A stretch of DNA of 64,000 nucleotides. It comes from Chitinophagales bacterium. GTDB taxonomy: Bacteria; Bacteroidota; Bacteroidia; Chitinophagales; Chitinophagaceae. The DNA lies in NCBI GenBank assembly GCA_017303395.1, contig JAFLBN010000001.1, positions 248,001-312,000 on the forward strand. Reading direction: 5' to 3'. Shown here piece by piece: positions 1-64,000 of the stretch. Every line of letters starts with the position of its first letter. Position 1 is the first letter of the stretch. A model generated the notes under the pieces. It was not told where the DNA came from, searched no databases, and saw only the letters and a list, made by a program, of their open reading frames with translations. The position numbers were made by a program, and so were the translations under genes.

Positions 1-669
1 CTCTGCTACCGATAACATTCCACCTGTACCACAAGCAGGATCGTATAGCGTTTTTACAATTCCCTCTTTAGTAAGTATGTCTCTATCTTCAATAAATAAC
101 ACATTTACCATTAGCCGTATTACTTCTCTAGGGGTAAAATGCTCTCCGGCTGTTTCGTTAGATTGTTCAGCGAATCTTCTAATAAGTTCCTCAAACACAT
201 AGCCCATTTCCATCGATTCCATGCCTTTAAGGTCAATCTCTTTAAAGGCTTTTACTACTTTGAAGAGTATATCGGACTTGGGGTCGTCCATACGGTCAAT
301 CTGATCATCAAAATTGAAATATTCGAGTATTTCTCTGGCACTAGCAGAAAACCCGTTAATGTAGTTCCTTAGGTTGATGGCAATATTGTCTGCATCAGCT
401 ATCAGCTTTTCAAAATCAAACTCACTACGATTATGAAAATTATGTCCTGCAACTTTATTAAGTGCAATGTCTTTTGCTGATTCTTTGAAATCTTTTACTT
501 TGGGCAAGTATTTCAATACCTTTTCTTTGGTATCTGCAAGTTCACAGTCTAACCTTCTCAAAACAGTCATTGGAAGTATTACTTTACCATAGTCAGACTG
601 TTTGTAATCTCCTCTCAATAAATTGGCTACTTCCCATATTAAGTCTGCCTTTTCTTTAAATCGTGTCAT
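1..669 (-). CDS. hsdM: Type I restriction-modification DNA methyltransferase, M subunit (partial, runs off left edge)
   Basis: Reading the minus strand from the ATG at 669 gives an uninterrupted 223-codon frame to the window edge. It begins MTRFKEKADLIWEVANLLRG, the HsdM N-terminal helical domain. Near residues 185-195 it has GEHFTPREVI, and near 209-218 DPACGTGGML, the S-adenosylmethionine-binding motif I of N6-adenine methylases. The catalytic NPPY/F motif would lie to the left, outside the window. HsdM methylates adenine in type I systems together with HsdS and protects against HsdR. The gene is A+T rich and lies in the presumed island next to the recombinase at 2737. I cannot see whether hsdS and hsdR follow. 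Confidence 0.93.
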   Translation of the reverse strand, partial: MTRFKEKADLIWEVANLLRGDYKQSDYGKVILPMTVLRRLDCELADTKEKVLKYLPKVKDFKESAKDIALNKVAGHNFHNRSEFDFEKLIADADNIAINLRNYINGFSASAREILEYFNFDDQIDRMDDPKSDILFKVVKAFKEIDLKGMESMEMGYVFEELIRRFAEQSNETAGEHFTPREVIRLMVNVLFIEDRDILTKEGIVKTLYDPACGTGGMLSVAE

Positions 670-875
670 GAGTAAAATTTATAGATATCCTATTGCACCT
701 CAAAAGAAATAAAAATATAGGAGAAATGTATGTAATAGGCTCTTTGAAAATCGCCTGTTCACACAACGGATATTTAAAAATGGAAATTCTATTACTAATC
801 CTAACTACCACTAAGCGTGATAATGCTATATATTGTATATGTATGGTGGAATGTCAAAACTAACTCCATATTATA

Positions 876-908
876 AAAAAGAGGGAGATTAGTCTCCCCC
901 CCTTTTTG
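876..908 (-). terminator. Rho-independent terminator after the small secreted-protein gene
   Basis: Arms GGGAGA (883-888) and TCTCCC (893-898) form a hairpin. On the minus strand it is followed by a T run, 70-100 bases past the stop codon at 977. Apart from this hairpin, the roughly 300-base gap between hsdM and the 977 gene shows nothing I recognise beyond an A+T-rich leader. Confidence 0.65.
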
Positions 909-976
909 TATGCAGATACAACTATCCATATTCTATACTTCGATTTCGATAAAACTAATTCATTATATCGCTCATT

Positions 977-1456
977 TTATCTTTGGGGAACTTTACTATT
1001 TGCATTATCTCTATAATACTGGTATTTCAATTTCTTTGCATAGTTTTTATATTCCAAAAGAGTATTTCTTATTGAATTATATATGTTATAGTCGCTATAA
1101 TCTGGTCTCTGTTTCGCAACTCTCTGAAGATATTCATTAACTACATTAGATAATGCAGTAGCAGATTCTGGAGCTAATTCATCCAACTCATTTATTTCTT
1201 CTGAAATATCATTAATAAGCTCTTGTAAAGCTGCATGATTTCGTTCAAATTTCTGTTGCTTTTCTCGCAACAATTCGCCGTACAAATTCACATCATATCT
1301 AGGTACATAAGGAGCAAATTGATTATTATTATTTGCTGGTTCACTATAACCAACCTTTTCAGATGTACCAGTTTTAGAATCATACCTGTAATAATTTGTT
1401 TGTGCTAAGCTTTGTATACTTATAATTAATGCAATTGTTAAACCTACATATTTCAT
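977..1456 (-). CDS. Small secreted or periplasmic protein of unknown function
   Basis: 159 residues from the ATG at 1456; an upstream in-frame start at 1465 adds only three residues before the signal peptide. The N terminus (MKYVGLTIALIISIQSLAQ) is a short positive segment, a hydrophobic core and a likely signal peptidase site. The mature part has a polar Asn-rich stretch, then a Glu/Lys/Gln-rich region around residues 60-120 that looks helical or coiled-coil. No family is recognised. It is divergent from the XRE regulator at 1530 and shares an intergenic region holding an inverted repeat (1480-1497). Its location in the island suggests an accessory cargo gene. Confidence 0.75.
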   Translation of the reverse strand: MKYVGLTIALIISIQSLAQTNYYRYDSKTGTSEKVGYSEPANNNNQFAPYVPRYDVNLYGELLREKQQKFERNHAALQELINDISEEINELDELAPESATALSNVVNEYLQRVAKQRPDYSDYNIYNSIRNTLLEYKNYAKKLKYQYYRDNANSKVPQR

Positions 1457-1479
1457 AGCTATCATTTTAAAATTTAAAA

Positions 1480-1497
1480 TTAGGCATATTTGCCTAA
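1480..1497. promoter_or_regulatory. Inverted repeat over the -7 box of the XRE gene (probable operator)
   Basis: TTAGGCA (1480-1486) and TGCCTAA (1491-1497) are perfect 7-base arms around four bases. The centre contains CATATTTG (1485-1492), a Bacteroidota-like -7 element pointing toward the GTG at 1530. A palindrome covering the promoter of a helix-turn-helix gene is the usual layout of an autorepressed XRE gene. Regulator binding is inference. Confidence 0.5.
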
Positions 1498-1529
1498 AGG
1501 TGTCTGTTTTTAAGTTCTGACTTTGCTAC

Positions 1530-1769
1530 GTGGCAAAGCAGAAAAATTATAAAGCTGAAGAAGCCTTAAAACTTATTGGTGAAAGAATAAGGACAATAAG
1601 GAAAGAGAAAAAGCTCTCTCAAGAAGAGCTAGCAAACCTATGCGATATAGAATTAAGTCAAATTAACAGAATTGAATTAGGTAAGATAAATACCAGTATT
1701 TCACATCTACTGCTCATTGCGAAAACATTAGAAGTACCTCCAGAGGATTTAATAAAAAATGTTATATAA
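1530..1769 (+). CDS. XRE-family helix-turn-helix transcriptional regulator
   Basis: 79 residues with a single HTH_3/Cro-C1 domain: GERIRTIRKEKKLSQEELANL followed by the recognition-helix region around QINRIELGK, and a typical end (LLLIAKTLEVPPEDL). There is no effector domain, so it is a minimal DNA-binding protein. The start is GTG at 1530; I see no in-frame ATG early enough to keep the domain. It diverges from the small secreted-protein gene. The palindrome at 1480-1497 over its promoter suggests autoregulation. In an integrated island such a protein often controls element genes or restriction-modification expression; which one applies here is not shown by the sequence. Confidence 0.88.
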   Translation: MAKQKNYKAEEALKLIGERIRTIRKEKKLSQEELANLCDIELSQINRIELGKINTSISHLLLIAKTLEVPPEDLIKNVI

Positions 1770-1836
1770 TACTGATTCGGGATATACAGATTTAACTTTT
1801 TTTATTAAATAATTATTTAAAATACATTCATAATTA

Positions 1837-1868
1837 TTTGGTTATTAATAAAATAAGACGTATATTTG
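1837..1868 (+). promoter_or_regulatory. Bacteroidota-type promoter for the structured RNA/HNH unit
   Basis: TTTG at 1837-1840 and TATATTTG at 1861-1868 are separated by 20 bases, matching the TTTG/TAnnTTTG consensus of the Bacteroidota primary sigma factor. Transcription would start near 1873-1877, just before the first predicted RNA helix at 1887. Confidence 0.65.
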
Positions 1869-1873
1869 CGTCT

Positions 1874-2119
1874 ATTTTATTTTATAGCACTCCCTTCCCA
1901 AGGGAATCAGCCTAGATGGCTCCAAAGAGTAGTTATAGGTTCAGAAGTCGGGTGGTAGCACACCTCTAAAACGAGGAAACATAGTGTGAGATGTCCCCGA
2001 TAGTGCAAAAAAATCAACGATATAAAGTAGAGGTCATAAATCTAGGGTGAAATAAAGGGATTTATGAGTAGGTGTAAAGCTATTATAGCTGACGTACGGC
2101 TCACGGAAATTTGTTGATA
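1874..2119 (+). ncRNA. Candidate structured RNA upstream of an HNH endonuclease gene
   Basis: About 245 nt with no plausible ORF but many complementary segments. One domain is closed by GCACT (1887-1891) with AGTGC (2002-2006). Inside it TCGGG (1948-1952) pairs with CCCGA (1996-2000), CACAC (1959-1963) with GTGTG (1984-1988), and CCTC with GAGG (1973-1976). A second domain is closed by ATCAAC (2013-2018) with GTTGAT (2113-2118) and contains CATAAATC (2035-2042) with GATTTATG (2059-2066). A good promoter precedes it and the HNH gene follows within about 70 nt. HEARO-like (omega-RNA) RNAs and self-splicing introns are the known RNAs found next to HNH genes. I could not match it to group II domain V or to the group I P7/S core. 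The pairings are seen; RNA identity and exact ends are inference. Confidence 0.55.
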
Positions 2120-2189
2120 AAGGAGAAGAACAAATCTCTATCTATGGGGATTGGTGTATCTAATTGATAACAGTGAAAATGAAACGTGT

Positions 2190-2720
2190 ATGCAAATAAA
2201 AACAATAGAATCTTACGATGGTCTGTACCAAATAAGTGATAATGGCCTAGTTATTAGCTGTCCGAGATACCTTACTGACATATCTGGTAGAATACGATTT
2301 ACTAAAGGCGGAACACTTACACCTAAAACACATCCTGATGGATATTACTTTGTAAGTCTCTCAAAAGATGGTATTGCTACTAACAAATACATCCATCGTT
2401 TAGTGGCTGAAGCATTTATTCCTAACCCAGAATGTAAGCCAATTGTAAATCATATAAATGGTGTAAAAACTGACAATACAGTTGAAAACTTAGAGTGGGT
2501 TACAATATCTGAAAATGTAAATCATGCTTATACGATTGGACTATCAACAAATATTGGAGCAACTCATAAAAATGCTAAAACTATAACTGATTCATGCACA
2601 GGAAAACAATATCATTCCATAAAAGATGCTTCTGAACAACTGTGTATAAACTATAGTAGTTTGCGAAATATGCTATGTGGAGCAAATAGAAATACGACTT
2701 GTCTGCAATATTCTTATTAA
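2190..2720 (+). CDS. HNH endonuclease with NUMOD4 and NUMOD1-like motifs (homing-endonuclease type)
   Basis: 176 residues from the ATG at 2190; a TTG at 2151 would add 13 residues of no domain value. The N-terminal part (IESYDGLYQISDNGLV) is the NUMOD4 DNA-binding motif. The centre (IHRLVAEAFIPNP, then VNHINGVKTDN and NLEWVTISENVNHA) is the HNH_3 nuclease core with the Asn-His pair and the NLEWVT signature. The C-terminal part (SIKDASEQLCINYSSLRNMLCG) resembles the NUMOD1 helix-turn-helix. The best-known relatives are group I intron homing endonucleases such as I-HmuI of phage SPO1. It is not IscB or IsrB: no RuvC or bridge-helix segment is present. It directly follows the candidate structured RNA. 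Confidence 0.85.
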   Translation: MQIKTIESYDGLYQISDNGLVISCPRYLTDISGRIRFTKGGTLTPKTHPDGYYFVSLSKDGIATNKYIHRLVAEAFIPNPECKPIVNHINGVKTDNTVENLEWVTISENVNHAYTIGLSTNIGATHKNAKTITDSCTGKQYHSIKDASEQLCINYSSLRNMLCGANRNTTCLQYSY

Positions 2721-2722
2721 TA

Positions 2723-2747
2723 AAAGAGGGTAAATACTACCCTCTTT
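2723..2747. terminator. Bidirectional terminator between HNH and recombinase genes
   Basis: AGAGGGTA (2725-2732) and TACCCTCT (2738-2745) form a hairpin flanked by A and T runs. It lies between convergent genes and overlaps the recombinase stop codon. Confidence 0.7.
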
Positions 2748-3993
2748 CTTGTACAAATACAGCATTAACCACTTCTACTACCATTGCATCGATTACCTGA
2801 TTATCGTAGTTATCCAGGTAAATACCAGTAACCCTATTCCCGTATTCATGTCCTAAAGCTTCTGCAATTAAATCTTTGGAATATCCTAGCTGCCTTGCGA
2901 TGTTTGCAAAAGTATATCTAGCATAATAGGTACTGATACTTTTGGAAATTTTACAATCTGCAGCAATCTTTTTCAAATACTGATTACACGTTTTCACGGC
3001 TTGCTTGGTATCATTTTTAGACTTTACAGGAGAGCCTACTTTTTGTAAAACAGGTAAAAGGTAATTTGACTTACCTGAATAATAGCTGATTATCTCTGAT
3101 GCCCTGGAATTAATTGCAATACTGTAGATTTTACCCGTTTTACTTCTCCTGAACACTATCCTACCATCAATGATATTTTGTCGTTCCAGCTTCAACATAT
3201 CGGCAAAATTTATTCCTATTAAACAAAAAGATAAAAGGAAGTAATTACGCCAATGCCATATTGGAGAATCTATCCGCAAACCCAAACTAACAATTGATTG
3301 CATTTCCTTGATTGTTAGGCTTCTACTGATAGTCTTTTCCTGTTTTATTTTAAATCCCCTAAATGGGTAATTATTGGCCGAAGCTATACCCTCTTTTATT
3401 GCTCTGTTATAAATTGCCCTTATTGTTCGTAAATACAAAGACACTGTATTCACTTTTATACCAGACGAAAGCATATAGGCATTAAAATCCACTACTTTCT
3501 GGTAGGTAAAAGCAGTAAAGCTTAAATGATCAGTGCCTGCATATTCCCTTAGTTTATTGATAGAGTTATTGTAAACCATAGCATTTCCTACATTACCCGA
3601 TTTGTTTAATAGCTCAATTTGTGTTCTACCATACTTTATGATTGATTGGCTTACAGCTTTATTGACATGATTGGCAGTTGGCTTTAGTTTATTGAACACC
3701 TCCTCCAAATCAATACTACTTTCATTCAATTCAGCTAACAGGAGTATCTTTTTAAGTTTGTTTCTGGTACTGATAATTTTTGAATTAATCGGCTCATGTC
3801 CTGAAAACGAGGGTAGAACCATTTGAAGTTCATCGCTCCAAAAGTTGCTATTTATTTGTTCTCCTAATGAATACTCCCTATACCGCCCTGAAGTGTAAAT
3901 CCTAAGTACAATTGAATACTCGTTACTCGTGCTTTTTCTACGCTGATTTAAAAGGAATTTGTATGTGATTCCCATGCTTTTAAAAGTTTGCAT
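2737..3993 (-). CDS. Tyrosine recombinase / phage-type integrase (Bacteroidota type)
   Basis: About 418 residues from ATG 3993; GTG 4002 adds three. It has an arm-DNA-binding N-terminal region (YSIVLRIYTSGRYREYSLG), a SAM-like core-binding domain around residues 120-210, and a catalytic domain from about 225. Visible catalytic residues are the beta-strand Lys (SKTGKIYSI), box II Arg (YYARYTFAN), His (ALGHE) and nucleophile Tyr (TGIYLDNY). The box I Arg expected in the RG[MI] segment is absent: the sequence is FCLIGINFADM. IntDOT of the conjugative transposon CTnDOT is also known to lack this Arg. The gene sits beside tRNA-Val with the tRNA 3' end facing it, typical of an island that inserted at a tRNA gene. 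Its start region overlaps an 18-bp palindrome. Confidence 0.9.
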   Translation of the reverse strand: MQTFKSMGITYKFLLNQRRKSTSNEYSIVLRIYTSGRYREYSLGEQINSNFWSDELQMVLPSFSGHEPINSKIISTRNKLKKILLLAELNESSIDLEEVFNKLKPTANHVNKAVSQSIIKYGRTQIELLNKSGNVGNAMVYNNSINKLREYAGTDHLSFTAFTYQKVVDFNAYMLSSGIKVNTVSLYLRTIRAIYNRAIKEGIASANNYPFRGFKIKQEKTISRSLTIKEMQSIVSLGLRIDSPIWHWRNYFLLSFCLIGINFADMLKLERQNIIDGRIVFRRSKTGKIYSIAINSRASEIISYYSGKSNYLLPVLQKVGSPVKSKNDTKQAVKTCNQYLKKIAADCKISKSISTYYARYTFANIARQLGYSKDLIAEALGHEYGNRVTGIYLDNYDNQVIDAMVVEVVNAVFVQERG

Positions 3994-4000
3994 GAGGTCC

Positions 4001-4029
4001 ACTTGAACATGTTCAAGTAATGTTCAAGT
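4001..4029. repeat. Perfect 18-bp palindrome plus third half-site at the recombinase start
   Basis: ACTTGAACATGTTCAAGT (4001-4018) equals its own reverse complement, and TGTTCAAGT recurs at 4021-4029. The three 9-bp half-sites lie over the translation start and presumed promoter of the recombinase. This suggests an autoregulatory operator or a recombinase arm site. Confidence 0.6.
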
Positions 4030-4086
4030 AAAAAGGGTGTTTTTACCCATTTTTACGACTTACTGGCAGAAATGAAATTAAAAGTA

Positions 4087-4129
4087 AAATCCTCCGAAAG
4101 TCTTTACTGTATTGACTCTTGGAGGATTT
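4087..4129 (-). terminator. Hairpin downstream of tRNA-Val, possible terminator
   Basis: AAATCCTCC (4087-4095) and GGAGGATTT (4121-4129) are perfect 9-base arms; the long loop holds a weaker AGTC/GACT pairing. It lies just past the 3' end of tRNA-Val on the minus strand. It could equally be part of the island junction. Confidence 0.45.
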
Positions 4130-4136
4130 CATTCTG

Positions 4137-4211
4137 TGGAAGCACACGGGATCGAACCGCGGACCCCCTGCTTGTAAGGCAGGTGCTCTGAACCAGCTGA
4201 GCTATGCTTCC
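4137..4211 (-). tRNA. tRNA-Val (anticodon TAC)
   Basis: Minus-strand cloverleaf: acceptor GGAAGCA/TGCTTCC with discriminator A, D arm beginning TAGCTCAG, anticodon loop CTTACAA, T arm CGCGG-TTCGATC-CCGTG. CCA is not encoded. Its 3' end faces the recombinase gene, so it is the likely island attachment locus. Confidence 0.93.
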
Positions 4212-4366
4212 TTACTGTGTTCCCTTGCTCGGAAACGGAGTGCAAATATAGAGACGAAATTTGTTTCTCCAAAACCTTTTTCAAAGAATTTTTATCATTA
4301 TATATTTTCAATCCGCTGTATTGCTTTACTGTTTAGTATTTTCGCAGCTTAATTACAATTATCCGT

Positions 4367-5185
4367 ATGCAAACACAGTGGCAAGAAATGATTGAAGCGG
4401 CTTATCAAAACCGCGAATTACTGAAAGACGAAAAATATAAAGATGCCGTAAGGGCTGTAATAGAAGAGGTAGACAAGGGTCGTCTGCGTGTTGCATCTCC
4501 GTCAGATAATGGCTGGGTAGTAAACCAATGGGTTAAGCAAGCCATTCTGTTATACTTTGGCATTCAGCCTATGCAAACATGGACAATGGAGCCGTTTGAA
4601 TTTTATGATAAAATGCTGCTGAAGAAAGACTATGCAGGGCTTGGTGTGCGCGCAGTACCACATGCTGTTGCTCGTTATGGTGCATACATTGCAAAGAATG
4701 TAGTCCTGATGCCATCTTATGTAAATATAGGTGCGTTTGTAGATGAAGGCACGATGGTTGACACATGGGCTACAGTGGGTTCTTGTGCACAAATAGGTAA
4801 GGGTGTACACCTTAGCGGTGGTGTTGGCATAGGTGGTGTACTGGAACCACTGCAGGCATCTCCTGTAGTTATTGAAGATGGTTGCTTCATTGGTTCGCGT
4901 TGTATAGTGGTAGAGGGTGTGATTGTAGAAAAAGAAGCCGTATTGGGTGCAAACGTTGTGCTGACCCAATCAACAAAGATCATCGATGTTAGCGGTAGCG
5001 AACCTGTTGAATACAAAGGCCGTGTACCTGCTCGCAGTGTAGTAATCCCGGGCAGCTATACAAAGAAATTCCCTGCTGGCGAATATCAGGTTAGCTGTGC
5101 ATTGATAATAGGTCAACGTAAAGCATCTACAGATTTGAAAACTAGCCTGAACGACGCCCTGCGCGAGTTTAACGTTTCTGTATAA
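4367..5185 (+). CDS. dapD: 2,3,4,5-tetrahydropyridine-2,6-dicarboxylate N-succinyltransferase
   Basis: 272 residues, the usual DapD length. The enzyme transfers succinyl from succinyl-CoA to tetrahydrodipicolinate in the succinylase branch of lysine and meso-diaminopimelate synthesis. The N-terminal helical region is followed by a left-handed beta-helix of hexapeptide repeats (VLMPSYVNIGAFVDEGTMVD, then IGKGVHLSGGVGIGGVL). The C-terminal SRCIVVEGVIVEKEAVLGAN segment and RSVVIPGS are typical. It begins downstream of tRNA-Val on the opposite strand, and the MscS gene follows after 23 bases, suggesting co-transcription up to the terminator at 6417. Cytoplasmic. Confidence 0.95.
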   Translation: MQTQWQEMIEAAYQNRELLKDEKYKDAVRAVIEEVDKGRLRVASPSDNGWVVNQWVKQAILLYFGIQPMQTWTMEPFEFYDKMLLKKDYAGLGVRAVPHAVARYGAYIAKNVVLMPSYVNIGAFVDEGTMVDTWATVGSCAQIGKGVHLSGGVGIGGVLEPLQASPVVIEDGCFIGSRCIVVEGVIVEKEAVLGANVVLTQSTKIIDVSGSEPVEYKGRVPARSVVIPGSYTKKFPAGEYQVSCALIIGQRKASTDLKTSLNDALREFNVSV

Positions 5186-5208
5186 TTATAACACCGAAAT
5201 TAGCCACG

Positions 5209-6399
5209 ATGAATTTTGCACTATTTGCTATCAACTGGCAAAGCCTTGAATCTAAAATAGGCGGAGAGAAAATATCGAACCTGTTGTGGTGTGCAGGTAT
5301 CATTGTGGCTACTTTGCTTGCCAAAAAAACACTGGCTCGCTTTATAGCTCGTGGCATATCTTCTGTCACCAACAGGTTTACAGACAAAAAACATGGCAAT
5401 ACATTTTGCCAACTGATACAAAGCCCGTTAGAGTCTCTGCTGCAGGTTGGCTTCTTCTATATTGCCATCAATCAGCTAAATGGCTTGCTGAACAGTTTTT
5501 TGCTGCATCGTATGAACGACAAGCACGAGGAGCTGGCTATTCGTTTCAGCGATTTAGTTGACCATGTTTTTCTGTTCCTTGCCATACTGTTTGCCACAAT
5601 AGCCATTTCGCGCATACTTGATTTCATATTTCATGTACAACTGGACGATGCACATGAACGTGAGAACAAAGAGCGCCAACAACTATTGCCGATACTGAAA
5701 GACGTATTAAAAGTTGTGCTATGGACGATAGGTGCATTTTGGGTGCTCGGCACAGTATTTCATGTCAACATCCCTGCACTGATAACTGGCCTTGGTATTG
5801 GTGGTGTGGCTATAGCATTGGCCGCTAAAGAAAGTATTGAAAACCTGTTTGGCGCATTTACCATCCTTACCGATAAACCATTTCAGGTTGGTGATACTAT
5901 CAGGCTGGGCTCTGTGGAAGGTACTGTAGAACGTATTGGCTTCCGCAGTACACGCCTTCGCAGCCTCGATGGCTCTGCTATTACAATACCTAATAAAAAA
6001 CTGGTGTACGAGAATCTGGAGAACCTCACCAATCGTTATAACCGCAAAGTGAAACTAAACATAAGCCTTCGATATGGCATCAGTTTTTCTGCATTGCAGG
6101 TTTTGGTAAAAGACATACGCAGCTCTTTGCAAAACACACTATATGTTACAGAACCGATAGAAGTCCTTGCAGACGGATTTGGTGAAAATGTATTTCAATT
6201 GATTATCTCCTACTCACTGCCAGTACCACTGCCACAAGGAGCAACACTCAACGACATTAAGCATCAGATAAATATGGGTGTATATAGTGTACTTGCAAAA
6301 CACAATGCACTACCTGCTACTACAGATAGCACTTCATCTCCTACTGTTAACGAAGTATTGGAAGAGGAAAAAGACAATTCTCCAAAAGAAGAAGAATAA
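5209..6399 (+). CDS. MscS-family small-conductance mechanosensitive channel
   Basis: 396 residues. Several hydrophobic segments in the N-terminal half (roughly residues 20-40, 75-100, 115-140, 165-185) precede the conserved MscS core. The pore helix and beta-domain start are clear in NIPALITGLGIGGVAIALAAK and ENLFGAFTILTDKPFQVGDTI, followed by GTVERIGFRSTRLRSLDGS and the VYENLENLTNR linker. Such channels open under hypo-osmotic membrane tension. The long charged tail (EVLEEEKDNSPKEEE) is not needed for the fold. It lies 23 bases after dapD and is followed by a strong terminator. Inner membrane. Confidence 0.93.
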   Translation: MNFALFAINWQSLESKIGGEKISNLLWCAGIIVATLLAKKTLARFIARGISSVTNRFTDKKHGNTFCQLIQSPLESLLQVGFFYIAINQLNGLLNSFLLHRMNDKHEELAIRFSDLVDHVFLFLAILFATIAISRILDFIFHVQLDDAHERENKERQQLLPILKDVLKVVLWTIGAFWVLGTVFHVNIPALITGLGIGGVAIALAAKESIENLFGAFTILTDKPFQVGDTIRLGSVEGTVERIGFRSTRLRSLDGSAITIPNKKLVYENLENLTNRYNRKVKLNISLRYGISFSALQVLVKDIRSSLQNTLYVTEPIEVLADGFGENVFQLIISYSLPVPLPQGATLNDIKHQINMGVYSVLAKHNALPATTDSTSSPTVNEVLEEEKDNSPKEEE

Positions 6400-6416
6400 A
6401 TACTTAAAATATGCTG

Positions 6417-6450
6417 AAAGCCTGTATGGACAATCCATACAGGCTTTTTT
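6417..6450 (+). terminator. Rho-independent terminator after dapD-mscS
   Basis: AAAGCCTGTATGGA and TCCATACAGGCTTT form a long near-perfect stem with a 4-base loop, ending in a T run. Confidence 0.88.
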
Positions 6451-6473
6451 ATTGTACTTGTCTTTGGGCAGGT

Positions 6474-6561
6474 TTGTTAATCAGTCGTTAACCAGTTGCA
6501 AAGGCAGGGTTAACAAGTCTCGATTTTTTGGCAATAGGCCCTTTCCCGACGCATCTTTGTA
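6474..6561 (+). promoter_or_regulatory. Conserved 88-bp promoter module, copy A
   Basis: GTTAA at 6476, 6487 and 6509 with GCAAA at 6498 gives 11-bp phasing. ATTTTTTG follows at 6523-6530 and CGACGCATCTTTGTA at 6547-6561. The module aligns without gaps to 10193-10280 with 55 of 88 identical positions, concentrated in these blocks. TTTG and CATCTTTG, 21 bases apart, match the Bacteroidota -33/-7 layout. It drives the pilin-like gene at 6619. Confidence 0.75.
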
Positions 6562-6618
6562 TCACAATAACAAACAAACACAAACATTAATCAAATAACT
6601 CAAACAAATTCAAACAAA

Positions 6619-7167
6619 ATGAAAAAAGTATTCGCAATCGCAGCTCTGTCATTCGTAGGTATCGCAGCAAAAGCACAAGTTGCTTCTACAGCTACTCAAA
6701 CAGTTAACCTGAACCTGAGCAACGCAATCGAGTTGACATTCACTGGGTCTGGTACTGCTACCGGTGCAGCGGTTAACCTGGCTTTCAACACAGTTAACGA
6801 CTATGCAAACGGTGTTAGCTCTTCTAACCAGGAATTGAAAGTACGCTCTAACAAAAAATTCGGCGTAACTGTAAAAACTAACAATGCTAACTTCTCATAT
6901 ACAGGTTCTACAACGCCTGCTCCCGTAATGCCTGTATCTGGTGTTCTTGACCTGCGTGTTCCTGCAAACGCAACCGGTGGTGCTATCGCTTCTCCATTCA
7001 GCGCATCTAGCTATGCTGACCTGAGTGCAACTGCACAAAACCTGTTGACAAACTGTAACAACGGTGGTAACCAAACATTCAGCATCCAATACAATGCTAC
7101 ACCTGGTTTCGCTTACCCTGCAGGTACTTATACTGTAGATGTAGTTTACACTGCTACGCAACTGTAA
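6619..7167 (+). CDS. Secreted pilin-like / spore-coat-U-like beta protein (DUF4402-type)
   Basis: 182 residues with a clear signal peptide (MKKVFAIAALSFVGIAAKAQ). The mature protein is low in charge, rich in Thr, Ser, Asn and Ala, and built of predicted beta strands. The end, YPAGTYTVDVVYTATQL, resembles the final strand of DUF4402 or spore-coat-U pilin-like subunits (GxYxDxVxVTV). Such proteins form surface fibres by strand exchange in other bacteria; that role is inferred here. Codon use is unusually regular, suggesting high expression. The gene has its own promoter module and terminator, so it is monocistronic. The next gene encodes a large usher-like outer-membrane protein, which supports a surface-structure role. 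Family assignment is moderate. Confidence 0.8.
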   Translation: MKKVFAIAALSFVGIAAKAQVASTATQTVNLNLSNAIELTFTGSGTATGAAVNLAFNTVNDYANGVSSSNQELKVRSNKKFGVTVKTNNANFSYTGSTTPAPVMPVSGVLDLRVPANATGGAIASPFSASSYADLSATAQNLLTNCNNGGNQTFSIQYNATPGFAYPAGTYTVDVVYTATQL

Positions 7168-7198
7168 TCAATCAGTAAGATTTTCATAAGCATAATAA

Positions 7199-7236
7199 AA
7201 GATAAAGCGTCCCAGTAAGGACGCTTTATCTTATTT
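7199..7236 (+). terminator. Rho-independent terminator after the pilin-like gene
   Basis: GATAAAGCGTCC (7201-7212) and GGACGCTTTATC (7219-7230) form a perfect 12-bp stem with a 6-base loop, followed by T-rich sequence. Confidence 0.85.
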
Positions 7237-7392
7237 GGCTAAACTAACATCTATCTGAATGTATCAGCCTCAAACTCACCCCAATACGCAGTTTTTTGCG
7301 TATTTTGCCACGCAAGGAGGATACCTATGTTGTATGCAGCAGGTGCACCGAAGGTCACTACCTGTTTGTATCCAATGCACGCAGCAGTATTA

Positions 7393-10173
7393 ATGAGAAA
7401 CACCCGTACATATCATATCCTGCAGGTATGTCTTATACCTATACTACTTGCCGTCTTTACTACTACCGTTAGCGCACAACTCAGTAAAACAATCTATAAG
7501 ACCATCGTCACGAAAGACACCCTAGTAGCCATGGGCAATCGCGACTTTATGTTCAATAACATAAACGTTACCAACCTGACAGACAAGAAAATCAGTATCA
7601 TTGTTAACGTATATGCACCTGAAGGCTGGGATATGGTGACCCAAAAACTGGTGACGCTTAATATAGAACCCAATGGCAATACCAGCCTACCAATCAGGTT
7701 GGTTCCTACAAAATCTAAAACAGCGGCATGGCAAACCGTACGCATAGAATATCAACTGAATGACGGTATAGAAAAACTGGTGGATACTTTCAGGGTTCGT
7801 GTAAAGGAGTTTACAAAGTTCAAAGCCACGCTACCCCTATCCAGCTACTCTATGGCGGGCTACGAAAAGAATATCAAATTCCCTGTTCAGATAAAAAACA
7901 CAGGTAATACTCCCAACAATTTCACCGTCAGGTTTATCAATGCCTTCCTGCAGCTCGACTATAAAAAAGATTTAACGCTGCAACCCACACAAGACACTAC
8001 CTTCTATATACCGCTGCACATTAACGACAGGCAATGGAATGCCTTGCGTCGTGAAGAAATAAAAGTGCAGATAGGTGTAGAGAATGGTGAAACCATGAAC
8101 ATGATGCAGTTGATAACCCGCATTGGTAGCTCGCTGAAAGATAACAGCTCTGCTTTTCTGGATATGCCTCTGCAGGTAGAGATAGGCGGTACTTCTCAGG
8201 GTACTGACGACATACAATACTATGGTGCACTGCACGGTGCTGTAGATATTACACCACAAGACAAAGTTGCTTTTGACTTGCGTAGCAAAACACTCAGTAA
8301 GGGACAAGCTGCAGACAACAGCATCATGCGGATTGAATATATTGGCCAGAAATGGAGTGCGTCTGCTGGTAACGTAAACGAGCTTACCGATTTCTATATG
8401 GATGGTTATGGCGCCAAATTGGGCCGTAGCTGGTTGCAGCAACGCGACAATATTGGTGTATATGGCATGTTCAAAAGCCGTGCAGGCGATAGCAAACTGG
8501 CTGGCATGAATTATCAATACGGAGGACTGCACCCCAACATCAAGATAAATGGTAACGCTACTGCCAATTTCGATAACGACCGTAAACTAAACAGCTACTT
8601 GTACAAGCAAGGTGGCGAATGGAAAATTGGAGAGGATGGGAAATTGGTTGTAAGTGGCGGTGTGGGTATGGAACAAAGCCTTGCCAATCTTGTAAATACA
8701 GATAAGAACACACAGATAGGTACATCTGTAGGCTACAATTTCAACATAGAGAAAAAACATTTTGCTGCAGTATCTACCTTGCAACTAAACAGCAATGCTT
8801 ATCCCGGTATCTTTAAAGGGCAACGCGCGCAGAACCACGATTTACGTGCCATATTCGGAAAATTCTTTACAGGCGGCTTTTATGAAACCAGTCTTCGCAA
8901 AGCAAACTTTTATCAGGACACTGCATATTTCTCAGACGTATTCAACCTGAAAACAGAAACCTATGGCGCACGCATGGGTGTAGGCTTCAAGGGTGCTAAT
9001 CTCATAGTATCTGCAGCTAATCAATTGCAGATAAACAGTGATACCGGTATTCATGCGCAGTATCGTTTTCAGTATCTGAATCTGAACGCATCTATATCCC
9101 CGTTCAAGCACTTGTTTCTTACGCTCAATTCTTATTATGGCGTTGGTACCATACCGGGGCAGGAAGCTACTACTTCTGTTATTATCAACAGTAATCAAGG
9201 CAATCTGCAATACCGTTGGATAAGCATTGCTGCACGCTATGATAATGGCCCTTACTACTACCACGAATATATTGCATACATCAAAAACCCCGAGGAGTAT
9301 AAGCGCATCATTATAGGCCCGTCATTAGAACTGCCATTGTTCAAGAAAAGGCTGAATATCCGTTCTCAGTTAAACTATGCCAAAACCATTCCCGGCAATA
9401 CAGAAACATCCAACCTGCTCAGCAATATCACATACACAAGCCTTAGACATGGTTTCGACTTCAACGTAATCGGCATTATCCCCATCAAACAAGTACAGGC
9501 CACACCCTATGTCAGTGCTTCGCTGCGTGTCAGGCTGCATACACCGTTCGTGCTGATACGTAAGTACTACAATATGAAACTGGTACTCTTTAAAGACTCT
9601 AATAACGACGGAGAAATGAACCCGGGTGAAGAGCCGATTGAAGGACAGATGCTGGCAATAAAAGGCAGCAGGTTCATTACAGATGACAGGGGTGTTGCAT
9701 TGTTCAAAAACGTAGATAAATCGGAAGAAGGCTATAAAGTAGATTTTGGTTTTGCCAGTAAAATACGCGGATGGGTGCCTAGTGGCGGACCTGTACAAAT
9801 ATTGAAAATGACAGGCAATAAAACCTTCTTTATACCATACAAAGCCAGTAAAATACTGAATGGACAATTGAAACTGGAGTTGGATGACAAGTCGAACCTA
9901 TCCTTCAAATTATCTAACATCAAAGTGACTGCAAAAATCATCAGTCAGGCAGATACCATCACCTACTCTACCCTTACGCAAGAGAATGGTGAATTCTACT
10001 TCAACCTGCCGGGTGGTATGTACACGATAGAGCTAAGCCCGCTTGCATTTGACGACAACTTCCGCCCTACTACCTTCTCTCAGCAGGTAGATCTTATCAA
10101 TAACAGCGAGAAGATGGTTTACTTCGACATCAAACAGCGTAAGCGTTCCATCAACATCAAAAAGCGCGATTAG
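7393..10173 (+). CDS. Large usher-like outer-membrane protein with Ig-like ends
   Basis: 926 residues from the ATG at 7393, which starts directly with a signal peptide (MRNTRTYHILQVCLIPIL ending VSAQ). An upstream ATG at 7327 has a strong AGGAGG (7315-7320) six bases before it and would add 22 residues; that start is possible. Residues about 30-150 look like two NEW3/chaperone-like Ig domains. A long middle section of alternating aromatic and polar strands looks like an outer-membrane barrel. From about residue 730, KLVLFKDSNNDGEMNPGEEP followed by TDDRGVALFKN is an SdrD-B/carboxypeptidase-regulatory-like domain, as in the C-terminal parts of some fimbrial ushers. A second such domain ends the protein. 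Role in exporting or anchoring the neighbouring pilin-like protein is inference. Confidence 0.75.
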   Translation: MRNTRTYHILQVCLIPILLAVFTTTVSAQLSKTIYKTIVTKDTLVAMGNRDFMFNNINVTNLTDKKISIIVNVYAPEGWDMVTQKLVTLNIEPNGNTSLPIRLVPTKSKTAAWQTVRIEYQLNDGIEKLVDTFRVRVKEFTKFKATLPLSSYSMAGYEKNIKFPVQIKNTGNTPNNFTVRFINAFLQLDYKKDLTLQPTQDTTFYIPLHINDRQWNALRREEIKVQIGVENGETMNMMQLITRIGSSLKDNSSAFLDMPLQVEIGGTSQGTDDIQYYGALHGAVDITPQDKVAFDLRSKTLSKGQAADNSIMRIEYIGQKWSASAGNVNELTDFYMDGYGAKLGRSWLQQRDNIGVYGMFKSRAGDSKLAGMNYQYGGLHPNIKINGNATANFDNDRKLNSYLYKQGGEWKIGEDGKLVVSGGVGMEQSLANLVNTDKNTQIGTSVGYNFNIEKKHFAAVSTLQLNSNAYPGIFKGQRAQNHDLRAIFGKFFTGGFYETSLRKANFYQDTAYFSDVFNLKTETYGARMGVGFKGANLIVSAANQLQINSDTGIHAQYRFQYLNLNASISPFKHLFLTLNSYYGVGTIPGQEATTSVIINSNQGNLQYRWISIAARYDNGPYYYHEYIAYIKNPEEYKRIIIGPSLELPLFKKRLNIRSQLNYAKTIPGNTETSNLLSNITYTSLRHGFDFNVIGIIPIKQVQATPYVSASLRVRLHTPFVLIRKYYNMKLVLFKDSNNDGEMNPGEEPIEGQMLAIKGSRFITDDRGVALFKNVDKSEEGYKVDFGFASKIRGWVPSGGPVQILKMTGNKTFFIPYKASKILNGQLKLELDDKSNLSFKLSNIKVTAKIISQADTITYSTLTQENGEFYFNLPGGMYTIELSPLAFDDNFRPTTFSQQVDLINNSEKMVYFDIKQRKRSINIKKRD

Positions 10174-10192
10174 ACATTACACAGCCCCTTAC

Positions 10193-10280
10193 TTGTTAAG
10201 CGCTCGTTAAGCGCTTGCAAAACAAGCGTTAACCAAACGGCATTTTTTGCACTATACATTACAAGCGACGCATATTTGTA
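10193..10280 (+). promoter_or_regulatory. Conserved 88-bp promoter module, copy B
   Basis: GTTAA at 10195, 10206 and 10228 with GCAAA at 10217; ATTTTTTG at 10242-10249; CGACGCATATTTGTA at 10266-10280. Every block has the same spacing as in copy A (6474-6561), while a 16-bp stretch between the -33 and -7 elements has no identity at all. It drives the small gene at 10305. The inner CGCTTG-CAAAA-CAAGCG can also form a hairpin. Confidence 0.75.
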
Positions 10281-10304
10281 GCATCAAACAAAACTTCTAC
10301 TTAT

Positions 10305-10574
10305 ATGAATACGCAAGAGAGAAAAATTGCAGCATTTGCACGCATGGCAGAACTGGTTGTTAAAAAACACATCAGAGAACGCGCCCTTAACTCATACGAC
10401 TATCTGGGCAGCATGATTAACAACATGCAGATTATCAACACTACGTTGATGACAACAGCCGTAAATGTTATCAAAAAAATGAGGGAAGACAAGGAGGTGA
10501 ACCTTGATTATATGACGGGTGAATTCCGTAAAATCATTCAGCACTCAGTAGAGCAATATACAATGAAAGCCTAA
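10305..10574 (+). CDS. Small helical cytoplasmic protein of unknown function
   Basis: 89 residues without signal peptide or membrane segment. It is rich in Lys, Arg, Glu, Met and Asn and looks entirely helical (for example AFARMAELVVKKHIRERALN and MTTAVNVIKKMREDKEVN). No family recognised. It is a real gene by context: it has a Bacteroidota promoter module in front, a strong terminator behind, and no overlapping ORF. The promoter module is shared with the pilin-like gene at 6619, so the two are probably co-regulated. Its small size and helical composition would suit a regulatory or adaptor protein, but nothing in the sequence shows this. Confidence 0.75.
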   Translation: MNTQERKIAAFARMAELVVKKHIRERALNSYDYLGSMINNMQIINTTLMTTAVNVIKKMREDKEVNLDYMTGEFRKIIQHSVEQYTMKA

Positions 10575-10589
10575 AGCACTGATAAAATA

Positions 10590-10616
10590 AAAAGCCCCGA
10601 AAGTTTCGGGGCTTTT
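10590..10616. terminator. Bidirectional terminator between the small gene and nusG
   Basis: AAAAGCCCCGAAA and TTTCGGGGCTTTT form a near-perfect hairpin flanked by A and T runs between convergent genes. Confidence 0.9.
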
Positions 10617-10635
10617 CTATGATTTGCTGAATTGA

Positions 10636-11199
10636 TTAAGCAATTTTTTCTACCTGCATGTAGTTCAGTTCTACAGGTGTAGCACGGCCGAAGATTTTCA
10701 CTACTACTTTCAGTTTCTTCTTCTCTTCGTTTACTTCTTCTATCGTACCGTTAAAGTCGTTGAAAGGACCATCTGTGATGCGTACTGTTTCACCAACAAT
10801 GTATGGTTCTGCATAGCCTATACCCTGCTCGCTAACCTCATCCATTTTACCAAACATCTTGTTCACTTCGCTTTTGCGCAATGATGTAGGATGATCTTTA
10901 CCAAGGAAGTGTATAACACCCGATACGTTTTTGATTGTCTGAATCATATCATCCGTCAGCTTACCGTCTGCTGCTTCCAGCATCAGGTAGCCCGGGTACA
11001 ATATTTTTTCGCGCAATACTTTTTTACCGGCTTGTACTTTGAATACTTTTTCAACAGGACACAATACCTGATGAATAGCTGCACCCCAGCCATTTATCTT
11101 TATCTCTTTATCTACGTATTCTTTGGCTTTTTTCTCTTTGCCGCTGATTACACGCAGTACATACCACTTCGATTCCTGTGTTGTAGTAGCTTCAGCCAT
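10636..11199 (-). CDS. nusG: Transcription termination/antitermination protein NusG
   Basis: 187 residues. The N-terminal NGN domain is clear ([20 protein letters not shown], then [10 protein letters not shown] and [13 protein letters not shown]). The C-terminal KOW domain carries [20 protein letters not shown]. NusG binds RNA polymerase, reduces pausing and links it to Rho or the ribosome. It follows secE by 14 bases in an operon with tRNA-Trp. In many bacteria rplK and the L11/L1 genes follow nusG; here a terminator and a convergent gene follow instead. Confidence 0.97.
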
Positions 11200-11213
11200 A
11201 AAAATTGTTTGCT

Positions 11214-11411
11214 TTACTTACCTAAAATACCGTACAGTATGGTCAACAGACGTTCTGAAACGAAGTCCATGCCAAAGATTACAATTGTAGTGATCAGGAG
11301 ACCTACCATTACAATCACGGTTGTTTGCTGCAACTCCTCCCACGAAGGCCAGCTCACTTTGTGAACCAACTCATCATAAGCTTCCTGGATATATGTGCCA
11401 AACTTGCTCAT
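11214..11411 (-). CDS. secE: Preprotein translocase subunit SecE
   Basis: 65 residues, the short single-membrane-span form. The cytoplasmic amphipathic helix ([20 protein letters not shown]) contains the conserved KVSWPS motif and is followed by one transmembrane helix ([20 protein letters not shown]). SecE clamps SecY in the translocon of the inner membrane. It lies between tRNA-Trp and nusG, the standard order. Confidence 0.96.
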
Positions 11412-11470
11412 AGAATTTTGTTAGCTGTCTTGCTGATGCGCTAACGGTGCAGTCAGCAAGGCAATGTTAG

Positions 11471-11541
11471 CACGGGCACGCGGATTCGAACCACGATCTA
11501 AGGTTTTGGAGACCTCTATTCTACCGTTGAACTATGCCCGT
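11471..11541 (-). tRNA. tRNA-Trp (anticodon CCA)
   Basis: Minus-strand cloverleaf with acceptor ACGGGCA/TGCCCGT and discriminator G, D region TAGTTCAACGGTAGAAT, anticodon loop CTCCAAA, and T loop TTCGAAT. Placed directly before secE, as is usual in Bacteroidota. Confidence 0.95.
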
Positions 11542-11566
11542 AAAAAAAAGCCCCCTTATCAGGGGC
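11542..11566 (-). terminator. Terminator hairpin directly in front of tRNA-Trp
   Basis: On the minus strand GCCCC-TGATAAG-GGGGC is followed by eight T and then immediately by the tRNA acceptor. It terminates the outer-membrane gene at 11639. A -7-like box (11572-11579) lies just upstream of it, so attenuation is also possible. Confidence 0.7.
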
Positions 11567-11571
11567 GAATG

Positions 11572-11579
11572 CAAATGTA
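11572..11579 (-). promoter_or_regulatory. Possible -7 promoter box (TACATTTG) upstream of tRNA-Trp-secE-nusG
   Basis: Minus-strand TACATTTG fits TAnnTTTG and lies 31 bases before the tRNA. It would transcribe through the terminator hairpin, so its use is uncertain. Confidence 0.4.
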
Positions 11580-11638
11580 AGAAAATTCCGTTCAATTTTC
11601 CCAAAAAAATCGTGGCATCTTCCTGCCTATCCCATATC

Positions 11639-13078
11639 TTATTTTATATAATGCACGTAGCCTATTATTACTGCCACATTATAGTACCTGAATTCCGTTT
11701 CTGTGGTCTCGCCCATCAGTATTATTCCGTCTGTAGGCTGATTGATATTGGCAGCCTGCAGCACCTTGTTTTTACCATATGCTGCCGATACGCCAACGCA
11801 TATATCGCTCTTCGGCCTGTTGGCCATTACCCCTATGCTGCCATGCAGCAAATTGGCACTGGTAAAAGAAAGCTGGTTGCCAATATCATCTGCCGCAGGG
11901 TCAAAGAATGAATTATCTGTACGGGCACCCAGCAGCAGACTGTATTCTTTAAAAAGCTTTTGCTCCAAACCCAATGCTATGTTAAAGACGGGTAACGCTC
12001 CACCAGATACACTCAACAACTCTCTGCTGCTACCCAATGCAAGCCCCTTGGGGCGAATAAAATCTTTTGCCTGTGGTTGTATGTATACATACGGACTGAT
12101 GCCGCCAAAATACTCGCCCGTCAGGTGTATTTTGGTTGTTCTGAACGATGTGCTTAACCCTCCCGACATGCTCCACGAAGATTTATAGCGTGCTTTCAAA
12201 CCATCTTGCCTGTCGTTGGCTACAAATGTGCCACGCTCGCCTGTTTCTGTATCTATCAGCACATTCGTCCCAGTCAGGTCACCATCCATAGTAGCCTCGC
12301 TATACAGGTTGATGCTGGGCAGTGTAACAGCAAGGCCAGCATTTACCTTACCAAGATTGGCTGAAACACCCACTTTACTAATAATGCGCACTGCCAGATA
12401 ATCAACATTATACAAAAAATTGGACGTAGATGCCTGAAACAAAGAACCTGTATTCGCTATGGTTCGGGCAATAAAATTGTAGTTATACTTACGCTCTCTG
12501 TAAGCACCAAATTCAGACAATCCTATCGATATTTTGTCATTAATCCTGTAAGACAATGTAAGCCCGCCCCATATCTCGCTAAGGCTGTTATTCAGGTCCA
12601 GTTGAGATACAAATTCCTCATTGCCGGGGCTATAGTCATCGCTCAGTGCATTCAGTGAACCATCAAAGCGTTGAGAGCCTTCAAACTTGTACCTCGCTTT
12701 GTCTATCAGCGCATAACCAACAGTCCAGCGTTTATGCTTTTTGTCTTTATATACACCAGATAGTATCAGCGGTATGTTATTCGGCTGTATAGACTGCATA
12801 TCAAGGTCTTTACCTGCATAATCTCTGAACAAACTACTGGATAGCGAATAAGCATTAGTGGTAATAGACAAGTTGGGGATAGTATTAAAACCCAACCCAC
12901 CGGGGTTATTATAGATGGCACTATTATCGCGCGATGTTGCGGCATCACTACCACTCAGCAACGAGCTTTTAGGCCCGTACTGTTGTGTCCAATAATGGGT
13001 GTCTTGTGCATTGGCATTAGTACTTAATACTGCCGACATAAACAATGTCGTAATAATGCTGCGATTCATAATTCGCAT
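11639..13078 (-). CDS. Outer-membrane beta-barrel protein (FadL/OmpP1-like layout)
   Basis: 479 residues with a signal peptide (MNRSIITTLFMSAVLSTNANAQ; internal ATG at 13069 is an alternative start). The mature part begins with a segment around SAIYNNPGGLGFNTIPNLS, resembling the N-terminal hatch of FadL/TodX-type porins, followed by repeated amphipathic strands (GGLTLSYRINDKISIGLSEF) and an aromatic barrel closure at the end (YYNVAVIIGYVHYIK). FadL-type channels admit hydrophobic compounds; substrate unknown here. It starts three bases after the class V aminotransferase stop codon, so the two genes form one transcript. Confidence 0.8.
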   Translation of the reverse strand: MRIMNRSIITTLFMSAVLSTNANAQDTHYWTQQYGPKSSLLSGSDAATSRDNSAIYNNPGGLGFNTIPNLSITTNAYSLSSSLFRDYAGKDLDMQSIQPNNIPLILSGVYKDKKHKRWTVGYALIDKARYKFEGSQRFDGSLNALSDDYSPGNEEFVSQLDLNNSLSEIWGGLTLSYRINDKISIGLSEFGAYRERKYNYNFIARTIANTGSLFQASTSNFLYNVDYLAVRIISKVGVSANLGKVNAGLAVTLPSINLYSEATMDGDLTGTNVLIDTETGERGTFVANDRQDGLKARYKSSWSMSGGLSTSFRTTKIHLTGEYFGGISPYVYIQPQAKDFIRPKGLALGSSRELLSVSGGALPVFNIALGLEQKLFKEYSLLLGARTDNSFFDPAADDIGNQLSFTSANLLHGSIGVMANRPKSDICVGVSAAYGKNKVLQAANINQPTDGIILMGETTETEFRYYNVAVIIGYVHYIK

Positions 13079-13081
13079 TTT

Positions 13082-14158
13082 CTACTTTGTATAAAATGAA
13101 CGCAGACATCCGGCCATTGCCATCACTTCTGCTGCTGTGTTATAATAATGCATACTGATGCGTAACAAGCCATTGCGCTGTGTTACAACAATATTATGTT
13201 GCTTTATCCAATCGCCCAGCCCGTTTTCGTCTTTCAGTATAATTATCGATGCTCTGTTTTTTGTTGTAAAATCACCTATCAGCTTCACTGGCAAATCTTT
13301 GATGTTATCCAGCAATAGCTGCGTTAGCTTTTCGTTTGATGCTGCTATTGCAGCCACACCCAATTCTTGTTTGTGTTTGATGGCTACGTCAAGCACAGTC
13401 AGCCCGTACATATTAGGGTGTCCCGGCTCGTAGCTCAGCACAGATGGCCTGTATTGCATAATACCATCAATCATTCTGTAGCTGTTGTTGCCACCCACAA
13501 CAGGCGGATACTTTTGCAGGAATGTTTGCTTTATACTCAACACCCCTGTACCAAAGCCAGCATTCATCCATTTATAATTGCTGGCAGCATACACATCTAT
13601 ATGCATGGCAGAGAGATCGATAACATGCGCTCCCATGCTTTGGGTACCATCTACAAACAGCATTACGCCATGTTCCTTGCAAAGCTTACCTATATGTGCA
13701 ATATCAATCCTGTAACCCGATGTCCATTGCACATGGCTGATGGCTACAATATCTACCCTCTTATTTACGATAGCATCTTCTATAGCGGCAATATCTAGAT
13801 TAAATCCATCAGGCGCATCTACCCAGGTAATATCAAACTTATTGATGCGGAATGGCTCCAGCAGCGATGGATAGTCGTGCTTATACAACAATACTTTTTC
13901 ATCTCCCTTCAGCGATTGCACAACTGTATTCATAGCCCAGGAAAAATTGGGCACCATTGCAACCGTATCGGGCGATGTATTCAGAAACTTCGCTATCGTT
14001 TCTCTGACGGGTGTTTCCTCCTCAAAGCGCCAATGCTCTGCACGGGTGCTGCTATTTGTTTCCAGCGCTTTGTATAGTGCTGTTGCGGCAGCTATAGTTG
14101 CAGCAGGGACAAGGCCGCATGCTGCTGTATTGAGGTAGATAGTTGTATTTGTTGACAT
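13082..14158 (-). CDS. Class V aminotransferase (NifS/CsdA-like PLP enzyme)
   Basis: 358 residues. The PLP fold is shown by IYLNTAACGLVP at the start, the cofactor-contact region VPNFSWAMNTVVQSLKG, DIVAISHVQWTSGYRID, the Asp of VMLFVDGTQSMGAHVID, and the Schiff-base Lys in YAASNYKWMNAGFGTG. The family includes cysteine desulfurases, isopenicillin-N epimerase-like enzymes and kynureninase-like enzymes. No conserved Cys loop of IscS/SufS is evident, so desulfurase activity is not assigned. It lies downstream of tuf behind a terminator and is translationally close to the outer-membrane barrel gene. Substrate not predictable. Confidence 0.88.
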   Translation of the reverse strand: MSTNTTIYLNTAACGLVPAATIAAATALYKALETNSSTRAEHWRFEEETPVRETIAKFLNTSPDTVAMVPNFSWAMNTVVQSLKGDEKVLLYKHDYPSLLEPFRINKFDITWVDAPDGFNLDIAAIEDAIVNKRVDIVAISHVQWTSGYRIDIAHIGKLCKEHGVMLFVDGTQSMGAHVIDLSAMHIDVYAASNYKWMNAGFGTGVLSIKQTFLQKYPPVVGGNNSYRMIDGIMQYRPSVLSYEPGHPNMYGLTVLDVAIKHKQELGVAAIAASNEKLTQLLLDNIKDLPVKLIGDFTTKNRASIIILKDENGLGDWIKQHNIVVTQRNGLLRISMHYYNTAAEVMAMAGCLRSFYTK

Positions 14159-14201
14159 AAATCTAAAAGACTACAGGCAAATATCGAATATTATAAAAAC
14201 A

Positions 14202-14230
14202 AAACAGCCCCGGAATATCCGAGGCTGTTT
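14202..14230 (-). terminator. Rho-independent terminator after tuf
   Basis: AAACAGCC-rich and GGCTGTTT-rich arms (with CGGA/TCCG continuing the stem) form a G/C-rich hairpin; on the minus strand it ends in T-rich sequence. Confidence 0.82.
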
Positions 14231-14265
14231 ATTATTTAATCAAACAGTATTGCTACTGTACGATA

Positions 14266-15453
14266 TTACTTGATGATTTCAGTTACCTGACCAGCACCAA
14301 CTGTACGGCCACCTTCGCGAATCGCGAATTTCAGACCTTTTTCCATCGCGATTGGAGCGATCAGTTGTACGTGCAGGTTAACGTTATCGCCAGGCATAAC
14401 CATTTCTACACCGTCAGGAAGTTTACACTCACCTGTAACGTCTGTAGTACGGAAATAGAACTGAGGACGGTATTTGTTGAAGAATGGAGTGTGACGACCA
14501 CCTTCTTCTTTGCTCAGTACGTAAACTTCACCTTTAAATTCAGTGTGCGGAGTGATGCTCTTAGGAGCGCAGATAACCATACCACGACGGATATCTTTTT
14601 TCTCAATACCACGCAACAGCAGACCTGCGTTATCACCAGCCTGACCTTGATCCAACAGTTTTTTGAACATCTCAACACCTGTACAAGTAGAAGTCAGCGG
14701 AGAATCATTGAAACCTACGATTTCAACGTTTTCACCAACTTTAATGATACCACGTTCGATACGACCTGTAGCAACAGTACCACGACCTGTGATAGTGAAT
14801 ACGTCTTCTACAGACATCAGGAACGCTTGATCAACCGGACGTGGAGGCAGTGGAATGTATTCGTCAACTGCAGCCATCAGTTCGTCAACTGCAGCAACCC
14901 ATTTGTCTTCACCAGCCAGTGCACCTGTAGCAGAACCTTTGATGATTGGTGTGTTATCACCATCATATTCGTATTTGCTCAGCAGTTCACGGATTTCCAT
15001 TTCAACCAGGTCAAGGATTTCAGCATCATCAACCAGATCTACTTTGTTCATGAACACAACGATACGTGGAACGCCTACCTGACGAGCCAACAGGATGTGT
15101 TCTTTAGTTTGCGGCATCGGACCGTCTGTAGCAGCAACCACCAGGATCGCACCATCCATCTGAGCAGCACCTGTAATCATGTTTTTCACATAGTCAGCGT
15201 GACCTGGACAGTCAACGTGCGCATAGTGACGATTAGCAGTTTCATACTCTACGTGTGCAGTGTTGATAGTGATACCGCGCTCTTTTTCTTCAGGAGCAGC
15301 ATCAATCTCATCATAACCTCTTTTCTCTGCCAAACCTTTGTTTGCCAGGATAGTAGTTATAGCTGCAGTCAATGTAGTCTTACCATGGTCCACGTGGCCA
15401 ATGGTACCGATGTTTACGTGGGGTTTTTCCCGCTTGAACGTCTCTTTTGCCAT
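14266..15453 (-). CDS. tuf: Translation elongation factor Tu
   Basis: 395 residues. GTP-binding motifs are complete: [10 protein letters not shown] (P loop), [12 protein letters not shown] (switch I), [12 protein letters not shown] (G3), MNKVDLVDD (G4), and GSATGALAG (G5). Domains 2 and 3 end with [15 protein letters not shown]-Tu delivers aminoacyl-tRNA to the ribosome. It follows the tRNA-Thr-Tyr-Gly-Thr cluster, although a membrane protein gene lies between. A minus-strand TATATTTG at 15502-15509 is a likely -7 box 49 bases before the ATG. Confidence 0.99.
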
Positions 15454-15501
15454 TGTTATTGTTGTTTAAAAATTTGAATATTTCTATTTCTAAAAAGTGT
15501 G

Positions 15502-15509
15502 CAAATATA
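15502..15509 (-). promoter_or_regulatory. -7 promoter box for tuf (TATATTTG)
   Basis: Minus-strand TATATTTG matches TAnnTTTG exactly; no clear TTTG at the expected -33 distance. Confidence 0.45.
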
Positions 15510-15532
15510 AGTTATTTTTGATTCAAATAAAT

Positions 15533-16558
15533 TTATTTTTCCGCAGTCACATATTGTTTTTTAAATTCATTGGCTGATGCAGCCACCCAAAGGCACAAAA
15601 CAGGCATTGAAATGTAAAACATCCGCTCCAACGAACCGGATAAAAGCATCTGCAAGATTACGGATGCCATAAACCATACCCATAGTGCTTCTATGTTTTT
15701 CAAAGATTTTTTGAAATAGCCGGAAATGAACAAATAAGCACACATTGGTACCACAGACCAAATAAACAAATTTGAAAACATCTTATAGAATCCTGTAAAG
15801 CTTAATAATGACTTAACAAAAACCGGAATTCTATATACATGAGATAAATCGGCTTTCAGCCCGCTAAAGTGCATAACAGGGGCATATAACTCATATATGT
15901 ACCTATAAGTAAACACCAATACTCCTGACAATATAAAGTAAACCAACTGCTTGCCTTTACTGATGTGGCTATAAAAAAATATCAATGGGGCTATAAATAT
16001 GAATGCTTCTTTGGCAAATGGTCCAAGAAAAATGGCTGTAACCAACATGCCCGTATTCTTCTCTTTTATTCCCAGCAACACCATCGCTACTACAACACAA
16101 AACAATGAATCTACCATCGGTAACGCAGCAGTATAAGATGTGTACCTGCAAGTGAGCATCACCAGTAAGCCAAGCAGAGAAATTGTTGTAGGCAGCCCGT
16201 ATGCCTTACAGTATCGGTATATTAAAACACCATAATACGACATGAGCGAAATATTTATCAGGAAAAAACTGAAGGGCAACCCAAAATCGCCTGTAAAATA
16301 AGATGGTGCAAGTTTTGCAAACGCTCCGCCAAAGACTTTATTCAGTGCTGCTGCTGCAAAAGGAATAAGCACTCTGAAACGACGCACCGGGCTTTGATTA
16401 AAATCGAAATGTGCCAAGCCAAGATACGTATAGCAGTCTGTCACCTGAGACAAATCGAAAGCAAACAACGTTGCAATGGCAGGGCCCATCATCACAGCCA
16501 TGCAAAATAAAAACACGAGCCTATGCTCTTGCAATATAAAACGACGAATTGCCTGCAT
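15533..16558 (-). CDS. Polytopic inner-membrane protein of unknown function (glycosyltransferase-like topology)
   Basis: 341 residues from the ATG at 16558. A longer frame exists but its first 36 codons run through the tRNA-Thr gene and are not coding. About nine to ten hydrophobic helices are visible. The short loop after the first helix, FDLSQVTDCYTYLGLAH, contains acidic residues, and a second loop carries SPVRRFRVLIPF; this pattern is seen in GT-C-type membrane glycosyltransferases and in EpsG/Wzy-like proteins. No diagnostic motif was found, so no reaction is assigned. It is inserted between the tRNA cluster and tuf on the same strand. Confidence 0.78.
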   Translation of the reverse strand: MQAIRRFILQEHRLVFLFCMAVMMGPAIATLFAFDLSQVTDCYTYLGLAHFDFNQSPVRRFRVLIPFAAAALNKVFGGAFAKLAPSYFTGDFGLPFSFFLINISLMSYYGVLIYRYCKAYGLPTTISLLGLLVMLTCRYTSYTAALPMVDSLFCVVVAMVLLGIKEKNTGMLVTAIFLGPFAKEAFIFIAPLIFFYSHISKGKQLVYFILSGVLVFTYRYIYELYAPVMHFSGLKADLSHVYRIPVFVKSLLSFTGFYKMFSNLFIWSVVPMCAYLFISGYFKKSLKNIEALWVWFMASVILQMLLSGSLERMFYISMPVLCLWVAASANEFKKQYVTAEK

Positions 16559-16608
16559 AAGCAGCAAACATATAGAAACAATAAAATAAAAGGAAAATAA
16601 ATAGAGAG

Positions 16609-16680
<72 letters not shown>

Positions 16681-16707
16681 TTCAATCAATTTCAAAGATG
16701 CTAAGAG

Positions 16708-16780
16708 AGCGGGAGACGAGATTCGAACCCGCGACCTACAGTTTGGAAGACTGTCGCTCTACCAGCTGAGCTACTCCCGC
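16708..16780 (-). tRNA. tRNA-Gly (anticodon TCC)
   Basis: Acceptor GCGGGAG/CTCCCGC, anticodon loop CTTCCAA between ACAGT and ACTGT, T loop TTCGAAT. Confidence 0.94.
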
Positions 16781-16856
16781 GTATACAATCTGTCAACAGT
16801 ACGCATTTCATATTTAAAGCTAACCTTAAAATGAGTGCATACTGTATAACTAGATG

Positions 16857-16939
16857 TGGGCAGAGAAGGATTCGAACCTCCGTACTCGTGAGAGAACAGA
16901 TTTACAGTCTGTCGCCTTTAGCCACTCGGCCATCTGCCC
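16857..16939 (-). tRNA. tRNA-Tyr (anticodon GTA)
   Basis: Class II tRNA with acceptor GGGCAGA/TCTGCCC, anticodon loop CTGTAAA between ACAGA and TCTGT, a long variable arm (TCTCTCACGAGTAC) and T loop TTCGAAT. Confidence 0.95.
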
Positions 16940-16957
16940 GGTACAAAATAAAAAAAG

Positions 16958-17030
16958 AGCCGCTTGCCGGAATCGAACCAGCGACCTACTGATTACAAAT
17001 CAGTTGCTCTACCAGCTGAGCTAAAGCGGC
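16958..17030 (-). tRNA. tRNA-Thr (anticodon TGT)
   Basis: Acceptor GCCGCTT/AAGCGGC, anticodon loop TTTGTAA between ACTGA and TCAGT, T loop TTCGATT. It is the first gene of the Thr-Tyr-Gly-Thr array. Confidence 0.94.
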
Positions 17031-17088
17031 TTCTTGATATTATTAAGTGTGTAACTTATCAAAGAACTGCCGACGTGAATCGGGATTG

Positions 17089-17119
17089 CAAAAGTATACA
17101 ACAAATTGATTTCTGCAAA
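17089..17119 (-). promoter_or_regulatory. Promoter of the tRNA array
   Basis: On the minus strand TTTG (17116-17119) and TACTTTTG (17089-17096) are 19 bases apart, matching the Bacteroidota consensus exactly, about 59 bases before tRNA-Thr(TGT). Confidence 0.7.
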
Positions 17120-17209
17120 TTTTTTTCAAACAATCAGTCAAATGTTTTTTGATTTAATAAATCAACCATCAAGAAAACTATTGTCAGTACTATCACATGA
17201 TAGTAGTTA

Positions 17210-17824
17210 CTATTGTTTGTAGCTGGCAATGAAACTTACTGTATCATTTACAATCACGCCAGCATCAAGGTATTGCAGATAGTAAAAGCAGTTCATTTCC
17301 GTACCCACATCATTAATGCTGCCGCCCCCTTGCGTTATCGTTATGTATGTACCACTGATAGTCTGGTTGGCATTCAATATATATTTCGTCACTACATCAG
17401 ACACTAATGTTCCAGCACCATATTTACGACCTATAGTGCCTTTTATATTGTTGTACCCCATACCCATAAAATTATCAATAAGGATATCCAAAGGGTAGGC
17501 ACCTTTACTTATTCTCAACACATACAAATTCACCTTGCCCCTGTTGGCTGCTTTGCTACTACCATTAATTGTTTCTGTTACATCCCAAGAACCTATATAA
17601 CGACTTACAGATGCTTTATCACATTTTTCACCTTCGTAGCCTGCTGTACAGTAGCATATTCCATTAATACAACTGCCTTGGTTCTGGCACACTACACTTG
17701 AACATTTATCTTCCTTCGGCTGTGTTGTTTCATCTTTTTTGCAAGATGCATATAACACAGCTGCAAATGCTAACAATACTGCTATTGCAGTTGTCAATAC
17801 ATTTTTACCTTGCCTGTTGTTCAT
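17210..17824 (-). CDS. EGF-like domain lipoprotein, paralog 1
   Basis: 204 residues from ATG 17824 (a TTG one codon earlier is unlikely). A hydrophobic signal ends at YASCKKDE, a lipoprotein-type Cys followed by charged residues that in Bacteroidota can direct surface export. An EGF-like module follows (KCSSVVCQNQGSCINGICYC, then TAGYEGEKC) with six cysteines in the EGF order. The rest, from RYIGSWDVTETI, is a beta-rich lipocalin-like domain. The gene at 17855 encodes a shorter paralog with the same order. A TAATTTTG box on the minus strand at 17841-17848 may be its promoter. Function unknown; surface binding is a guess. Confidence 0.82.
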   Translation of the reverse strand: MNNRQGKNVLTTAIAVLLAFAAVLYASCKKDETTQPKEDKCSSVVCQNQGSCINGICYCTAGYEGEKCDKASVSRYIGSWDVTETINGSSKAANRGKVNLYVLRISKGAYPLDILIDNFMGMGYNNIKGTIGRKYGAGTLVSDVVTKYILNANQTISGTYITITQGGGSINDVGTEMNCFYYLQYLDAGVIVNDTVSFIASYKQ

Positions 17825-17854
17825 CAATTGATTATTTATACAAAATTAAGACTC

Positions 17855-18385
17855 CTATCTTTTCCACGAAAAATACACCGTCACGGTTGTGTCTTTAGTT
17901 GTGGCGTCTGGCTGTTTTATTTTTCGCAGATAGGAATAATTGCCTGTAATGGCACCACTGACAGAATCCAATGTACCTGTACCACTTTTGATAGTGGTAA
18001 ATGAATCCAACTGTTGCTCTACAAAAGAAAACATACGATAAGCCGATTTTCTGCACAACACCAATATAGATGCAGTATCTGAAAATCCCGCAACATAAAA
18101 ACTGTCTCTCAAACCATCTCCGCTCACACTTACATCATACGTAAAAGCCGTCTTTGTCGTTTTAAAAAAACTATCTCTCACATTCCATCTGCCAGCAAAT
18201 TTTTCATACCACATATTACTGCAACTAGCACCCTCATACCCAGTAGGGCATGTACAAGTACCATCTACACATATGCCACCATTATTGCAAACAACAATGC
18301 CGCATTTATCTTTTACGCAAGAGTCGTACATCACCAGTGTGGCAATAAAACAACTGAACAAAATCGTAAACAATCTTCTATTCAT
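17855..18385 (-). CDS. EGF-like domain lipoprotein, paralog 2
   Basis: 176 residues. The signal region (MNRRLFTILFSCFIATLVMY) ends at DSCVKDKC; the lipobox is atypical, with Asp at -2. The EGF-like module is KCGIVVCNNGGICVDGTCTC followed by PTGYEGASC. The C-terminal part starts with FAGRWNVRDSF, matching FIGSWDVTETI-type sequence of the neighbouring paralog at the same place, and continues as predicted beta strands. The two genes are in tandem 30 bases apart. The -7 box at 18391-18398 ends only five bases before the ATG, so the mRNA may be leaderless. Confidence 0.8.
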   Translation of the reverse strand: MNRRLFTILFSCFIATLVMYDSCVKDKCGIVVCNNGGICVDGTCTCPTGYEGASCSNMWYEKFAGRWNVRDSFFKTTKTAFTYDVSVSGDGLRDSFYVAGFSDTASILVLCRKSAYRMFSFVEQQLDSFTTIKSGTGTLDSVSGAITGNYSYLRKIKQPDATTKDTTVTVYFSWKR

Positions 18386-18390
18386 CCAGA

Positions 18391-18398
18391 CAAATATA
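18391..18398 (-). promoter_or_regulatory. -7 box (TATATTTG) giving a near-leaderless transcript
   Basis: Minus-strand TATATTTG is followed by five bases and the ATG at 18385. Confidence 0.5.
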
Positions 18399-18417
18399 GT
18401 CTATTAGCAATAGCACA

Positions 18418-18446
18418 AAAAAAGAGCGTCGCCATAGCAACGCTCT
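18418..18446 (-). terminator. Rho-independent terminator after the transhydrogenase operon
   Basis: Minus-strand arms AGAGCGT and ACGCTCT with extra GC pairs enclose TATG and end in a run of T. Confidence 0.85.
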
Positions 18447-18468
18447 GATATTCTTTTTATTGTTTCAA

Positions 18469-19914
18469 TTAAACCTGTTTCAATTCAGATACGAGGTCTT
18501 GCAATACCTTCTTGGCATCTCCGAAAAGCATGGATGTCTTCGGCCTGAAGAAGAGCTCATTTTCAATACCCGCATAGCCCGGCTTCATACTACGCTTATT
18601 CACAATTACATGCTCTGCTTTTTCCACTTCTAATATCGGCATACCGTATATTGGGCTACCCGGATCTTCTTTTGCTGCAGGATTTACAACATCGTTGGCA
18701 CCAAGCACCATCACAACAGTTGTGCTGCCCATCTGGTCGTTGGCATCTTCCATTTCCAGCAGTTTTTCATATGGCACATCGGCCTCTGCCAGCAATACGT
18801 TCATGTGCCCCGGCATACGCCCTGCTACAGGGTGGATGCCATAAAACACTTCAACACCTTTTTCCTGCAGCACTTTTTCCAGTTCGTGGCATACGTGCTG
18901 CGCCTGCGCAACCGCTAGGCCATAACCCGGAATAATCATCACTTTCGATGCATAAGCCATAAGTACTGCCGTATCGTTCAGTGATATTTCTTTGTAGTTA
19001 CCCTGTTCTTTTGCTGCACCACCTGCACCTGCTTTAGCACCACCGCCAAACGAACCAATCAGTACATTTTTCAGCGAGCGGTTCATGGCTTTACACATCA
19101 GTATGGTAAGGATAGTACCTGCAGAACCTACAAGTATACCACCTGTCAGCATTACCGGATTATTGTACAGGAAGCCGCCAAATGCCGCTGCCACGCCTGT
19201 AAAGGAGTTGAGCAATGATATAACCACAGGCATATCCGCACCACCTATCGGGAATACGAACATAATACCATACACCAGCGACAGTGCCAGTATTACGTAG
19301 AACAACATAATTGTTGCTTCAGGCCTCATAGCCACTACATATACCGTAAGTGCAGTGATGATACCCAATAGTAAAAGGTTTACAATATGCTGACCGTTGA
19401 ATGAAAAGTCTTTGATTTTACCATTCAGCTTGCCCCATGCTATAATACTACCGGCAAAAGATACGCTACCTATCACCATACCTACGATGATAGTAACAAA
19501 TAGTGTACCCGGTATCATCTTCAATGCAGATGCTCCAGCTTCTTCATACAAATCTACAGGTATAGATGTATGGTGCTTGAATTCAATAATGGATATTAAC
19601 ATGGCACAGGCACCGCCCATACCATTGAATAGGCTCACCATTTCCGGCATAGCCGTCATCTGCACTTTCTTGGCTGCCAGTGTACCTACTATAGTACCTA
19701 TGATGAGACCGCCAAATATCCATGCGTAGTTGCCCAGCTTATTCCCGTTTTCATCTGTATACAGAAATATAGTAGCCAGTATAGCTATCGTCATACCTAC
19801 GGCTGCTACAAGGTTTCCCTTACGTGCAGTTTCAGGATGAGAAAGCATTTTAAGACCTATGATAAATGTTACCGAACCAATAAGGTAACTGAGTGGCAAT
19901 ATTGCTGCTTGCAT
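18469..19914 (-). CDS. pntB: NAD(P) transhydrogenase subunit beta
   Basis: 481 residues. An N-terminal block of about eight to nine membrane helices forms the proton channel part (domain II). The C-terminal NADP(H)-binding domain III has VMIIPGYGLAVAQAQH (nucleotide loop), HPVAGRMPGHMNVLLAEA, VMVLGANDVVNPAA and VIVNKRSMKPGYAGIEN. The enzyme couples hydride transfer from NADH to NADP+ with proton entry and so supplies NADPH. It is the last gene of a three-gene operon with the split alpha subunit, followed by a terminator. Confidence 0.96.
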   Translation of the reverse strand: MQAAILPLSYLIGSVTFIIGLKMLSHPETARKGNLVAAVGMTIAILATIFLYTDENGNKLGNYAWIFGGLIIGTIVGTLAAKKVQMTAMPEMVSLFNGMGGACAMLISIIEFKHHTSIPVDLYEEAGASALKMIPGTLFVTIIVGMVIGSVSFAGSIIAWGKLNGKIKDFSFNGQHIVNLLLLGIITALTVYVVAMRPEATIMLFYVILALSLVYGIMFVFPIGGADMPVVISLLNSFTGVAAAFGGFLYNNPVMLTGGILVGSAGTILTILMCKAMNRSLKNVLIGSFGGGAKAGAGGAAKEQGNYKEISLNDTAVLMAYASKVMIIPGYGLAVAQAQHVCHELEKVLQEKGVEVFYGIHPVAGRMPGHMNVLLAEADVPYEKLLEMEDANDQMGSTTVVMVLGANDVVNPAAKEDPGSPIYGMPILEVEKAEHVIVNKRSMKPGYAGIENELFFRPKTSMLFGDAKKVLQDLVSELKQV

Positions 19915-19956
19915 AAACTTCTTTTAGTTGTTGCGGTTTTGTCAGTAGTTGAGATA

Positions 19957-20277
19957 CTAACGTTTCTTTTTCTTGTCAAACATTTCGAGCATCCTGTCTG
20001 TAACCACAAAACCACCAACCACATTCAGCGTTCCCAACACTACAGAAAGGAAACCCAGTATCAGTGCCAGATAATCGTCGCTATGCGCCTGCCCCATTAC
20101 AATGATGGCACCAATGATAACCACACCGTGTATGGCATTAGCACCACTCATCAGCGGCGTATGCAGTACAGATGGCACACGCGATATCACTTCTATACCC
20201 AGAAATATTGATAAGATTACGATTGTCAGCAACCTGTATGTTGCCGGGTCTGAGAATAATTGTGTTATAAAATCCAT
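19957..20277 (-). CDS. NAD(P) transhydrogenase subunit alpha, C-terminal membrane part
   Basis: 106 residues with three hydrophobic helices and the conserved segment SRVPSVLHTPLMSGANAIHG, typical of the PntAB/alpha-2 subunit. It ends with a short basic tail (MFDKKKKR). In organisms with three-subunit transhydrogenase this is the membrane half of PntA encoded separately. It lies six bases after the alpha-1 gene and before pntB. Inner membrane. Confidence 0.93.
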   Translation of the reverse strand: MDFITQLFSDPATYRLLTIVILSIFLGIEVISRVPSVLHTPLMSGANAIHGVVIIGAIIVMGQAHSDDYLALILGFLSVVLGTLNVVGGFVVTDRMLEMFDKKKKR

Positions 20278-20283
20278 AACTAT

Positions 20284-21420
20284 TTATGCATTTGCTGTTT
20301 GTGGACTAATTAATGATTGTACCCTTTCGTTGGTGATGTTGCCGCCTGTTGCTATACAGGTGCCTTTTACAATATCATCTTCAAAATTCAAGTTCATGTT
20401 ACCTTCCTTGTCTATTACCAGTTTCAGGAAGTTCAGTACGTTTTTAGAATAAACCTTGCTGGCATCTGCAGATGCAGTAGCAGCAAGGGCCGAATTACCG
20501 ATGATGGCTACACCATTGTGCATTACTGTTTCTCTGTCTTTCGTCAGGTCGGTGTTACCACCGGTTACAGATGCTATATCTATTATCACAGAGCCGGAAC
20601 GCATATCCTCTATCATCTCTTTGGTGATGAGTATCGGCGCTTTGCGGCCTGGTATTTGTGCTGTGGTAATGATGATGTCTGATTTCTTAGCGTGCTCGTG
20701 TATTTTTTCACGTTGCTTGCGTTGAAAGTCTTCGCTCTGCTCCACCGCATAGCCACCTGCTTTCGATGCATCTGCAGCACCTTCTACCTCTACAAACTTG
20801 GCACCAAGGCTCATTACCTCTTCCTTCACGGCTGGGCGTGTATCAAACACCTCTACCACTGCGCCTAGCCTACGCGCTGTAGCAATGGCTTGCAAGCCAG
20901 CCACACCCGCACCAAGTATCAGCACTTTTGCAGGTGGTATGCTACCTGCTGCGGTCATAAACATCGGGAAGTAACGACAGTATTGGAATGCTGCCAGCAA
21001 TACCGCTTTATAACCAGCAATATTTGCCTGAGAGCTTAGTACGTCCATGGCCTGCGCACGTGTGGTACGTGGTATGGTATCGAGGCTGAAAACCGTATAA
21101 CCTTTACCCGCCCACTGCTGCATTTGCTTTGTATTGAACAGTGGCTGGAATACCCCCATCACAACTGTGCCCTGCTTTACGCCATCAGGCATATTGCCTG
21201 TATGGATAGCCAGTATCAGATTGGCTTCGCTTACAATAGTATTTCTGTCTTTGATAACCGCACCTGCATCCGTATAGCTTTTATCGCTATGAAATGCCGT
21301 ATCTCCCGCACCCGGTTCTACATATACCGAGACGTTCATCTTCACTAATGCGGCTACTACTTCGGGCACAAGAGACACTCTTGTTTCGGGTGCCTGTTCC
21401 TTCAATACGCCTATTACCAT
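20284..21420 (-). CDS. pntA: NAD(P) transhydrogenase subunit alpha, NAD-binding part
   Basis: 378 residues, homologous to alanine dehydrogenase/PntA domain I. The start (MVIGVLKEQAPETRVSLVPE) is typical. RAQAMDVLSSQANIAGYKAVL is the PntA signature, and VLILGAGVAGLQAIATARRLGA is the Rossmann NAD-binding loop. The protein stops after the soluble domain (SLISPQTANA), and the membrane part is the next gene. It is the first gene of the transhydrogenase operon and is divergent from the ABC-F gene. No consensus promoter was visible before it. Confidence 0.95.
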   Translation of the reverse strand: MVIGVLKEQAPETRVSLVPEVVAALVKMNVSVYVEPGAGDTAFHSDKSYTDAGAVIKDRNTIVSEANLILAIHTGNMPDGVKQGTVVMGVFQPLFNTKQMQQWAGKGYTVFSLDTIPRTTRAQAMDVLSSQANIAGYKAVLLAAFQYCRYFPMFMTAAGSIPPAKVLILGAGVAGLQAIATARRLGAVVEVFDTRPAVKEEVMSLGAKFVEVEGAADASKAGGYAVEQSEDFQRKQREKIHEHAKKSDIIITTAQIPGRKAPILITKEMIEDMRSGSVIIDIASVTGGNTDLTKDRETVMHNGVAIIGNSALAATASADASKVYSKNVLNFLKLVIDKEGNMNLNFEDDIVKGTCIATGGNITNERVQSLISPQTANA

Positions 21421-21530
21421 ATTATTTCAGGATTCGTTTTTAAGATTTATGAAAATAATTTTTTTTAATGAGACCTCAAAGCCACTAAGAGATTATTACA
21501 AATAAATAATGAAGCCTCGATGAATGAGTT

Positions 21531-21538
21531 TAATTTTG
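21531..21538 (+). promoter_or_regulatory. -7 box (TAATTTTG) for the ABC-F gene, near-leaderless
   Basis: TAATTTTG matches TAnnTTTG and ends four bases before the ATG at 21543. Confidence 0.5.
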
Positions 21539-21542
21539 CACC

Positions 21543-23429
21543 ATGCATTATGTTTCGGCAGAGGGAATCAGCAAGTCGTTTGGCGTAAAACCTTTATTTC
21601 AGAAAATAACTTTCCATATCAGCGAGGGCGATAAAATAGCCCTTGTTGCAAAAAACGGTAGCGGTAAATCTACCCTACTTAAAATACTGGCAGGACAAGA
21701 CCAGCCCGATGAAGGCACCGTGTGGATACACAAAGATGTAACCGTTGCCTTGTTTGAACAGGAACCAAAATTCAACGAGGAACTTTCTGTGGTCGATAAC
21801 ATCTTCCACTACAAGCACCCGGTGGCAGAAGCCCTTCGCGATTATGAGCGTATACTGGACAGCGAAGAAAAAGACCCTGTAGCACTATCAGAGGCATTGG
21901 CAAAACTCGACAAACTGAGCGCCTGGGATTTTGAAGCCAAAGTGAAGCAAATCCTCGGCAAGCTGAACATCCACCATCTCGACCAGCCTGTCAAAACCCT
22001 ATCAGGCGGGCAGCGCAAGCGCGTGGCACTGGCACAAACGCTCATAGATATAGGCTTTGAGCACAAACACGTATTGCTGATAATGGACGAACCTACCAAC
22101 CACCTTGATGTGGAAATGGTAGAATGGTTGGAGCACTACCTGAATCAGGAAAAAGTAACCCTGCTGATGGTAACCCACGACCGCTACTTTCTGGATGCAG
22201 TGTGTGATGAAATTTGGGAACTGGATGGTAGCACACTGTACGAATACAAAGGCGACTACGAGAACTATATAGAAAAGAAAGCCGCACGTATAGATAGCCA
22301 ACAGGCAAGTATAGACAAAGCGCGCAACGAATACCGCAAAGAGCTGGAATGGATGCGCAAGCAACCCAAAGCCCGCTCTACCAAAGCACGCAGCCGGATT
22401 GACAATTTCTACGATGTGGAGTCTCGTGCCAAACAACGCATTGAGGATAGCAAGGTAGAACTGCAGATGAAGATGAACCGCCTAGGCGGTAAAATTGCCG
22501 AACTGAAGAAAGTGTACAAAAGTTACGGCGATAAAGTATTGCTGAAGGGCTTTGACTATACATTCAAAAAAGGAGACCGCATAGGTGTTGTCGGTAAGAA
22601 CGGTGCGGGTAAATCTACCTTTCTGCAAATGCTGCAAGGCCACGAACCCGCAGATAGTGGTAAGATAAACATTGGCGATACGGTTATCTTCGGCAACTTC
22701 TCGCAACAAGGGCTGGAGATAAAGGAAGACATGCGTGTAATAGAATATGTAAAGAACATTGCTGAGAACTTTCCTTTGGCCGATGGCAGCACTTTGAGTG
22801 CTGCACAGTTTTTGCAACTATTCCTCTTTCCGCCAGAGCAGCAATACACCTACCTGAGCAAGCTGAGCGGTGGTGAAAAGAAGCGCCTGCAATTGCTGAC
22901 AATACTTTTCCGCAATCCCAACTTCCTGATACTGGATGAACCTACCAACGATCTGGACCTGCCAACACTATCGGTATTGGAAACTTTCCTGAGCGAATAT
23001 CAGGGTTGTCTGCTCATCGTATCGCACGACAGGTATTTTATGGACCGTCTGGTAGATCACCTCTTTGTATTTGAAGGCAATGGTATAATACGCGACTTCC
23101 CGGGCAACTATACGCTATATCGTATAGCGCAGAAGGAAGAGGAACAGCAAAAGAAGCAACAAGAGCTTGCTGCCGCACAAACCGCCACTGCCACAGAAAG
23201 CAAGGCAAAAGACAAAAAGAAGCTTTCCTTCAACGAAAAACGTGAGTTTGAACAACTAGAGAAGGACATACCTGCATTGGAAAAAGAAAAGGCAGAAATA
23301 ACAGAGAAAATGAGTGCAGGCAATATAGCCTACGAGGAACTGGATAAACTAAGCAAACGCATAACAGAAGTAACCAATCTACTGGAAGAAAAAGAAATGC
23401 GCTGGCTGGAGCTGAGCGAACTGGCATAA
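21543..23429 (+). CDS. ABC-F family ATPase (Uup/EttA-like)
   Basis: 628 residues with two nucleotide-binding domains and no membrane part. NBD1 has GSGKSTLL (Walker A), LSGGQRKRVALAQTL (signature) and LLIMDEPTNHLD (Walker B). NBD2 has GAGKSTFL, LSGGEKKRLQLL and FLILDEPTNDLD. The linker between the domains carries basic helices (WMRKQPKARSTKARSRI) typical of the ribosome-acting ABC-F tRNA-mimic arm. A C-terminal Lys/Glu-rich coiled coil (residues about 545-620) points to the Uup subgroup. These proteins act at the ribosome E site or in DNA-related processes. Monocistronic with a likely leaderless start and its own terminator. Confidence 0.94.
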   Translation: MHYVSAEGISKSFGVKPLFQKITFHISEGDKIALVAKNGSGKSTLLKILAGQDQPDEGTVWIHKDVTVALFEQEPKFNEELSVVDNIFHYKHPVAEALRDYERILDSEEKDPVALSEALAKLDKLSAWDFEAKVKQILGKLNIHHLDQPVKTLSGGQRKRVALAQTLIDIGFEHKHVLLIMDEPTNHLDVEMVEWLEHYLNQEKVTLLMVTHDRYFLDAVCDEIWELDGSTLYEYKGDYENYIEKKAARIDSQQASIDKARNEYRKELEWMRKQPKARSTKARSRIDNFYDVESRAKQRIEDSKVELQMKMNRLGGKIAELKKVYKSYGDKVLLKGFDYTFKKGDRIGVVGKNGAGKSTFLQMLQGHEPADSGKINIGDTVIFGNFSQQGLEIKEDMRVIEYVKNIAENFPLADGSTLSAAQFLQLFLFPPEQQYTYLSKLSGGEKKRLQLLTILFRNPNFLILDEPTNDLDLPTLSVLETFLSEYQGCLLIVSHDRYFMDRLVDHLFVFEGNGIIRDFPGNYTLYRIAQKEEEQQKKQQELAAAQTATATESKAKDKKKLSFNEKREFEQLEKDIPALEKEKAEITEKMSAGNIAYEELDKLSKRITEVTNLLEEKEMRWLELSELA

Positions 23430-23430
23430 A

Positions 23431-23458
23431 AAAGGAGCAACAAATGTTGCTCCTTTTT
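23431..23458. terminator. Bidirectional terminator between ABC-F and porV
   Basis: AAAGGAGCAACA and TGTTGCTCCTTT arms with almost no loop, flanked by A and T runs, between convergent genes. Confidence 0.88.
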
Positions 23459-23478
23459 CTTTCAAGTTTTTATTTGAA

Positions 23479-24672
23479 TTAAGGTGTTACTTCACCTTCT
23501 TTTTTCTTCAGGTCGTCAAATTCAAACATCAGCGAGAAGCGTAGTGTGTTTGAAAGCGGATTCCTTGTTACACCTGTTCCTGAAGGAATCAGGTATGCGA
23601 AGTTAAGATTGAAGATATTATAGCGTACGCCCAGACCACAAGTCAGGAATTTACGGTCGCCCTTATCTTTGTTTTCGTAGAAATAACCCGCACGAAGTGC
23701 AAACTGATTTTGATACCAATATTCAAGGCCTGCAGATATCTGCCATTCTTTCAACTCTTCGCTGAAACCACCCGGCGCATCGCCGAATGAACCAAACATA
23801 CCAGATACTACTGTTTTGTCAGGTATAGCATATTTCTTAACACCTGGCGTGGTAGATGTATCCTGCGGTGTAGGCACCAACAGTTTGTTCAGGTCCAACG
23901 CAGCCGTTATTTTGTTATACTCATCTATCTTATAAGTGTACGCAGCACCCAAGCCCAAGTTGATAGGAATGAAGTCTCTGCGTGTAGAACTGTAAGCTAT
24001 TTTAGTACCTACGTTGCTCAGTACAGCACCAAAGCTGAAGTTTGTGCTGCGAAAATCGTCGATGTCTTTAGACTTAGTATAGTACACACCCAAGTCTGCA
24101 CTTACAGCATTACCCGGTTTGTAGTCTATACCAGACGTAGAAGCCAGACCTGTTGCAATAGCAGAGTGTATATAGCGGAAGCTAAGACCCGTTGACAAGT
24201 TCGGGGACAATTGACGAGAATAACCTAAATCGAAAGAATATTCGTTTGGTTTACCTGTACCCAGTGGGCTGGCGTCAAATGCAGTATAGTTTATTTCACC
24301 CAGAGAGAAATAACGGAAACCAAAGCTGATAGCCTGTGGTGTTTTCTCACCAAATTTTGCGTAGCCGGAAAGGTATGCCAGAAATATATCTGGGACAATA
24401 TCCTTCAACCACGGAGTATATGTTGCAGAAACAGCATATTTCTTTTCTGCAAAAGGAATTTTAGATACGTTCCAGTATTGTGCATTAGCATCCGGTGTAA
24501 TTGCCAACCCCACATCTCCCATAGCACCGGAACGTGCATCCGGAGAAATGCGTAAGAAAGGAACTGCTGTTGTCACGGTATTTACTGTACTCTGTCCGTT
24601 AAGGCCTGTCTGTGCGGTGGCATTTAGGGCTAGTGCCAAACTTAATCCAACTAAAGCAAAGCGATTTGCCAT
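23479..24672 (-). CDS. porV: Type IX secretion system outer-membrane protein PorV (LptO)
   Basis: 397 residues with signal peptide (MANRFALVGLSLALALNATAQ). Near residues 35-65 it has TAVPFLRISPDARSGAMGDV and NAQYWNVSKIPFAEKKYAVS, typical of PorV. The rest is a FadL-like 14-strand barrel ending in FSLMFEFDDLKKKEGEVTP. PorV carries cargo from the SprA translocon to the PorU sortase. It directly follows porU on the same strand, 112 bases downstream in genome order and upstream of it in position, with its own -7 box (24701-24708). Together with gldJ across the divergent region this is the conserved Bacteroidota T9SS locus. Confidence 0.93.
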   Translation of the reverse strand: MANRFALVGLSLALALNATAQTGLNGQSTVNTVTTAVPFLRISPDARSGAMGDVGLAITPDANAQYWNVSKIPFAEKKYAVSATYTPWLKDIVPDIFLAYLSGYAKFGEKTPQAISFGFRYFSLGEINYTAFDASPLGTGKPNEYSFDLGYSRQLSPNLSTGLSFRYIHSAIATGLASTSGIDYKPGNAVSADLGVYYTKSKDIDDFRSTNFSFGAVLSNVGTKIAYSSTRRDFIPINLGLGAAYTYKIDEYNKITAALDLNKLLVPTPQDTSTTPGVKKYAIPDKTVVSGMFGSFGDAPGGFSEELKEWQISAGLEYWYQNQFALRAGYFYENKDKGDRKFLTCGLGVRYNIFNLNFAYLIPSGTGVTRNPLSNTLRFSLMFEFDDLKKKEGEVTP

Positions 24673-24700
24673 TCTAATTATAATTTATTTTAAAGTTTTG

Positions 24701-24708
24701 CAAAGGTA
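24701..24708 (-). promoter_or_regulatory. -7 box (TACCTTTG) for porV
   Basis: Minus-strand TACCTTTG matches TAnnTTTG, 29 bases before the porV ATG; it lets porV be transcribed apart from porU. Confidence 0.5.
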
Positions 24709-24784
24709 TTTTATTTCGCAATCTCCGCAAATTATAATGCGGTTAACTAATAGGGATTGCTAATATACACCATATCATTGACTA

Positions 24785-27700
24785 TTAACGTGCAATAACC
24801 AGTTTTTGGTATGCGATGTCTTTAGCACCATTTTCAGCCACTATCTGCAACTTGTACAAATACACCCCCGAAGGTAATATTGCGCCACTGGCATCTGTAC
24901 CATCCCATACCAGTTCTCGGCTGGCTCCTGCACCGGCTTCATATACTTGTTTCAGGGTACGAACCAGTCTGCCATCCATAGTATATATATAAATTTCTGA
25001 ATATAAGTATTCATCCGGGTGGTTATGTTCAAATACAAAATGTGTCTTGTCTTTGAATGGGTTAGGGTAATTTGAAAGCTTTTGCATTTTTACCAGTTTA
25101 CCATCTGCTACCTCAAAATCAACAGTACCCTCACCGGAATTATTATTGACATCCCATGCTTTCACCTTCAGCCTATGCCTGCCGTTAGCAAGCCCTGTCA
25201 TCGGGAAGTTTACGTACCCTTTTTTGTACGTATTTGCCTCTGTTTCATAATAATCGTTCAAGATAAACGGGCTCTCAACATTATCGTCAAGAATACCTAC
25301 AAGATCGTGCCCTACTGCATTGCCAGATACGTTGATACCTGTTTCGTCCTGCAGTACTACAAACAACAGGCTATTGCTACCAGTCAGCCCTCCATTTACA
25401 AACATACTATCTCCGATATATGGCCTAACAATCGGTGGATTTTTCTCCAGTATCGGGTTATCAGAGTACCCGCCTATTTTATAGGTTGTATCAAAGCCTG
25501 CACCATCTATCAATCCATTTTCTGCATAATAGCTAATCTTACCCTTGCCCACTTCATAATTAATATCCTTCGGTGCAATGAAAGAAACCGAGAACTTACC
25601 ATTTGTAACTGTCGCCTTACCACGGTAAATGATATTATTACGCACTTTGAATGTTTTATTGATAGCTGTGATAGTCTTTACCGTACGAGGTTTATCATAG
25701 ATTATCAGCGTTACCCTACCATTAAAACCGCCTAATATTTGCTTGTTCTCGTCGCCAACATAACCATCTACAGTGTAGCTACCCAATGCAGATAATGTAT
25801 TAACTGGCTGGCCTGTAATGCCGTCTTTAATGCTTTCGGTATATATGTATTGTTCAGGGAAATTAGGTGTAAGGGCAGGGTCTCCCAACAGTGCAAACTT
25901 TCTGAAGTTTACAATATAGGATGATGATGTTCCTGCAACACTGTAAGTCTTGTTTTTACCAATACGCAAGGCATCTCCGAAGGTGTGCCATTTGCCATTC
26001 TCACGGTCAAACTGGGCATCCAGAAAGTCTTTATTGATGATACGGTTAGGGTCTTGATATACTAATTGCGTAGTGGTTAGCGATGCTATTGCTCCACCAT
26101 CTTTTTTCAACACTATCTGCTCTCCTGCCGAAACGAATTGTGGTTGATCAAACTGGCCAAAATCGCAAGTAGCAGTTATCATAAATGGCAACTTATTTAT
26201 GTTTGCCCATTTGCTGTAATCGTCCTGTGTAATGATACGCTCATGCGCCAATACATCTATGTTTCCGTGTCCGTTGTAGTTGAGCAGCAACGTACCTTTA
26301 AATATCTGATCGTTGATAGATTTATTGGCTTGCGGTGCACGTGCACCACCTGGTGTCGATACAAATGGCACTGCATCCAGATATATCTTATTGCTGTTGT
26401 AAAGGTTAGACCTGTAGGTTATGGTTGTGTCCATAATCTCACCATCCTCCATATGCGGCCCTGCATTATCCTCATCATCTGTCACAAGTGTTGTAGATAT
26501 TCTCCATGGGCCAAGAGAAGATGGGCTTTTGTAGATTTTCACCTTATTGACCATACCTCTCGCTTCTTCAAGTGTCTTTACAGGAAAACGTCCGACACCA
26601 ATATCTAATGTATTGGCAATGTTGGTGTTTTCTATATCTTCATTATCATCCAGAAAACCGAAGAAATCATCACCACTATAACTTGCAATTCTGTCAAAAG
26701 ATTGTTGTGATTCAAAAGTAGGTACATAGTTGGTATTATTGCTAATGCGATTCCTGTAATCGTAAGAAGCATCGCCCATCAGCAAAAGATATTTAGGCAT
26801 TTCATTAACATCATTTCCTGCCCTGTCATAAAACATCTTTACAAAATCGCGAATGGCAGAAATATCCTGACTGCCGGAAGAAAATTCGTTGTAGATATGT
26901 TGTGGTGTAGTTACCAATACACGGTATTTATTATGCTGTCTGTGAAAATCTGCCAACTCTTCTGCCGCAGGTACAAACTCAGGCGCAGCAACAATAACAT
27001 AATCAACAGCGTCGTGTGCATGCAGATTTTGGTTATCAACTTTACCCGCATATTCAGGCACTCCTGCACTTCCACCACTTACAACTACAAACTGATGTAA
27101 GGTAGCCGCATCCTGTACAAACTGATATTCACTACCTGCCAGTGTGCCGTTCATCTTCACTGCATTATTTGCATCTGTAACATCCCATACCTGCAGGTTA
27201 GCATCTGCATTACTTATTCTGTAAGATGTTATTTTACCAGCACCGGTAGTATATGCGTCTCTGAACACAAATGCACTACCATTATAAGCAAGCGCTTTAC
27301 GTGTATTCACTTCTACATAATCCAGATAACCTGTAATATCTGTTCTGGCAGGTACGAAGCTTATTTTCAGCGTATTTTTTCCGGAAGCATTTCCATCAGT
27401 CCATTTTACTTCTTTGGTTACCATAGGTGGCGCATCATCATTCCATGCAGATGAGCCTAACTGGTGTGTGCCTACCGACATACCGTTTCTTGTAATGGTA
27501 AAGTTATTCGGGCTGGCATCACCACGAGATGCCAGCACCATCCTGAATGAAGCATCATCATTCAGTGTACCCAAATCAAACTCTATAGTTCTGTTATCTG
27601 TCTTTCCGGCAAGTGTGCTAAAATCCTCGCCAACCCAGTTTTTACCATATTTGGCAGGGTTATTCATATCATTTTCATACACATAATAGTCGTTGTATGA

Positions 27701-28519
27701 ACTTGAATTAGTATTGGCAGAAAGTGAACCTTGCTGAGCTGCTAAACGCTTACCTGTAGCATCAAAATTCAGAAAGTAGTAGGCTTTGTCTTCGTACAGG
27801 TTTTTGGCATGCGAAAAAGTTTTGCCATCGGTGTTTAGTGTCCATTTTGTAGGCCCTACTGCATAGAAAACTACATAGTCTCCCTGCCCGAAAACACCAT
27901 CTCCTCCATCATTCACCCATATGGCAACTTCTGTCAGGTCTGTTTTTCTGGGTATAGCATTATTTTCAGGCAGCATATTGCCCCCATTACCAAACACACG
28001 AATATTTGAAGGGCTGATTTTAGAAGCGTCCACACCAAGTTTAGAAACTATAAAGTCATAATCAACTTTATACACACCTGTTTCCGGCACTGCAATCTTA
28101 TACCAATTGCCTGTGGCCAGCGGGGTACTGGCAGCAGTGGTTTTCAATGCCGCAGGCTTTGTAGTTTCTGTCTCCGTAATATCCAGTGTAAAACTGCTGA
28201 TACGCTTGATGGCTCCCGCTGTTCCGGTATAAGCAGGCACCCTTACCAATGCAAAAGGGCGTTTTCTGTCCTTACCCAGCACTATATCAAAATTATCTGC
28301 TTTGCAAGGGTATGCGTCAGCAGGCATCTGGTCTGCGTCTGTATAGCCGGCATATTCCAATACAATTTTGGGCATAGCATAGCTCTGCAGCCATATTTTT
28401 TTAACAACATAGCCGTTAGTTATCTCTCCTTTCGATACGGAAAAATCATGCTTTTCTGCCCTTGTTTCGGTGGCACTAAAAGCGGCAAATAAGGTTATGG
28501 CAAAAACTACTTTCTTCAT
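24785..28519 (-). CDS. porU: Type IX secretion system C25 peptidase / sortase PorU
   Basis: 1244 residues with signal peptide (MKKVVFAITLFAAFSATETRA). After an N-terminal beta region, the peptidase C25 (gingipain) domain occupies about residues 530-900. The catalytic His lies in LLNYNGHGNIDVLAHERI (near 749) and the Cys in MITATCDFGQF (near 785). The C terminus (LSNYPNPFKDKTHFVFEHNH to GVYLYKLQIV) is a T9SS-type/FlgD-like sorting domain. PorU cleaves the sorting signals of cargo at the cell surface and attaches them to anionic lipopolysaccharide. It lies next to porV and is divergent from gldJ; a TAATTTTG box (28555-28562) precedes it. Confidence 0.95.
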   Translation of the reverse strand: MKKVVFAITLFAAFSATETRAEKHDFSVSKGEITNGYVVKKIWLQSYAMPKIVLEYAGYTDADQMPADAYPCKADNFDIVLGKDRKRPFALVRVPAYTGTAGAIKRISSFTLDITETETTKPAALKTTAASTPLATGNWYKIAVPETGVYKVDYDFIVSKLGVDASKISPSNIRVFGNGGNMLPENNAIPRKTDLTEVAIWVNDGGDGVFGQGDYVVFYAVGPTKWTLNTDGKTFSHAKNLYEDKAYYFLNFDATGKRLAAQQGSLSANTNSSSYNDYYVYENDMNNPAKYGKNWVGEDFSTLAGKTDNRTIEFDLGTLNDDASFRMVLASRGDASPNNFTITRNGMSVGTHQLGSSAWNDDAPPMVTKEVKWTDGNASGKNTLKISFVPARTDITGYLDYVEVNTRKALAYNGSAFVFRDAYTTGAGKITSYRISNADANLQVWDVTDANNAVKMNGTLAGSEYQFVQDAATLHQFVVVSGGSAGVPEYAGKVDNQNLHAHDAVDYVIVAAPEFVPAAEELADFHRQHNKYRVLVTTPQHIYNEFSSGSQDISAIRDFVKMFYDRAGNDVNEMPKYLLLMGDASYDYRNRISNNTNYVPTFESQQSFDRIASYSGDDFFGFLDDNEDIENTNIANTLDIGVGRFPVKTLEEARGMVNKVKIYKSPSSLGPWRISTTLVTDDEDNAGPHMEDGEIMDTTITYRSNLYNSNKIYLDAVPFVSTPGGARAPQANKSINDQIFKGTLLLNYNGHGNIDVLAHERIITQDDYSKWANINKLPFMITATCDFGQFDQPQFVSAGEQIVLKKDGGAIASLTTTQLVYQDPNRIINKDFLDAQFDRENGKWHTFGDALRIGKNKTYSVAGTSSSYIVNFRKFALLGDPALTPNFPEQYIYTESIKDGITGQPVNTLSALGSYTVDGYVGDENKQILGGFNGRVTLIIYDKPRTVKTITAINKTFKVRNNIIYRGKATVTNGKFSVSFIAPKDINYEVGKGKISYYAENGLIDGAGFDTTYKIGGYSDNPILEKNPPIVRPYIGDSMFVNGGLTGSNSLLFVVLQDETGINVSGNAVGHDLVGILDDNVESPFILNDYYETEANTYKKGYVNFPMTGLANGRHRLKVKAWDVNNNSGEGTVDFEVADGKLVKMQKLSNYPNPFKDKTHFVFEHNHPDEYLYSEIYIYTMDGRLVRTLKQVYEAGAGASRELVWDGTDASGAILPSGVYLYKLQIVAENGAKDIAYQKLVIAR

Positions 28520-28554
28520 ACTAAAACACTGGATTTACCTTGGTTTGTATCTAT

Positions 28555-28562
28555 CAAAATTA
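28555..28562 (-). promoter_or_regulatory. -7 box (TAATTTTG) for porU
   Basis: Minus-strand TAATTTTG, 36 bases before the porU ATG, in the 257-bp A+T-rich divergent region with gldJ. The rest of that region shows no clear repeat. Confidence 0.45.
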
Positions 28563-28776
28563 ATGTATTAAAACCACGCTCAGACAATTGTCGTTCAGTG
28601 ACTGTAATCTTAACGTAAAACTTCAGATATTATTATATTTTATTTAACATTATCCAAACCCACAATTTTTGCATGATAAATGTTTGAAAGCTTGACATTT
28701 TGAAATTAATGCTCTATCATTGTAACACTTTTAACAAATTGTTCAACCAATTCGTAGCAAATATTTTTCTCTGATT

Positions 28777-30309
28777 ATGAAAAGAACTCTCATTGGCGTG
28801 AGCTTGCTTTGCATCGGAACAGCTACCTTTCTAACGGCATGCTCTTCTAAACAAAATGTCGGTGTTTCACAGACTACCGGCTGGGATTACAACGACCCAC
28901 GCCTGGGTGGTTTTGACGTTTCAAACTATCCCGGTCAGCAAACAGGCCCTGGTCTTACGTTTATTGAAGGTGGTCGTTTTACAATGGGACAAACCGAAGA
29001 AGATTTAACCATCGAACGTAACAATATCCCGCGTACTGTTTCTGTTTCTTCATTCTACATGGATGAAACAGAGGTAGCCAACATCCACTATCGCGAATAC
29101 ATCTACTGGTTGTCTCGCGCTTATGGTTCTGACTATCCGAACATTATCGCAAAGGCATTGCCTGATACAAACTGCTGGCGCAAAGCACTTTCATACAATG
29201 AGCCTCTGGTTCAATATTATTTCCGTCATGCGGCTTACAACTACTATCCTGTAGTTGGTGTTAACTGGAATCAGGCTAACGAATTCGCTAAATGGCGTAG
29301 TGACCGTGTTAATGAGTACATCCTCATCAAAAACGGTTTCCTGAAAAAGAATGCAAACCAAGTGAACGAAGACATCTTCGATTCAGAAACATATGTAAAT
29401 GGTCAGTACGATGGTACGCCTGGTCACAATCGCAAACGCGATTACGATCCTTCTGGTTCTGGCAAACGCAACCTGAAGTTCTCTGACGGCTATCTGCTGC
29501 CAAACTACCGCCTCCCGACAGAAGCTGAATGGGAATATGCTGCTGTAGCTAACATCGGCAACAACCCAGAACGCGAAACTGGCCGTCGTCGTGGTGAAGA
29601 AGTTATCACAGATCGTAACGTTTACCCTTGGGGTGATGCTTATACAACTCGTTATGGCATCCGTAACTCTTACCAAGGTCAGTTCCTGGGCAACTTCAAA
29701 CGTGGTAAAGGTGATGCAATGGGTCTTGCAGGTGGTCTGAATGACAATGCTGACATCCCTGCTCCAATCTATTCTTACCAACCAAACTCTTACGGTCTGT
29801 ACAACATGGCAGGTAACGTATCTGAGTGGGTTCTGGATACTTATCGTCCATATACTAACGACATGAACGATTTCCGTCCATTCCGTGGTAATGTTTACGA
29901 AACTTACACTCGTATCGCAGAAGATAACTCTCTGGAAGATAAAGATAGCTTAGGTCATCTGTCTCGCCGTATCATGTCTAATGACGAAGTAATGGCTCGC
30001 GAAATATTTGATGGTAATGTATCAGATCTGCGCGACTATCAAGATGGCGACAGTGCTTCTCAGTTTGTTTACAACTACGGTAACAACACTTTGATCAACA
30101 ACGATGCTAAAATATACAAAGGTGCTTCTTGGAACGATCGTGCATACTGGATGTCTCCTGGCACACGCCGCTACATGCAAGCTAAACAATCTAGCAGCAC
30201 AGTTGGTTTCCGTTGCGTAATGGATCGTCTGGGTTCACCAAACGGCCGCAACGATGAAAGGGCTGGTAACTACTTCGGTAAAAAAGGTGGTCGCCCTCCA
30301 CGCAAATAA
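28777..30309 (+). CDS. gldJ: Gliding motility / type IX secretion lipoprotein GldJ
   Basis: 510 residues. A signal with lipobox (TATFLTACSSKQ) makes it a lipoprotein. The body is a formylglycine-generating-enzyme (SUMF1) fold: GLTFIEGGRFTMGQTEED, SSFYMDETEVANIHYREY, PVVGVNWNQANEFAKWRS, YRLPTEAEWEYAA, and YNMAGNVSEWVLDTYR. The catalytic pair of true FGE is not expected in GldJ. GldJ stabilises GldK and other gliding/T9SS components in the periplasm. It is divergent from porU, and murF follows behind a terminator, the synteny known from Flavobacterium. Codon use appears strongly optimised. Confidence 0.95.
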   Translation: MKRTLIGVSLLCIGTATFLTACSSKQNVGVSQTTGWDYNDPRLGGFDVSNYPGQQTGPGLTFIEGGRFTMGQTEEDLTIERNNIPRTVSVSSFYMDETEVANIHYREYIYWLSRAYGSDYPNIIAKALPDTNCWRKALSYNEPLVQYYFRHAAYNYYPVVGVNWNQANEFAKWRSDRVNEYILIKNGFLKKNANQVNEDIFDSETYVNGQYDGTPGHNRKRDYDPSGSGKRNLKFSDGYLLPNYRLPTEAEWEYAAVANIGNNPERETGRRRGEEVITDRNVYPWGDAYTTRYGIRNSYQGQFLGNFKRGKGDAMGLAGGLNDNADIPAPIYSYQPNSYGLYNMAGNVSEWVLDTYRPYTNDMNDFRPFRGNVYETYTRIAEDNSLEDKDSLGHLSRRIMSNDEVMAREIFDGNVSDLRDYQDGDSASQFVYNYGNNTLINNDAKIYKGASWNDRAYWMSPGTRRYMQAKQSSSTVGFRCVMDRLGSPNGRNDERAGNYFGKKGGRPPRK

Positions 30310-30331
30310 TCAGAGAATTCTTTTCATAATT

Positions 30332-30365
30332 CAAACCCCTTCTTCCGAAGGGGTTTGTTATTTTT
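30332..30365 (+). terminator. Rho-independent terminator after gldJ
   Basis: CAAACCCCTTC (30332-30342) and GAAGGGGTTTG (30347-30357) pair perfectly and are followed by T-rich sequence just before murF. Confidence 0.85.
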
Positions 30366-30386
30366 ATACCCTAAACAATCCCGGAT

Positions 30387-31670
30387 TTGGAAATCGCAGC
30401 TTTATACGAGATTTATAAAAAACACCCCTCCGTACAAACAGATACCCGCAAACTGAAACAGGGTGACATATTCTTTGCTCTGAAAGGCCCCAACTTCAAC
30501 GGCAATGCATTTGCCCAACAAGCACTGGAAGCAGGTGCAGCATACGCAGTAGTAGATGAGCAGGAATTTGTAGCAGACGAACGCTACCTGTTGGTAGATG
30601 ATGTACTGACAGCCCTGCAACAACTGGCAAAACACCACCGCCAGCAATTCAATATTCCTTTCATTGCCATCACAGGCTCTAACGGCAAAACAACTACCAA
30701 AGAACTGGTAACAACCGTACTGCAACAACAATATAAAACATACGCTACAGAAGGGAACCTCAATAATCACATTGGCGTGCCATTGACACTTTTAAAGATT
30801 AAAAGCGATGCGCAGATGGCTGTTATTGAAATGGGCGCCAACCATCAGAAAGAGATTGAAAGCTATTGCAAAATAGCATTGCCTACACATGCCATCATTA
30901 CCAACTGCGGCAAAGCGCATATAGAGGGCTTTGGCGGCATAGAAGGGGTGCGCAAGGGGAAAGGTGAGCTCTACGACTATATACGCGAAAATAACGGCAT
31001 AATATTCCGAAATACAGACCTTGACTATCTGGTTGGCATGAGCCATGGCATCAGTAATCAGGTTACTTATGGCAGTGCAGATGCAGATTATATTGGCACG
31101 GCAGCCATGAAGGATGTATTCCTATCTGTAGAACTTACAAAACCGGTTTCGGAAACAATTGATACCCAATTAGTTGGCGATTACAATTTCCCCAATACCA
31201 TGGTAGCAATAGCTGTTGGTATGCACTTTGGTATAGACATAGCTACTATCAGCAATGCCATAGCGCATTACAACCCCGACAACAGCCGTTCTCAATGGCT
31301 GCAGAAGGGCAGTAATAAAATCATTCTGGATGCCTACAATGCCAATCCTACCAGCATGCGCGCCGCCATAACCAATTTTGCAAACGCACAGCTAAGCAAC
31401 AAAATGCTGTGGATAGGCGGTATGAAGGAAATGGGCACAGAAGAGGCAAAAGAACACAACGAACTGGTACAACTGGTACAACAATACAACTGGAACAATG
31501 TAATACTGGTCGGCAAAGAGTTTGACGGCATTGCCCACAACTATCAGCATTTCCAAACATCTGCAGATGCTGCAGCCTATGTAAAGGCAAATATGCCCGC
31601 AGACGCTGCTATCCTCATAAAGGGCTCTCGTGGCAGCAGGATGGAGGTATTGCTCGATGCTTTATCATAA
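30387..31670 (+). CDS. murF: UDP-N-acetylmuramoyl-tripeptide--D-alanyl-D-alanine ligase
   Basis: 427 residues. The ATP loop ITGSNGKTTTKELV, the VIEMGANHQKEIESYC segment, HAIITNCGKAHIEGFGG, and the substrate region IILDAYNANPTSM are diagnostic of MurF. It adds D-Ala-D-Ala to the UDP-MurNAc-tripeptide, the last cytoplasmic step of peptidoglycan precursor synthesis. An in-frame stop at 30372 leaves only TTG at 30387 as start that keeps the conserved N terminus (EIAALYEIYKKHPSVQTDTR). The next three genes follow on the same strand with short gaps. Confidence 0.95.
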   Translation: MEIAALYEIYKKHPSVQTDTRKLKQGDIFFALKGPNFNGNAFAQQALEAGAAYAVVDEQEFVADERYLLVDDVLTALQQLAKHHRQQFNIPFIAITGSNGKTTTKELVTTVLQQQYKTYATEGNLNNHIGVPLTLLKIKSDAQMAVIEMGANHQKEIESYCKIALPTHAIITNCGKAHIEGFGGIEGVRKGKGELYDYIRENNGIIFRNTDLDYLVGMSHGISNQVTYGSADADYIGTAAMKDVFLSVELTKPVSETIDTQLVGDYNFPNTMVAIAVGMHFGIDIATISNAIAHYNPDNSRSQWLQKGSNKIILDAYNANPTSMRAAITNFANAQLSNKMLWIGGMKEMGTEEAKEHNELVQLVQQYNWNNVILVGKEFDGIAHNYQHFQTSADAAAYVKANMPADAAILIKGSRGSRMEVLLDALS

Positions 31671-31706
31671 TTGTACTAATTTCACCCACAGAGAAACTGA
31701 TAAGCG

Positions 31707-32111
31707 ATGAAAACCAACGAAGTACCGCAGGACAAGCGCGACTTTAAAGAGGGCGACAAAATACACAAACTGATGTATGCTGTAGATAACGATGGCAAAT
31801 ACACAGGCATCACCTCTGCGGGTTGGGAAGCCGAAAACATTGCCACCAAACAGGCATGGGATGCAGTAGATGAAGAACTGGCAGAAACTGCCGATAAAGT
31901 AAAAAAAGGCGAACTGAGCTCCATAGCCTACTACATGCAGAAAAACCTGATGGAAGTATCGTTGTTGGCAAGTTATGTTGGCAAATGGCAATGGCAGGTA
32001 AAACGACACTTCAAACCATCTGTTTTTAATAAACTGAGCGCGGATATGCTGGCTAAATACGCCGCTGTTTTCAATATCTCTGTCGATGAGCTGAAGAGCT
32101 TTGGCAAATAA
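31707..32111 (+). CDS. Conserved-looking soluble protein of unknown function, upstream of the BtrH-type gene
   Basis: 134 residues, no signal or membrane segment. The N-terminal half has a Trp/acidic segment (GITSAGWEAENIATKQAWDA) then a helical part (EELAETADKVKKGELSSIAY). The C-terminal half (SLLASYVGKWQWQVKRHFKP, then LADMLAKYAAVFNISVDELK) could be an HTH-like helical bundle. Not recognised. It begins 36 bases after murF and ends 21 bases before the BtrH-type gene, so it is probably in the same transcript and may be its partner protein. Confidence 0.8.
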   Translation: MKTNEVPQDKRDFKEGDKIHKLMYAVDNDGKYTGITSAGWEAENIATKQAWDAVDEELAETADKVKKGELSSIAYYMQKNLMEVSLLASYVGKWQWQVKRHFKPSVFNKLSADMLAKYAAVFNISVDELKSFGK

Positions 32112-32132
32112 TGATTACCCCCTTCGTACTAC

Positions 32133-33137
32133 ATGAGCACTGTATCATACAAACACTTCCAGCATGCCCACTGCGAAAGCGGTGTAACAGCTAATCTGCT
32201 GAGGCATGAAGGCATTAACATAAGCGAACCAATGGCATTTGGCATAGGTGCCGGTATTTTCTTTGCCCACCTGCCATTTGTAAAGGTGAGCGGCACTCCC
32301 GGCACTACGTTCCGTACATGGCCGGGCGCTATCTTCAAGCGCACTACACAGCGTTTGGGTATAGAAATGCACACAGAACGCTTCCGCTCTCCCGAACGTG
32401 CCAATCAGGCACTGGATAGTGTAATAGCTACGGGAAAGCCCGTTGGTATGCTCAGCAGCGTGTATTATCTGCCTTACCTGCCCGAAGCCTTCCGTTTCCA
32501 CTTCAATGCGCACAATCTGGTGGTATATGGCAAAGAAAACGGCCAGTACCTTGTCAGCGACCCGATACTGGAAGATGTGGCTACCATTGCGCCCGAAGAC
32601 CTTGCAAAAGCACGTTTTGCCAAAGGCACGCCCGAGCCGCGCGGGTTTATGTATTATGTAAAATCTGTACCTCAACACATAGACTATACCAAAGCCATAC
32701 AGGCAGGCATCAAACAGACTTGCTTTTTTATGCTGTCTCCGCCATTACCATGGTTTGGCAACAAAGCCATCTTTCTGTTATCAAAACAGATAAAAAAATA
32801 CCCGCAAAAGCTTACGCCACGAAAAGCATCCCTGTATCTGGGTAATGTAGTGCGTATGCAGGAAGAAATAGGCACCGGTGGTGCAGGTTTCCGCTTTCTG
32901 TACGCTGCCTTCCTGCAAGAGGCTGGAACAATGCTGAAAAGAGACGATTTACAGGGTTTTTCTGCAGAATTGACCAAAATAGGTGACGACTGGCGCAATT
33001 TTGCCTACCACGCAGCCCGCTTGATGAAAGACCGCAAGTCTGACCTTGTGTCTTTCGACGAATTGAGTGACCTGTTGCGTGTTTGCGGCGAAAAAGAGCG
33101 CGACTTATTTGGCCGTATGCAAAAAATAAAGTGGTAA
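32133..33137 (+). CDS. BtrH_N / DUF4872-type protein
   Basis: 334 residues. The N-terminal half matches the BtrH_N pattern: FQHAHCESGVTANLLRHEGI with conserved His-Cys, then MAFGIGAGIFFAHLPF and FHFNAHNLVVYGKENGQYLV with an Asn-Ala-His. This fold is papain/C39-like; BtrH of butirosin synthesis is an acyltransferase that moves an acyl group from a carrier protein. The C-terminal half (KIGDDWRNFAYHAARLMKDR) matches the DUF4872-type helical region. Substrate unknown here. It is preceded by a small unknown gene, 21 bases away. No nonribosomal peptide or carrier protein gene is visible in the window. Confidence 0.8.
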   Translation: MSTVSYKHFQHAHCESGVTANLLRHEGINISEPMAFGIGAGIFFAHLPFVKVSGTPGTTFRTWPGAIFKRTTQRLGIEMHTERFRSPERANQALDSVIATGKPVGMLSSVYYLPYLPEAFRFHFNAHNLVVYGKENGQYLVSDPILEDVATIAPEDLAKARFAKGTPEPRGFMYYVKSVPQHIDYTKAIQAGIKQTCFFMLSPPLPWFGNKAIFLLSKQIKKYPQKLTPRKASLYLGNVVRMQEEIGTGGAGFRFLYAAFLQEAGTMLKRDDLQGFSAELTKIGDDWRNFAYHAARLMKDRKSDLVSFDELSDLLRVCGEKERDLFGRMQKIKW

Positions 33138-33174
33138 GCATCAGTGTATTAACATCTCGGTAGAAAAATATCTT

Positions 33175-33182
33175 TATTTTTG
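33175..33182 (+). promoter_or_regulatory. -7 box (TATTTTTG) for the GtrA gene
   Basis: TATTTTTG matches TAnnTTTG; the GTG start is 19 bases further. Confidence 0.5.
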
Positions 33183-33201
33183 CCGTCTTATTCCTCTGTG
33201 T

Positions 33202-33705
33202 GTGAACGGTAATAACAGACGTGCCATATTGAGCTTTATAGATTTCTTCCATCCGCCTTTCTCGCGTTGGATAAATCGCCAGACCTTCCGCTACCTAGCT
33301 TGCGGGGGCACCAATACTATGCTCGATATAGTCATCTACTGGTTCAGCTACAACTTTTTGCTTGATAAACAGACGGTGCATATTGCAGGCATGCACATTG
33401 CCCCGCACATTTTTGCCTTCATGATATCGTTCTCCATCAGCTTCCCGCTGGGTTTTGCGTTATCAAAATACCTTGTTTTCTCTGAATCCAACCTGAAAGG
33501 GCGCATACAACTCTTCCGCTACGCGGTATTGGTTAGCATGTGCATCATACTCAACTACGTATTCCTGAAGCTGTTTGTAGATGGTTTTGGCTGGTATCCT
33601 ACCCCGTCAAAAATCCTTACAACGGCACTTGTGGCTATTTTCAGCTACGTATCTCAACGCAATTTCACCTTCAAAGTGAAGCCAGATACTGCGGTTGTAG
33701 AGTAA
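33202..33705 (+). CDS. GtrA-family membrane protein
   Basis: 167 residues with four membrane helices: the GtrA core begins TFRYLACGGTNTMLDIVIYW and continues with ISFSISFPLGFALSKYLVF, then FRYAVLVSMCIILNYVFLKL and KILTTALVAIFSYVSQRNFTF. The final RNFTF motif is typical. GtrA proteins are thought to flip lipid-linked sugars or partner with glycosyltransferases. The start is GTG at 33202; no ATG precedes the core. It has its own promoter box. No sugar-transfer gene lies beside it. Inner membrane. Confidence 0.9.
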   Translation: MNGNNRRAILSFIDFFHPPFSRWINRQTFRYLACGGTNTMLDIVIYWFSYNFLLDKQTVHIAGMHIAPHIFAFMISFSISFPLGFALSKYLVFSESNLKGRIQLFRYAVLVSMCIILNYVFLKLFVDGFGWYPTPSKILTTALVAIFSYVSQRNFTFKVKPDTAVVE

Positions 33706-33840
33706 GGTCACGTTGTAGCATCAACACATTTTCATTCCTATTTTCTTTAGTTAAATTACTGGTAATTGGTTATCAATAAGGTAAAGACATCTATATACTT
33801 TACCTATCGACTTACTACTTATGCCTAACGCCTAATATTG

Positions 33841-33848
33841 TACCTTTG
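33841..33848 (+). promoter_or_regulatory. -7 box (TACCTTTG) for prfB, near-leaderless
   Basis: TACCTTTG ends 10 bases before the ATG at 33859, leaving at most a few nucleotides of 5' leader. Confidence 0.55.
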
Positions 33849-33858
33849 CCCACACATT

Positions 33859-34947
33859 ATGACACAGGAAAACCTGAAAGAAATGCGCGAGCGGGTACAA
33901 CACCTGCATCGCTTTTTGAAAGTTGAAGACCGCAATGCCAAGGTAGAAAACGACCGTACCCTCACCCTCGCACCCGGTTTCTGGGACGACAACACACGTG
34001 CTACAGGCATACTGAAAGAAATAAAAATCAATAAATACTGGATAGACCTGTGGGAGGTGGTAAACACTGCCGTAGAGGATTTTGGCATACTCTTCGATTT
34101 CTGGAAAGAAGGCGCAGCAAGCGAAGAAGAAACACAGGAATCTTACGACAAGGCACTGAAGGCGATAGACGACCTTGAATTTAAATCTACCCTCAACCAG
34201 CCGGAAGACGAAATGCCTGCCGTGATGGTGATAAACAGTGGTGCGGGCGGCACAGAAAGTCAGGATTGGGCAGAAATGCTGCTGCGCATGTACCGCATGT
34301 ATGGCGAAAAGCAAGGTTGGAAAGTATCTGAAATAGATGTGCAGTATGGCGATGGCGCAGGTATCAAGCAAGCTACTATAGAGTTTGAAGGTGCGTTTTC
34401 TTACGGTCTGCTGAAGGCTGAAAGCGGCGTACACCGTCTGGTACGCATCTCTCCTTTCGATAGTAATGCACGCAGACACACTTCATTTGCCTCTGTGTTT
34501 GTATATCCGTTGGTAGATGACAGTATTGAGATTGCAGTTAGCCCTGCCGATCTGGAATGGGAATTCTACCGTGCAGGTGGTAAAGGCGGACAGAACGTAA
34601 ACAAGGTAGAAACTGCCGTACGTCTGAAGCACATCCCAAGTGGCATCATCGTAGAGTGTCAGCAGGCACGTACACAAGGCGAGAACCGCGAAAAAGCATT
34701 GACCATGCTGAAAAGCCGCCTCTACGAAGAGGAACTGCGCAAACGCGAGGAAATGAAAAACGCCACCAACAGCAGCAAGAAAAAGATTGAGTGGGGTTCG
34801 CAGATACGTTCTTACGTGTTCCACCCATATAAAATGATAAAGGACCACCGAACCGATTACGAAGTGGGCAACGTTGGCCCTGTAATGGATGGCGAGATAG
34901 ATGATTTCATCAAGGCATACCTGATGAGTTTTAAAGAAGAGGTATAA
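33859..34947 (+). CDS. prfB: Peptide chain release factor 2
   Basis: 362 residues from ATG 33859. A longer TTG-start frame at 33838 would run through the promoter box and is rejected. RF2 features are the N-terminal helical domain, the anticodon-like SPF motif ([16 protein letters not shown]), and the catalytic GGQ ([16 protein letters not shown]). RF2 releases peptides at UGA and UAA. In many bacteria prfB has an in-frame UGA near codon 25 read by +1 frameshift. Here the corresponding place (33911-33920) reads TTT TTG AAA in frame and the UGA at 33917 is out of frame, so no frameshift is required. Confidence 0.96.
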
Positions 34948-34962
34948 TACCCTCCCGTTAGC

Positions 34963-36726
34963 ATGAGCGATGTAAAAAAGATTTTTGACCTGGGGTTGCT
35001 GCGCCGCATATTTTCATTTGCGGCACCCTACAAGCGTAGCCTGTATATATCTATGGCTATGTCTGTAGTATTGGCAGCCATGTCTCCCCTGCGCCCCTAC
35101 CTTATACAGCTATCGGTAGATAAATACATTGCCAACCATATGCTGCAGATGCTCATCAATATCAGCATTGTGCAACTAGTTATACTCTTATTGGAAAACG
35201 GGCTGCGCTTCTGGTTCCTATACCGTATCAACTGGCTGGGGCAATCGGTTATCAACGATATGCGCAAGTCTGTGTTCAAGAAGATACTTTTCCAAAACAT
35301 CGGCTATTACGACCGCACACCGATTGGGACGCTCACTACCCGCACCATCAACGATGTAGAGGCGGTGAACGATGTATTCTCTGAAGGTATTATTTCCATC
35401 ATTGCAGATATACTCACCATCATCGCCATCATGATTATCATGTTCATTACAGACTGGCGATTGACACTGGTTTGCCTTGCACCCTTTCCTATACTGATAG
35501 TTGCTACTTATTGGTTCAAGGAAAGTGTCAACAAGTCTTTCCAGCGTGTGCGCAATGCGGTATCTGCACTCAATGCTTTTGTGCAGGAGCATATTGTGGG
35601 CATGTACATCGTACAGGCATTTGCTGCGGAGAAAACAGAGATGGATAAATTCAAAACCATCAACAAAGAGCATCGCGATGCCAATATCAAAGCCATATTT
35701 GCCTATTCTGTTTTCTTTCCGGTAGTAGAAATTATCCTTGCTATGTCTATGGGCTTGCTGGTATGGTGGGGTGCGCACCGCATGCTCAACTATGCAGTAA
35801 CACCCGGCGTGGTGATAGCGTTTGTAATGTACCTCAACCTGCTCTTCCGTCCGCTACGTATGATGGCCGATAAATTCAACGTACTGCAAATGGGCATGAT
35901 AGCAGGCGAACGCGTGTTTACCGTGCTGGATAGTAAAGAAAATCTTGATGGTAATGGCAACATTACTGCCGATGGCATAAAAGGTAAAGTGACGTTTGAC
36001 AATGTACACTTCAGTTACAAAGAGGGCACACCTGTGCTGAAAGGCATATCTTTTGAAATACCTGCAGGCAAAACAATGGCCGTTGTAGGGCATACAGGCG
36101 CAGGCAAAACATCGATCATCAGCATATTGAACAGGCTGTATGAAATAGAAGGCGGCAGCATCAAAATTGACGGTACAGACCTGAAAGATTACGACATCTA
36201 TAGCCTGCGCAATCATATTGGCATTGTATTGCAGGATGTGTTCCTGTTCTCGGGCACTATTGCAGATAATATCACCCTCCGCAATGCAGATATACCACGC
36301 GATAAAGTAGAGGCAGTTTGTAAGCTCTTAGGCATACACAATTTTATCCTGAGCCTGCCGGGTGGTTACGATTTCAACGTAATGGAACGTGGCAATACCC
36401 TTTCGCAGGGGCAAAGGCAGCTTTTGTCTTTTGCGCGCGCATTGCTCTACAATCCTTCTATCCTAATACTGGACGAAGCCACTTCTTCTGTAGATAGCGA
36501 AAGCGAACAACTGATACAACAGGCTATTGATAAAATGATTACTGGACGCACATCTATAGTCATCGCCCACCGCCTGTCAACCATCCGCAAGGCAGATGAA
36601 ATCATTGTAATGGACAAAGGGCAAATCATAGAGCGTGGCAACCACCAATCGCTCATTGCAGCACAAGGAGAATACTACAAACTATATACAGCAGTGGAAA
36701 AGCAAAAAGAAAGGGCGATGTCATAA
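34963..36726 (+). CDS. ABC exporter, fused membrane and ATP-binding domains (MsbA-like)
   Basis: 587 residues. Six membrane helices occupy about residues 20-310, with the coupling segment GYYDRTPIGTLTTRTINDVE. The ATP-binding domain has VVGHTGAGKTSIISIL (Walker A), GNTLSQGQRQLLSFARALL (signature) and ILILDEATSSVD (Walker B), with the switch His in IVIAHRLST. Such half-transporters dimerise and export lipids, peptides or drugs. The substrate is not predictable; the lack of a peptidase domain argues against bacteriocin maturation. It begins 15 bases after prfB and is probably co-transcribed. Inner membrane. Confidence 0.92.
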   Translation: MSDVKKIFDLGLLRRIFSFAAPYKRSLYISMAMSVVLAAMSPLRPYLIQLSVDKYIANHMLQMLINISIVQLVILLLENGLRFWFLYRINWLGQSVINDMRKSVFKKILFQNIGYYDRTPIGTLTTRTINDVEAVNDVFSEGIISIIADILTIIAIMIIMFITDWRLTLVCLAPFPILIVATYWFKESVNKSFQRVRNAVSALNAFVQEHIVGMYIVQAFAAEKTEMDKFKTINKEHRDANIKAIFAYSVFFPVVEIILAMSMGLLVWWGAHRMLNYAVTPGVVIAFVMYLNLLFRPLRMMADKFNVLQMGMIAGERVFTVLDSKENLDGNGNITADGIKGKVTFDNVHFSYKEGTPVLKGISFEIPAGKTMAVVGHTGAGKTSIISILNRLYEIEGGSIKIDGTDLKDYDIYSLRNHIGIVLQDVFLFSGTIADNITLRNADIPRDKVEAVCKLLGIHNFILSLPGGYDFNVMERGNTLSQGQRQLLSFARALLYNPSILILDEATSSVDSESEQLIQQAIDKMITGRTSIVIAHRLSTIRKADEIIVMDKGQIIERGNHQSLIAAQGEYYKLYTAVEKQKERAMS

Positions 36727-36739
36727 TCGCCCTTTCTTT
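36706..36739. terminator. Bidirectional terminator between ABC exporter and hydrolase
   Basis: AAAGAAAGGGCGAT (36706-36719) pairs perfectly with ATCGCCCTTTCTTT (36726-36739). The stem overlaps the exporter stop codon and ends at the convergent gene's stop. Confidence 0.9.
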
Positions 36740-38146
36740 TTATTTCACTTTCTTATCCAGCCAGTCGCTGACAGCCATCAGCGCATCTTCAGATATTGTT
36801 TCTTTTAGTGTACCATATTCCTGTGGCGAACAAGTATTGCAGCGTTGGAAAAGGTGATTCAATCTAGGTAATTCTTTTACTTCAAAATTCTTATTCTTAC
36901 CCTTTGTTAGCGATTGTTTGATGCCTTCCAGATTTTGCTTTGCCAGCACCTGCATATCTTTCTCTCCATTCAATGCCAGTACTTTACAAGTCAGTTTCTG
37001 CAATACAGGCTGCGGGTCGTATTTCAGAAAGTAGTTAAACCACGCATCATGATACAATCCCATGAAATCACCAATAAACTTTTTCTCCTTTTCAAAATCA
37101 CCTATATCTACCACATCTATAGCCTCTTTCGATGCACTACTTTTCCAAGCACCTGTTACGTCAATCATTTTCAATTGTGCTTCTTCCCCTGTTTTGGATG
37201 AGATAATAGCCTGCTCTATTCCGCGATATAGTTTTCTGTATTCTGCTACAACCTGCTCATTTACACCACTCATAGTCATCATTGCTGCACTCTGGTCTTC
37301 CATCAGTTCATACACTTTCACACCGGGGCCTGCCATTAGTATAATGAAGTCTATATCTTTTCTTTCAGATGCTACCATTGGTGCTATCATGCCCCCTTCA
37401 CTATGCCCCAAGATGCCTATCTTCTTTTGGTTTACTTCTTTGCGTGTCTTCAGATAGTCGATTGCCGCATTGGCATCTTTTGCAAAATCTGCACTTGTTG
37501 CTTTTTTTCTATCGCCTGTTGTTTGTCCTACACCGCGGTCATCTACACGCAGTACGATGTAACCTTTATTCGTCAGATAATTGGCTATCACTGCAAATGG
37601 TTTATGCCCCATCAGTTCTTCATCCCTGTTTTGCGGGCCGGAACCACTTACCAGCAACACAGCAGGATATGTCTTTCCGCCTTTGGGTATGGTTATCGTT
37701 GCGCCATAGCTGATGCTGCCATCTGCATTTTTGAATGTCACGTCTTCGCTAATATAGTCGAACGGCGGCTTTGGTGTTTGCGGCCTTACCAGTTCCGTTG
37801 GTTTATCGGTACGCTTCATCACCAACGGAAATTTCCTACCCGCCTGCTTCCACACCCCCTGTATTTCATCACCACTCAGCAAGCCTGTATATTGTATGCC
37901 TGCATTACTGAGGTCGAACAACACACTGTCCGCATTCATACTGGTGCTGGCCACAGGTACACCCGTCACTCCCTGATCGGGGCTATCCATGGTCGTAGAT
38001 AGTTTACCATCTGCTTCTTTTACTTTAAACACTAATCTTACCTTCTGTCCTACATTCATCTCCCCTTCCCAATTTCCCTGCAGTTTACTTTGTGCGCCTG
38101 CTGTCAGCGATAGTGCCATGCAGGCTGCTGCGAGTTGTAACCTCAT
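36740..38146 (-). CDS. Secreted alpha/beta-hydrolase (S9/dienelactone-hydrolase-like)
   Basis: 468 residues from ATG 38146; the longer frame from 38200 would overlap the SdpI gene and lacks a signal. The signal peptide is MRLQLAAACMALSLTAGAQ. Residues about 20-110 form a beta domain (LQGNWEGEMNVGQKVRLVFK). The hydrolase domain begins with YGATITIPKGGKTYPAVLLV; the oxyanion region is VSGSGPQNRDEE, the nucleophile elbow GILGHSEGGM (Ser), and the late Asp and His lie in LNGEKDMQV and LPRLNHLFQ. Likely a periplasmic or surface esterase or peptidase; substrate unknown. It lies seven bases after the SdpI-like gene. Confidence 0.9.
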   Translation of the reverse strand: MRLQLAAACMALSLTAGAQSKLQGNWEGEMNVGQKVRLVFKVKEADGKLSTTMDSPDQGVTGVPVASTSMNADSVLFDLSNAGIQYTGLLSGDEIQGVWKQAGRKFPLVMKRTDKPTELVRPQTPKPPFDYISEDVTFKNADGSISYGATITIPKGGKTYPAVLLVSGSGPQNRDEELMGHKPFAVIANYLTNKGYIVLRVDDRGVGQTTGDRKKATSADFAKDANAAIDYLKTRKEVNQKKIGILGHSEGGMIAPMVASERKDIDFIILMAGPGVKVYELMEDQSAAMMTMSGVNEQVVAEYRKLYRGIEQAIISSKTGEEAQLKMIDVTGAWKSSASKEAIDVVDIGDFEKEKKFIGDFMGLYHDAWFNYFLKYDPQPVLQKLTCKVLALNGEKDMQVLAKQNLEGIKQSLTKGKNKNFEVKELPRLNHLFQRCNTCSPQEYGTLKETISEDALMAVSDWLDKKVK

Positions 38147-38153
38147 ATCTTTA

Positions 38154-38822
38154 TTAGTTTTGACTTTTAGTTCTTTTGAATAATAAATAAGAATAACCAA
38201 CGGGTATTATCACCATAATGGCAACCAATACCAACATCAACACTTCCATTATTTCGGGTTTTGCTATCAAAGATGCCACAAATATGGTGAGACCACCCGC
38301 CACCCATACATGGCTGGCTATGCGATGCGTTTGTTTCCAGTTGTCTTCATCATGCAGCGTCCACGGCACACGGATGCCTGCAAAATAATTTGGTTTGATG
38401 TTGTTCATATAGTTGCCAATGAAGGCCAGCAACAATCCAACCAATGGCAGAATAGCTTTTTGTGCTACGCTCTCTCCATTGCTGATGCCACTCAATATTA
38501 TGATAATGCTCAGCGCAGTCAGAAAAAGACTAACACCCACTGCCAGTTTATTAAATATAGCCGACTGTTCAGCCTTTACGCGTTTAGGATCTATTTTATG
38601 AATATTGCTGATGAGCAGGTAAGTACCAAGGTTCACACCAGATAATATCAGTATCGCCAACAGAAACTCCTGCTTACTACCCACCCTATCTACCTTACCA
38701 CTCAAATCATAGTGCATTGGCATAGATGCAGGCATTGTATCCCACATCCACCACAGATAAATGATTGGTGCCAATATGATGGCACAAATCAGTGTATGTT
38801 TAAGAAAACGAGCGTTTTGCAT
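38154..38822 (-). CDS. SdpI-family membrane protein (DUF1648 + SdpI)
   Basis: 222 residues with about six membrane helices. The N-terminal DUF1648 motif is visible in WDTMPASMPMHYDLSGKVDR. The C-terminal SdpI region includes NYMNNIKPNYFAGIRVPWTL with Arg-Val-Pro-Trp-Thr, followed by DNWKQTHRIASHVWVAGG. In Bacillus, SdpI gives immunity to the SdpC toxin and sequesters the SdpR repressor at the membrane. Its start overlaps the 3' end of the ArsR-type regulator gene by 23 bases, the same pairing. No SdpC-like toxin gene was seen here. Confidence 0.9.
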   Translation of the reverse strand: MQNARFLKHTLICAIILAPIIYLWWMWDTMPASMPMHYDLSGKVDRVGSKQEFLLAILILSGVNLGTYLLISNIHKIDPKRVKAEQSAIFNKLAVGVSLFLTALSIIIILSGISNGESVAQKAILPLVGLLLAFIGNYMNNIKPNYFAGIRVPWTLHDEDNWKQTHRIASHVWVAGGLTIFVASLIAKPEIMEVLMLVLVAIMVIIPVGYSYLLFKRTKSQN

Positions 38823-39102
38823 TGTTTGCAGTTTTAGCCTTTTTTTTTGTTTGCTTCAGTTCTACCAGCCATTTCAGAAATTCATCTACCACCGTAGTGT
38901 TTAGCGAGTAGTAGATAAACTGTCCTTGCTTATCGGCCTCTATCAGCCCTGCCTGCTTCAGCAGATCCAGATGGTGCGATATGCTAGGCTTCGAGATATC
39001 AAACTTGTCTGCTATCTCCCCTGCTGTCAGTTCTTTTTCCTTCAGCAGTTCCAGTATATCCCTCCGCGTCTGGTCATTCAGTGCTTTGAATAACTTATCC
39101 AT
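38800..39102 (-). CDS. ArsR/SdpR-type helix-turn-helix regulator
   Basis: 100 residues. The winged HTH is clear: LFKALNDQTRRDILELLKEK, GEIADKFDISKPSISHHLDL and LLKQAGLIEADKQGQFIYYS. There is no Cys metal site of the ArsR type (ELCVCDL absent), so metal sensing is unlikely. Overlap with the SdpI-like gene by 23 bases implies translational coupling. By analogy with SdpR, it probably represses its own operon and is relieved by SdpI. Confidence 0.93.
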   Translation of the reverse strand: MDKLFKALNDQTRRDILELLKEKELTAGEIADKFDISKPSISHHLDLLKQAGLIEADKQGQFIYYSLNTTVVDEFLKWLVELKQTKKKAKTANNAKRSFS

Positions 39103-39164
39103 TTAGACATTTAGTTAATTAGACAAATTTCTAAATACTTCTTCATATATCAAAGACCATTAAC

Positions 39165-39193
39165 AAAAAAGGCCCGCCATAGCGAGCCTTTTT
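39165..39193 (-). terminator. Rho-independent terminator after fbp
   Basis: Minus-strand AAAGGCTCGC-TATG-GCGGGCCTTT hairpin followed by T run. Confidence 0.85.
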
Positions 39194-39212
39194 AACAATA
39201 CTGTTTGTATGC

Positions 39213-40232
39213 TTATGCTACGGTAGTAGCTGTTTCAAATTCCAGTGCTTTTGTTACCAGATTTTTAGAACCTATGTAGATAGGCACACGCTGGTGCAGT
39301 TCTGTTGGCATTATATCCAGCACATTGCTATAACCTGTGCTTGCCACACCACCCGCAGCTTCTACAAGGAAGGCCATCGGGTTGCACTCATATTGCAGGC
39401 GCAGCTTACCGTTTGCATTGCTCTTATCTGCCGGGTACATGAAGATGCCACCTTTGATGAGCGTGCGGTGCATATCTGCCACCATGCTACCAATATAACG
39501 CTGAGAATACGGACGTCCTTCTTCCTTATTGCTTTCCATACAATAGTTCAGGAAGTTTTTAGTACCCTCATGATACTTCACACTATTTCCCTGATTGATG
39601 GAATAGATTTTACCTTTTTCAGGGCATTTCATATCCGGATGGCTCAGGCAAAACTCGCCGATAGATGGTTCAAGCGTAAAACCGTTGATGCTTGCTTTGG
39701 TAGCATACACCATCATAGTACTACTGCCATATATTACATAACCCGCAGCCATCAGCTTATTGCCCGGTTGCAGGAAGTCTGCAGCTGTACATGGTTTACC
39801 CAATTCGCTCACACGGCGATAGATAGAGAATATAGTACCTATCGGCGCGTTTACATCTATGTTTGATGAACCGTCCAATGGGTCGAACAGTACAACGTAT
39901 TTAGAGTTTACAGACCATTCATCATCAAAGCTGATGAAATCGTCATTTTCTTCAGATGCTATACCTGCACAATCAGCACTGTTACGCAGTACGTTTATCA
40001 GCGTTTCATCTGCATAGATGTCTAGCTTCATTTGCTCTTCACCCTGTACATTGGTAGCACCGTGCTTGCCAAGTATATCTACAAGCCCTGCTTTCAGCAC
40101 TTGTTTATTTATCAGTTTGCAGGCAAGACCTATATCCCTCAACAAAGCTGAGAGTTCGCCGGTTGCTTGCGGAAATTTTCTCGTTTCCTGGATGGTAAAT
40201 TCATCCAGCGTCATAAGTTTTTTGGGATTCAT
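39213..40232 (-). CDS. fbp: Fructose-1,6-bisphosphatase, class I
   Basis: 339 residues. Metal-binding and active-site motifs are visible: ASEENDDF, then VVLFDPLDGSSNIDVNAPIG with the DPLDGSSN signature, and YVIYGSSTMMVY. Near the C terminus LQYECNPMAFLVEAAGG contains the conserved metal Glu region. The enzyme hydrolyses fructose-1,6-bisphosphate in gluconeogenesis. The -7 box (40237-40244) ends five bases before the ATG, suggesting a leaderless mRNA. It is divergent from corA. Cytoplasmic. Confidence 0.97.
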   Translation of the reverse strand: MNPKKLMTLDEFTIQETRKFPQATGELSALLRDIGLACKLINKQVLKAGLVDILGKHGATNVQGEEQMKLDIYADETLINVLRNSADCAGIASEENDDFISFDDEWSVNSKYVVLFDPLDGSSNIDVNAPIGTIFSIYRRVSELGKPCTAADFLQPGNKLMAAGYVIYGSSTMMVYATKASINGFTLEPSIGEFCLSHPDMKCPEKGKIYSINQGNSVKYHEGTKNFLNYCMESNKEEGRPYSQRYIGSMVADMHRTLIKGGIFMYPADKSNANGKLRLQYECNPMAFLVEAAGGVASTGYSNVLDIMPTELHQRVPIYIGSKNLVTKALEFETATTVA

Positions 40233-40236
40233 AACG

Positions 40237-40244
40237 CAAAGATA
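40237..40244 (-). promoter_or_regulatory. -7 box (TATCTTTG) for fbp, near-leaderless
   Basis: Minus-strand TATCTTTG followed by four bases and the ATG at 40232. Confidence 0.55.
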
Positions 40245-40328
40245 ATCAAAGCCGCCAAGAGGGTGAAATCACTGTTATATTAGATTTAAAAAGTTGCAAC
40301 TCAGGGGGCAGAAGGGGCATCTTTTTAT

Positions 40329-40336
40329 TACCTTTG
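40329..40336 (+). promoter_or_regulatory. -7 box (TACCTTTG) for corA
   Basis: TACCTTTG matches TAnnTTTG, 31 bases before the corA ATG. Confidence 0.5.
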
Positions 40337-40367
40337 GTGCACATTTTAAACACACCCTGCCGGAGCA

Positions 40368-41309
40368 ATGGTTCAATACTTCAAAAACATCAACCGCCAG
40401 ACGCTGGAAATACAGCAACCCGAGGGTGCTAACTGGATAAATGTAACTCCGCCTTTCCAGGAAAACGAGATTGATAACCTGTCTCGTTCCCTCACAATAC
40501 CACGCGATTTACTGACAGATACGCTCGATATTGAAGAACGTGCCCGTTATGAAATGGAAGATGGCGTAAAGCTCATCATCCTGAAAACGCCTGTTGATAA
40601 CAAATCGCTGAACGAGGGTGATGCGGACTATGTTACCATTCCAATATCTATCATCATCAACGAACGCAATCAGGTGGTTACGGTCAACTCATTTGAGAAT
40701 GTAGCCATCCGCCGCTTCCTGAACACTTTTGCCAAACGCCACCCGGAGCGCCCGAATATGATGGTGCTCAAGATTTTTGAAAAAGTGGTGATGGACTTCA
40801 TGGAAGTACTGAAAGAAATAAACCACAGCCGCAATATACTGGAGCAGAAGTTGTACGCAAGTAATCGTAACGAGGAGTTGCTTTACCTGATGAGTGTGCA
40901 GAAAAGCCTTGTGTACTTTGTTACCGCACTGCGCAGCAACGAGCTGTTGCTGATGAAGATGGAACGCACCAACTTCCTGAATTGCGATGAGGAAGAGCGC
41001 GAGTTTCTGAGTGACTTAATAGTAGAGTTTTCTCAGGCCCTTGAGATGGCGAATACATACACAAACATCCTTAGTAGTACCATGGATGCATTTGCCAGCA
41101 TCATTAATAACAACATGAACCTTGTTATTAAACGACTGACGAGTATCACAATTATGATATCTATCCCTACCCTCATTGCCAGCTTGTTTGGTATGAATGT
41201 AGAGATACCCTTCGCACATGGCGCACATAGTTTCTACCTGCCTATACTGCTATCTATGTTAGTATCGGCCATTGTTGTATTCTATTTCAATAAGAAGAAG
41301 TGGTTCTAA
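40368..41309 (+). CDS. corA: CorA-family divalent cation transporter
   Basis: 313 residues. A large cytoplasmic N-terminal domain is followed by a long stalk helix (around residues 150-250) and two C-terminal membrane helices. The diagnostic GMN motif is in IASLFGMNVEIPF between the helices, and the protein ends with a basic tail (YFNKKKWF). CorA forms pentameric Mg2+/Co2+/Ni2+ channels. The NUDIX gene starts immediately after its stop codon, so both share a transcript. Inner membrane. Confidence 0.93.
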   Translation: MVQYFKNINRQTLEIQQPEGANWINVTPPFQENEIDNLSRSLTIPRDLLTDTLDIEERARYEMEDGVKLIILKTPVDNKSLNEGDADYVTIPISIIINERNQVVTVNSFENVAIRRFLNTFAKRHPERPNMMVLKIFEKVVMDFMEVLKEINHSRNILEQKLYASNRNEELLYLMSVQKSLVYFVTALRSNELLLMKMERTNFLNCDEEEREFLSDLIVEFSQALEMANTYTNILSSTMDAFASIINNNMNLVIKRLTSITIMISIPTLIASLFGMNVEIPFAHGAHSFYLPILLSMLVSAIVVFYFNKKKWF

Positions 41310-41729
41310 ATGCAACCCCCGAAACGTTTTAATGTACGCGTATATGGGCTGTGGCAGCACAACGGGCAGGTATTGGTAAATGAAGAGATGATACGCGGGC
41401 GTAAAGTCATCAAATTTCCCGGCGGCGGACTTGATTGGGGCGAAGGTACTATCGATTGTCTGAAGCGTGAATGGATGGAAGAACTGAACCTTGCTATAGA
41501 AGTACATTCCCATTTCTACACTACAGATTTTTTTCAGCATTCCGCTTTTGATGATTCCCAAGTCATCAGTATTTATTATCTGGTATCAGCAGACATCAAT
41601 CAACCAATCGTTAATAACATACCCGAAGAACGCACCTATTGGATGCCACTGTCGCATATTACAGCAGAAACTTTCACTTTGCCGATAGATAAAATTGTCG
41701 GAAGTATATTAGCAAACCAAGAATATTAA
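41310..41729 (+). CDS. NUDIX hydrolase
   Basis: 139 residues. The Nudix box GGLDWGEGTIDCLKREWMEE matches the GX5EX7REUXEE pattern, with the two catalytic Glu present. Asn replaces the usual Gly near the end of the box (ELNLA). Nudix enzymes hydrolyse nucleoside diphosphates linked to another group; substrate cannot be told. The start follows the corA stop directly. It converges with the arylsulfotransferase-like gene at 41733 without a visible terminator between them. Confidence 0.92.
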   Translation: MQPPKRFNVRVYGLWQHNGQVLVNEEMIRGRKVIKFPGGGLDWGEGTIDCLKREWMEELNLAIEVHSHFYTTDFFQHSAFDDSQVISIYYLVSADINQPIVNNIPEERTYWMPLSHITAETFTLPIDKIVGSILANQEY

Positions 41730-41732
41730 AAC

Positions 41733-43286
41733 TTATTTCCTTACTACTGTATCAAAATGCGTGAAAAGAAATTTATCAATATCTTTTCTGTTTAGATAAT
41801 TGCAGCGATACGGCAGCAATGGCGCTCTTTTACCATCTTCAGTAGTATATGGTACTGCTTCCCAAATCTTTTGTTTTTGTTTGTCAATAATAAGCATCAG
41901 GTTCAGTGTACCCATATTTACCAATACACAATCGTCATCCAATAACGCTACGCTTCCCGCACGTGTTACTATTTGTTGCGCATTTTTGTCTTCAGACAAG
42001 CGGACACTATAATCCCAGTTCTTTAAAAGGCTATTGCTTTTACCAGGCGGTATTTTGTATTTCACTACATGCGATGTCATATAACCACCATCATCATACT
42101 GCCAACTGGATACCGGTACATAATCACTATGATTATTATTAAAAACAACCAGCTCATTAGTCCGTTTATTAAACCTGCATGAGTGCTGGCCATAAAAACT
42201 ACTGAAGTGGTCTCCACTGCCACCCTTATCTCCGTAATTGCTCAGCACTTCTCCTCCCGGATACGCAATCCTCAGGATACGATTGATGTTTTTGTAGCTG
42301 ATGAATATCTCTTTGTTTACTTCATCAAAATCAAAGCCATTCATGTATGGGTTGCTGTCAAATGGTTTTAGTAAATTCTGCTTATTCCAAAAGAAATCAT
42401 CGTCCCCCAAGTGCTCACTTGTCTTCCACGACCATAAAACTTTGCCTTCCGCATCATACTCAATCAACGTACTGCATGTAAACTCTTTATAGTACTTCCC
42501 ATTTGCTCCTTTTGATACCGATTTGTCACCTTCCATAAAATAATCCTCCCAGTTACCCGGTATCTCTCGCTTTATAATTTCAGACCCCGCAACCATATAA
42601 TGGCCATTGCTCAATTTTGTAAACTCGTGATGATAACCTTCTATATTTTTACCGCTTACTTTACCATCATTCGGTGCTTTCCATATTATTTTGCCATCAT
42701 AATTTACTTCTACAGCATCCTCTTGTATCATAAATGTAAAAGTACCATCTGCAGTAGTCTTAAAATCTCTGATATTTACATCCCTTCTTTTCAACTCCGG
42801 TATATCCGGCATATACCAGATTGGATGCCCAGAAAGATCATAGATAACAAGTATTCTGTCAACAAGTACCAGCAAATCCTTGTGGTCTTTTGCAGGCTTA
42901 ATAATCATTAACCCGTTTCTACTTGTATCGGCATATGGCAAAGTGCCTGTCTGAAAATGGTGCAACCCGGAATTACCAATTTCTTTACCAGATTTATCTA
43001 CATATACAGCCCTCCATGTATAGCCTTTACCCCAATCGGGCAGCTCAATTACACCCTGATTTTTATTCGCTTTGTGTTTGATGGAAATTGCCTTTACAAA
43101 CAATTGTTCATTATCAATTTTACCCTTTGCCACCTGAAAAACGTACGAGGCTGCATTGGTATTTTCAGGCACTTCAAAACCAGCTATTCTATAATTCAAT
43201 ACCGAAAAATCGGCAGGGGCTATCTGGCCGAAAGACGGAATCGACCAAAACAATAAGGCTAATATTACTCCAATAGGTTTGAGCAT
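41733..43286 (-). CDS. Arylsulfotransferase-like secreted protein
   Basis: 517 residues with a signal peptide (MLKPIGVILALLFWSIPSFG). A short beta domain (about 25-110) precedes a propeller-like domain with motifs of the ASST family: NGLMIIKPAKDHKDLLVLVD, IEGYHHEFTKLSNGHYMVAG with the HH-F-LxNGH motif, and GQHSCRFNKRTNELVVFNNN. Arylsulfate sulfotransferases move sulfate between phenols in the periplasm. The active-site His is not proven, so activity is uncertain. The promoter region contains six RTTAA motifs spaced exactly 11 bp (43303-43362). Confidence 0.8.
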   Translation of the reverse strand: MLKPIGVILALLFWSIPSFGQIAPADFSVLNYRIAGFEVPENTNAASYVFQVAKGKIDNEQLFVKAISIKHKANKNQGVIELPDWGKGYTWRAVYVDKSGKEIGNSGLHHFQTGTLPYADTSRNGLMIIKPAKDHKDLLVLVDRILVIYDLSGHPIWYMPDIPELKRRDVNIRDFKTTADGTFTFMIQEDAVEVNYDGKIIWKAPNDGKVSGKNIEGYHHEFTKLSNGHYMVAGSEIIKREIPGNWEDYFMEGDKSVSKGANGKYYKEFTCSTLIEYDAEGKVLWSWKTSEHLGDDDFFWNKQNLLKPFDSNPYMNGFDFDEVNKEIFISYKNINRILRIAYPGGEVLSNYGDKGGSGDHFSSFYGQHSCRFNKRTNELVVFNNNHSDYVPVSSWQYDDGGYMTSHVVKYKIPPGKSNSLLKNWDYSVRLSEDKNAQQIVTRAGSVALLDDDCVLVNMGTLNLMLIIDKQKQKIWEAVPYTTEDGKRAPLLPYRCNYLNRKDIDKFLFTHFDTVVRK

Positions 43287-43302
43287 AACTATACCGTATG
43301 CG

Positions 43303-43362
43303 ATTAAAATGCAATTAAAAAATCATTAAGGAGTAATTAAAAAACGGTTAAAAGGCAATTAA
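43303..43362. repeat. Six RTTAA motifs phased at exactly 11 bp upstream of the arylsulfotransferase-like gene
   Basis: ATTAA or GTTAA starts at 43303, 43314, 43325, 43336, 43347 and 43358. One-turn phasing of A/T tracts fits intrinsic bending or a cooperative operator. The same element (GTTAA at 11-bp steps) occurs in the promoter modules at 6474 and 10193. Confidence 0.7.
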
Positions 43363-43463
43363 AATTACAACATATATTTACTTAACAAAGCTTTTTTACA
43401 TATAATTTATTGCTCCCTTATTAAGACGCTATAATGCTATGTACAGCAATATTTTAAAGCAAA

Positions 43464-43501
43464 AAAGCAGAGAAAAATCGAAGCGATTTTTCTCTGCTTT
43501 T
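43464..43501 (-). terminator. Rho-independent terminator after the SBBP-repeat cargo gene
   Basis: AAAGCAGAGAAAAATCG (43464-43480) and CGATTTTTCTCTGCTTT (43484-43500) pair perfectly with a 3-base loop. Confidence 0.88.
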
Positions 43502-43522
43502 AAAAATTATGCAATAGTCTTT

Positions 43523-46500
43523 TTATTCTTTCACCACTTTCTCAGTCATCACTTCGCCGTCTGCTGTGGTCAGTATCAATAGATAGTTGCCTGCTGTCAG
43601 TTGTGCAGTGTGCAGTACTGTTTTGGTTTGTGTTGCGGTGGTGTGTATCACCTGCCTGCCCAGTACATCTTTTAGTTGTATCATTGTCCCTTTCCCTACA
43701 CCCTCTACCGTCAGGGTGGTTTGTGTCGGGTTCGGGTAGATGCTGATGTTATTGGCTTCAAGGTTGTTGATGCCTGCTTTTACTTTCAGTGTTATGGTGT
43801 TGCTCGTCACCTTCTGTGGTTGAGGACAGATGTAGCTGCTCGTCACCTCGCAAGTCACTTTGTCTTTATCATTCAGGTTCGATGCGCCCCATACATTGCT
43901 TGTTGCTCCTGCCATGCTTACACCGTTTACCTTCCACTGGTATTTGGGATTGTTGCCCGCATTCGTTGCGGTGGCGGTGAACGTCAGCATTACACCACTC
44001 CATACCGTGCTGTCGGGGCTTACACTGATGCTGACACTTGGTGCAATGTATGGCATCACTGTCATCGTTATCTGATTACTATTGACTGCCGTATTGCAGG
44101 CTGCACCTGTACCGGGTACCAGTTTCGTATAAAACACATCACCTGTCTGTATGCCTGTGGCTGTATAGGTATTGCTGATGGTGGTAGTTACCAACGTGCC
44201 ATTTTTATACCACTGATAGCTTGGTGTACCGCCCGGATTGATGGCGGTAGCTACAAAGGTGGCACTGCCTGTTGTATTACCACAGATGGAGTCGTTAGGG
44301 CTTGGGTAGATGTTTACACTCGGCCCGTTCACTACGCTTACGGTGGTGGTAGCAGTTGCCGTATTGCAATTGCCGAGGCTGGCATATACACTATACACAC
44401 CTGCATTGGCAAGACCTACATTATTGATAGTCGGGTTTTGTGTCGTATTGCTGAACGACGGGCCGCTCCAGTTGTATGTAGCACCTGCTGTTGTATTACT
44501 TGCTGTCAGTTGCAGATCACTACCTACGCATAACGGGCCGTTATTGCCTGCGGTGATGGCGATAGGCGTACTATCTACCGCTGCCGTTGTCGTGTCTTTG
44601 CTGATGCAGCCATTGTTGTTGATGGTTACTATATAGTCACCACTGTATTTGGTAAGTGCGGGGTTGCGTACCGGGTTTTGTGTGGTACTTGTATAGCCGC
44701 CTGGACCGCTCCAGCTATAGCTGACACCTGCCGTTGTGCTGCTGCTTGCCAGATTCAGTGATGTGCCGCTGCACACAGGGCCGTTATTGGTAGCCGTAGG
44801 CGATTGTGGCTTAGTAGTGATGCGGATATTCACCTCCTCATAAGCGGTATCTAATGGTGCCGTACTGCGTACGCGTACACGGTACAGATTGCTTTGCGTA
44901 GTGCTGTGCGGCACTACATAGTTGTACACACCGCCTGTTTGCGCGGCAACAGTACCCATTGTAGTAACACCACTGGCAAAACTACCCGAGGCATTGGACA
45001 ACTCTACAATAAAATTATTACCACTGCGGAAATTTTGCGTAACACCATACGGCACCGTGAGCGTATCGCCGCTGCACACTACTGTATCTGTATATGGTAT
45101 GGGTATATACAAGTTGCTGTCAGACTCAAACATCGCCAGAAAAGAATCATCTAATAGAGGGTCAGTGGTCGTACGATACGCACCTGTAGTGGCTATACCA
45201 GTACCTGTAAAACTTGGTGTAAAGCCCCCAAAATATATTTTACCATGCCCGGACGTTGCTATATGTTTTGCTGCGTATCCATCCATTAAATCATAACCAT
45301 TACCACCATAGTAAGTAGCATACTGGCGCTGGCCGTTCAGGTTGAAGATGGTAATACATGCATCTTCAAATACAGTATTGGTGATAGTTGTTTTATATGC
45401 TCCGGGGGTAACTATACCACTGCTGCATGTGGTAGCGCCTATTACATACAGGTAGCCATCGTCACTTATATCAATGCCTTTCATTGCAATAGGACATGAT
45501 GCCGTCGTGGATGCATAATAAGTACCCCATTGTCTTACCCCAGCCGTATTAAACTTTACTATAAAGGCACCGCCACCAGTAGAAGAAGGCAGGAAACTAC
45601 CTGTAGTAGCAATATTATTGGTACTGGTGGTACTACCACTTACATATACATTAGCATTGCCATCACAATCAAGTTCATATATATATTCATCTCCGCTCCC
45701 ACCATAATAAGTAGCCCATAGCCTTGAACCCGTATTGCTGAATTTGGAAATAAAACCATCTTTAAAACCACCACCAAATGTGGTTTGATGAGATCCGCCG
45801 GTAGTACTGGCAATATTGCCTTGATCTGATCCTGTATAAAGGTTGCCGCTACCATCTACACAAATGGCACCAGTCCAAAAATAATAAGTCCCCCACATTC
45901 TTGCAGTACCTGCAGCATTTAGCTTAGCAATAAAACCACTACTAAACACCGAACTCGGACTTGTTGCGTACGCTCCTGTAGTAGCATAGTTAAAGTTTAC
46001 AGAACTCCCCTGCCCTGCTATATATACTTCTCCCGCAGTATTCACAGCTATTGCCTCTATTTCACTGCTATCGCCATAGTAAGTAGCCCACTGGCGTGCA
46101 CCTGCATTATTAAATTTTACGATAAAGCCATTGGCACTCCCACCCATTTTGGCGGTCTGGTAGGCACCTGTTGTGGCTATGCCGGTAGTACTGGTAGTGC
46201 TGCCTGCCATGTATATATTGCCTGCGGCATCGGTAGTACCATCATAAAATAAGGCTCCGTTATTACCACCATAAAAAGAGCCCCATACCGGGAATCCCGT
46301 TGCATCGAATTTCATAAATACACCGTTCGATGTTCCACCGCTATAGCTGGTCTGGTAGGCACCTGTTGTAGCAATATTGGCTGCATTCCAATCAATATTA
46401 CCCATTACATACACATTGCCCGCAGTATCTCCCCCACAAATACTCATACCTAACCCATTATTATTAGAAAAATCAATACCTAGGTAAGTGCCCCATTTCA

Positions 46501-47326
46501 GGCTGGGGTCTATCACCAGTGTTTCGCCTGCGGGTACTGGCGCCGTGCTGTAGCGCAATATATTGCCTTCCAGCACATAGCTACTGGCTACTGCTGCTTT
46601 GCTGCCTGCCATGTAGCAATACGGCGCGTCTTCCGTTACGCTGCCCATAGGTGTGGTAGCCACCAGCGCCCCGTCCTCCAGCTTCAATGCTGTAGCACCA
46701 TCATACTGCAATTGTATATCTGCCACATTACCCCCCGGGTGCACAATAAAGTCGTACTTAATACCCCCCGTAGCAAGAGAGCCCCCTTCAGGGGGTGCGG
46801 GGGTATATAATACCCAGTCTATATGCGGGTACACGTTTCTGTATATTATCTTCCTATAGCTATGTGCCGTTGCACCATCGGGTGTGGTGGGCAGGTAGTA
46901 GTTTTCGTAATAGCGTTGCATATCTTCTGCCACTGCCACTGCGTTCTTATCTGCACCCAGCAGCGTTACATCCATACGGTATATATTCACTACACCAACC
47001 CCTAAACCCCCTGAAGGGGACTTTTTGTTTTTGAGTGCTTTAGGATTTAGCTTTTCGTTTTTAGTATTTGCAAGTTTGTTGCTCCACTGGTAGTGCAGTT
47101 GCCCGTTGCCCACAAACAGCGTCACATCACCACCGCTCAGCTTATAGTCTATATCCCTGCGGGCTGCGCCATACTGGTCGGTTATCTGCCCTTTGTTTTC
47201 TATAAACTGCGGTTGTGTAGCTGCTGCATTATATAGTGTGGCTGCTTTCTTGTCAGCCCCCCCTTCGCGGGCTTGCAGTGTCAGTGCACTCAGCATCATG
47301 GCGGTGATAATTGCCGGTGTTTTCAT
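43523..47326 (-). CDS. T9SS cargo protein with SBBP beta-propeller repeats and Ig/PKD-like domains
   Basis: 1267 residues. Signal peptide (MKTPAIITAMMLSALTLQA). Residues about 35-270 match the DUF7948-type N-terminal region (QPQFIENKGQITDQYG). About seven SBBP-type repeats follow, with units such as TGIATTGAYQTAKMGGSANG and QWATYYG, consistent with a beta-propeller. Several Ig/PKD-like domains come next (SYQWYKNGTLVTT, YQWKVNGVSM). The end (NISIYPNPTQTTLTVEG to EKVVKE) is a T9SS type A sorting domain. Two copies of a short interspersed repeat lie within the frame (46779-46804 and 46993-47026). Cell-surface or extracellular; ligand unknown. Confidence 0.9.
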   Translation of the reverse strand: MKTPAIITAMMLSALTLQAREGGADKKAATLYNAAATQPQFIENKGQITDQYGAARRDIDYKLSGGDVTLFVGNGQLHYQWSNKLANTKNEKLNPKALKNKKSPSGGLGVGVVNIYRMDVTLLGADKNAVAVAEDMQRYYENYYLPTTPDGATAHSYRKIIYRNVYPHIDWVLYTPAPPEGGSLATGGIKYDFIVHPGGNVADIQLQYDGATALKLEDGALVATTPMGSVTEDAPYCYMAGSKAAVASSYVLEGNILRYSTAPVPAGETLVIDPSLKWGTYLGIDFSNNNGLGMSICGGDTAGNVYVMGNIDWNAANIATTGAYQTSYSGGTSNGVFMKFDATGFPVWGSFYGGNNGALFYDGTTDAAGNIYMAGSTTSTTGIATTGAYQTAKMGGSANGFIVKFNNAGARQWATYYGDSSEIEAIAVNTAGEVYIAGQGSSVNFNYATTGAYATSPSSVFSSGFIAKLNAAGTARMWGTYYFWTGAICVDGSGNLYTGSDQGNIASTTGGSHQTTFGGGFKDGFISKFSNTGSRLWATYYGGSGDEYIYELDCDGNANVYVSGSTTSTNNIATTGSFLPSSTGGGAFIVKFNTAGVRQWGTYYASTTASCPIAMKGIDISDDGYLYVIGATTCSSGIVTPGAYKTTITNTVFEDACITIFNLNGQRQYATYYGGNGYDLMDGYAAKHIATSGHGKIYFGGFTPSFTGTGIATTGAYRTTTDPLLDDSFLAMFESDSNLYIPIPYTDTVVCSGDTLTVPYGVTQNFRSGNNFIVELSNASGSFASGVTTMGTVAAQTGGVYNYVVPHSTTQSNLYRVRVRSTAPLDTAYEEVNIRITTKPQSPTATNNGPVCSGTSLNLASSSTTAGVSYSWSGPGGYTSTTQNPVRNPALTKYSGDYIVTINNNGCISKDTTTAAVDSTPIAITAGNNGPLCVGSDLQLTASNTTAGATYNWSGPSFSNTTQNPTINNVGLANAGVYSVYASLGNCNTATATTTVSVVNGPSVNIYPSPNDSICGNTTGSATFVATAINPGGTPSYQWYKNGTLVTTTISNTYTATGIQTGDVFYTKLVPGTGAACNTAVNSNQITMTVMPYIAPSVSISVSPDSTVWSGVMLTFTATATNAGNNPKYQWKVNGVSMAGATSNVWGASNLNDKDKVTCEVTSSYICPQPQKVTSNTITLKVKAGINNLEANNISIYPNPTQTTLTVEGVGKGTMIQLKDVLGRQVIHTTATQTKTVLHTAQLTAGNYLLILTTADGEVMTEKVVKE
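46779..46804 (+). repeat. Interspersed G/C-rich repeat, copy C, inside the cargo gene
   Basis: GCCCCCTTCAGGGGGTGCGG resembles the CCCCTTCAGGGG core of copies at 46993 and 50248. It is translated in frame as part of TPAPPEGGSLATGG. Confidence 0.5.
46993..47026 (-). repeat. Interspersed G/C-rich repeat, copy B, inside the cargo gene
   Basis: On the minus strand AAAAAGTCCCCTTCAGGGGG then TTTAGGGGTTGG. It matches 50248-50280 nearly base for base, and is translated in frame (KKSPSGGLGVG). Confidence 0.65.
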
Positions 47327-47444
47327 ACAGGTATTATTTAAAGAAAAATGGTTTGGTATATTGCTAATAGTGTATTACAATTTATAACCAAAAAACCATA
47401 TTAACAAAAAATGACAATTACATTAATGCAAGATTAAATTATTC

Positions 47445-47488
47445 GTTTCATAAAAAAACCGGTGTTAACACTGGTTTTTTTATGAAAC
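47445..47488. repeat. 44-bp near-perfect palindrome between divergent T9SS cargo genes
   Basis: The sequence from GTTTCAT to ATGAAAC reads the same on both strands except for one symmetric position pair near the centre (GGTGTTAACACT). It contains AAAAAAACC and GGTTTTTTT runs. It lies downstream of neither gene, so terminator is not the obvious role; an operator, cruciform or bidirectional transcription block is possible. Confidence 0.7.
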
Positions 47489-47565
47489 ACATGCGCTACA
47501 TTTATTACCATATTTATATACATCACCATAGCAAATTTTTTTAACACCATAAATCAATACCCAAA

Positions 47566-49929
47566 ATGAAACACACCAAAACAGGCACACGGTGCCGCCC
47601 TTTATCATTGTTGCCATCGGGCGCAGCAATTCCCGCTCTCTTCCTCCTGCTTTTGTCTGCCTTCAGTTCTTTCGCCCAGTTTCCACCTTCAGACAACATC
47701 CGCTACACCATGCCTTTATCTTTCGAAAAAGATGTAAAAGGCTATGCTACAGAATTGTGGAAGGTGCAGCGTAATACAAATCAGCCATTCGATGAAGTAG
47801 CTGCGGGCACTGTATATATGGATAGTGCCAACCCCGACTCTACATTGGTTCATTTCATCAGCTACGACAGCACCGCACAATTCTATTTTCTTACAAACAA
47901 AACTTACCGCAACCTCAATACAAGGCCGGGAGACTATGCAGACATAACCCACATGCGTGCGGTAGATGTAGAGGCGGTAGATGACGCTGGCAACAATAGA
48001 TTTTTTATTGTTTGCCAGAGCAGGGAAAAACCATTTGGCCCCATTGGCATACCTATCACGCCCTCACCTTGGCCGGGCACATCCTGGAAAGACCATATAA
48101 CCGTTATGCGGGTAGATGAAGCAGGCAATATTATTGGTGTTGTCAGGGATATCTTTGACCGAACACCTGTCGGTGGTATTGACGGCTACAATCTCTATGC
48201 TACCCATTCACTCTACAAGGAGTTTGGCTCACCGCTAAAAAAAATACTGTACATCTGCGGCTACACTACACACCAGTGGTCAACATATCCTTTCAATCCA
48301 ACGTTCGCGCACGATAAAAAATCGTTCGTAATAGCGCTGGATGCAGACCCTGATAATACCAGTACCTACCTTACACCTATTGCAAGCAGAACCTTCGACT
48401 ATGAGGCAGGCGTTGTACCTAACCCTAATGAGAGTAAAAAATGGTATGACTATGATATAGCCATGCGCATGCAGTGGCTGAATGTTTCGGGCTATCCCAA
48501 TCATTTGTTTGTTACAGGCAGTGTAAATGGTTTTCAGAATAATGGCGGTGGAAGCCCTCAATTCGACTACTACCGCAGCGGTGTCATGAATTTCATTTTG
48601 GATCCTTTGTCACTCGCCATCGTTCAAGAGCATCCGTATATGTCTCAAGGGCCTATAGAGCCAGCCGGCGATAACGAATATGGCGTGGCGCTGTGGGAAG
48701 ATGACCCTACGACCGGCAGCTATTTTATGGTGGGCAATAAATTCAAACACGAAGGACGCTATGTAAACGGAGGCTGGCGTATAGACCCTTGGGGCTTCGA
48801 CCCACGCCCCGATGGCATTTGGGTAAACCAGGTAAGCAACTTTGTACTGGGCCCAAGCGGCAGCAACTGGCGCAGTGTAAAGAACAAAAAACTATGGGTA
48901 ACGCAAATGCTGCCAACAAGATATAATGGCGTTGGCCTTGGTGGTGGACAAAATCCAGCAGTAACTTCTAACTTCCTGATAGCAGGTATGCAGGCAGAGG
49001 CGTTAGGTACAGGCTTTACGGATGTACCGTCGGACAATAATGTCAACGCATTTATTGCGGATGTATCTTTAGACTATACTTCAGCAAATACTAATATCCA
49101 AGATGTACAATTCAGCCTGTTTGGGAAAATGGGTTTTGGCTGGCCTACATTTACGTGCAATACCGGTACAGGTATAGTAGGTACCGATGCCAACAATTTC
49201 TATACACTTGGCGGCGGCCTTGCCAATATTATGTGGTACCACAATTTTACTGTGCGATATTGTACCAATACAGGTACCAGCCGGGCTACTCCTGATGATA
49301 TTATGTTAGTAGCACCAAAAATGATGGACCATCCATATAGATCTAACCACCCCAACTATGGCACTACAGACCGCTACCTGGGCATCAAACACATACATGT
49401 AGAAGCTGAGGCTTACGATTATGGTTTTTGGGACTTGGAATGGGGCAATAGTTGTGGCTTGGAACCAAAAAGCAATGTTACACTTGATGCTGAAAATGTA
49501 ACAACGATATCGCCATGTATAGATGGTACATTGGATTTGGATTTTAGAGACATTACTGTAGCCGTAGACACGCTGGAAATTTTGTACAATGTACCATGTG
49601 CCTACGAAGGCAATGAGCCATCTTACAAAACAGGCACTACTTCTGTAGCTGCCAAACGCAATGTAGTAAGCGCTACCAAAATATATCCAAACCCTGCCAA
49701 TGAAGAAGTACGCATAGATATTGCCAAAGAAATAGCTGACGAGACTGCTGTAAAAGTAGTACTTACCAATATACACGGCCAGGTAATAAGCGAACTGTAT
49801 AACGGTACTGCCAAAGGTACTGCCGGCAAGTCTATGAGGTTGCCGCAAGTAGCTACAGGCCTGTATATCATCCATGTATATAGCAACAACACTATGATAC
49901 ATCAGCAAAAACTGAGCATACAGCAGTAA
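47566..49929 (+). CDS. T9SS cargo protein of unknown function
   Basis: 787 residues with a long signal peptide (SGAAIPALFLLLLSAFSSFA at residues 18-37). The mature protein has many Trp, Tyr and Asn residues and beta character. Segments such as ITVMRVDEAGNIIGVVRDIF and FIADVSLDYTSANTNIQDVQ suggest a propeller-like repeat fold, but no family is recognised. The C terminus (TKIYPNPANEEVRIDIAKEI to IHQQKLSIQQ) is a T9SS type A sorting domain, so it is exported by the PorU/PorV system. It is divergent from the SBBP-repeat gene and followed by a terminator. Confidence 0.85.
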   Translation: MKHTKTGTRCRPLSLLPSGAAIPALFLLLLSAFSSFAQFPPSDNIRYTMPLSFEKDVKGYATELWKVQRNTNQPFDEVAAGTVYMDSANPDSTLVHFISYDSTAQFYFLTNKTYRNLNTRPGDYADITHMRAVDVEAVDDAGNNRFFIVCQSREKPFGPIGIPITPSPWPGTSWKDHITVMRVDEAGNIIGVVRDIFDRTPVGGIDGYNLYATHSLYKEFGSPLKKILYICGYTTHQWSTYPFNPTFAHDKKSFVIALDADPDNTSTYLTPIASRTFDYEAGVVPNPNESKKWYDYDIAMRMQWLNVSGYPNHLFVTGSVNGFQNNGGGSPQFDYYRSGVMNFILDPLSLAIVQEHPYMSQGPIEPAGDNEYGVALWEDDPTTGSYFMVGNKFKHEGRYVNGGWRIDPWGFDPRPDGIWVNQVSNFVLGPSGSNWRSVKNKKLWVTQMLPTRYNGVGLGGGQNPAVTSNFLIAGMQAEALGTGFTDVPSDNNVNAFIADVSLDYTSANTNIQDVQFSLFGKMGFGWPTFTCNTGTGIVGTDANNFYTLGGGLANIMWYHNFTVRYCTNTGTSRATPDDIMLVAPKMMDHPYRSNHPNYGTTDRYLGIKHIHVEAEAYDYGFWDLEWGNSCGLEPKSNVTLDAENVTTISPCIDGTLDLDFRDITVAVDTLEILYNVPCAYEGNEPSYKTGTTSVAAKRNVVSATKIYPNPANEEVRIDIAKEIADETAVKVVLTNIHGQVISELYNGTAKGTAGKSMRLPQVATGLYIIHVYSNNTMIHQQKLSIQQ

Positions 49930-49965
49930 TATATTCCAACAAATAAATAATACCTCCAAAAAACA

Positions 49966-49996
49966 AAAGGCAGCCCCTAGGGGCTGCCTTTTTCTA
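49966..49996 (+). terminator. Rho-independent terminator after the T9SS cargo gene
   Basis: AAAGGCAGCCCC (49966-49977) and GGGGCTGCCTTT (49980-49991) pair perfectly and end in a T run. Confidence 0.9.
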
Positions 49997-50247
49997 TAGC
50001 ATCTATCCTTATTTTTTCGTATATTTGTTATAATAAAAAATCTCCTAAAAAACCGAAACCTGAGAAGCATTTATTTGCATATAACAGCAACAATATGTAA
50101 CACTGTCTGTTGCATACCGGCAATTTGTAACCACTGCTGCAACAAAACGGTATTGATTATCAACAACCTAAATGGTTACAAAACCAAAAACATGCGAAAC
50201 ACTATCAAAAACTATCAACAGATAATTCAAAACATTATATAAAAGAC

Positions 50248-50280
50248 AAAAGTCCCCTTCAGGGGATTTAGGGGATGGAG
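50248..50280 (+). repeat. Interspersed G/C-rich repeat, copy A, intergenic
   Basis: AAAAGTCCCCTTCAGGGGAT then TTAGGGGATGG. It lies in the 450-base gap 49930-50378, which otherwise holds the terminator, A+T-rich sequence and a promoter for 50379. The CCCCTTCAGGGG core is a palindrome. Confidence 0.65.
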
Positions 50281-50339
50281 TCATTTTGTCAAACAATTAT
50301 CATATATGTGCCCTGTAGCCAAACTATCGGGTAAAGCCC

Positions 50340-50347
50340 TATCTTTG
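50340..50347 (+). promoter_or_regulatory. -7 box (TATCTTTG) for the DUF4249-like lipoprotein gene
   Basis: TATCTTTG matches TAnnTTTG, 31 bases before the ATG at 50379. Confidence 0.5.
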
Positions 50348-50378
50348 TTGGCTGTGCTTCGGCACATTGTACACATAT

Positions 50379-51464
50379 ATGAAAAAACTACTTATCCCCG
50401 TTTTGCTGGCAGCCGCGCTGGGCACACAATCCTGCAAAGACGACTTTGATGTGGCAGCACCATACAAAGAGATTATGATGACATACGGCATCATCAATGC
50501 CGAAGATACTGCCCACTATATCCGTATAGAAAAGGCTTTTCTGGACAATAACAAGAGTGCTATAGATATGAGTCAGGTAGCTGATAGCAGCTATTTCAAA
50601 AACCTGACAGTGGTAATGAAAGAGTATGAAGGTGACGCCCTCAGGCGCATCATCCCTATGTATCGTGTAGATATGAGGCAGGAAGGCTACCCGAAAGATG
50701 CTGCAGGCAGTCAGGGCTTTTTTACAGACCCTCATTATGCCTACAAGCTGAAAACAGGCAGCAACCCCGACAGCGTGCTGAACCCATATCGCAAATACAG
50801 GTTGGTTGTAAAGAATGCAGATGCCGGACGTACAGACTCCAGCGATATATTTTATGTAGTTAATACCAATAAAGAAAAGAACCCTAACAGCTTCTATATC
50901 AGCAATTTTGCAAATGCAGGCTATACGCTCAACTTTGCCAAAACAACTCTGAAAGCTGCGCTTACGCTTAGTGGCACTACACCACGCAATGGCAGGATGA
51001 TAGAAGGTATCATACGTTTTAATTTCATAGAAAAGGATAACTTAACCGGTCAGAAAACCCGCAAAAGCGCCGACTTTACTTTTGGTAAAGATACTAAAGC
51101 AGGTACAGAGCAGTTCCGCATGGAAGTAGCAAACAGTGCTTTCTATGGCTTTTTGTATGATGCTATGGGACAGGCACCTGCTAATATTGTACGTTATCTG
51201 GATAGCTGCGACTTTATCATATACTGTGGTGGCAATGAGTTGTATAACTACACCCAACTGGCAAGTATACAAAGCGGTAGCCTTATCGGCGAGCAGATAA
51301 AACCTATGTATAGTAATATGAGGGGAGATAACGCTTATGGTATCGTAACATCCAGAGCACTAAACATACGTAGAAATGTACCGATAGACCAGATAACCAT
51401 CGACTCTATCAAACTGAACCCGATTACAAAATCACTGAATATAGTAGGTTTGAGCGATGAATAA
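50379..51464 (+). CDS. DUF4249-like surface lipoprotein
   Basis: 361 residues from ATG 50379; the TTG four codons earlier is unlikely. The signal (MKKLLIPVLLAAALGTQ) ends at SCKDDFD: a lipid-anchored Cys followed by Lys-Asp-Asp, which fits the Bacteroidota lipoprotein surface-export signal. The mature part starts with beta strands (YGIINAEDTAHYIRIEKAFL), the pattern of DUF4249 proteins, which usually accompany a TonB-dependent receptor. Here no receptor gene is adjacent. It has its own promoter box and terminator. Family assignment is moderate. Confidence 0.8.
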   Translation: MKKLLIPVLLAAALGTQSCKDDFDVAAPYKEIMMTYGIINAEDTAHYIRIEKAFLDNNKSAIDMSQVADSSYFKNLTVVMKEYEGDALRRIIPMYRVDMRQEGYPKDAAGSQGFFTDPHYAYKLKTGSNPDSVLNPYRKYRLVVKNADAGRTDSSDIFYVVNTNKEKNPNSFYISNFANAGYTLNFAKTTLKAALTLSGTTPRNGRMIEGIIRFNFIEKDNLTGQKTRKSADFTFGKDTKAGTEQFRMEVANSAFYGFLYDAMGQAPANIVRYLDSCDFIIYCGGNELYNYTQLASIQSGSLIGEQIKPMYSNMRGDNAYGIVTSRALNIRRNVPIDQITIDSIKLNPITKSLNIVGLSDE

Positions 51465-51495
51465 TTGACATTATTTCATATATAATTAATAGAAG

Positions 51496-51527
51496 ATGCC
51501 TTAATGTTAGTTCATTAAGGCATTTTT
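51496..51527 (+). terminator. Rho-independent terminator before dnaK
   Basis: ATGCCTTAATG and CATTAAGGCAT perfect arms (51496-51506, 51513-51523) followed by T run. Confidence 0.82.
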
Positions 51528-51632
51528 CATGCATGCTGTCATACAAACTGCCAATATTGCCGAATCTCACCAACTGGCATATCTATTGTCTAATTGTCTT
51601 TAACAACTGTAAACAACAAAACGATATAATAG

Positions 51633-53534
<1,902 letters not shown>

Positions 53535-53584
53535 TCAATATAGGGTTAGTGAGTGTGATGCATGTGGAGATTGATACCACAAAT

Positions 53585-53618
53585 AGCGGCGGTACTGAAA
53601 AGTATCGCCGCTTTTCTT
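53585..53618 (+). terminator. Rho-independent terminator after dnaK
   Basis: AGCGGCG/CGCCGCT stem extended by TACT/AGTA around a GAAA loop, followed by a T run. Confidence 0.88.
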
Positions 53619-53663
53619 TTATAGCTTCACAAAATAATATTGTCCTGATATCGTTTATGCAGT

Positions 53664-54350
53664 ATGCGAAGGTTATACACGCTTCTTTTACTTGTTAGCT
53701 TATGCCATAATACATACGCCCAGTCTTTAAGTACCTATCTGGGTGGTGGTATGGGCTACGATGCGTTTATACGAAATAAGGATGTAATGCCCGATAAGCT
53801 GAACAGGCGTATAGTGCTCTCTCCCCAATTCATAGCAGGGCTGCGTTATTACACAGCGCAAAAGTTCAATTTAATGATTGATTTTACGCTCGGAGTATCA
53901 CGCTTCAACATGCCTGTAAAATCGCCCAATACACAACAGTTTTATTATGAGCAGGTGCGCTCATTAATCACCATCGGCAGCGGCTTGTATATGGAGATAG
54001 ACGAAGACCAGAGCTTTATGCCCTATGTACAATTGGGCGTGGGCTTTTATGATTTCAGCAGTATGGAAGAAAAAGTACCTGTTGGCTATGTAGGCATACA
54101 AACCGACTACAACAGCAGGCACTTTGTAGCTGTATGCGGTGCAGGATTTGAATACAGTTTCAGGATGATTGGCAAATCGGCCATCAATGTAAGAGGTTTG
54201 TACACCCCTACAGACATTTTCCCTGAACCGGTAAAGTATGGTATTGAAGGCATCAACAAGAAAGGTACTTATGCCTTGCAGGGCAATCTATTGCAACTAC
54301 TGATAACCTACCAGATAAACATACCGCTGATGAAGGAGCGGTATTATTAG
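53664..54350 (+). CDS. Small outer-membrane beta-barrel protein (porin-family like)
   Basis: 228 residues with a signal peptide (MRRLYTLLLLVSLCHNTYAQ). Alternating hydrophobic strands (IAGLRYYTAQKFNLMIDFTL, SFMPYVQLGVGFYDF, HFVAVCGAGFEYSF) and the final LLQLLITYQINIPLMKERYY indicate an eight-strand barrel of the outer-membrane beta-barrel/porT-like type. It is convergent with dinB-like gene, whose stop lies three bases away. No partner is evident. Confidence 0.82.
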   Translation: MRRLYTLLLLVSLCHNTYAQSLSTYLGGGMGYDAFIRNKDVMPDKLNRRIVLSPQFIAGLRYYTAQKFNLMIDFTLGVSRFNMPVKSPNTQQFYYEQVRSLITIGSGLYMEIDEDQSFMPYVQLGVGFYDFSSMEEKVPVGYVGIQTDYNSRHFVAVCGAGFEYSFRMIGKSAINVRGLYTPTDIFPEPVKYGIEGINKKGTYALQGNLLQLLITYQINIPLMKERYY

Positions 54351-54352
54351 CC

Positions 54353-54847
54353 CTATGCTTTTCTTGACCATAGAATATAATCGGTACCCGGTATCTGTGT
54401 AACACCTGCCTGACGCATCATAGTAACCAATTGCCCCCTGTGGTAACTGGCATGGTTGAATATATGTGTCAGTACCTCGAACACAGGTGTCTTAAACTGT
54501 ACCTGTTGCAGGTTCTGATACTGCACCACATGCTCCAGCGCCCTGTCGTCAAACTGCTTATTTACAAATGCCAGCAGTTCTTCGCTCACCTGCAGCCAGT
54601 GTTGGCACACCTCTTCCATACTTTTATCAGTAGCATTACCCACCCATACAGGATGCTCAGCCAGCTGTAGACGTTGCAGCCAAATATACTCGGCAGCATA
54701 GGCATGCATGATGGTTTTGCGGATGCTGTCGAAACTGCTCGTGATGGTCATATCAAGTTGTTCAGGCGTCAATTTCAGAATTGCGTCTGCCATCAGCTTG
54801 TTAGCCCAGAGATTATATTGAGCAAATTGTAATAAGGTCTGTTTCAT
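54353..54847 (-). CDS. DinB-family protein
   Basis: 164 residues from ATG 54847. The longer frame to 54961 runs through the divergent gene and promoter and is rejected. The DinB four-helix bundle has its metal His residues in MHAYAAEYIWLQRL near residue 50, and in THIFNHASYHRGQLVTMMRQ (two His) near residues 129-137. DinB/YfiT proteins are metal-dependent thiol or bacillithiol transferases or hydrolases. It is divergent from the PLP enzyme gene with overlapping promoter boxes. Confidence 0.9.
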   Translation of the reverse strand: MKQTLLQFAQYNLWANKLMADAILKLTPEQLDMTITSSFDSIRKTIMHAYAAEYIWLQRLQLAEHPVWVGNATDKSMEEVCQHWLQVSEELLAFVNKQFDDRALEHVVQYQNLQQVQFKTPVFEVLTHIFNHASYHRGQLVTMMRQAGVTQIPGTDYILWSRKA

Positions 54848-54857
54848 ACTATAAATG

Positions 54858-54878
54858 TACCTTTGCAAGGCAAAAATA
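54858..54878. promoter_or_regulatory. Overlapping divergent promoters for the PLP enzyme and DinB genes
   Basis: TACCTTTG on the plus strand (54858-54865) and TATTTTTG on the minus strand (54871-54878) are five bases apart. Each predicted start site lies in the other -7 box, so initiation would be mutually exclusive. Confidence 0.55.
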
Positions 54879-54890
54879 ATGATCCTCTCA

Positions 54891-56114
54891 ATGAGCGACG
54901 GAAATAATTCAAAAGGCTTCGAAACCCTGTGTATACATGGTGGCCACAAAGCAGAAAACAACAGGGCTCACCTTACGCCCATATATGCAACCAGCACTTA
55001 TACTTTCGATAGCGCGGAACAAGGTATTGCCATCTTCAAAGGCGAAGAACAAGGTTATATATATGGCCGCTTCGGCAGCCCTAATACCAATGAGGTAGAA
55101 GAAAAGATTGCCTTGCTGGAAACTTACGGACTGAAAGACGAAAACGGCAACCCACTGCAAGCGAAAGCAATACTCCATGCATCGGGCATGGCGGCTATCA
55201 CAACCATGCTGCTCGCCAACCTGAAAGCAGGCGATACCATCATCACCCACCACTCTTTGTATGGTGGCACGCAGGAGATGATAGATAAGATATTGCCCAA
55301 CCTGCACATCAAAACCACGATTGTAGATTTCCATAATCTTGCAGAAGTAGATGCTGCCATCAAAGCAGACAGCAGCAGCAAAATGATGTACATTGAAACG
55401 CCTGCCAACCCTACCCTGCAATGTGTGGACATAGAAGCGCTGACAATAATAGGCAAGGCACACAACCTGATAGTATGTGCAGACAATACATTTGCTACAC
55501 CATACCTGCAACAGCCTTTTAAATACGGTGTTGACTACATCATGCACTCAACCACCAAATTCCTGAATGGACACGGTACTGCTGTAGGTGGTATATTGGT
55601 AGGGCGAGATGTAAACAAGATGAAAACGACTGTTACCAAAACACACAGGTTGCTTGGCGCTAACAGCAATTCATTCGAAGCATTCCTTTTGAATAACGGC
55701 TTGCGCACATTTGCACTGCGTATGGAAAGGCATTGCAGCAATGCAGAGAAAGTAGCAGCCTTCTTAGAACAACACCCTGCAGTAGCTAAGGTGAACTACC
55801 TGGGACTTGCTTCTCACCCCGACCATGCCATTGCCAAAAAGCAAATGAAACATGCAGGTGCTATGCTGAGCTTTGAACTGAAAGGCGGCTTTGATGCAGG
55901 CACGCAATTCATCAACAAACTGAAACTTTGCATCAGTGCAGTATCGCTTGGTACATGCGATACACTGATATCACACCCTGCATCGACCACACACGTAGGT
56001 GTAAAACCTGAGGACAGAATCAAATTCGGCATTACAGATGGACTGATACGCATGAGCGTAGGGATTGAAACTGTTGAAGACATTATTAACGACTTAACAC
56101 AATCATTAGCATAA
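54891..56114 (+). CDS. Trans-sulfuration PLP enzyme (methionine gamma-lyase / cystathionine lyase type)
   Basis: 407 residues from ATG 54891; ATG 54879 is an alternative. Cys/Met metabolism PLP family motifs: [47 protein letters not shown] (phosphate-binding), [13 protein letters not shown] (PLP Asp), and the Schiff-base Lys in [17 protein letters not shown]. The final region ISHPASTTH and [10 protein letters not shown] is standard. The member could be methionine gamma-lyase, cystathionine gamma-lyase or O-acetylhomoserine sulfhydrylase; the sequence alone does not decide. It is followed two bases later by the thiolase gene. Confidence 0.92.
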
Positions 56115-56116
56115 TT

Positions 56117-57316
56117 ATGAAAGAGGTTTTTGTTATTGACGCAGTTAGAACCCCGATAGGGAAATATGGTGGAACTTTATCTACAGTGAGGCCCGATGAT
56201 TTACTGGCACATGTTATTAAATCAATCGTAGAGCGCAACCCTGCTGTAGATGTAAATGCAATAGAAGATGTGATAGCAGGTGCTGCAAATCAGGCGGGTG
56301 AAGATAACCGCAACGTAGCACGTATGGCAGTGTTGCTGGCAGGGCTTCCGCAAACAATTGGCGGATGTACAGTAAACCGTCTTTGTGCATCGGGCCTGCA
56401 GGCTATCATGGATGCATCTCGCGCTATTATGTGCGGCGATGGCGATATATACATAGCTGGTGGTGTAGAAAGCATGACGCGTGCACCTTTTGTAATGGGC
56501 AAGGCAGAAAGTGCATACAGCCGCAATACAGAAATGTATGATACTACAATGGGCTGGCGCTTCGTCAACAAGAAGTTCAATAAAGAAAGCAACTACCCAT
56601 ATACAATGGGTGAAACTGCAGAGAATGTAGCTGCTAAATATAACGTGAGCCGCGAGGCACAGGACGAATTCGGGCTGCGTAGCCAGCAACGTTATTTTGC
56701 TGCACAGGCTGCAGGTAAATTCAAAGACGAGATAGTGCCGCTAACGATAGACCTTGGCAAAGGCAAGACTGTTGTATTTGATACAGACGAACACCCACGC
56801 GAAACAACACTTGAAAAAATGGCGAGTCTGAAACCTGCTTTCAAAAAAGATGGCACGGTAACAGCAGGCAACTCAAGCGGCATTAACGATGGCGCATCTG
56901 CACTATTGTTGGCAAGTGGTGAGGCTGTTGCTAAATATGGCCTTAAGCCGATTGCAAAAATCAAGAGCATGGCTATAGCAGGTGTAGACCCTGCATATAT
57001 GGGCATAGGCCCTGTACCTGCTACACGCAAAGCACTGCAACGCGCAGGTCTGGAATCTAAAGACCTCGACTTGGTTGAACTGAACGAGGCATTTGCTGCT
57101 CAAGGCATTCCTTGCATGCAAGAGCTGGGGCTGGATGCAGAAAAAGTGAATGTGAATGGTGGTGCCATAGCAATTGGCCACCCGTTGGGTTGCAGTGGTG
57201 CACGCATCTCTACAACACTGCTGCATGAACTGAAACGCCGCGGTGGCAAATACGGCCTTGCAACAATGTGTATTGGTGTAGGGCAGGGCTCAGCTATCAT
57301 TTACGAAATGGTGTAA
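56117..57316 (+). CDS. Thiolase / acetyl-CoA C-acyltransferase (PcaF-like)
   Basis: 399 residues. The start ([20 protein letters not shown]) is typical. The nucleophile Cys is in [13 protein letters not shown], the catalytic His in [15 protein letters not shown], and the second Cys in [18 protein letters not shown]. Closest in pattern to beta-ketoadipyl-CoA/3-oxoadipyl-CoA thiolase, but acetyl-CoA acetyltransferase or fatty-acid 3-ketoacyl-CoA thiolase cannot be excluded. It splits 3-ketoacyl-CoA to acetyl-CoA or does the reverse condensation. In an operon with the PLP enzyme before and the ACMSD-like gene 42 bases after. Confidence 0.93.
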
Positions 57317-57357
57317 TAGCTATAGGAATAACGTAGTTTTAGATAGACTTATAAATT

Positions 57358-58380
57358 ATGACATTGAGAAAGATAGATATACATACGCACATCATGCCCG
57401 AGAACATACCGAACTGGTTTCAGAAATTCGGCTATGGCGATTTCATCAGGCTGGAGCATCATAAGCCTTGCTGTGCTAAGATGATAAAGGGAGATAAGGT
57501 TTTTCGTGAGATAGAGGAAAATTGCTGGGACCCGAAAGCAAGGATGAAAGAGATGGATATGACAGATGTTACCGTACAGGTATTATCTACCATTCCCGTT
57601 CTATTCAACTACTGGGCAAAGCCTGAGCATGGCATTGAAACATCGCGCTTCTTTAACGACCATATTGCACAATGCGTGGCAGATAATCCTACACGCTTTG
57701 CAGGGCTGGGTACTGTACCTATGCAGGACATGTACTTTGCCATCAAAGAAATGGAGCGTTGCGTTACAGAACTGAAAATGCCGGGTATTGAAATAGGCTC
57801 CAACATCAATGGCAAAAACCTGAGCGACCCGTTCTTTGATCCGTTCTGGAAAGCTGCTGAAGAACTGGGCTGCTGCATATTTGTGCACCCATGGGAAATG
57901 ATGGGCGAGAATGATATGCAGAAATACTGGCTGCCGTGGTTGGTAGGTATGCCTGCAGAAACTGCGCGTGCTATCGCATCCATGATATTTGGTGGTGTGT
58001 TTGAACGCTTCCCTAAACTGCGTGTGGCATTTGCACATGGTGGTGGTTCATTCCCCTTCACTATAGGCAGGATAGAGCATGGCTTTAATGTACGTCCTGA
58101 TTTGTGTGCGATAGACAATGCAGTGAACCCGCGAGACTATCTGGGCAAATTCTGGATAGATGCGCTGGTACATGATCCTAAAGCACTACAATATGTGGTA
58201 GATGTAATGGGACACGATAAAGTGTGTATGGGTAGCGATTATCCCTTCCCGCTGGGCGAACACCACCCGGGTAAACTGATAGAAAGTATGGAAAGCTTCA
58301 CGGCTTCGCAAACAGAACAATTGCTGTACAAAAACGCAATAGACTGGATGGGTCTGCAAGAGAACCATTTTACTAAATAA
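57358..58380 (+). CDS. 2-amino-3-carboxymuconate-6-semialdehyde decarboxylase (ACMSD)-type amidohydrolase
   Basis: 340 residues, the ACMSD length. Motifs of the metal-dependent amidohydrolase fold: KIDIHTHIMPENIPNW (HxH), CIFVHPWEMMGEN, VAFAHGGGSFPF, and the late Asp in CMGSDYPFPLGEHHPGKLIE. The segments KVFREIEENCWDPKARMKEM and YWAKPEHGIETSRFF match ACMSD from the kynurenine pathway closely. The enzyme diverts aminocarboxymuconate semialdehyde from NAD synthesis. Other kynurenine or 3-hydroxyanthranilate genes are not in the window, so pathway use is inferred. Last gene of the run, followed by a terminator. Confidence 0.9.
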   Translation: MTLRKIDIHTHIMPENIPNWFQKFGYGDFIRLEHHKPCCAKMIKGDKVFREIEENCWDPKARMKEMDMTDVTVQVLSTIPVLFNYWAKPEHGIETSRFFNDHIAQCVADNPTRFAGLGTVPMQDMYFAIKEMERCVTELKMPGIEIGSNINGKNLSDPFFDPFWKAAEELGCCIFVHPWEMMGENDMQKYWLPWLVGMPAETARAIASMIFGGVFERFPKLRVAFAHGGGSFPFTIGRIEHGFNVRPDLCAIDNAVNPRDYLGKFWIDALVHDPKALQYVVDVMGHDKVCMGSDYPFPLGEHHPGKLIESMESFTASQTEQLLYKNAIDWMGLQENHFTK

Positions 58381-58387
58381 GAAGAAG

Positions 58388-58432
58388 AGCCCCTCGGACA
58401 ATTGTTTGCAGGATATGAACCGAGGGGCTTAC
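58388..58432. terminator. Bidirectional terminator between ACMSD and TonB receptor genes
   Basis: AGCCCCTCGG (58388-58397) and CCGAGGGGCT (58420-58429) are perfect arms between convergent genes. The loop contains the palindrome ACAATTGT. Confidence 0.75.
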
Positions 58433-58477
58433 TTCAACTGTATGAGCTTAGACTCATGATGACAGGGCTATGATCAA

Positions 58478-60916
58478 TTAAGCATTACCAGAACCTGCGC
58501 GGCGTTTCTCATCTTCCGCACCACCACGTCGCCTTTGTACAGGAGCTACTGTACGTTTCCCGAATCGATAAACAACAGACAAGCTCAGCTGCCTTGTTTC
58601 TCTTTGTGCGGTAAAGCGCTCTACATAATCTTTGTACACAGAAGTGGCATGCGGATAGCTGCGCCAGAAAATATCAGAACAGTTTAGTTTTACTGTCAGT
58701 TTTTTATCAAAGAGGTGTTTTTGCACACCTGCATTCAAAGACCATATCGGGTCTATAACCATGTAGCCGTGCAGTTGGCTGGTTTGGTAAAAGAAGCTCA
58801 ACTCTGCAGACCAGTCTTTAGGAAGCAAGAAACTATTAGCCACATTTATATCAGCCGTAAGCCTGCCTGTGTTCAGGTTTGAATTGGCAATATTGCCCCT
58901 GAAAACAGAATAGTAACAATTGAAGTTGATACTACCCGACCACCATTTGAAATACTGCAATTGATACGCACCACTCAAATCGTAAAACAACTGACTGGTA
59001 AGATTTTTATTGGTCTGCACCGTTACTCGTTTCTGTGTAGTATCATCGCTTGGCTGTATTACTTCTGTTATCGGGTCTTTCAGATAGCTGAACATGAAAG
59101 TGGTAACAAAGCGTTGTTTGAATGTGTGCGACATTTCTATGTTATACGTCAGCTCGGGCATGAGGTATGGATAGCCCGATGAATATGTGCTTGGGTCAAG
59201 ATAGTTTTTGAAAGGATTCAGTTGCTCGTAGTTGGGCCTGTTGATGCGGCGGCTGAGTGTAAGCCCTAAATCGTTGGCAGTATTTATGTGGCGTTGCACT
59301 GCAAAGCTAGGGAAGAGTTGTGCATAGTTTCTGTCGAAAGTCTGATTGTACACTTTTTGATCGCCCTTAGCTATGGTCTGCTCTACACGCAGGCCAAGCT
59401 GCACACTCCATGCTGTCCAGTCTTTATTGGCATTTACATACGCCGCATTGATATTTTCTTTATAGATGAAATGATTGCTCTTTGTAGAATCGTATATGTA
59501 TGTGCCTGTGCTGTAATCGAAGAAACCTGCATTGATATCCTGCGTTACATAGCTCGATTTCAAGCCTGCTTCCAAGCGCAGTGTTTGCGATACAGGATGC
59601 ACATAGTCTGCTTTCAACGAACGGATAGAAGTCAGTGCATCCAAATCGCCTGCAAGCAAATAGCGTGGCAGATAGTCTGTACCATTTCTGTCAATATACC
59701 TTGTCACAAAATCCTGCGGTCGTCTTGCGCGGTAATTACTATAGTCTATATCTACAGATAGTTGTTTGCCTGTACTGTCAAACGTATGACGCAGGTTAGT
59801 GTTTACAGAATAGTTGTAGTTTGAATTAGTCGCGGTATTGTCGGTGACAAAATAAGACTGCAGTCCTTTGTTGCTATCCAACACACGAGAATAACTGCGA
59901 CGATTGATATCAAACTCCAACGGGCTTGTATTCAACATCACACCCACCGTTGTTTTTTTGCTGATGGTATAATCTGCCCCAAGCGATGCTGTGTGGCTGT
60001 AAATATCGAACACCGTATTATTATCCTGGTCGTATGCATTTTTGAAAACACCATTATCATAAAAAGAACGATAGAGAAACAAGTGATTAAACCCACGCCT
60101 GTATGAATAGTTGTAGGTACCCGTCAGCAACCATTTCTTATCTCTGTAGTTCAGGCTGATGCCACTATTCATTTTAGGATATACACCCTGTGCATAAGAA
60201 GCATTGGCAGTGCCGTTAAAGCCCAATCTTTTATCGCGCTTGGTTTTTATATTGATGATACCTGCTGTGCCTGCGGCATCGTAGCGTGCAGATGGATTGC
60301 TGATGATTTCTATTTGCTCTACCGTAGATGATGGCATTGCCTTCAGCATATTCGACAAGTCGCTTCCGCTTAGTACAGTGCGTTTACCATCTATCAACAC
60401 CTCTACGCCCGATTTTCCTTTCAGACTGATATTATCGTTCTGGTCTACACGCACACCGGGAGAACGACCGATAACATCCAATACCGAAGAACCTGCATTC
60501 ACAATACTGTTCTCTACATTCACCACCAGTTTATCTGCTTTTATCTCTATCAGTGGTTTTGTGGTGCGTACGGTTACTTCTTTCAGCGAGCCTGCTTTTG
60601 CTACCAGTTTTACTTCGGGCATGGCAATATCTCCACCTTGTACTTTTATCACTTCAGAGCTATACACCTCATAGCCGGGCACTGTTATCTTCAATACATA
60701 TTCGCCATCCGGTATATTATCAAAAACATAGGCACCATTCTCTGCAGATACATCTGCCTTCACCAATGTTTTATTATCCGTTTTCAGCAATACCACATTA
60801 GCGGCATCTATCGGTTTGCCATCTGCATCATTCACCTTGCCGTTGATGTTGCCGGGTTTGGCATACATTGTAAGCGCAGTAAATAAGAAGCAAAAAATAA
60901 AGGGAATGGCTCTCAT
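58478..60916 (-). CDS. TonB-dependent outer-membrane receptor with carboxypeptidase-regulatory-like domain
   Basis: 812 residues from ATG 60916; a TTG-started frame from 60943 is less likely. Signal peptide (MRAIPFIFCFLFTALTMYA). Residues about 25-110 are a CarboxypepD_reg-like beta domain (INGKVNDADGKPIDAANVVL). The plug domain follows (VLDVIGRSPGVRVDQNDNIS, then VLIDGKRTVLSGSDLSNMLK). The rest is an outer-membrane barrel of the PF14905 type, ending with a Arg-rich tail (RRRGGAEDEKRRAGSGNA) that is unusual for a C-terminal barrel strand. There is no TonB box or SusD partner in view. Substrate unknown. A TACTTTTG box (60941-60948) precedes it. Confidence 0.9.
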   Translation of the reverse strand: MRAIPFIFCFLFTALTMYAKPGNINGKVNDADGKPIDAANVVLLKTDNKTLVKADVSAENGAYVFDNIPDGEYVLKITVPGYEVYSSEVIKVQGGDIAMPEVKLVAKAGSLKEVTVRTTKPLIEIKADKLVVNVENSIVNAGSSVLDVIGRSPGVRVDQNDNISLKGKSGVEVLIDGKRTVLSGSDLSNMLKAMPSSTVEQIEIISNPSARYDAAGTAGIINIKTKRDKRLGFNGTANASYAQGVYPKMNSGISLNYRDKKWLLTGTYNYSYRRGFNHLFLYRSFYDNGVFKNAYDQDNNTVFDIYSHTASLGADYTISKKTTVGVMLNTSPLEFDINRRSYSRVLDSNKGLQSYFVTDNTATNSNYNYSVNTNLRHTFDSTGKQLSVDIDYSNYRARRPQDFVTRYIDRNGTDYLPRYLLAGDLDALTSIRSLKADYVHPVSQTLRLEAGLKSSYVTQDINAGFFDYSTGTYIYDSTKSNHFIYKENINAAYVNANKDWTAWSVQLGLRVEQTIAKGDQKVYNQTFDRNYAQLFPSFAVQRHINTANDLGLTLSRRINRPNYEQLNPFKNYLDPSTYSSGYPYLMPELTYNIEMSHTFKQRFVTTFMFSYLKDPITEVIQPSDDTTQKRVTVQTNKNLTSQLFYDLSGAYQLQYFKWWSGSINFNCYYSVFRGNIANSNLNTGRLTADINVANSFLLPKDWSAELSFFYQTSQLHGYMVIDPIWSLNAGVQKHLFDKKLTVKLNCSDIFWRSYPHATSVYKDYVERFTAQRETRQLSLSVVYRFGKRTVAPVQRRRGGAEDEKRRAGSGNA

Positions 60917-60940
60917 AATCGTGGGTGCGTATTTCGATTT

Positions 60941-60948
60941 CAAAAGTA
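60941..60948 (-). promoter_or_regulatory. -7 box (TACTTTTG) for the TonB-dependent receptor gene
   Basis: Minus-strand TACTTTTG, 25 bases before the ATG at 60916. Confidence 0.45.
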
Positions 60949-61091
60949 TCTGTATGAAATTTCTGAGCTGTCACCCAATGCGGGGGAAATGGTGTTTTAC
61001 CCCACCACCCTATATGGGGGATTTATTCGAAAAACAAACGGCAGCAGCATTTCAACACAGCAAATGCAGGCAATGATGTAACTTCACTTTT

Positions 61092-64000
61092 GTGAATCGA
61101 CTCTTGAAAATTGCCTTTGTTTTATCGCTGCTATGCGTATGCACAACAGTATATGCACAGCGCTACCCGTTCTACAATCTGAATGTAGAAAACGGGCTGA
61201 TACAATCGCAGGCTACATCTATGGTGCAGGACAAGTACGGGCATTTGTGGATTGGCACATTAGGTGGCTTATCGCGCTACGATGGCAGCAGTTTTGTAAA
61301 CTACACCGTGCGCGATGGTATGACGGATAATACCGTGAATGCACTGGCAACAGACAAGCAAGGCAATATTTGGGTGGGCACACGCAAAGGTGTATCTAAG
61401 TATGATGGTAAAGCATTCAGACACTTCGTTTTTCAATCGCCCGAAAACCCGAATGCAAATGCAGTATCTAATATTGAGATAGGCAATGACGGCACGGCAT
61501 GGTGCATAGCAGGCAATAAGCTCTACGAAATAAAAGATGGCAAAAGCAAAAGCCTTACCATACCTAACAAAGATGCTAACGTAACAGCAGTACTACCGGA
61601 CGGCAAAAACCTGTGGGTGGCGGTTGCCAATGGCACTATATATAATCATCATGATGGACGTTGGGATAGCCTGCGCTTTAACGAACCACAACTGAATGGC
61701 ATACCGCAGGTATTCTCTATGTACAAAGACAGCCGCAACAGATTGTGGGCTACTACCAACGGCGGGCTGTACAATATTGCTGATGGAAAGATAGCAGTTG
61801 CCAAACTGAATGGCATATCGCTATACTCGCTGCCGGCCATCTTCAGCATCACGGAAGACAAGAGTAAAAATATATGGCTCGGCACATCGAGCGGCACATT
61901 CAGGCTGAGTGACAGCAGCCTTGTGTATTGCAATAAAAAGAACGGCCTAACAGACAATACCATCAATAAACTGCTTACAGATAAAGAAGGTAATGTGTGG
62001 ATGGCATCAGACGGGCGTGGTGTATATCGTTTTTCAGGCGCGCAGTTTTCTGTGCTCGATGAAACATCGGGATTGCCGAGTGCGCAGGTAATGAGTGTAG
62101 CTGCACAAGGTGGTAAAGTGTACATAGGTACATTTGATGCAGGCTTGTTTGTGTATGAGAACGGCGTTGTGAACAGGCTGCCTATACCCCTACAACCTAT
62201 GACGGCCATTACAGCTATCTACATCAACCATGCAAATGAAATATGGCTTGGCACCCGCAACCGTGGCTTGTGGAAATACAATGGCAGCAGCTTCAGGCAA
62301 TATACCACACCTACCATATCATCGAACCTGATAACGTGCATCTACAAAGATGGCGAAGGGCGCATGTGGATAGGCACGGGCAATGGCGCTACTTACTACA
62401 GAGATGATACTTTCCATAAAGTAATACTGAACACTGCCGTACAAAATATTACTGGCGCGGGCAGCGACAGCATTATCCTTGCAACAACAGACGGACTGCA
62501 GTTGTACCACAACGAAGAATCTGTAAAGATGAAAACAGGTGGTGCAGCAGACAGCTCTACACCGCAGTGCGTTACCGTACGTGGCAGAGAGCTATGGATA
62601 GGCAGCAGTGATAACGGTGTTATCTGCTACAACCTGCAAACAGGCAAAACGGAAGTAATCAATAAAAACAACGGACTGAAGTCTGACTTCATCTACAACA
62701 TAACAACAGACGATGCTGGCAATGTGTGGTTGGGTACAGGTTTCGGTATTCATAAAATAAGCACCAAGAATGGCAAACACAGTGTGCAGTTTTATGGCAA
62801 GGAGCAAGGCATTACGGGTATGGAAAGCAACCACAATGCAGTCTTCAAAGCGGCAGACGGCAGTATATGGTTTGGTACTACCAATGGTGCGGTGCGCTAC
62901 AACCCGAAATCGAAAATCGTAAGGCCTGAAGCGACGAGTATAGTATTGCAATCTGTAAAAGTATTTGGCGAAAACATAAGCGACAGCAGCTATTATGACA
63001 GTACCGATGTATGGTACAAAGTACCTGTAGGACTGCACTTGCCATATCGCAAAAACAATATCACGTTCACCTTTCAGGCACTGACGCTGAGTGGCACAGA
63101 GCAACTGAAATACCGCTACCGCATAGCGGGGCTGGAAGCGCACTGGAGCGACTGGTCTGCCGTGAACACAGTAACCTACTCTGCACTGCCACCGGGCAAA
63201 TACACATTGCAGGTAGAATGCTCAACAGGCGATAGCAGCGTTATCAAAAAGCTTGATTATCCTTTTGAAATCATTACACCGTTTCACAAAACAAGCTGGT
63301 TCCGTTTGGTGATACTGGCAGGCTGCATATTGCTTGGTGTAACGATACAGTACATTGTGAACAAGCGTAAACAAAACAGACAAGCACTGCTGGAACGCCT
63401 GCGCCGTGAAGAGCAGAACAAAGTGCGCCAGCGTACTGCCGAAGATTTTCATGATGAAGTAGGTAATAAGCTGACACGCATCAATGTGCTGACCAATGTG
63501 CTGAAGAATAAGATAGGCCCGCTAACTGCAGACACACAACGCATCATAGAACAGATACAGGATAACACCGGGCAACTATACAGCGGTACAAGAGATATAC
63601 TCTGGTCGCTGAAACCAACCAACGACAGCCTGTACGAAATACTGCACCGCATCCGCGATTTTGGTGGAGAGCTGTATCAGGATACGGAAATAGACTTTGA
63701 GTTCGTCGGCACAGACGAAAAGTGGAAAGACTACAGGCTGCCGCTTGATACAGGGCGCAACCTGATAATGATTTTCAAAGAAGCACTGAACAACTGCCTG
63801 AAATATGCCAATGCTACCAAAGTAGTGCTGACAGCAGAGTTGAAAGACAAAGACATTCTGCATCTGGAACTGAGAGACAACGGTAAAGGCTTTGACATAG
63901 AAACAGTGAAACGCGGCCATGGCATAGATAATATGAACACCCGCGCCAAGCGCATGAATGGCAGGCTGTATATAGATGCAAACGAAGGCAGGGGCACTGT
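61092..64000 (+). CDS. Periplasmic-propeller sensor histidine kinase (partial, runs off right edge)
   Basis: An open frame of 969 codons from GTG 61092 to the window end; an in-frame stop at 61074 and no upstream ATG fix the start. Signal: MNRLLKIAFVLSLLCVCTTVYAQ. About a dozen Reg_prop repeats follow (DKYGHLWIGTLGGLSRYDGS, DKQGNIWVGTRKGVSKYDGK, and so on), then a Y_Y_Y domain (KYRYRIAGLEAHWSDWS), a membrane helix near residues 730-755, and a HisKA_3-type dimerisation helix with phospho-acceptor His near residue 787 (DFHDEVGNKLTRI). The ATPase domain has NNCLKYANATKV (N box) and LRDNGKGFDIE. NarL/LuxR-type response regulators usually partner such kinases; none is visible. Divergent from the TonB receptor gene. 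Confidence 0.92.
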   Translation, partial: MNRLLKIAFVLSLLCVCTTVYAQRYPFYNLNVENGLIQSQATSMVQDKYGHLWIGTLGGLSRYDGSSFVNYTVRDGMTDNTVNALATDKQGNIWVGTRKGVSKYDGKAFRHFVFQSPENPNANAVSNIEIGNDGTAWCIAGNKLYEIKDGKSKSLTIPNKDANVTAVLPDGKNLWVAVANGTIYNHHDGRWDSLRFNEPQLNGIPQVFSMYKDSRNRLWATTNGGLYNIADGKIAVAKLNGISLYSLPAIFSITEDKSKNIWLGTSSGTFRLSDSSLVYCNKKNGLTDNTINKLLTDKEGNVWMASDGRGVYRFSGAQFSVLDETSGLPSAQVMSVAAQGGKVYIGTFDAGLFVYENGVVNRLPIPLQPMTAITAIYINHANEIWLGTRNRGLWKYNGSSFRQYTTPTISSNLITCIYKDGEGRMWIGTGNGATYYRDDTFHKVILNTAVQNITGAGSDSIILATTDGLQLYHNEESVKMKTGGAADSSTPQCVTVRGRELWIGSSDNGVICYNLQTGKTEVINKNNGLKSDFIYNITTDDAGNVWLGTGFGIHKISTKNGKHSVQFYGKEQGITGMESNHNAVFKAADGSIWFGTTNGAVRYNPKSKIVRPEATSIVLQSVKVFGENISDSSYYDSTDVWYKVPVGLHLPYRKNNITFTFQALTLSGTEQLKYRYRIAGLEAHWSDWSAVNTVTYSALPPGKYTLQVECSTGDSSVIKKLDYPFEIITPFHKTSWFRLVILAGCILLGVTIQYIVNKRKQNRQALLERLRREEQNKVRQRTAEDFHDEVGNKLTRINVLTNVLKNKIGPLTADTQRIIEQIQDNTGQLYSGTRDILWSLKPTNDSLYEILHRIRDFGGELYQDTEIDFEFVGTDEKWKDYRLPLDTGRNLIMIFKEALNNCLKYANATKVVLTAELKDKDILHLELRDNGKGFDIETVKRGHGIDNMNTRAKRMNGRLYIDANEGRGT

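Follow-up and report, generated by a model that had tools for sequence, protein, structure and literature searches.

The window, which is the whole 64,000-nucleotide stretch of DNA analysed here, contains two similar 88-bp stretches at 6474–6561 and 10193–10280, located upstream of a pilin-like gene and a small gene, respectively. The question is whether they are copies of one regulated promoter and which type of regulator would bind it. We aligned the two stretches without gaps and counted 55 identities in 88 positions; the blocks described in the first-pass annotation were found in their places, and no identity was present at relative positions 58–73, as it had stated. In the case of 300 randomly sampled 88-mers of the window, no more than 51 identities were obtained on the + strand and none reached 55. 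When 10193–10280 was slid along the window, the next best match on the + strand had 41/88 identities and the best match on the − strand had 42/88. The pattern GTTAA-N6-GTTAA-N6-GCAAA-N6-GTTAA with up to three mismatches occurred twice in the window against an expected 0.01. We consider it probable that both stretches are copies of an activator-dependent promoter, which belongs to a regulon with dispersed members in this Chitinophagaceae genus and is controlled by an OmpR/PhoB-family regulator; we infer that one protein binds all of the copies and that it activates transcription.

Organization of the locus

The features of the locus are summarized in Table 1. The transcription start at about 6564 was predicted from the placement of the Bacteroidota primary-sigma element TAnnTTTG at −12 to −5 in the excerpted text of PMC9723704. 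A scan of 6400–10700 for E. coli-type promoters gave 7 sites against 9.7 in shuffled sequences and was uninformative, and the scan for terminator-like hairpins gave 5 such sites against 3.9 in shuffled sequences.

Table 1. Positions of the two modules and of the neighbouring genes and hairpins in the window
Feature	Position	Strand	Remark
Module A, array	6476..6513	+	GTTAA 6476-6480, GTTAA 6487-6491, GCAAA 6498-6502, GTTAA 6509-6513; 11-bp pitch; among the 30 model hits
Module A, −33 block ATTTTTTG	6523..6530	+	block T-rich in the 19 distinct sites
Module A, −7 element CATCTTTG	6552..6559	+	predicted transcription start ~6564
Pilin-like secreted protein gene, 182 aa	6619..7167	+	one of ~24 genomic places of its family
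Terminator-like hairpin between the pilin-like and 948-aa genes	7199..7232		15-pair stem; listed on the − strand by the scan
948-aa protein gene between modules A and B	7327..10173	+	predicted outer-membrane, usher-like protein
Module B, array	10195..10232	+	half-sites at 10195, 10206, 10217 (GCAAA) and 10228; among the 30 model hits
Module B, −33 block ATTTTTTG	10242..10249	+	from the window alignment
Module B, −7 element CATATTTG	10271..10278	+	predicted transcription start ~10283
89-aa protein gene behind module B	10305..10574	+	function unknown; 37-98% identity in 9 named loci
Terminator-like hairpin 3' of the 89-aa gene, convergent with nusG	10590..10616		from the hairpin scan

The 948-aa gene has the same neighbourhood in 9 named loci, and no module of its own was seen. 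In regards to classical chaperone-usher pilins and ushers, neither the pilin-like protein nor the 948-aa protein gave a match above the curated cut-offs or a convincing solved structure. The 182-aa protein matched nothing in Pfam, and nothing in NCBIfam above the cut-off; the nine matches of the pilin profile to known structures (E 0.15–0.81) were taken as chance, and the 948-aa protein matched no known structure at E ≤ 1.

Copies of the module in the genome

The claim of a regulon predicts further copies, and the genome scan revealed about 30. The array pattern gave 27 matches and its reversed control none, and a promoter model gave 30 hits at E ≤ 1.3e-5 (20 of these sites had trained the model), 29 of which span the model without a change in length. 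The module consists of four GTTAA-type half-sites at an 11-bp pitch, followed at a fixed distance by a weak −33 block and a −7 element, with 9 bp between the end of the array and the −33 block. Modules A and B fall in different similarity groups.

We examined the composition of the blocks in 19 distinct sites chosen by the array pattern, a selection to which the −7 block did not contribute. The second base of the −7 block was A in 18/19 sites, and the TTTG bases were present in 16–19 of the 19. The Bacteroidota primary-sigma promoters described in PMC9723704 (excerpted text) share the TTTG core with the module, which, on the assumed −7 placement, retains the AnnTTTG part of TAnnTTTG but differs in its weak −33 block and in its first base, which is C in 13/19 sites.

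Two details of the first-pass annotation apply to the window rather than to the module in general. The −7 block given as CGACGCATnTTTGTA is indeed shared, but exact copies occur in the genome only at the two window sites, and its CGACG part is not general. Because columns 72–76, which hold CGACG, carry 0.05–0.29 bits in the 19 distinct sites, the general −7 block is CATnTTTG. Similarly, GCAAA is the third half-site of both window modules, whereas this half-site is off consensus throughout and reads G(C/T)(A/T)AA, without being fixed, across the 19 sites.

Conservation in related genomes

The downstream module of the window locus was retained in 9/9 named genomes and the upstream module in 7/7 named genomes with a contig reaching the position. 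Among six less redundant copies of the orthologous downstream promoter, the identity of half-sites 1, 2, and 4 was 1.00, compared with 0.31 in the −33/−7 spacer; in the upstream promoter, the similarity of the −7 block between orthologues was lower (0.52–0.56). Both modules have been kept in place with their blocks held and their spacers drifted, which agrees with the functional constraint that had been proposed for them instead of recent duplication, a process that did give rise to some other copies.

The array pattern gave 228 matches in 15 genus genomes and none with the control. The module was present in all 15 genus genomes searched, including its own, and this distribution, together with the approximately 30 copies in the genome, bears out the suggestion that the shared promoter defines a regulon. 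The model was present in 16 of 59 genomes and is nearly limited to the genus. The pilin family was present in 17 of the 59, and the two occurred together in 15 (Fisher p 5e-11, with kinship ignored); G030 and G032 have pilin relatives and no module, and G003 has a module and no pilin. No earlier report of the motif in Bacteroidota was found among the literature matches listed, which were open-licence PMC papers.

Candidate regulators of the module

The module contains short direct repeats at an 11-bp pitch, the arrangement of OmpR/PhoB-type operators, in the form of four half-sites. The SaeR-P site is GTTAAN6GTTAA, where SaeR is the OmpR-family regulator of Staphylococcus aureus SaeRS; several of the listed SaeR targets have two such pairs, and many of those listed encode secreted proteins (PMC5083920, excerpted text). 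The half-site and 6-bp gap are identical to those of half-sites 1–2 of the module in exact array hits. The module differs from the SaeR sites in its four contiguous half-sites with a degenerate third, its Bacteroidota-type promoter, and its pilin-like genes and tiny ORFs; the likeness is one of sites and does not establish kinship of the regulators. At amtB and glnA, the OmpR-like GlnR of Streptomyces has four tandem half-sites with 6-bp gaps and a-/b-type variants, as described in the portion of PMC3087709 consulted. This layout and the gaps are shared with the module, whereas the GlnR half-site is GTnAC/GAAAC and the regulon concerns nitrogen. Because GTTAA-N6-GTTAA matches the site of SaeR, and a run of four half-sites with this pitch matches the GlnR layout, the activator is likely to be a response regulator of the OmpR family; this family assignment, activation over repression, and the presence of a signal are presumed. 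The CtrA box, TTAA-N7-TTAA, is also contained in GTTAA-N6-GTTAA, and a pilin gene is controlled by CtrA in Caulobacter (multi-site pilA promoter). CtrA differs in that it belongs to Alphaproteobacteria and, in the excerpted text of PMC11264516, binds separate sites and not one phased array.

In the proposed mechanism, a phosphorylated winged-helix response regulator of the OmpR/PhoB family would bind the GTTAA half-sites between about −88 and −51 head to tail, as up to four protomers that each occupy one helical turn. Once bound, the regulator would recruit RNA polymerase to a primary-sigma promoter that is weak, with a poor −33 block and CATnTTTG replacing TAnnTTTG, and the module would turn on a large set of pilin-like secreted proteins as well as small proteins, tiny hydrophobic peptides, and RNA-like transcripts.

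Nine OmpR-family domains are present in the genome, and none of the nine genes could be tied to the module as its regulator. Within about 1.5 kb around these domains, the promoter model gave nothing at E ≤ 1 and exact GTTAA-N6-GTTAA was absent, and autoregulation of one of the nine genes was rejected for this range; the SaeR-like trait of a regulator operon with its own upstream sites was not found in this range. Loose look-alike pairs near 7/9 domains were indistinguishable from chance.

Only LytTR-type regulators were found adjoining modules. It is unlikely, though worth weighing, that the same regulon is activated by a LytTR-type response regulator that recognizes GTTAA repeats at a two-turn (22-bp) spacing. 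GTT-containing LytTR repeats are known, and the least variable half-sites are 2 and 4, but half-sites 1 and 3 are likewise conserved, at 11 bp. In G000, G002, G004, and G012, the pilin cluster driven by modules has a LytTR regulator beside it; a propeller-type sensor kinase was also seen in G000, and long ORFs are neighbours in G002 and G012. In G034, a LytTR/LytS pair and a module are divergently arranged. However, orthologues with at least 70% identity occur only in the first four of these genomes (fragments in G008), compared with modules in 16 genomes, and G011 has 22 modules, yet its best LytTR match reaches only E 7.2e-28. The regulator beside the cluster was therefore rejected as the general regulator. 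The LytTR family stays a rival because weaker relatives exist: the best match in ten further genus genomes has 43–50% identity, against 37–38% for the best outside-genus matches listed.

Slightly less probable than LytTR control is that the array is the site of a repressor, or of a dual-role regulator, and not of a plain activator. Additional upstream CtrA sites lower and delay pilA expression in Caulobacter (PMC11264516, excerpted text), but the array of the module lies clear of the core promoter, ending 9 bp short of the −33 block, and the deviation of the −7 element from TAnnTTTG is as would be expected of activator-dependent promoters.

We regard it as very improbable that the repeats are covered by a regulator from a different family that multimerizes head to tail. 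BldC, for example, forms cooperative multimers on direct repeats of varying number, but these repeats are 9 bp, AATTNNNN(C) (PMC5859096, excerpted text), whereas the units of the module are 11 bp and GTTAA. The view that the similarity is merely a by-product of the duplication of pilin genes with their promoters is scarcely credible: the pilin promoters include one group of five with at least 80% identity to its first member, which indicates that some copies are recent gene-plus-promoter duplications, and one group of two, but there are 19 distinct site groups, 14/30 sites precede unrelated genes, and blocks are kept while spacers are lost between orthologues.

Putative targets of the module

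The targets of the putative OmpR-type regulon comprise paralogous pilin-like genes (16/30 sites) and non-homologous, mostly short ORFs (14/30), including tiny ORFs of 20–32 aa and RNA-like transcripts. Each of the 14 non-pilin targets, L024 among them, has a counterpart behind a model hit in the complete genome G004 (CP075895.1), where the arrays of the L164 and L165 counterparts are shortened. A strong module is lacking at 8 of the 24 pilin-like places (one of the 8 is a contig-end fragment), and a variant promoter is present at five of the 8.

We tentatively suggest that one regulator of the genus might run a surface-remodelling programme through a portable promoter cassette. Its products would be hydrophobic peptides 20–32 aa long, a family of multicopy small RNAs with a common 3' element of ~20 nt, and pilin-like subunits, dozens of them and interchangeable, which would form an undescribed fibre together with the 948-aa usher-like protein. 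Because G003 has no pilins and only one module, with an RNA-type target downstream, the RNA branch may predate the pilin branch.

A look-alike promoter pair has become a defined, testable regulon in a little-studied bacterial group. Searches with the module can bring up genes that annotation tends to miss, namely those for the tiny ORFs and RNA-like transcripts, and they also point to a pilin-like family without a Pfam entry and its 948-aa neighbour. If the OmpR-type reading is true, Staphylococcus and this Bacteroidota genus share one GTTAA-N6-GTTAA code, which raises the question of whether its recognition is a common inheritance or has two separate origins.

The ten loci with RNA-like or tiny-ORF targets gave three Rfam matches, all at L072. 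None of the three attained the curated score (best E 3.3e-4, with 33 bits where 114 are required), and they were taken as chance. Some of the predicted module transcripts have a common element of ~20 nt at their end, followed by a terminator.

The two modules and their locus

The upstream and downstream modules, each an array of four GTTAA-type half-sites at an 11-bp pitch followed by a -33 block and a -7 block, aligned without gaps with 55 identities over 88 positions. The identities were placed in the blocks listed by the first-pass annotation, and relative positions 58–73 contained none, as it had claimed. When the downstream module was slid along the window, the next best match reached 41/88 on the forward strand and the best 42/88 on the reverse strand; random 88-mers of the window (n = 300) gave at most 51 identities elsewhere on the forward strand. 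The four-half-site pattern with ≤3 mismatches occurred twice in the window, against 0.01 expected.

Positions of the modules and associated features
Feature	Sequence	Position
Upstream module	window	6474–6561
Pilin-like gene (182 aa)	window	6619–7167 (+)
948-aa gene	window	7327–10173 (+)
Downstream module	window	10193–10280
89-aa gene	window	10305–10574 (+)
Pilin-like paralogues with variant promoter	L036	upstream of 517, 2428, 3238 (-)
	L034	upstream of 11766
	L044	upstream of 11406 (-)
LytTR response regulator with sensor kinase, next to module-driven genes (two genera)	L192	4804–8596
	L186	16123–17693
Leader of about 500 nt behind a module	L192	1240–2030
	L185, L188, L189, L190, L191	matching stretches
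Short proteins with PLDGGLS..AGVGYG type tail, near or behind modules	L038	13318–13892
	L163	
CTCTCTTATCCTCTATATGT directly before a terminator hairpin	L177, L178, L180, L181, most of L245–L272	about 1480–1560 of each locus

When named genomes were scanned once with the 948-aa protein, nine loci were recovered, including records under the names Flavipsychrobacter sp. and Chitinophagaceae bacterium IBVUCB1 and LGM1, and the gene order pilin-like, 948-aa, 89-aa was conserved across them. Orthologous modules were recognized by R1, our sequence-only model, at the downstream position in 9/9 loci and at the upstream position in all seven whose contig reaches that far. L135, which was excluded from the comparison of promoter identity, has its downstream module driving a second pilin-like gene, with the 89-aa gene next. 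Among promoter copies located with R1 and anchored on half-sites 1 and 2, the mean pairwise identity of six less redundant downstream copies was 1.00 for half-sites 1, 2, and 4, 0.95 for the third, 0.74 for the -33 and -7 blocks, 0.53 for the array spacers, and 0.31 for the core spacer. With all nine copies kept, the values were 1.00, 0.97, 0.69 (-33) and 0.81 (-7), 0.55, and 0.40, respectively. The upstream promoter has a weaker -7 block, with an identity of 0.56 in six copies and 0.52 in all eight.

The 948-aa protein had no family match above the cut-off and showed weak C-terminal matches to Ig/transthyretin-like domains; it is a candidate usher of an undescribed fibre. A 66% identical protein is encoded in L134 (JANLJF010000058.1), a record titled Azovibrio restrictus; as this record carries a Bacteroidota locus, it is probably misbinned or misnamed.

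Copies in the source genome and module consensus

The pattern GTTAA-N6-GTTAA-N6-GCAAA-N6-GTTAA with ≤3 mismatches had 27 matches in the source genome (3.76 Mb, 44 contigs), of which 10 were exact; its reversed control had none. One match (L028) overlaps another, one (L029) looks like chance, and a third (L024) was weak by R1 (E = 0.0012), with a downstream 61-aa ORF resembling the one behind the R1 match L161 of the complete genome G004. Clustered at 80% identity, the remaining 24 sites gave 19 groups, of which one contained five pilin promoters, another two sites, and all others a single site. Because the sites were picked by the array pattern, the constancy of the half-sites is partly selected. 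The unselected constant features were a TT before half-site 1, a third half-site of the form G(C/T)(A/T)AA, a T-rich -33 block, and a -7 block CATnTTTG, the first base of which was C in 13/19.

With R1, built from the sequences of 20 aligned sites, 45 places matched at E ≤0.5 and, among these, 30 strongly (E ≤1.3e-5); 20 of the strong matches are training sites and match by construction, and matches in other genomes are independent of training. Counted from coordinates, 29/30 strong matches had the span of the model. In six further sites (L070–L075) the match begins only at the second half-site, and the first five of them carry extra GTTAA or GTAAA units upstream at looser spacing.

Distribution across 59 genomes

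With stricter filters, R1 at E ≤1e-5 matched 16/59 genomes, the source genome included. These were all 15 genomes searched of the source genus, with 1–30 copies each, and one from the same family, G034, with 12. No match was found at this threshold in the other 43 genomes. The looser array pattern gave 228 matches summed over the 15 genus genomes, three in G034, and one each in G036, G046, and G051; all 10 matches of the reversed-pattern control fell outside the genus and G034.

The pilin-like family (E ≤1e-10) occurred in 17/59 genomes, namely 14/15 genus genomes, G034, G030, and G032, the last two having no module. Module and family occurred together in 15 genomes (Fisher p = 5e-11, uncorrected for kinship). 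G003 has one module, which precedes an RNA-like transcript, and no pilin. The observation of paired promoters and the idea of a regulon are both upheld.

Probable mode of action and search for the regulator

In a flavobacterium, the primary sigma element TAnnTTTG spans -12 to -5 (PMC9723704). If CATnTTTG is set at -12 to -5, the predicted starts fall at about 6564 and 10283; the array would then cover roughly -88 to -51, stopping 9 bp short of the -33 block. OmpR-family regulators typically use half-sites arranged head to tail, one for each turn of the helix. The site described for SaeR-P, GTTAAN6GTTAA (PMC5083920), has the same half-site and gap as the module, and the GlnR sites described at amtB and glnA (PMC3087709) share its four half-sites and 6-bp gaps. 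A weak -7 block and a fixed array distance fit an activator; we infer both the protein family of the regulator and the direction of control. Our best description of the module is an OmpR-type operator coupled to a Bacteroidota promoter, known in kind and new as a regulon within the literature searched.

The source genome encodes nine OmpR-family DNA-binding domains, and about 1.5 kb around each contained no R1 match at E ≤1 and no exact GTTAA-N6-GTTAA; loose look-alike sites near 7/9 carry no evidential value. A LytTR-family protein stays a rival regulator. A LytTR gene adjoins a module-driven pilin cluster in G000, G002, G004, and G012, accompanied in G000 by a confirmed propeller-type sensor kinase; G034 has a LytTR/LytS pair oriented divergently to a module. 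Orthologues at ≥70% were found only in those four genomes, plus fragments in G008; the best matches in ten further genus genomes were 43–50% relatives, and G011, with 22 modules, had only a distant match (E = 7.2e-28). This module-linked gene was rejected as the general regulator and is a lead only.

Genes behind the modules

Sixteen of the 30 module sites precede genes for secreted proteins of roughly 182 aa that all belong to one family. The label pilin-like comes from the first-pass annotation and a conserved C-terminal PAGTYT stretch recalling usher-pathway pilins; the family had no Pfam match, no NCBIfam match above the cut-off, and no convincing solved structure. At E ≤1e-15 it matched 24 places in the source genome, one of them a contig-end fragment. 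Eight places lack a strong module: the fragment, two close behind another copy, and five with a variant promoter. The variant has two half-sites only (mostly GTAAA-N6-GTTAA), followed by ACTACTAA-N-GTTAGTGATGTG, and suggests a second layer of control.

The 14 remaining targets comprise the window's 89-aa gene, ORFs of 28, 31, 68–71, 94, and 95 aa, and five ORFs of 20–32 aa that are hydrophobic. They also include a lipoprotein-like protein (193 aa), a larger one (1024 aa) carrying a secretion-system sorting tail, and a 31-aa ORF with its long leader. Each of the 14 has a counterpart behind an R1 match in G004, a finding that speaks strongly against gene and promoter having simply been duplicated together. 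Four pairings (L060, L067, L072, L075) were made by side-by-side reading of the ORFs, the scoring having taken a neighbouring ORF; L073 and L074 both score best against L157, of which L158 is a near copy. In L164 and L165, two of the counterparts, the array is shortened (E = 8.6e-6 and 2.2e-5). What makes the module interesting is its breadth, together with the unknown genes that it marks.

The short proteins with the PLDGGLS..AGVGYG type tail resemble sorting-signal proteins. The leader of about 500 nt contains, judged by eye, up to nine hairpins of the CCAACC-CCGUAA-GGUUGG type, and the 31-aa ORF after it is conserved between G000 and G004.

RNA-like targets and the shared 3′ element

Before a terminator hairpin of varying stem, CTCTCTTATCC(T/C)(C/T)TATATG is present in four of the source genome's five tiny-ORF transcripts and likewise in L157, L158, L160, and L162 (G004), L116 (G003), and L129 (G013); the module, not the element, had retrieved all of these. 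Alignment A6 comprises 16 loci that were picked by the element, whose constancy in it is therefore a product of selection. In a search that tolerated one mismatch, the element was present in 14/59 genomes, all of them members of the genus (G001, also of the genus, has none), and one control match fell elsewhere.

An R1 module lay upstream on the same strand in 27 of 34 element loci examined (28/43 one-mismatch matches outside the source genome and 6/8 of another match set, two with three mismatches being left out); the seven others include L179, with no array, and L182, which lies in coding-looking sequence. A script scan found a tiny hydrophobic ORF in 22/33 scorable loci, and none was seen in the module-driven short transcripts (about 100–120 nt) of G003 and G013. 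A small-RNA function of the RNA-like targets is our proposal. Among the 59 genomes the CTCTCTTATCCTCTATATGT element is restricted to the genus and lies mostly on module-driven tiny-ORF transcripts, possibly a multicopy small RNA family.
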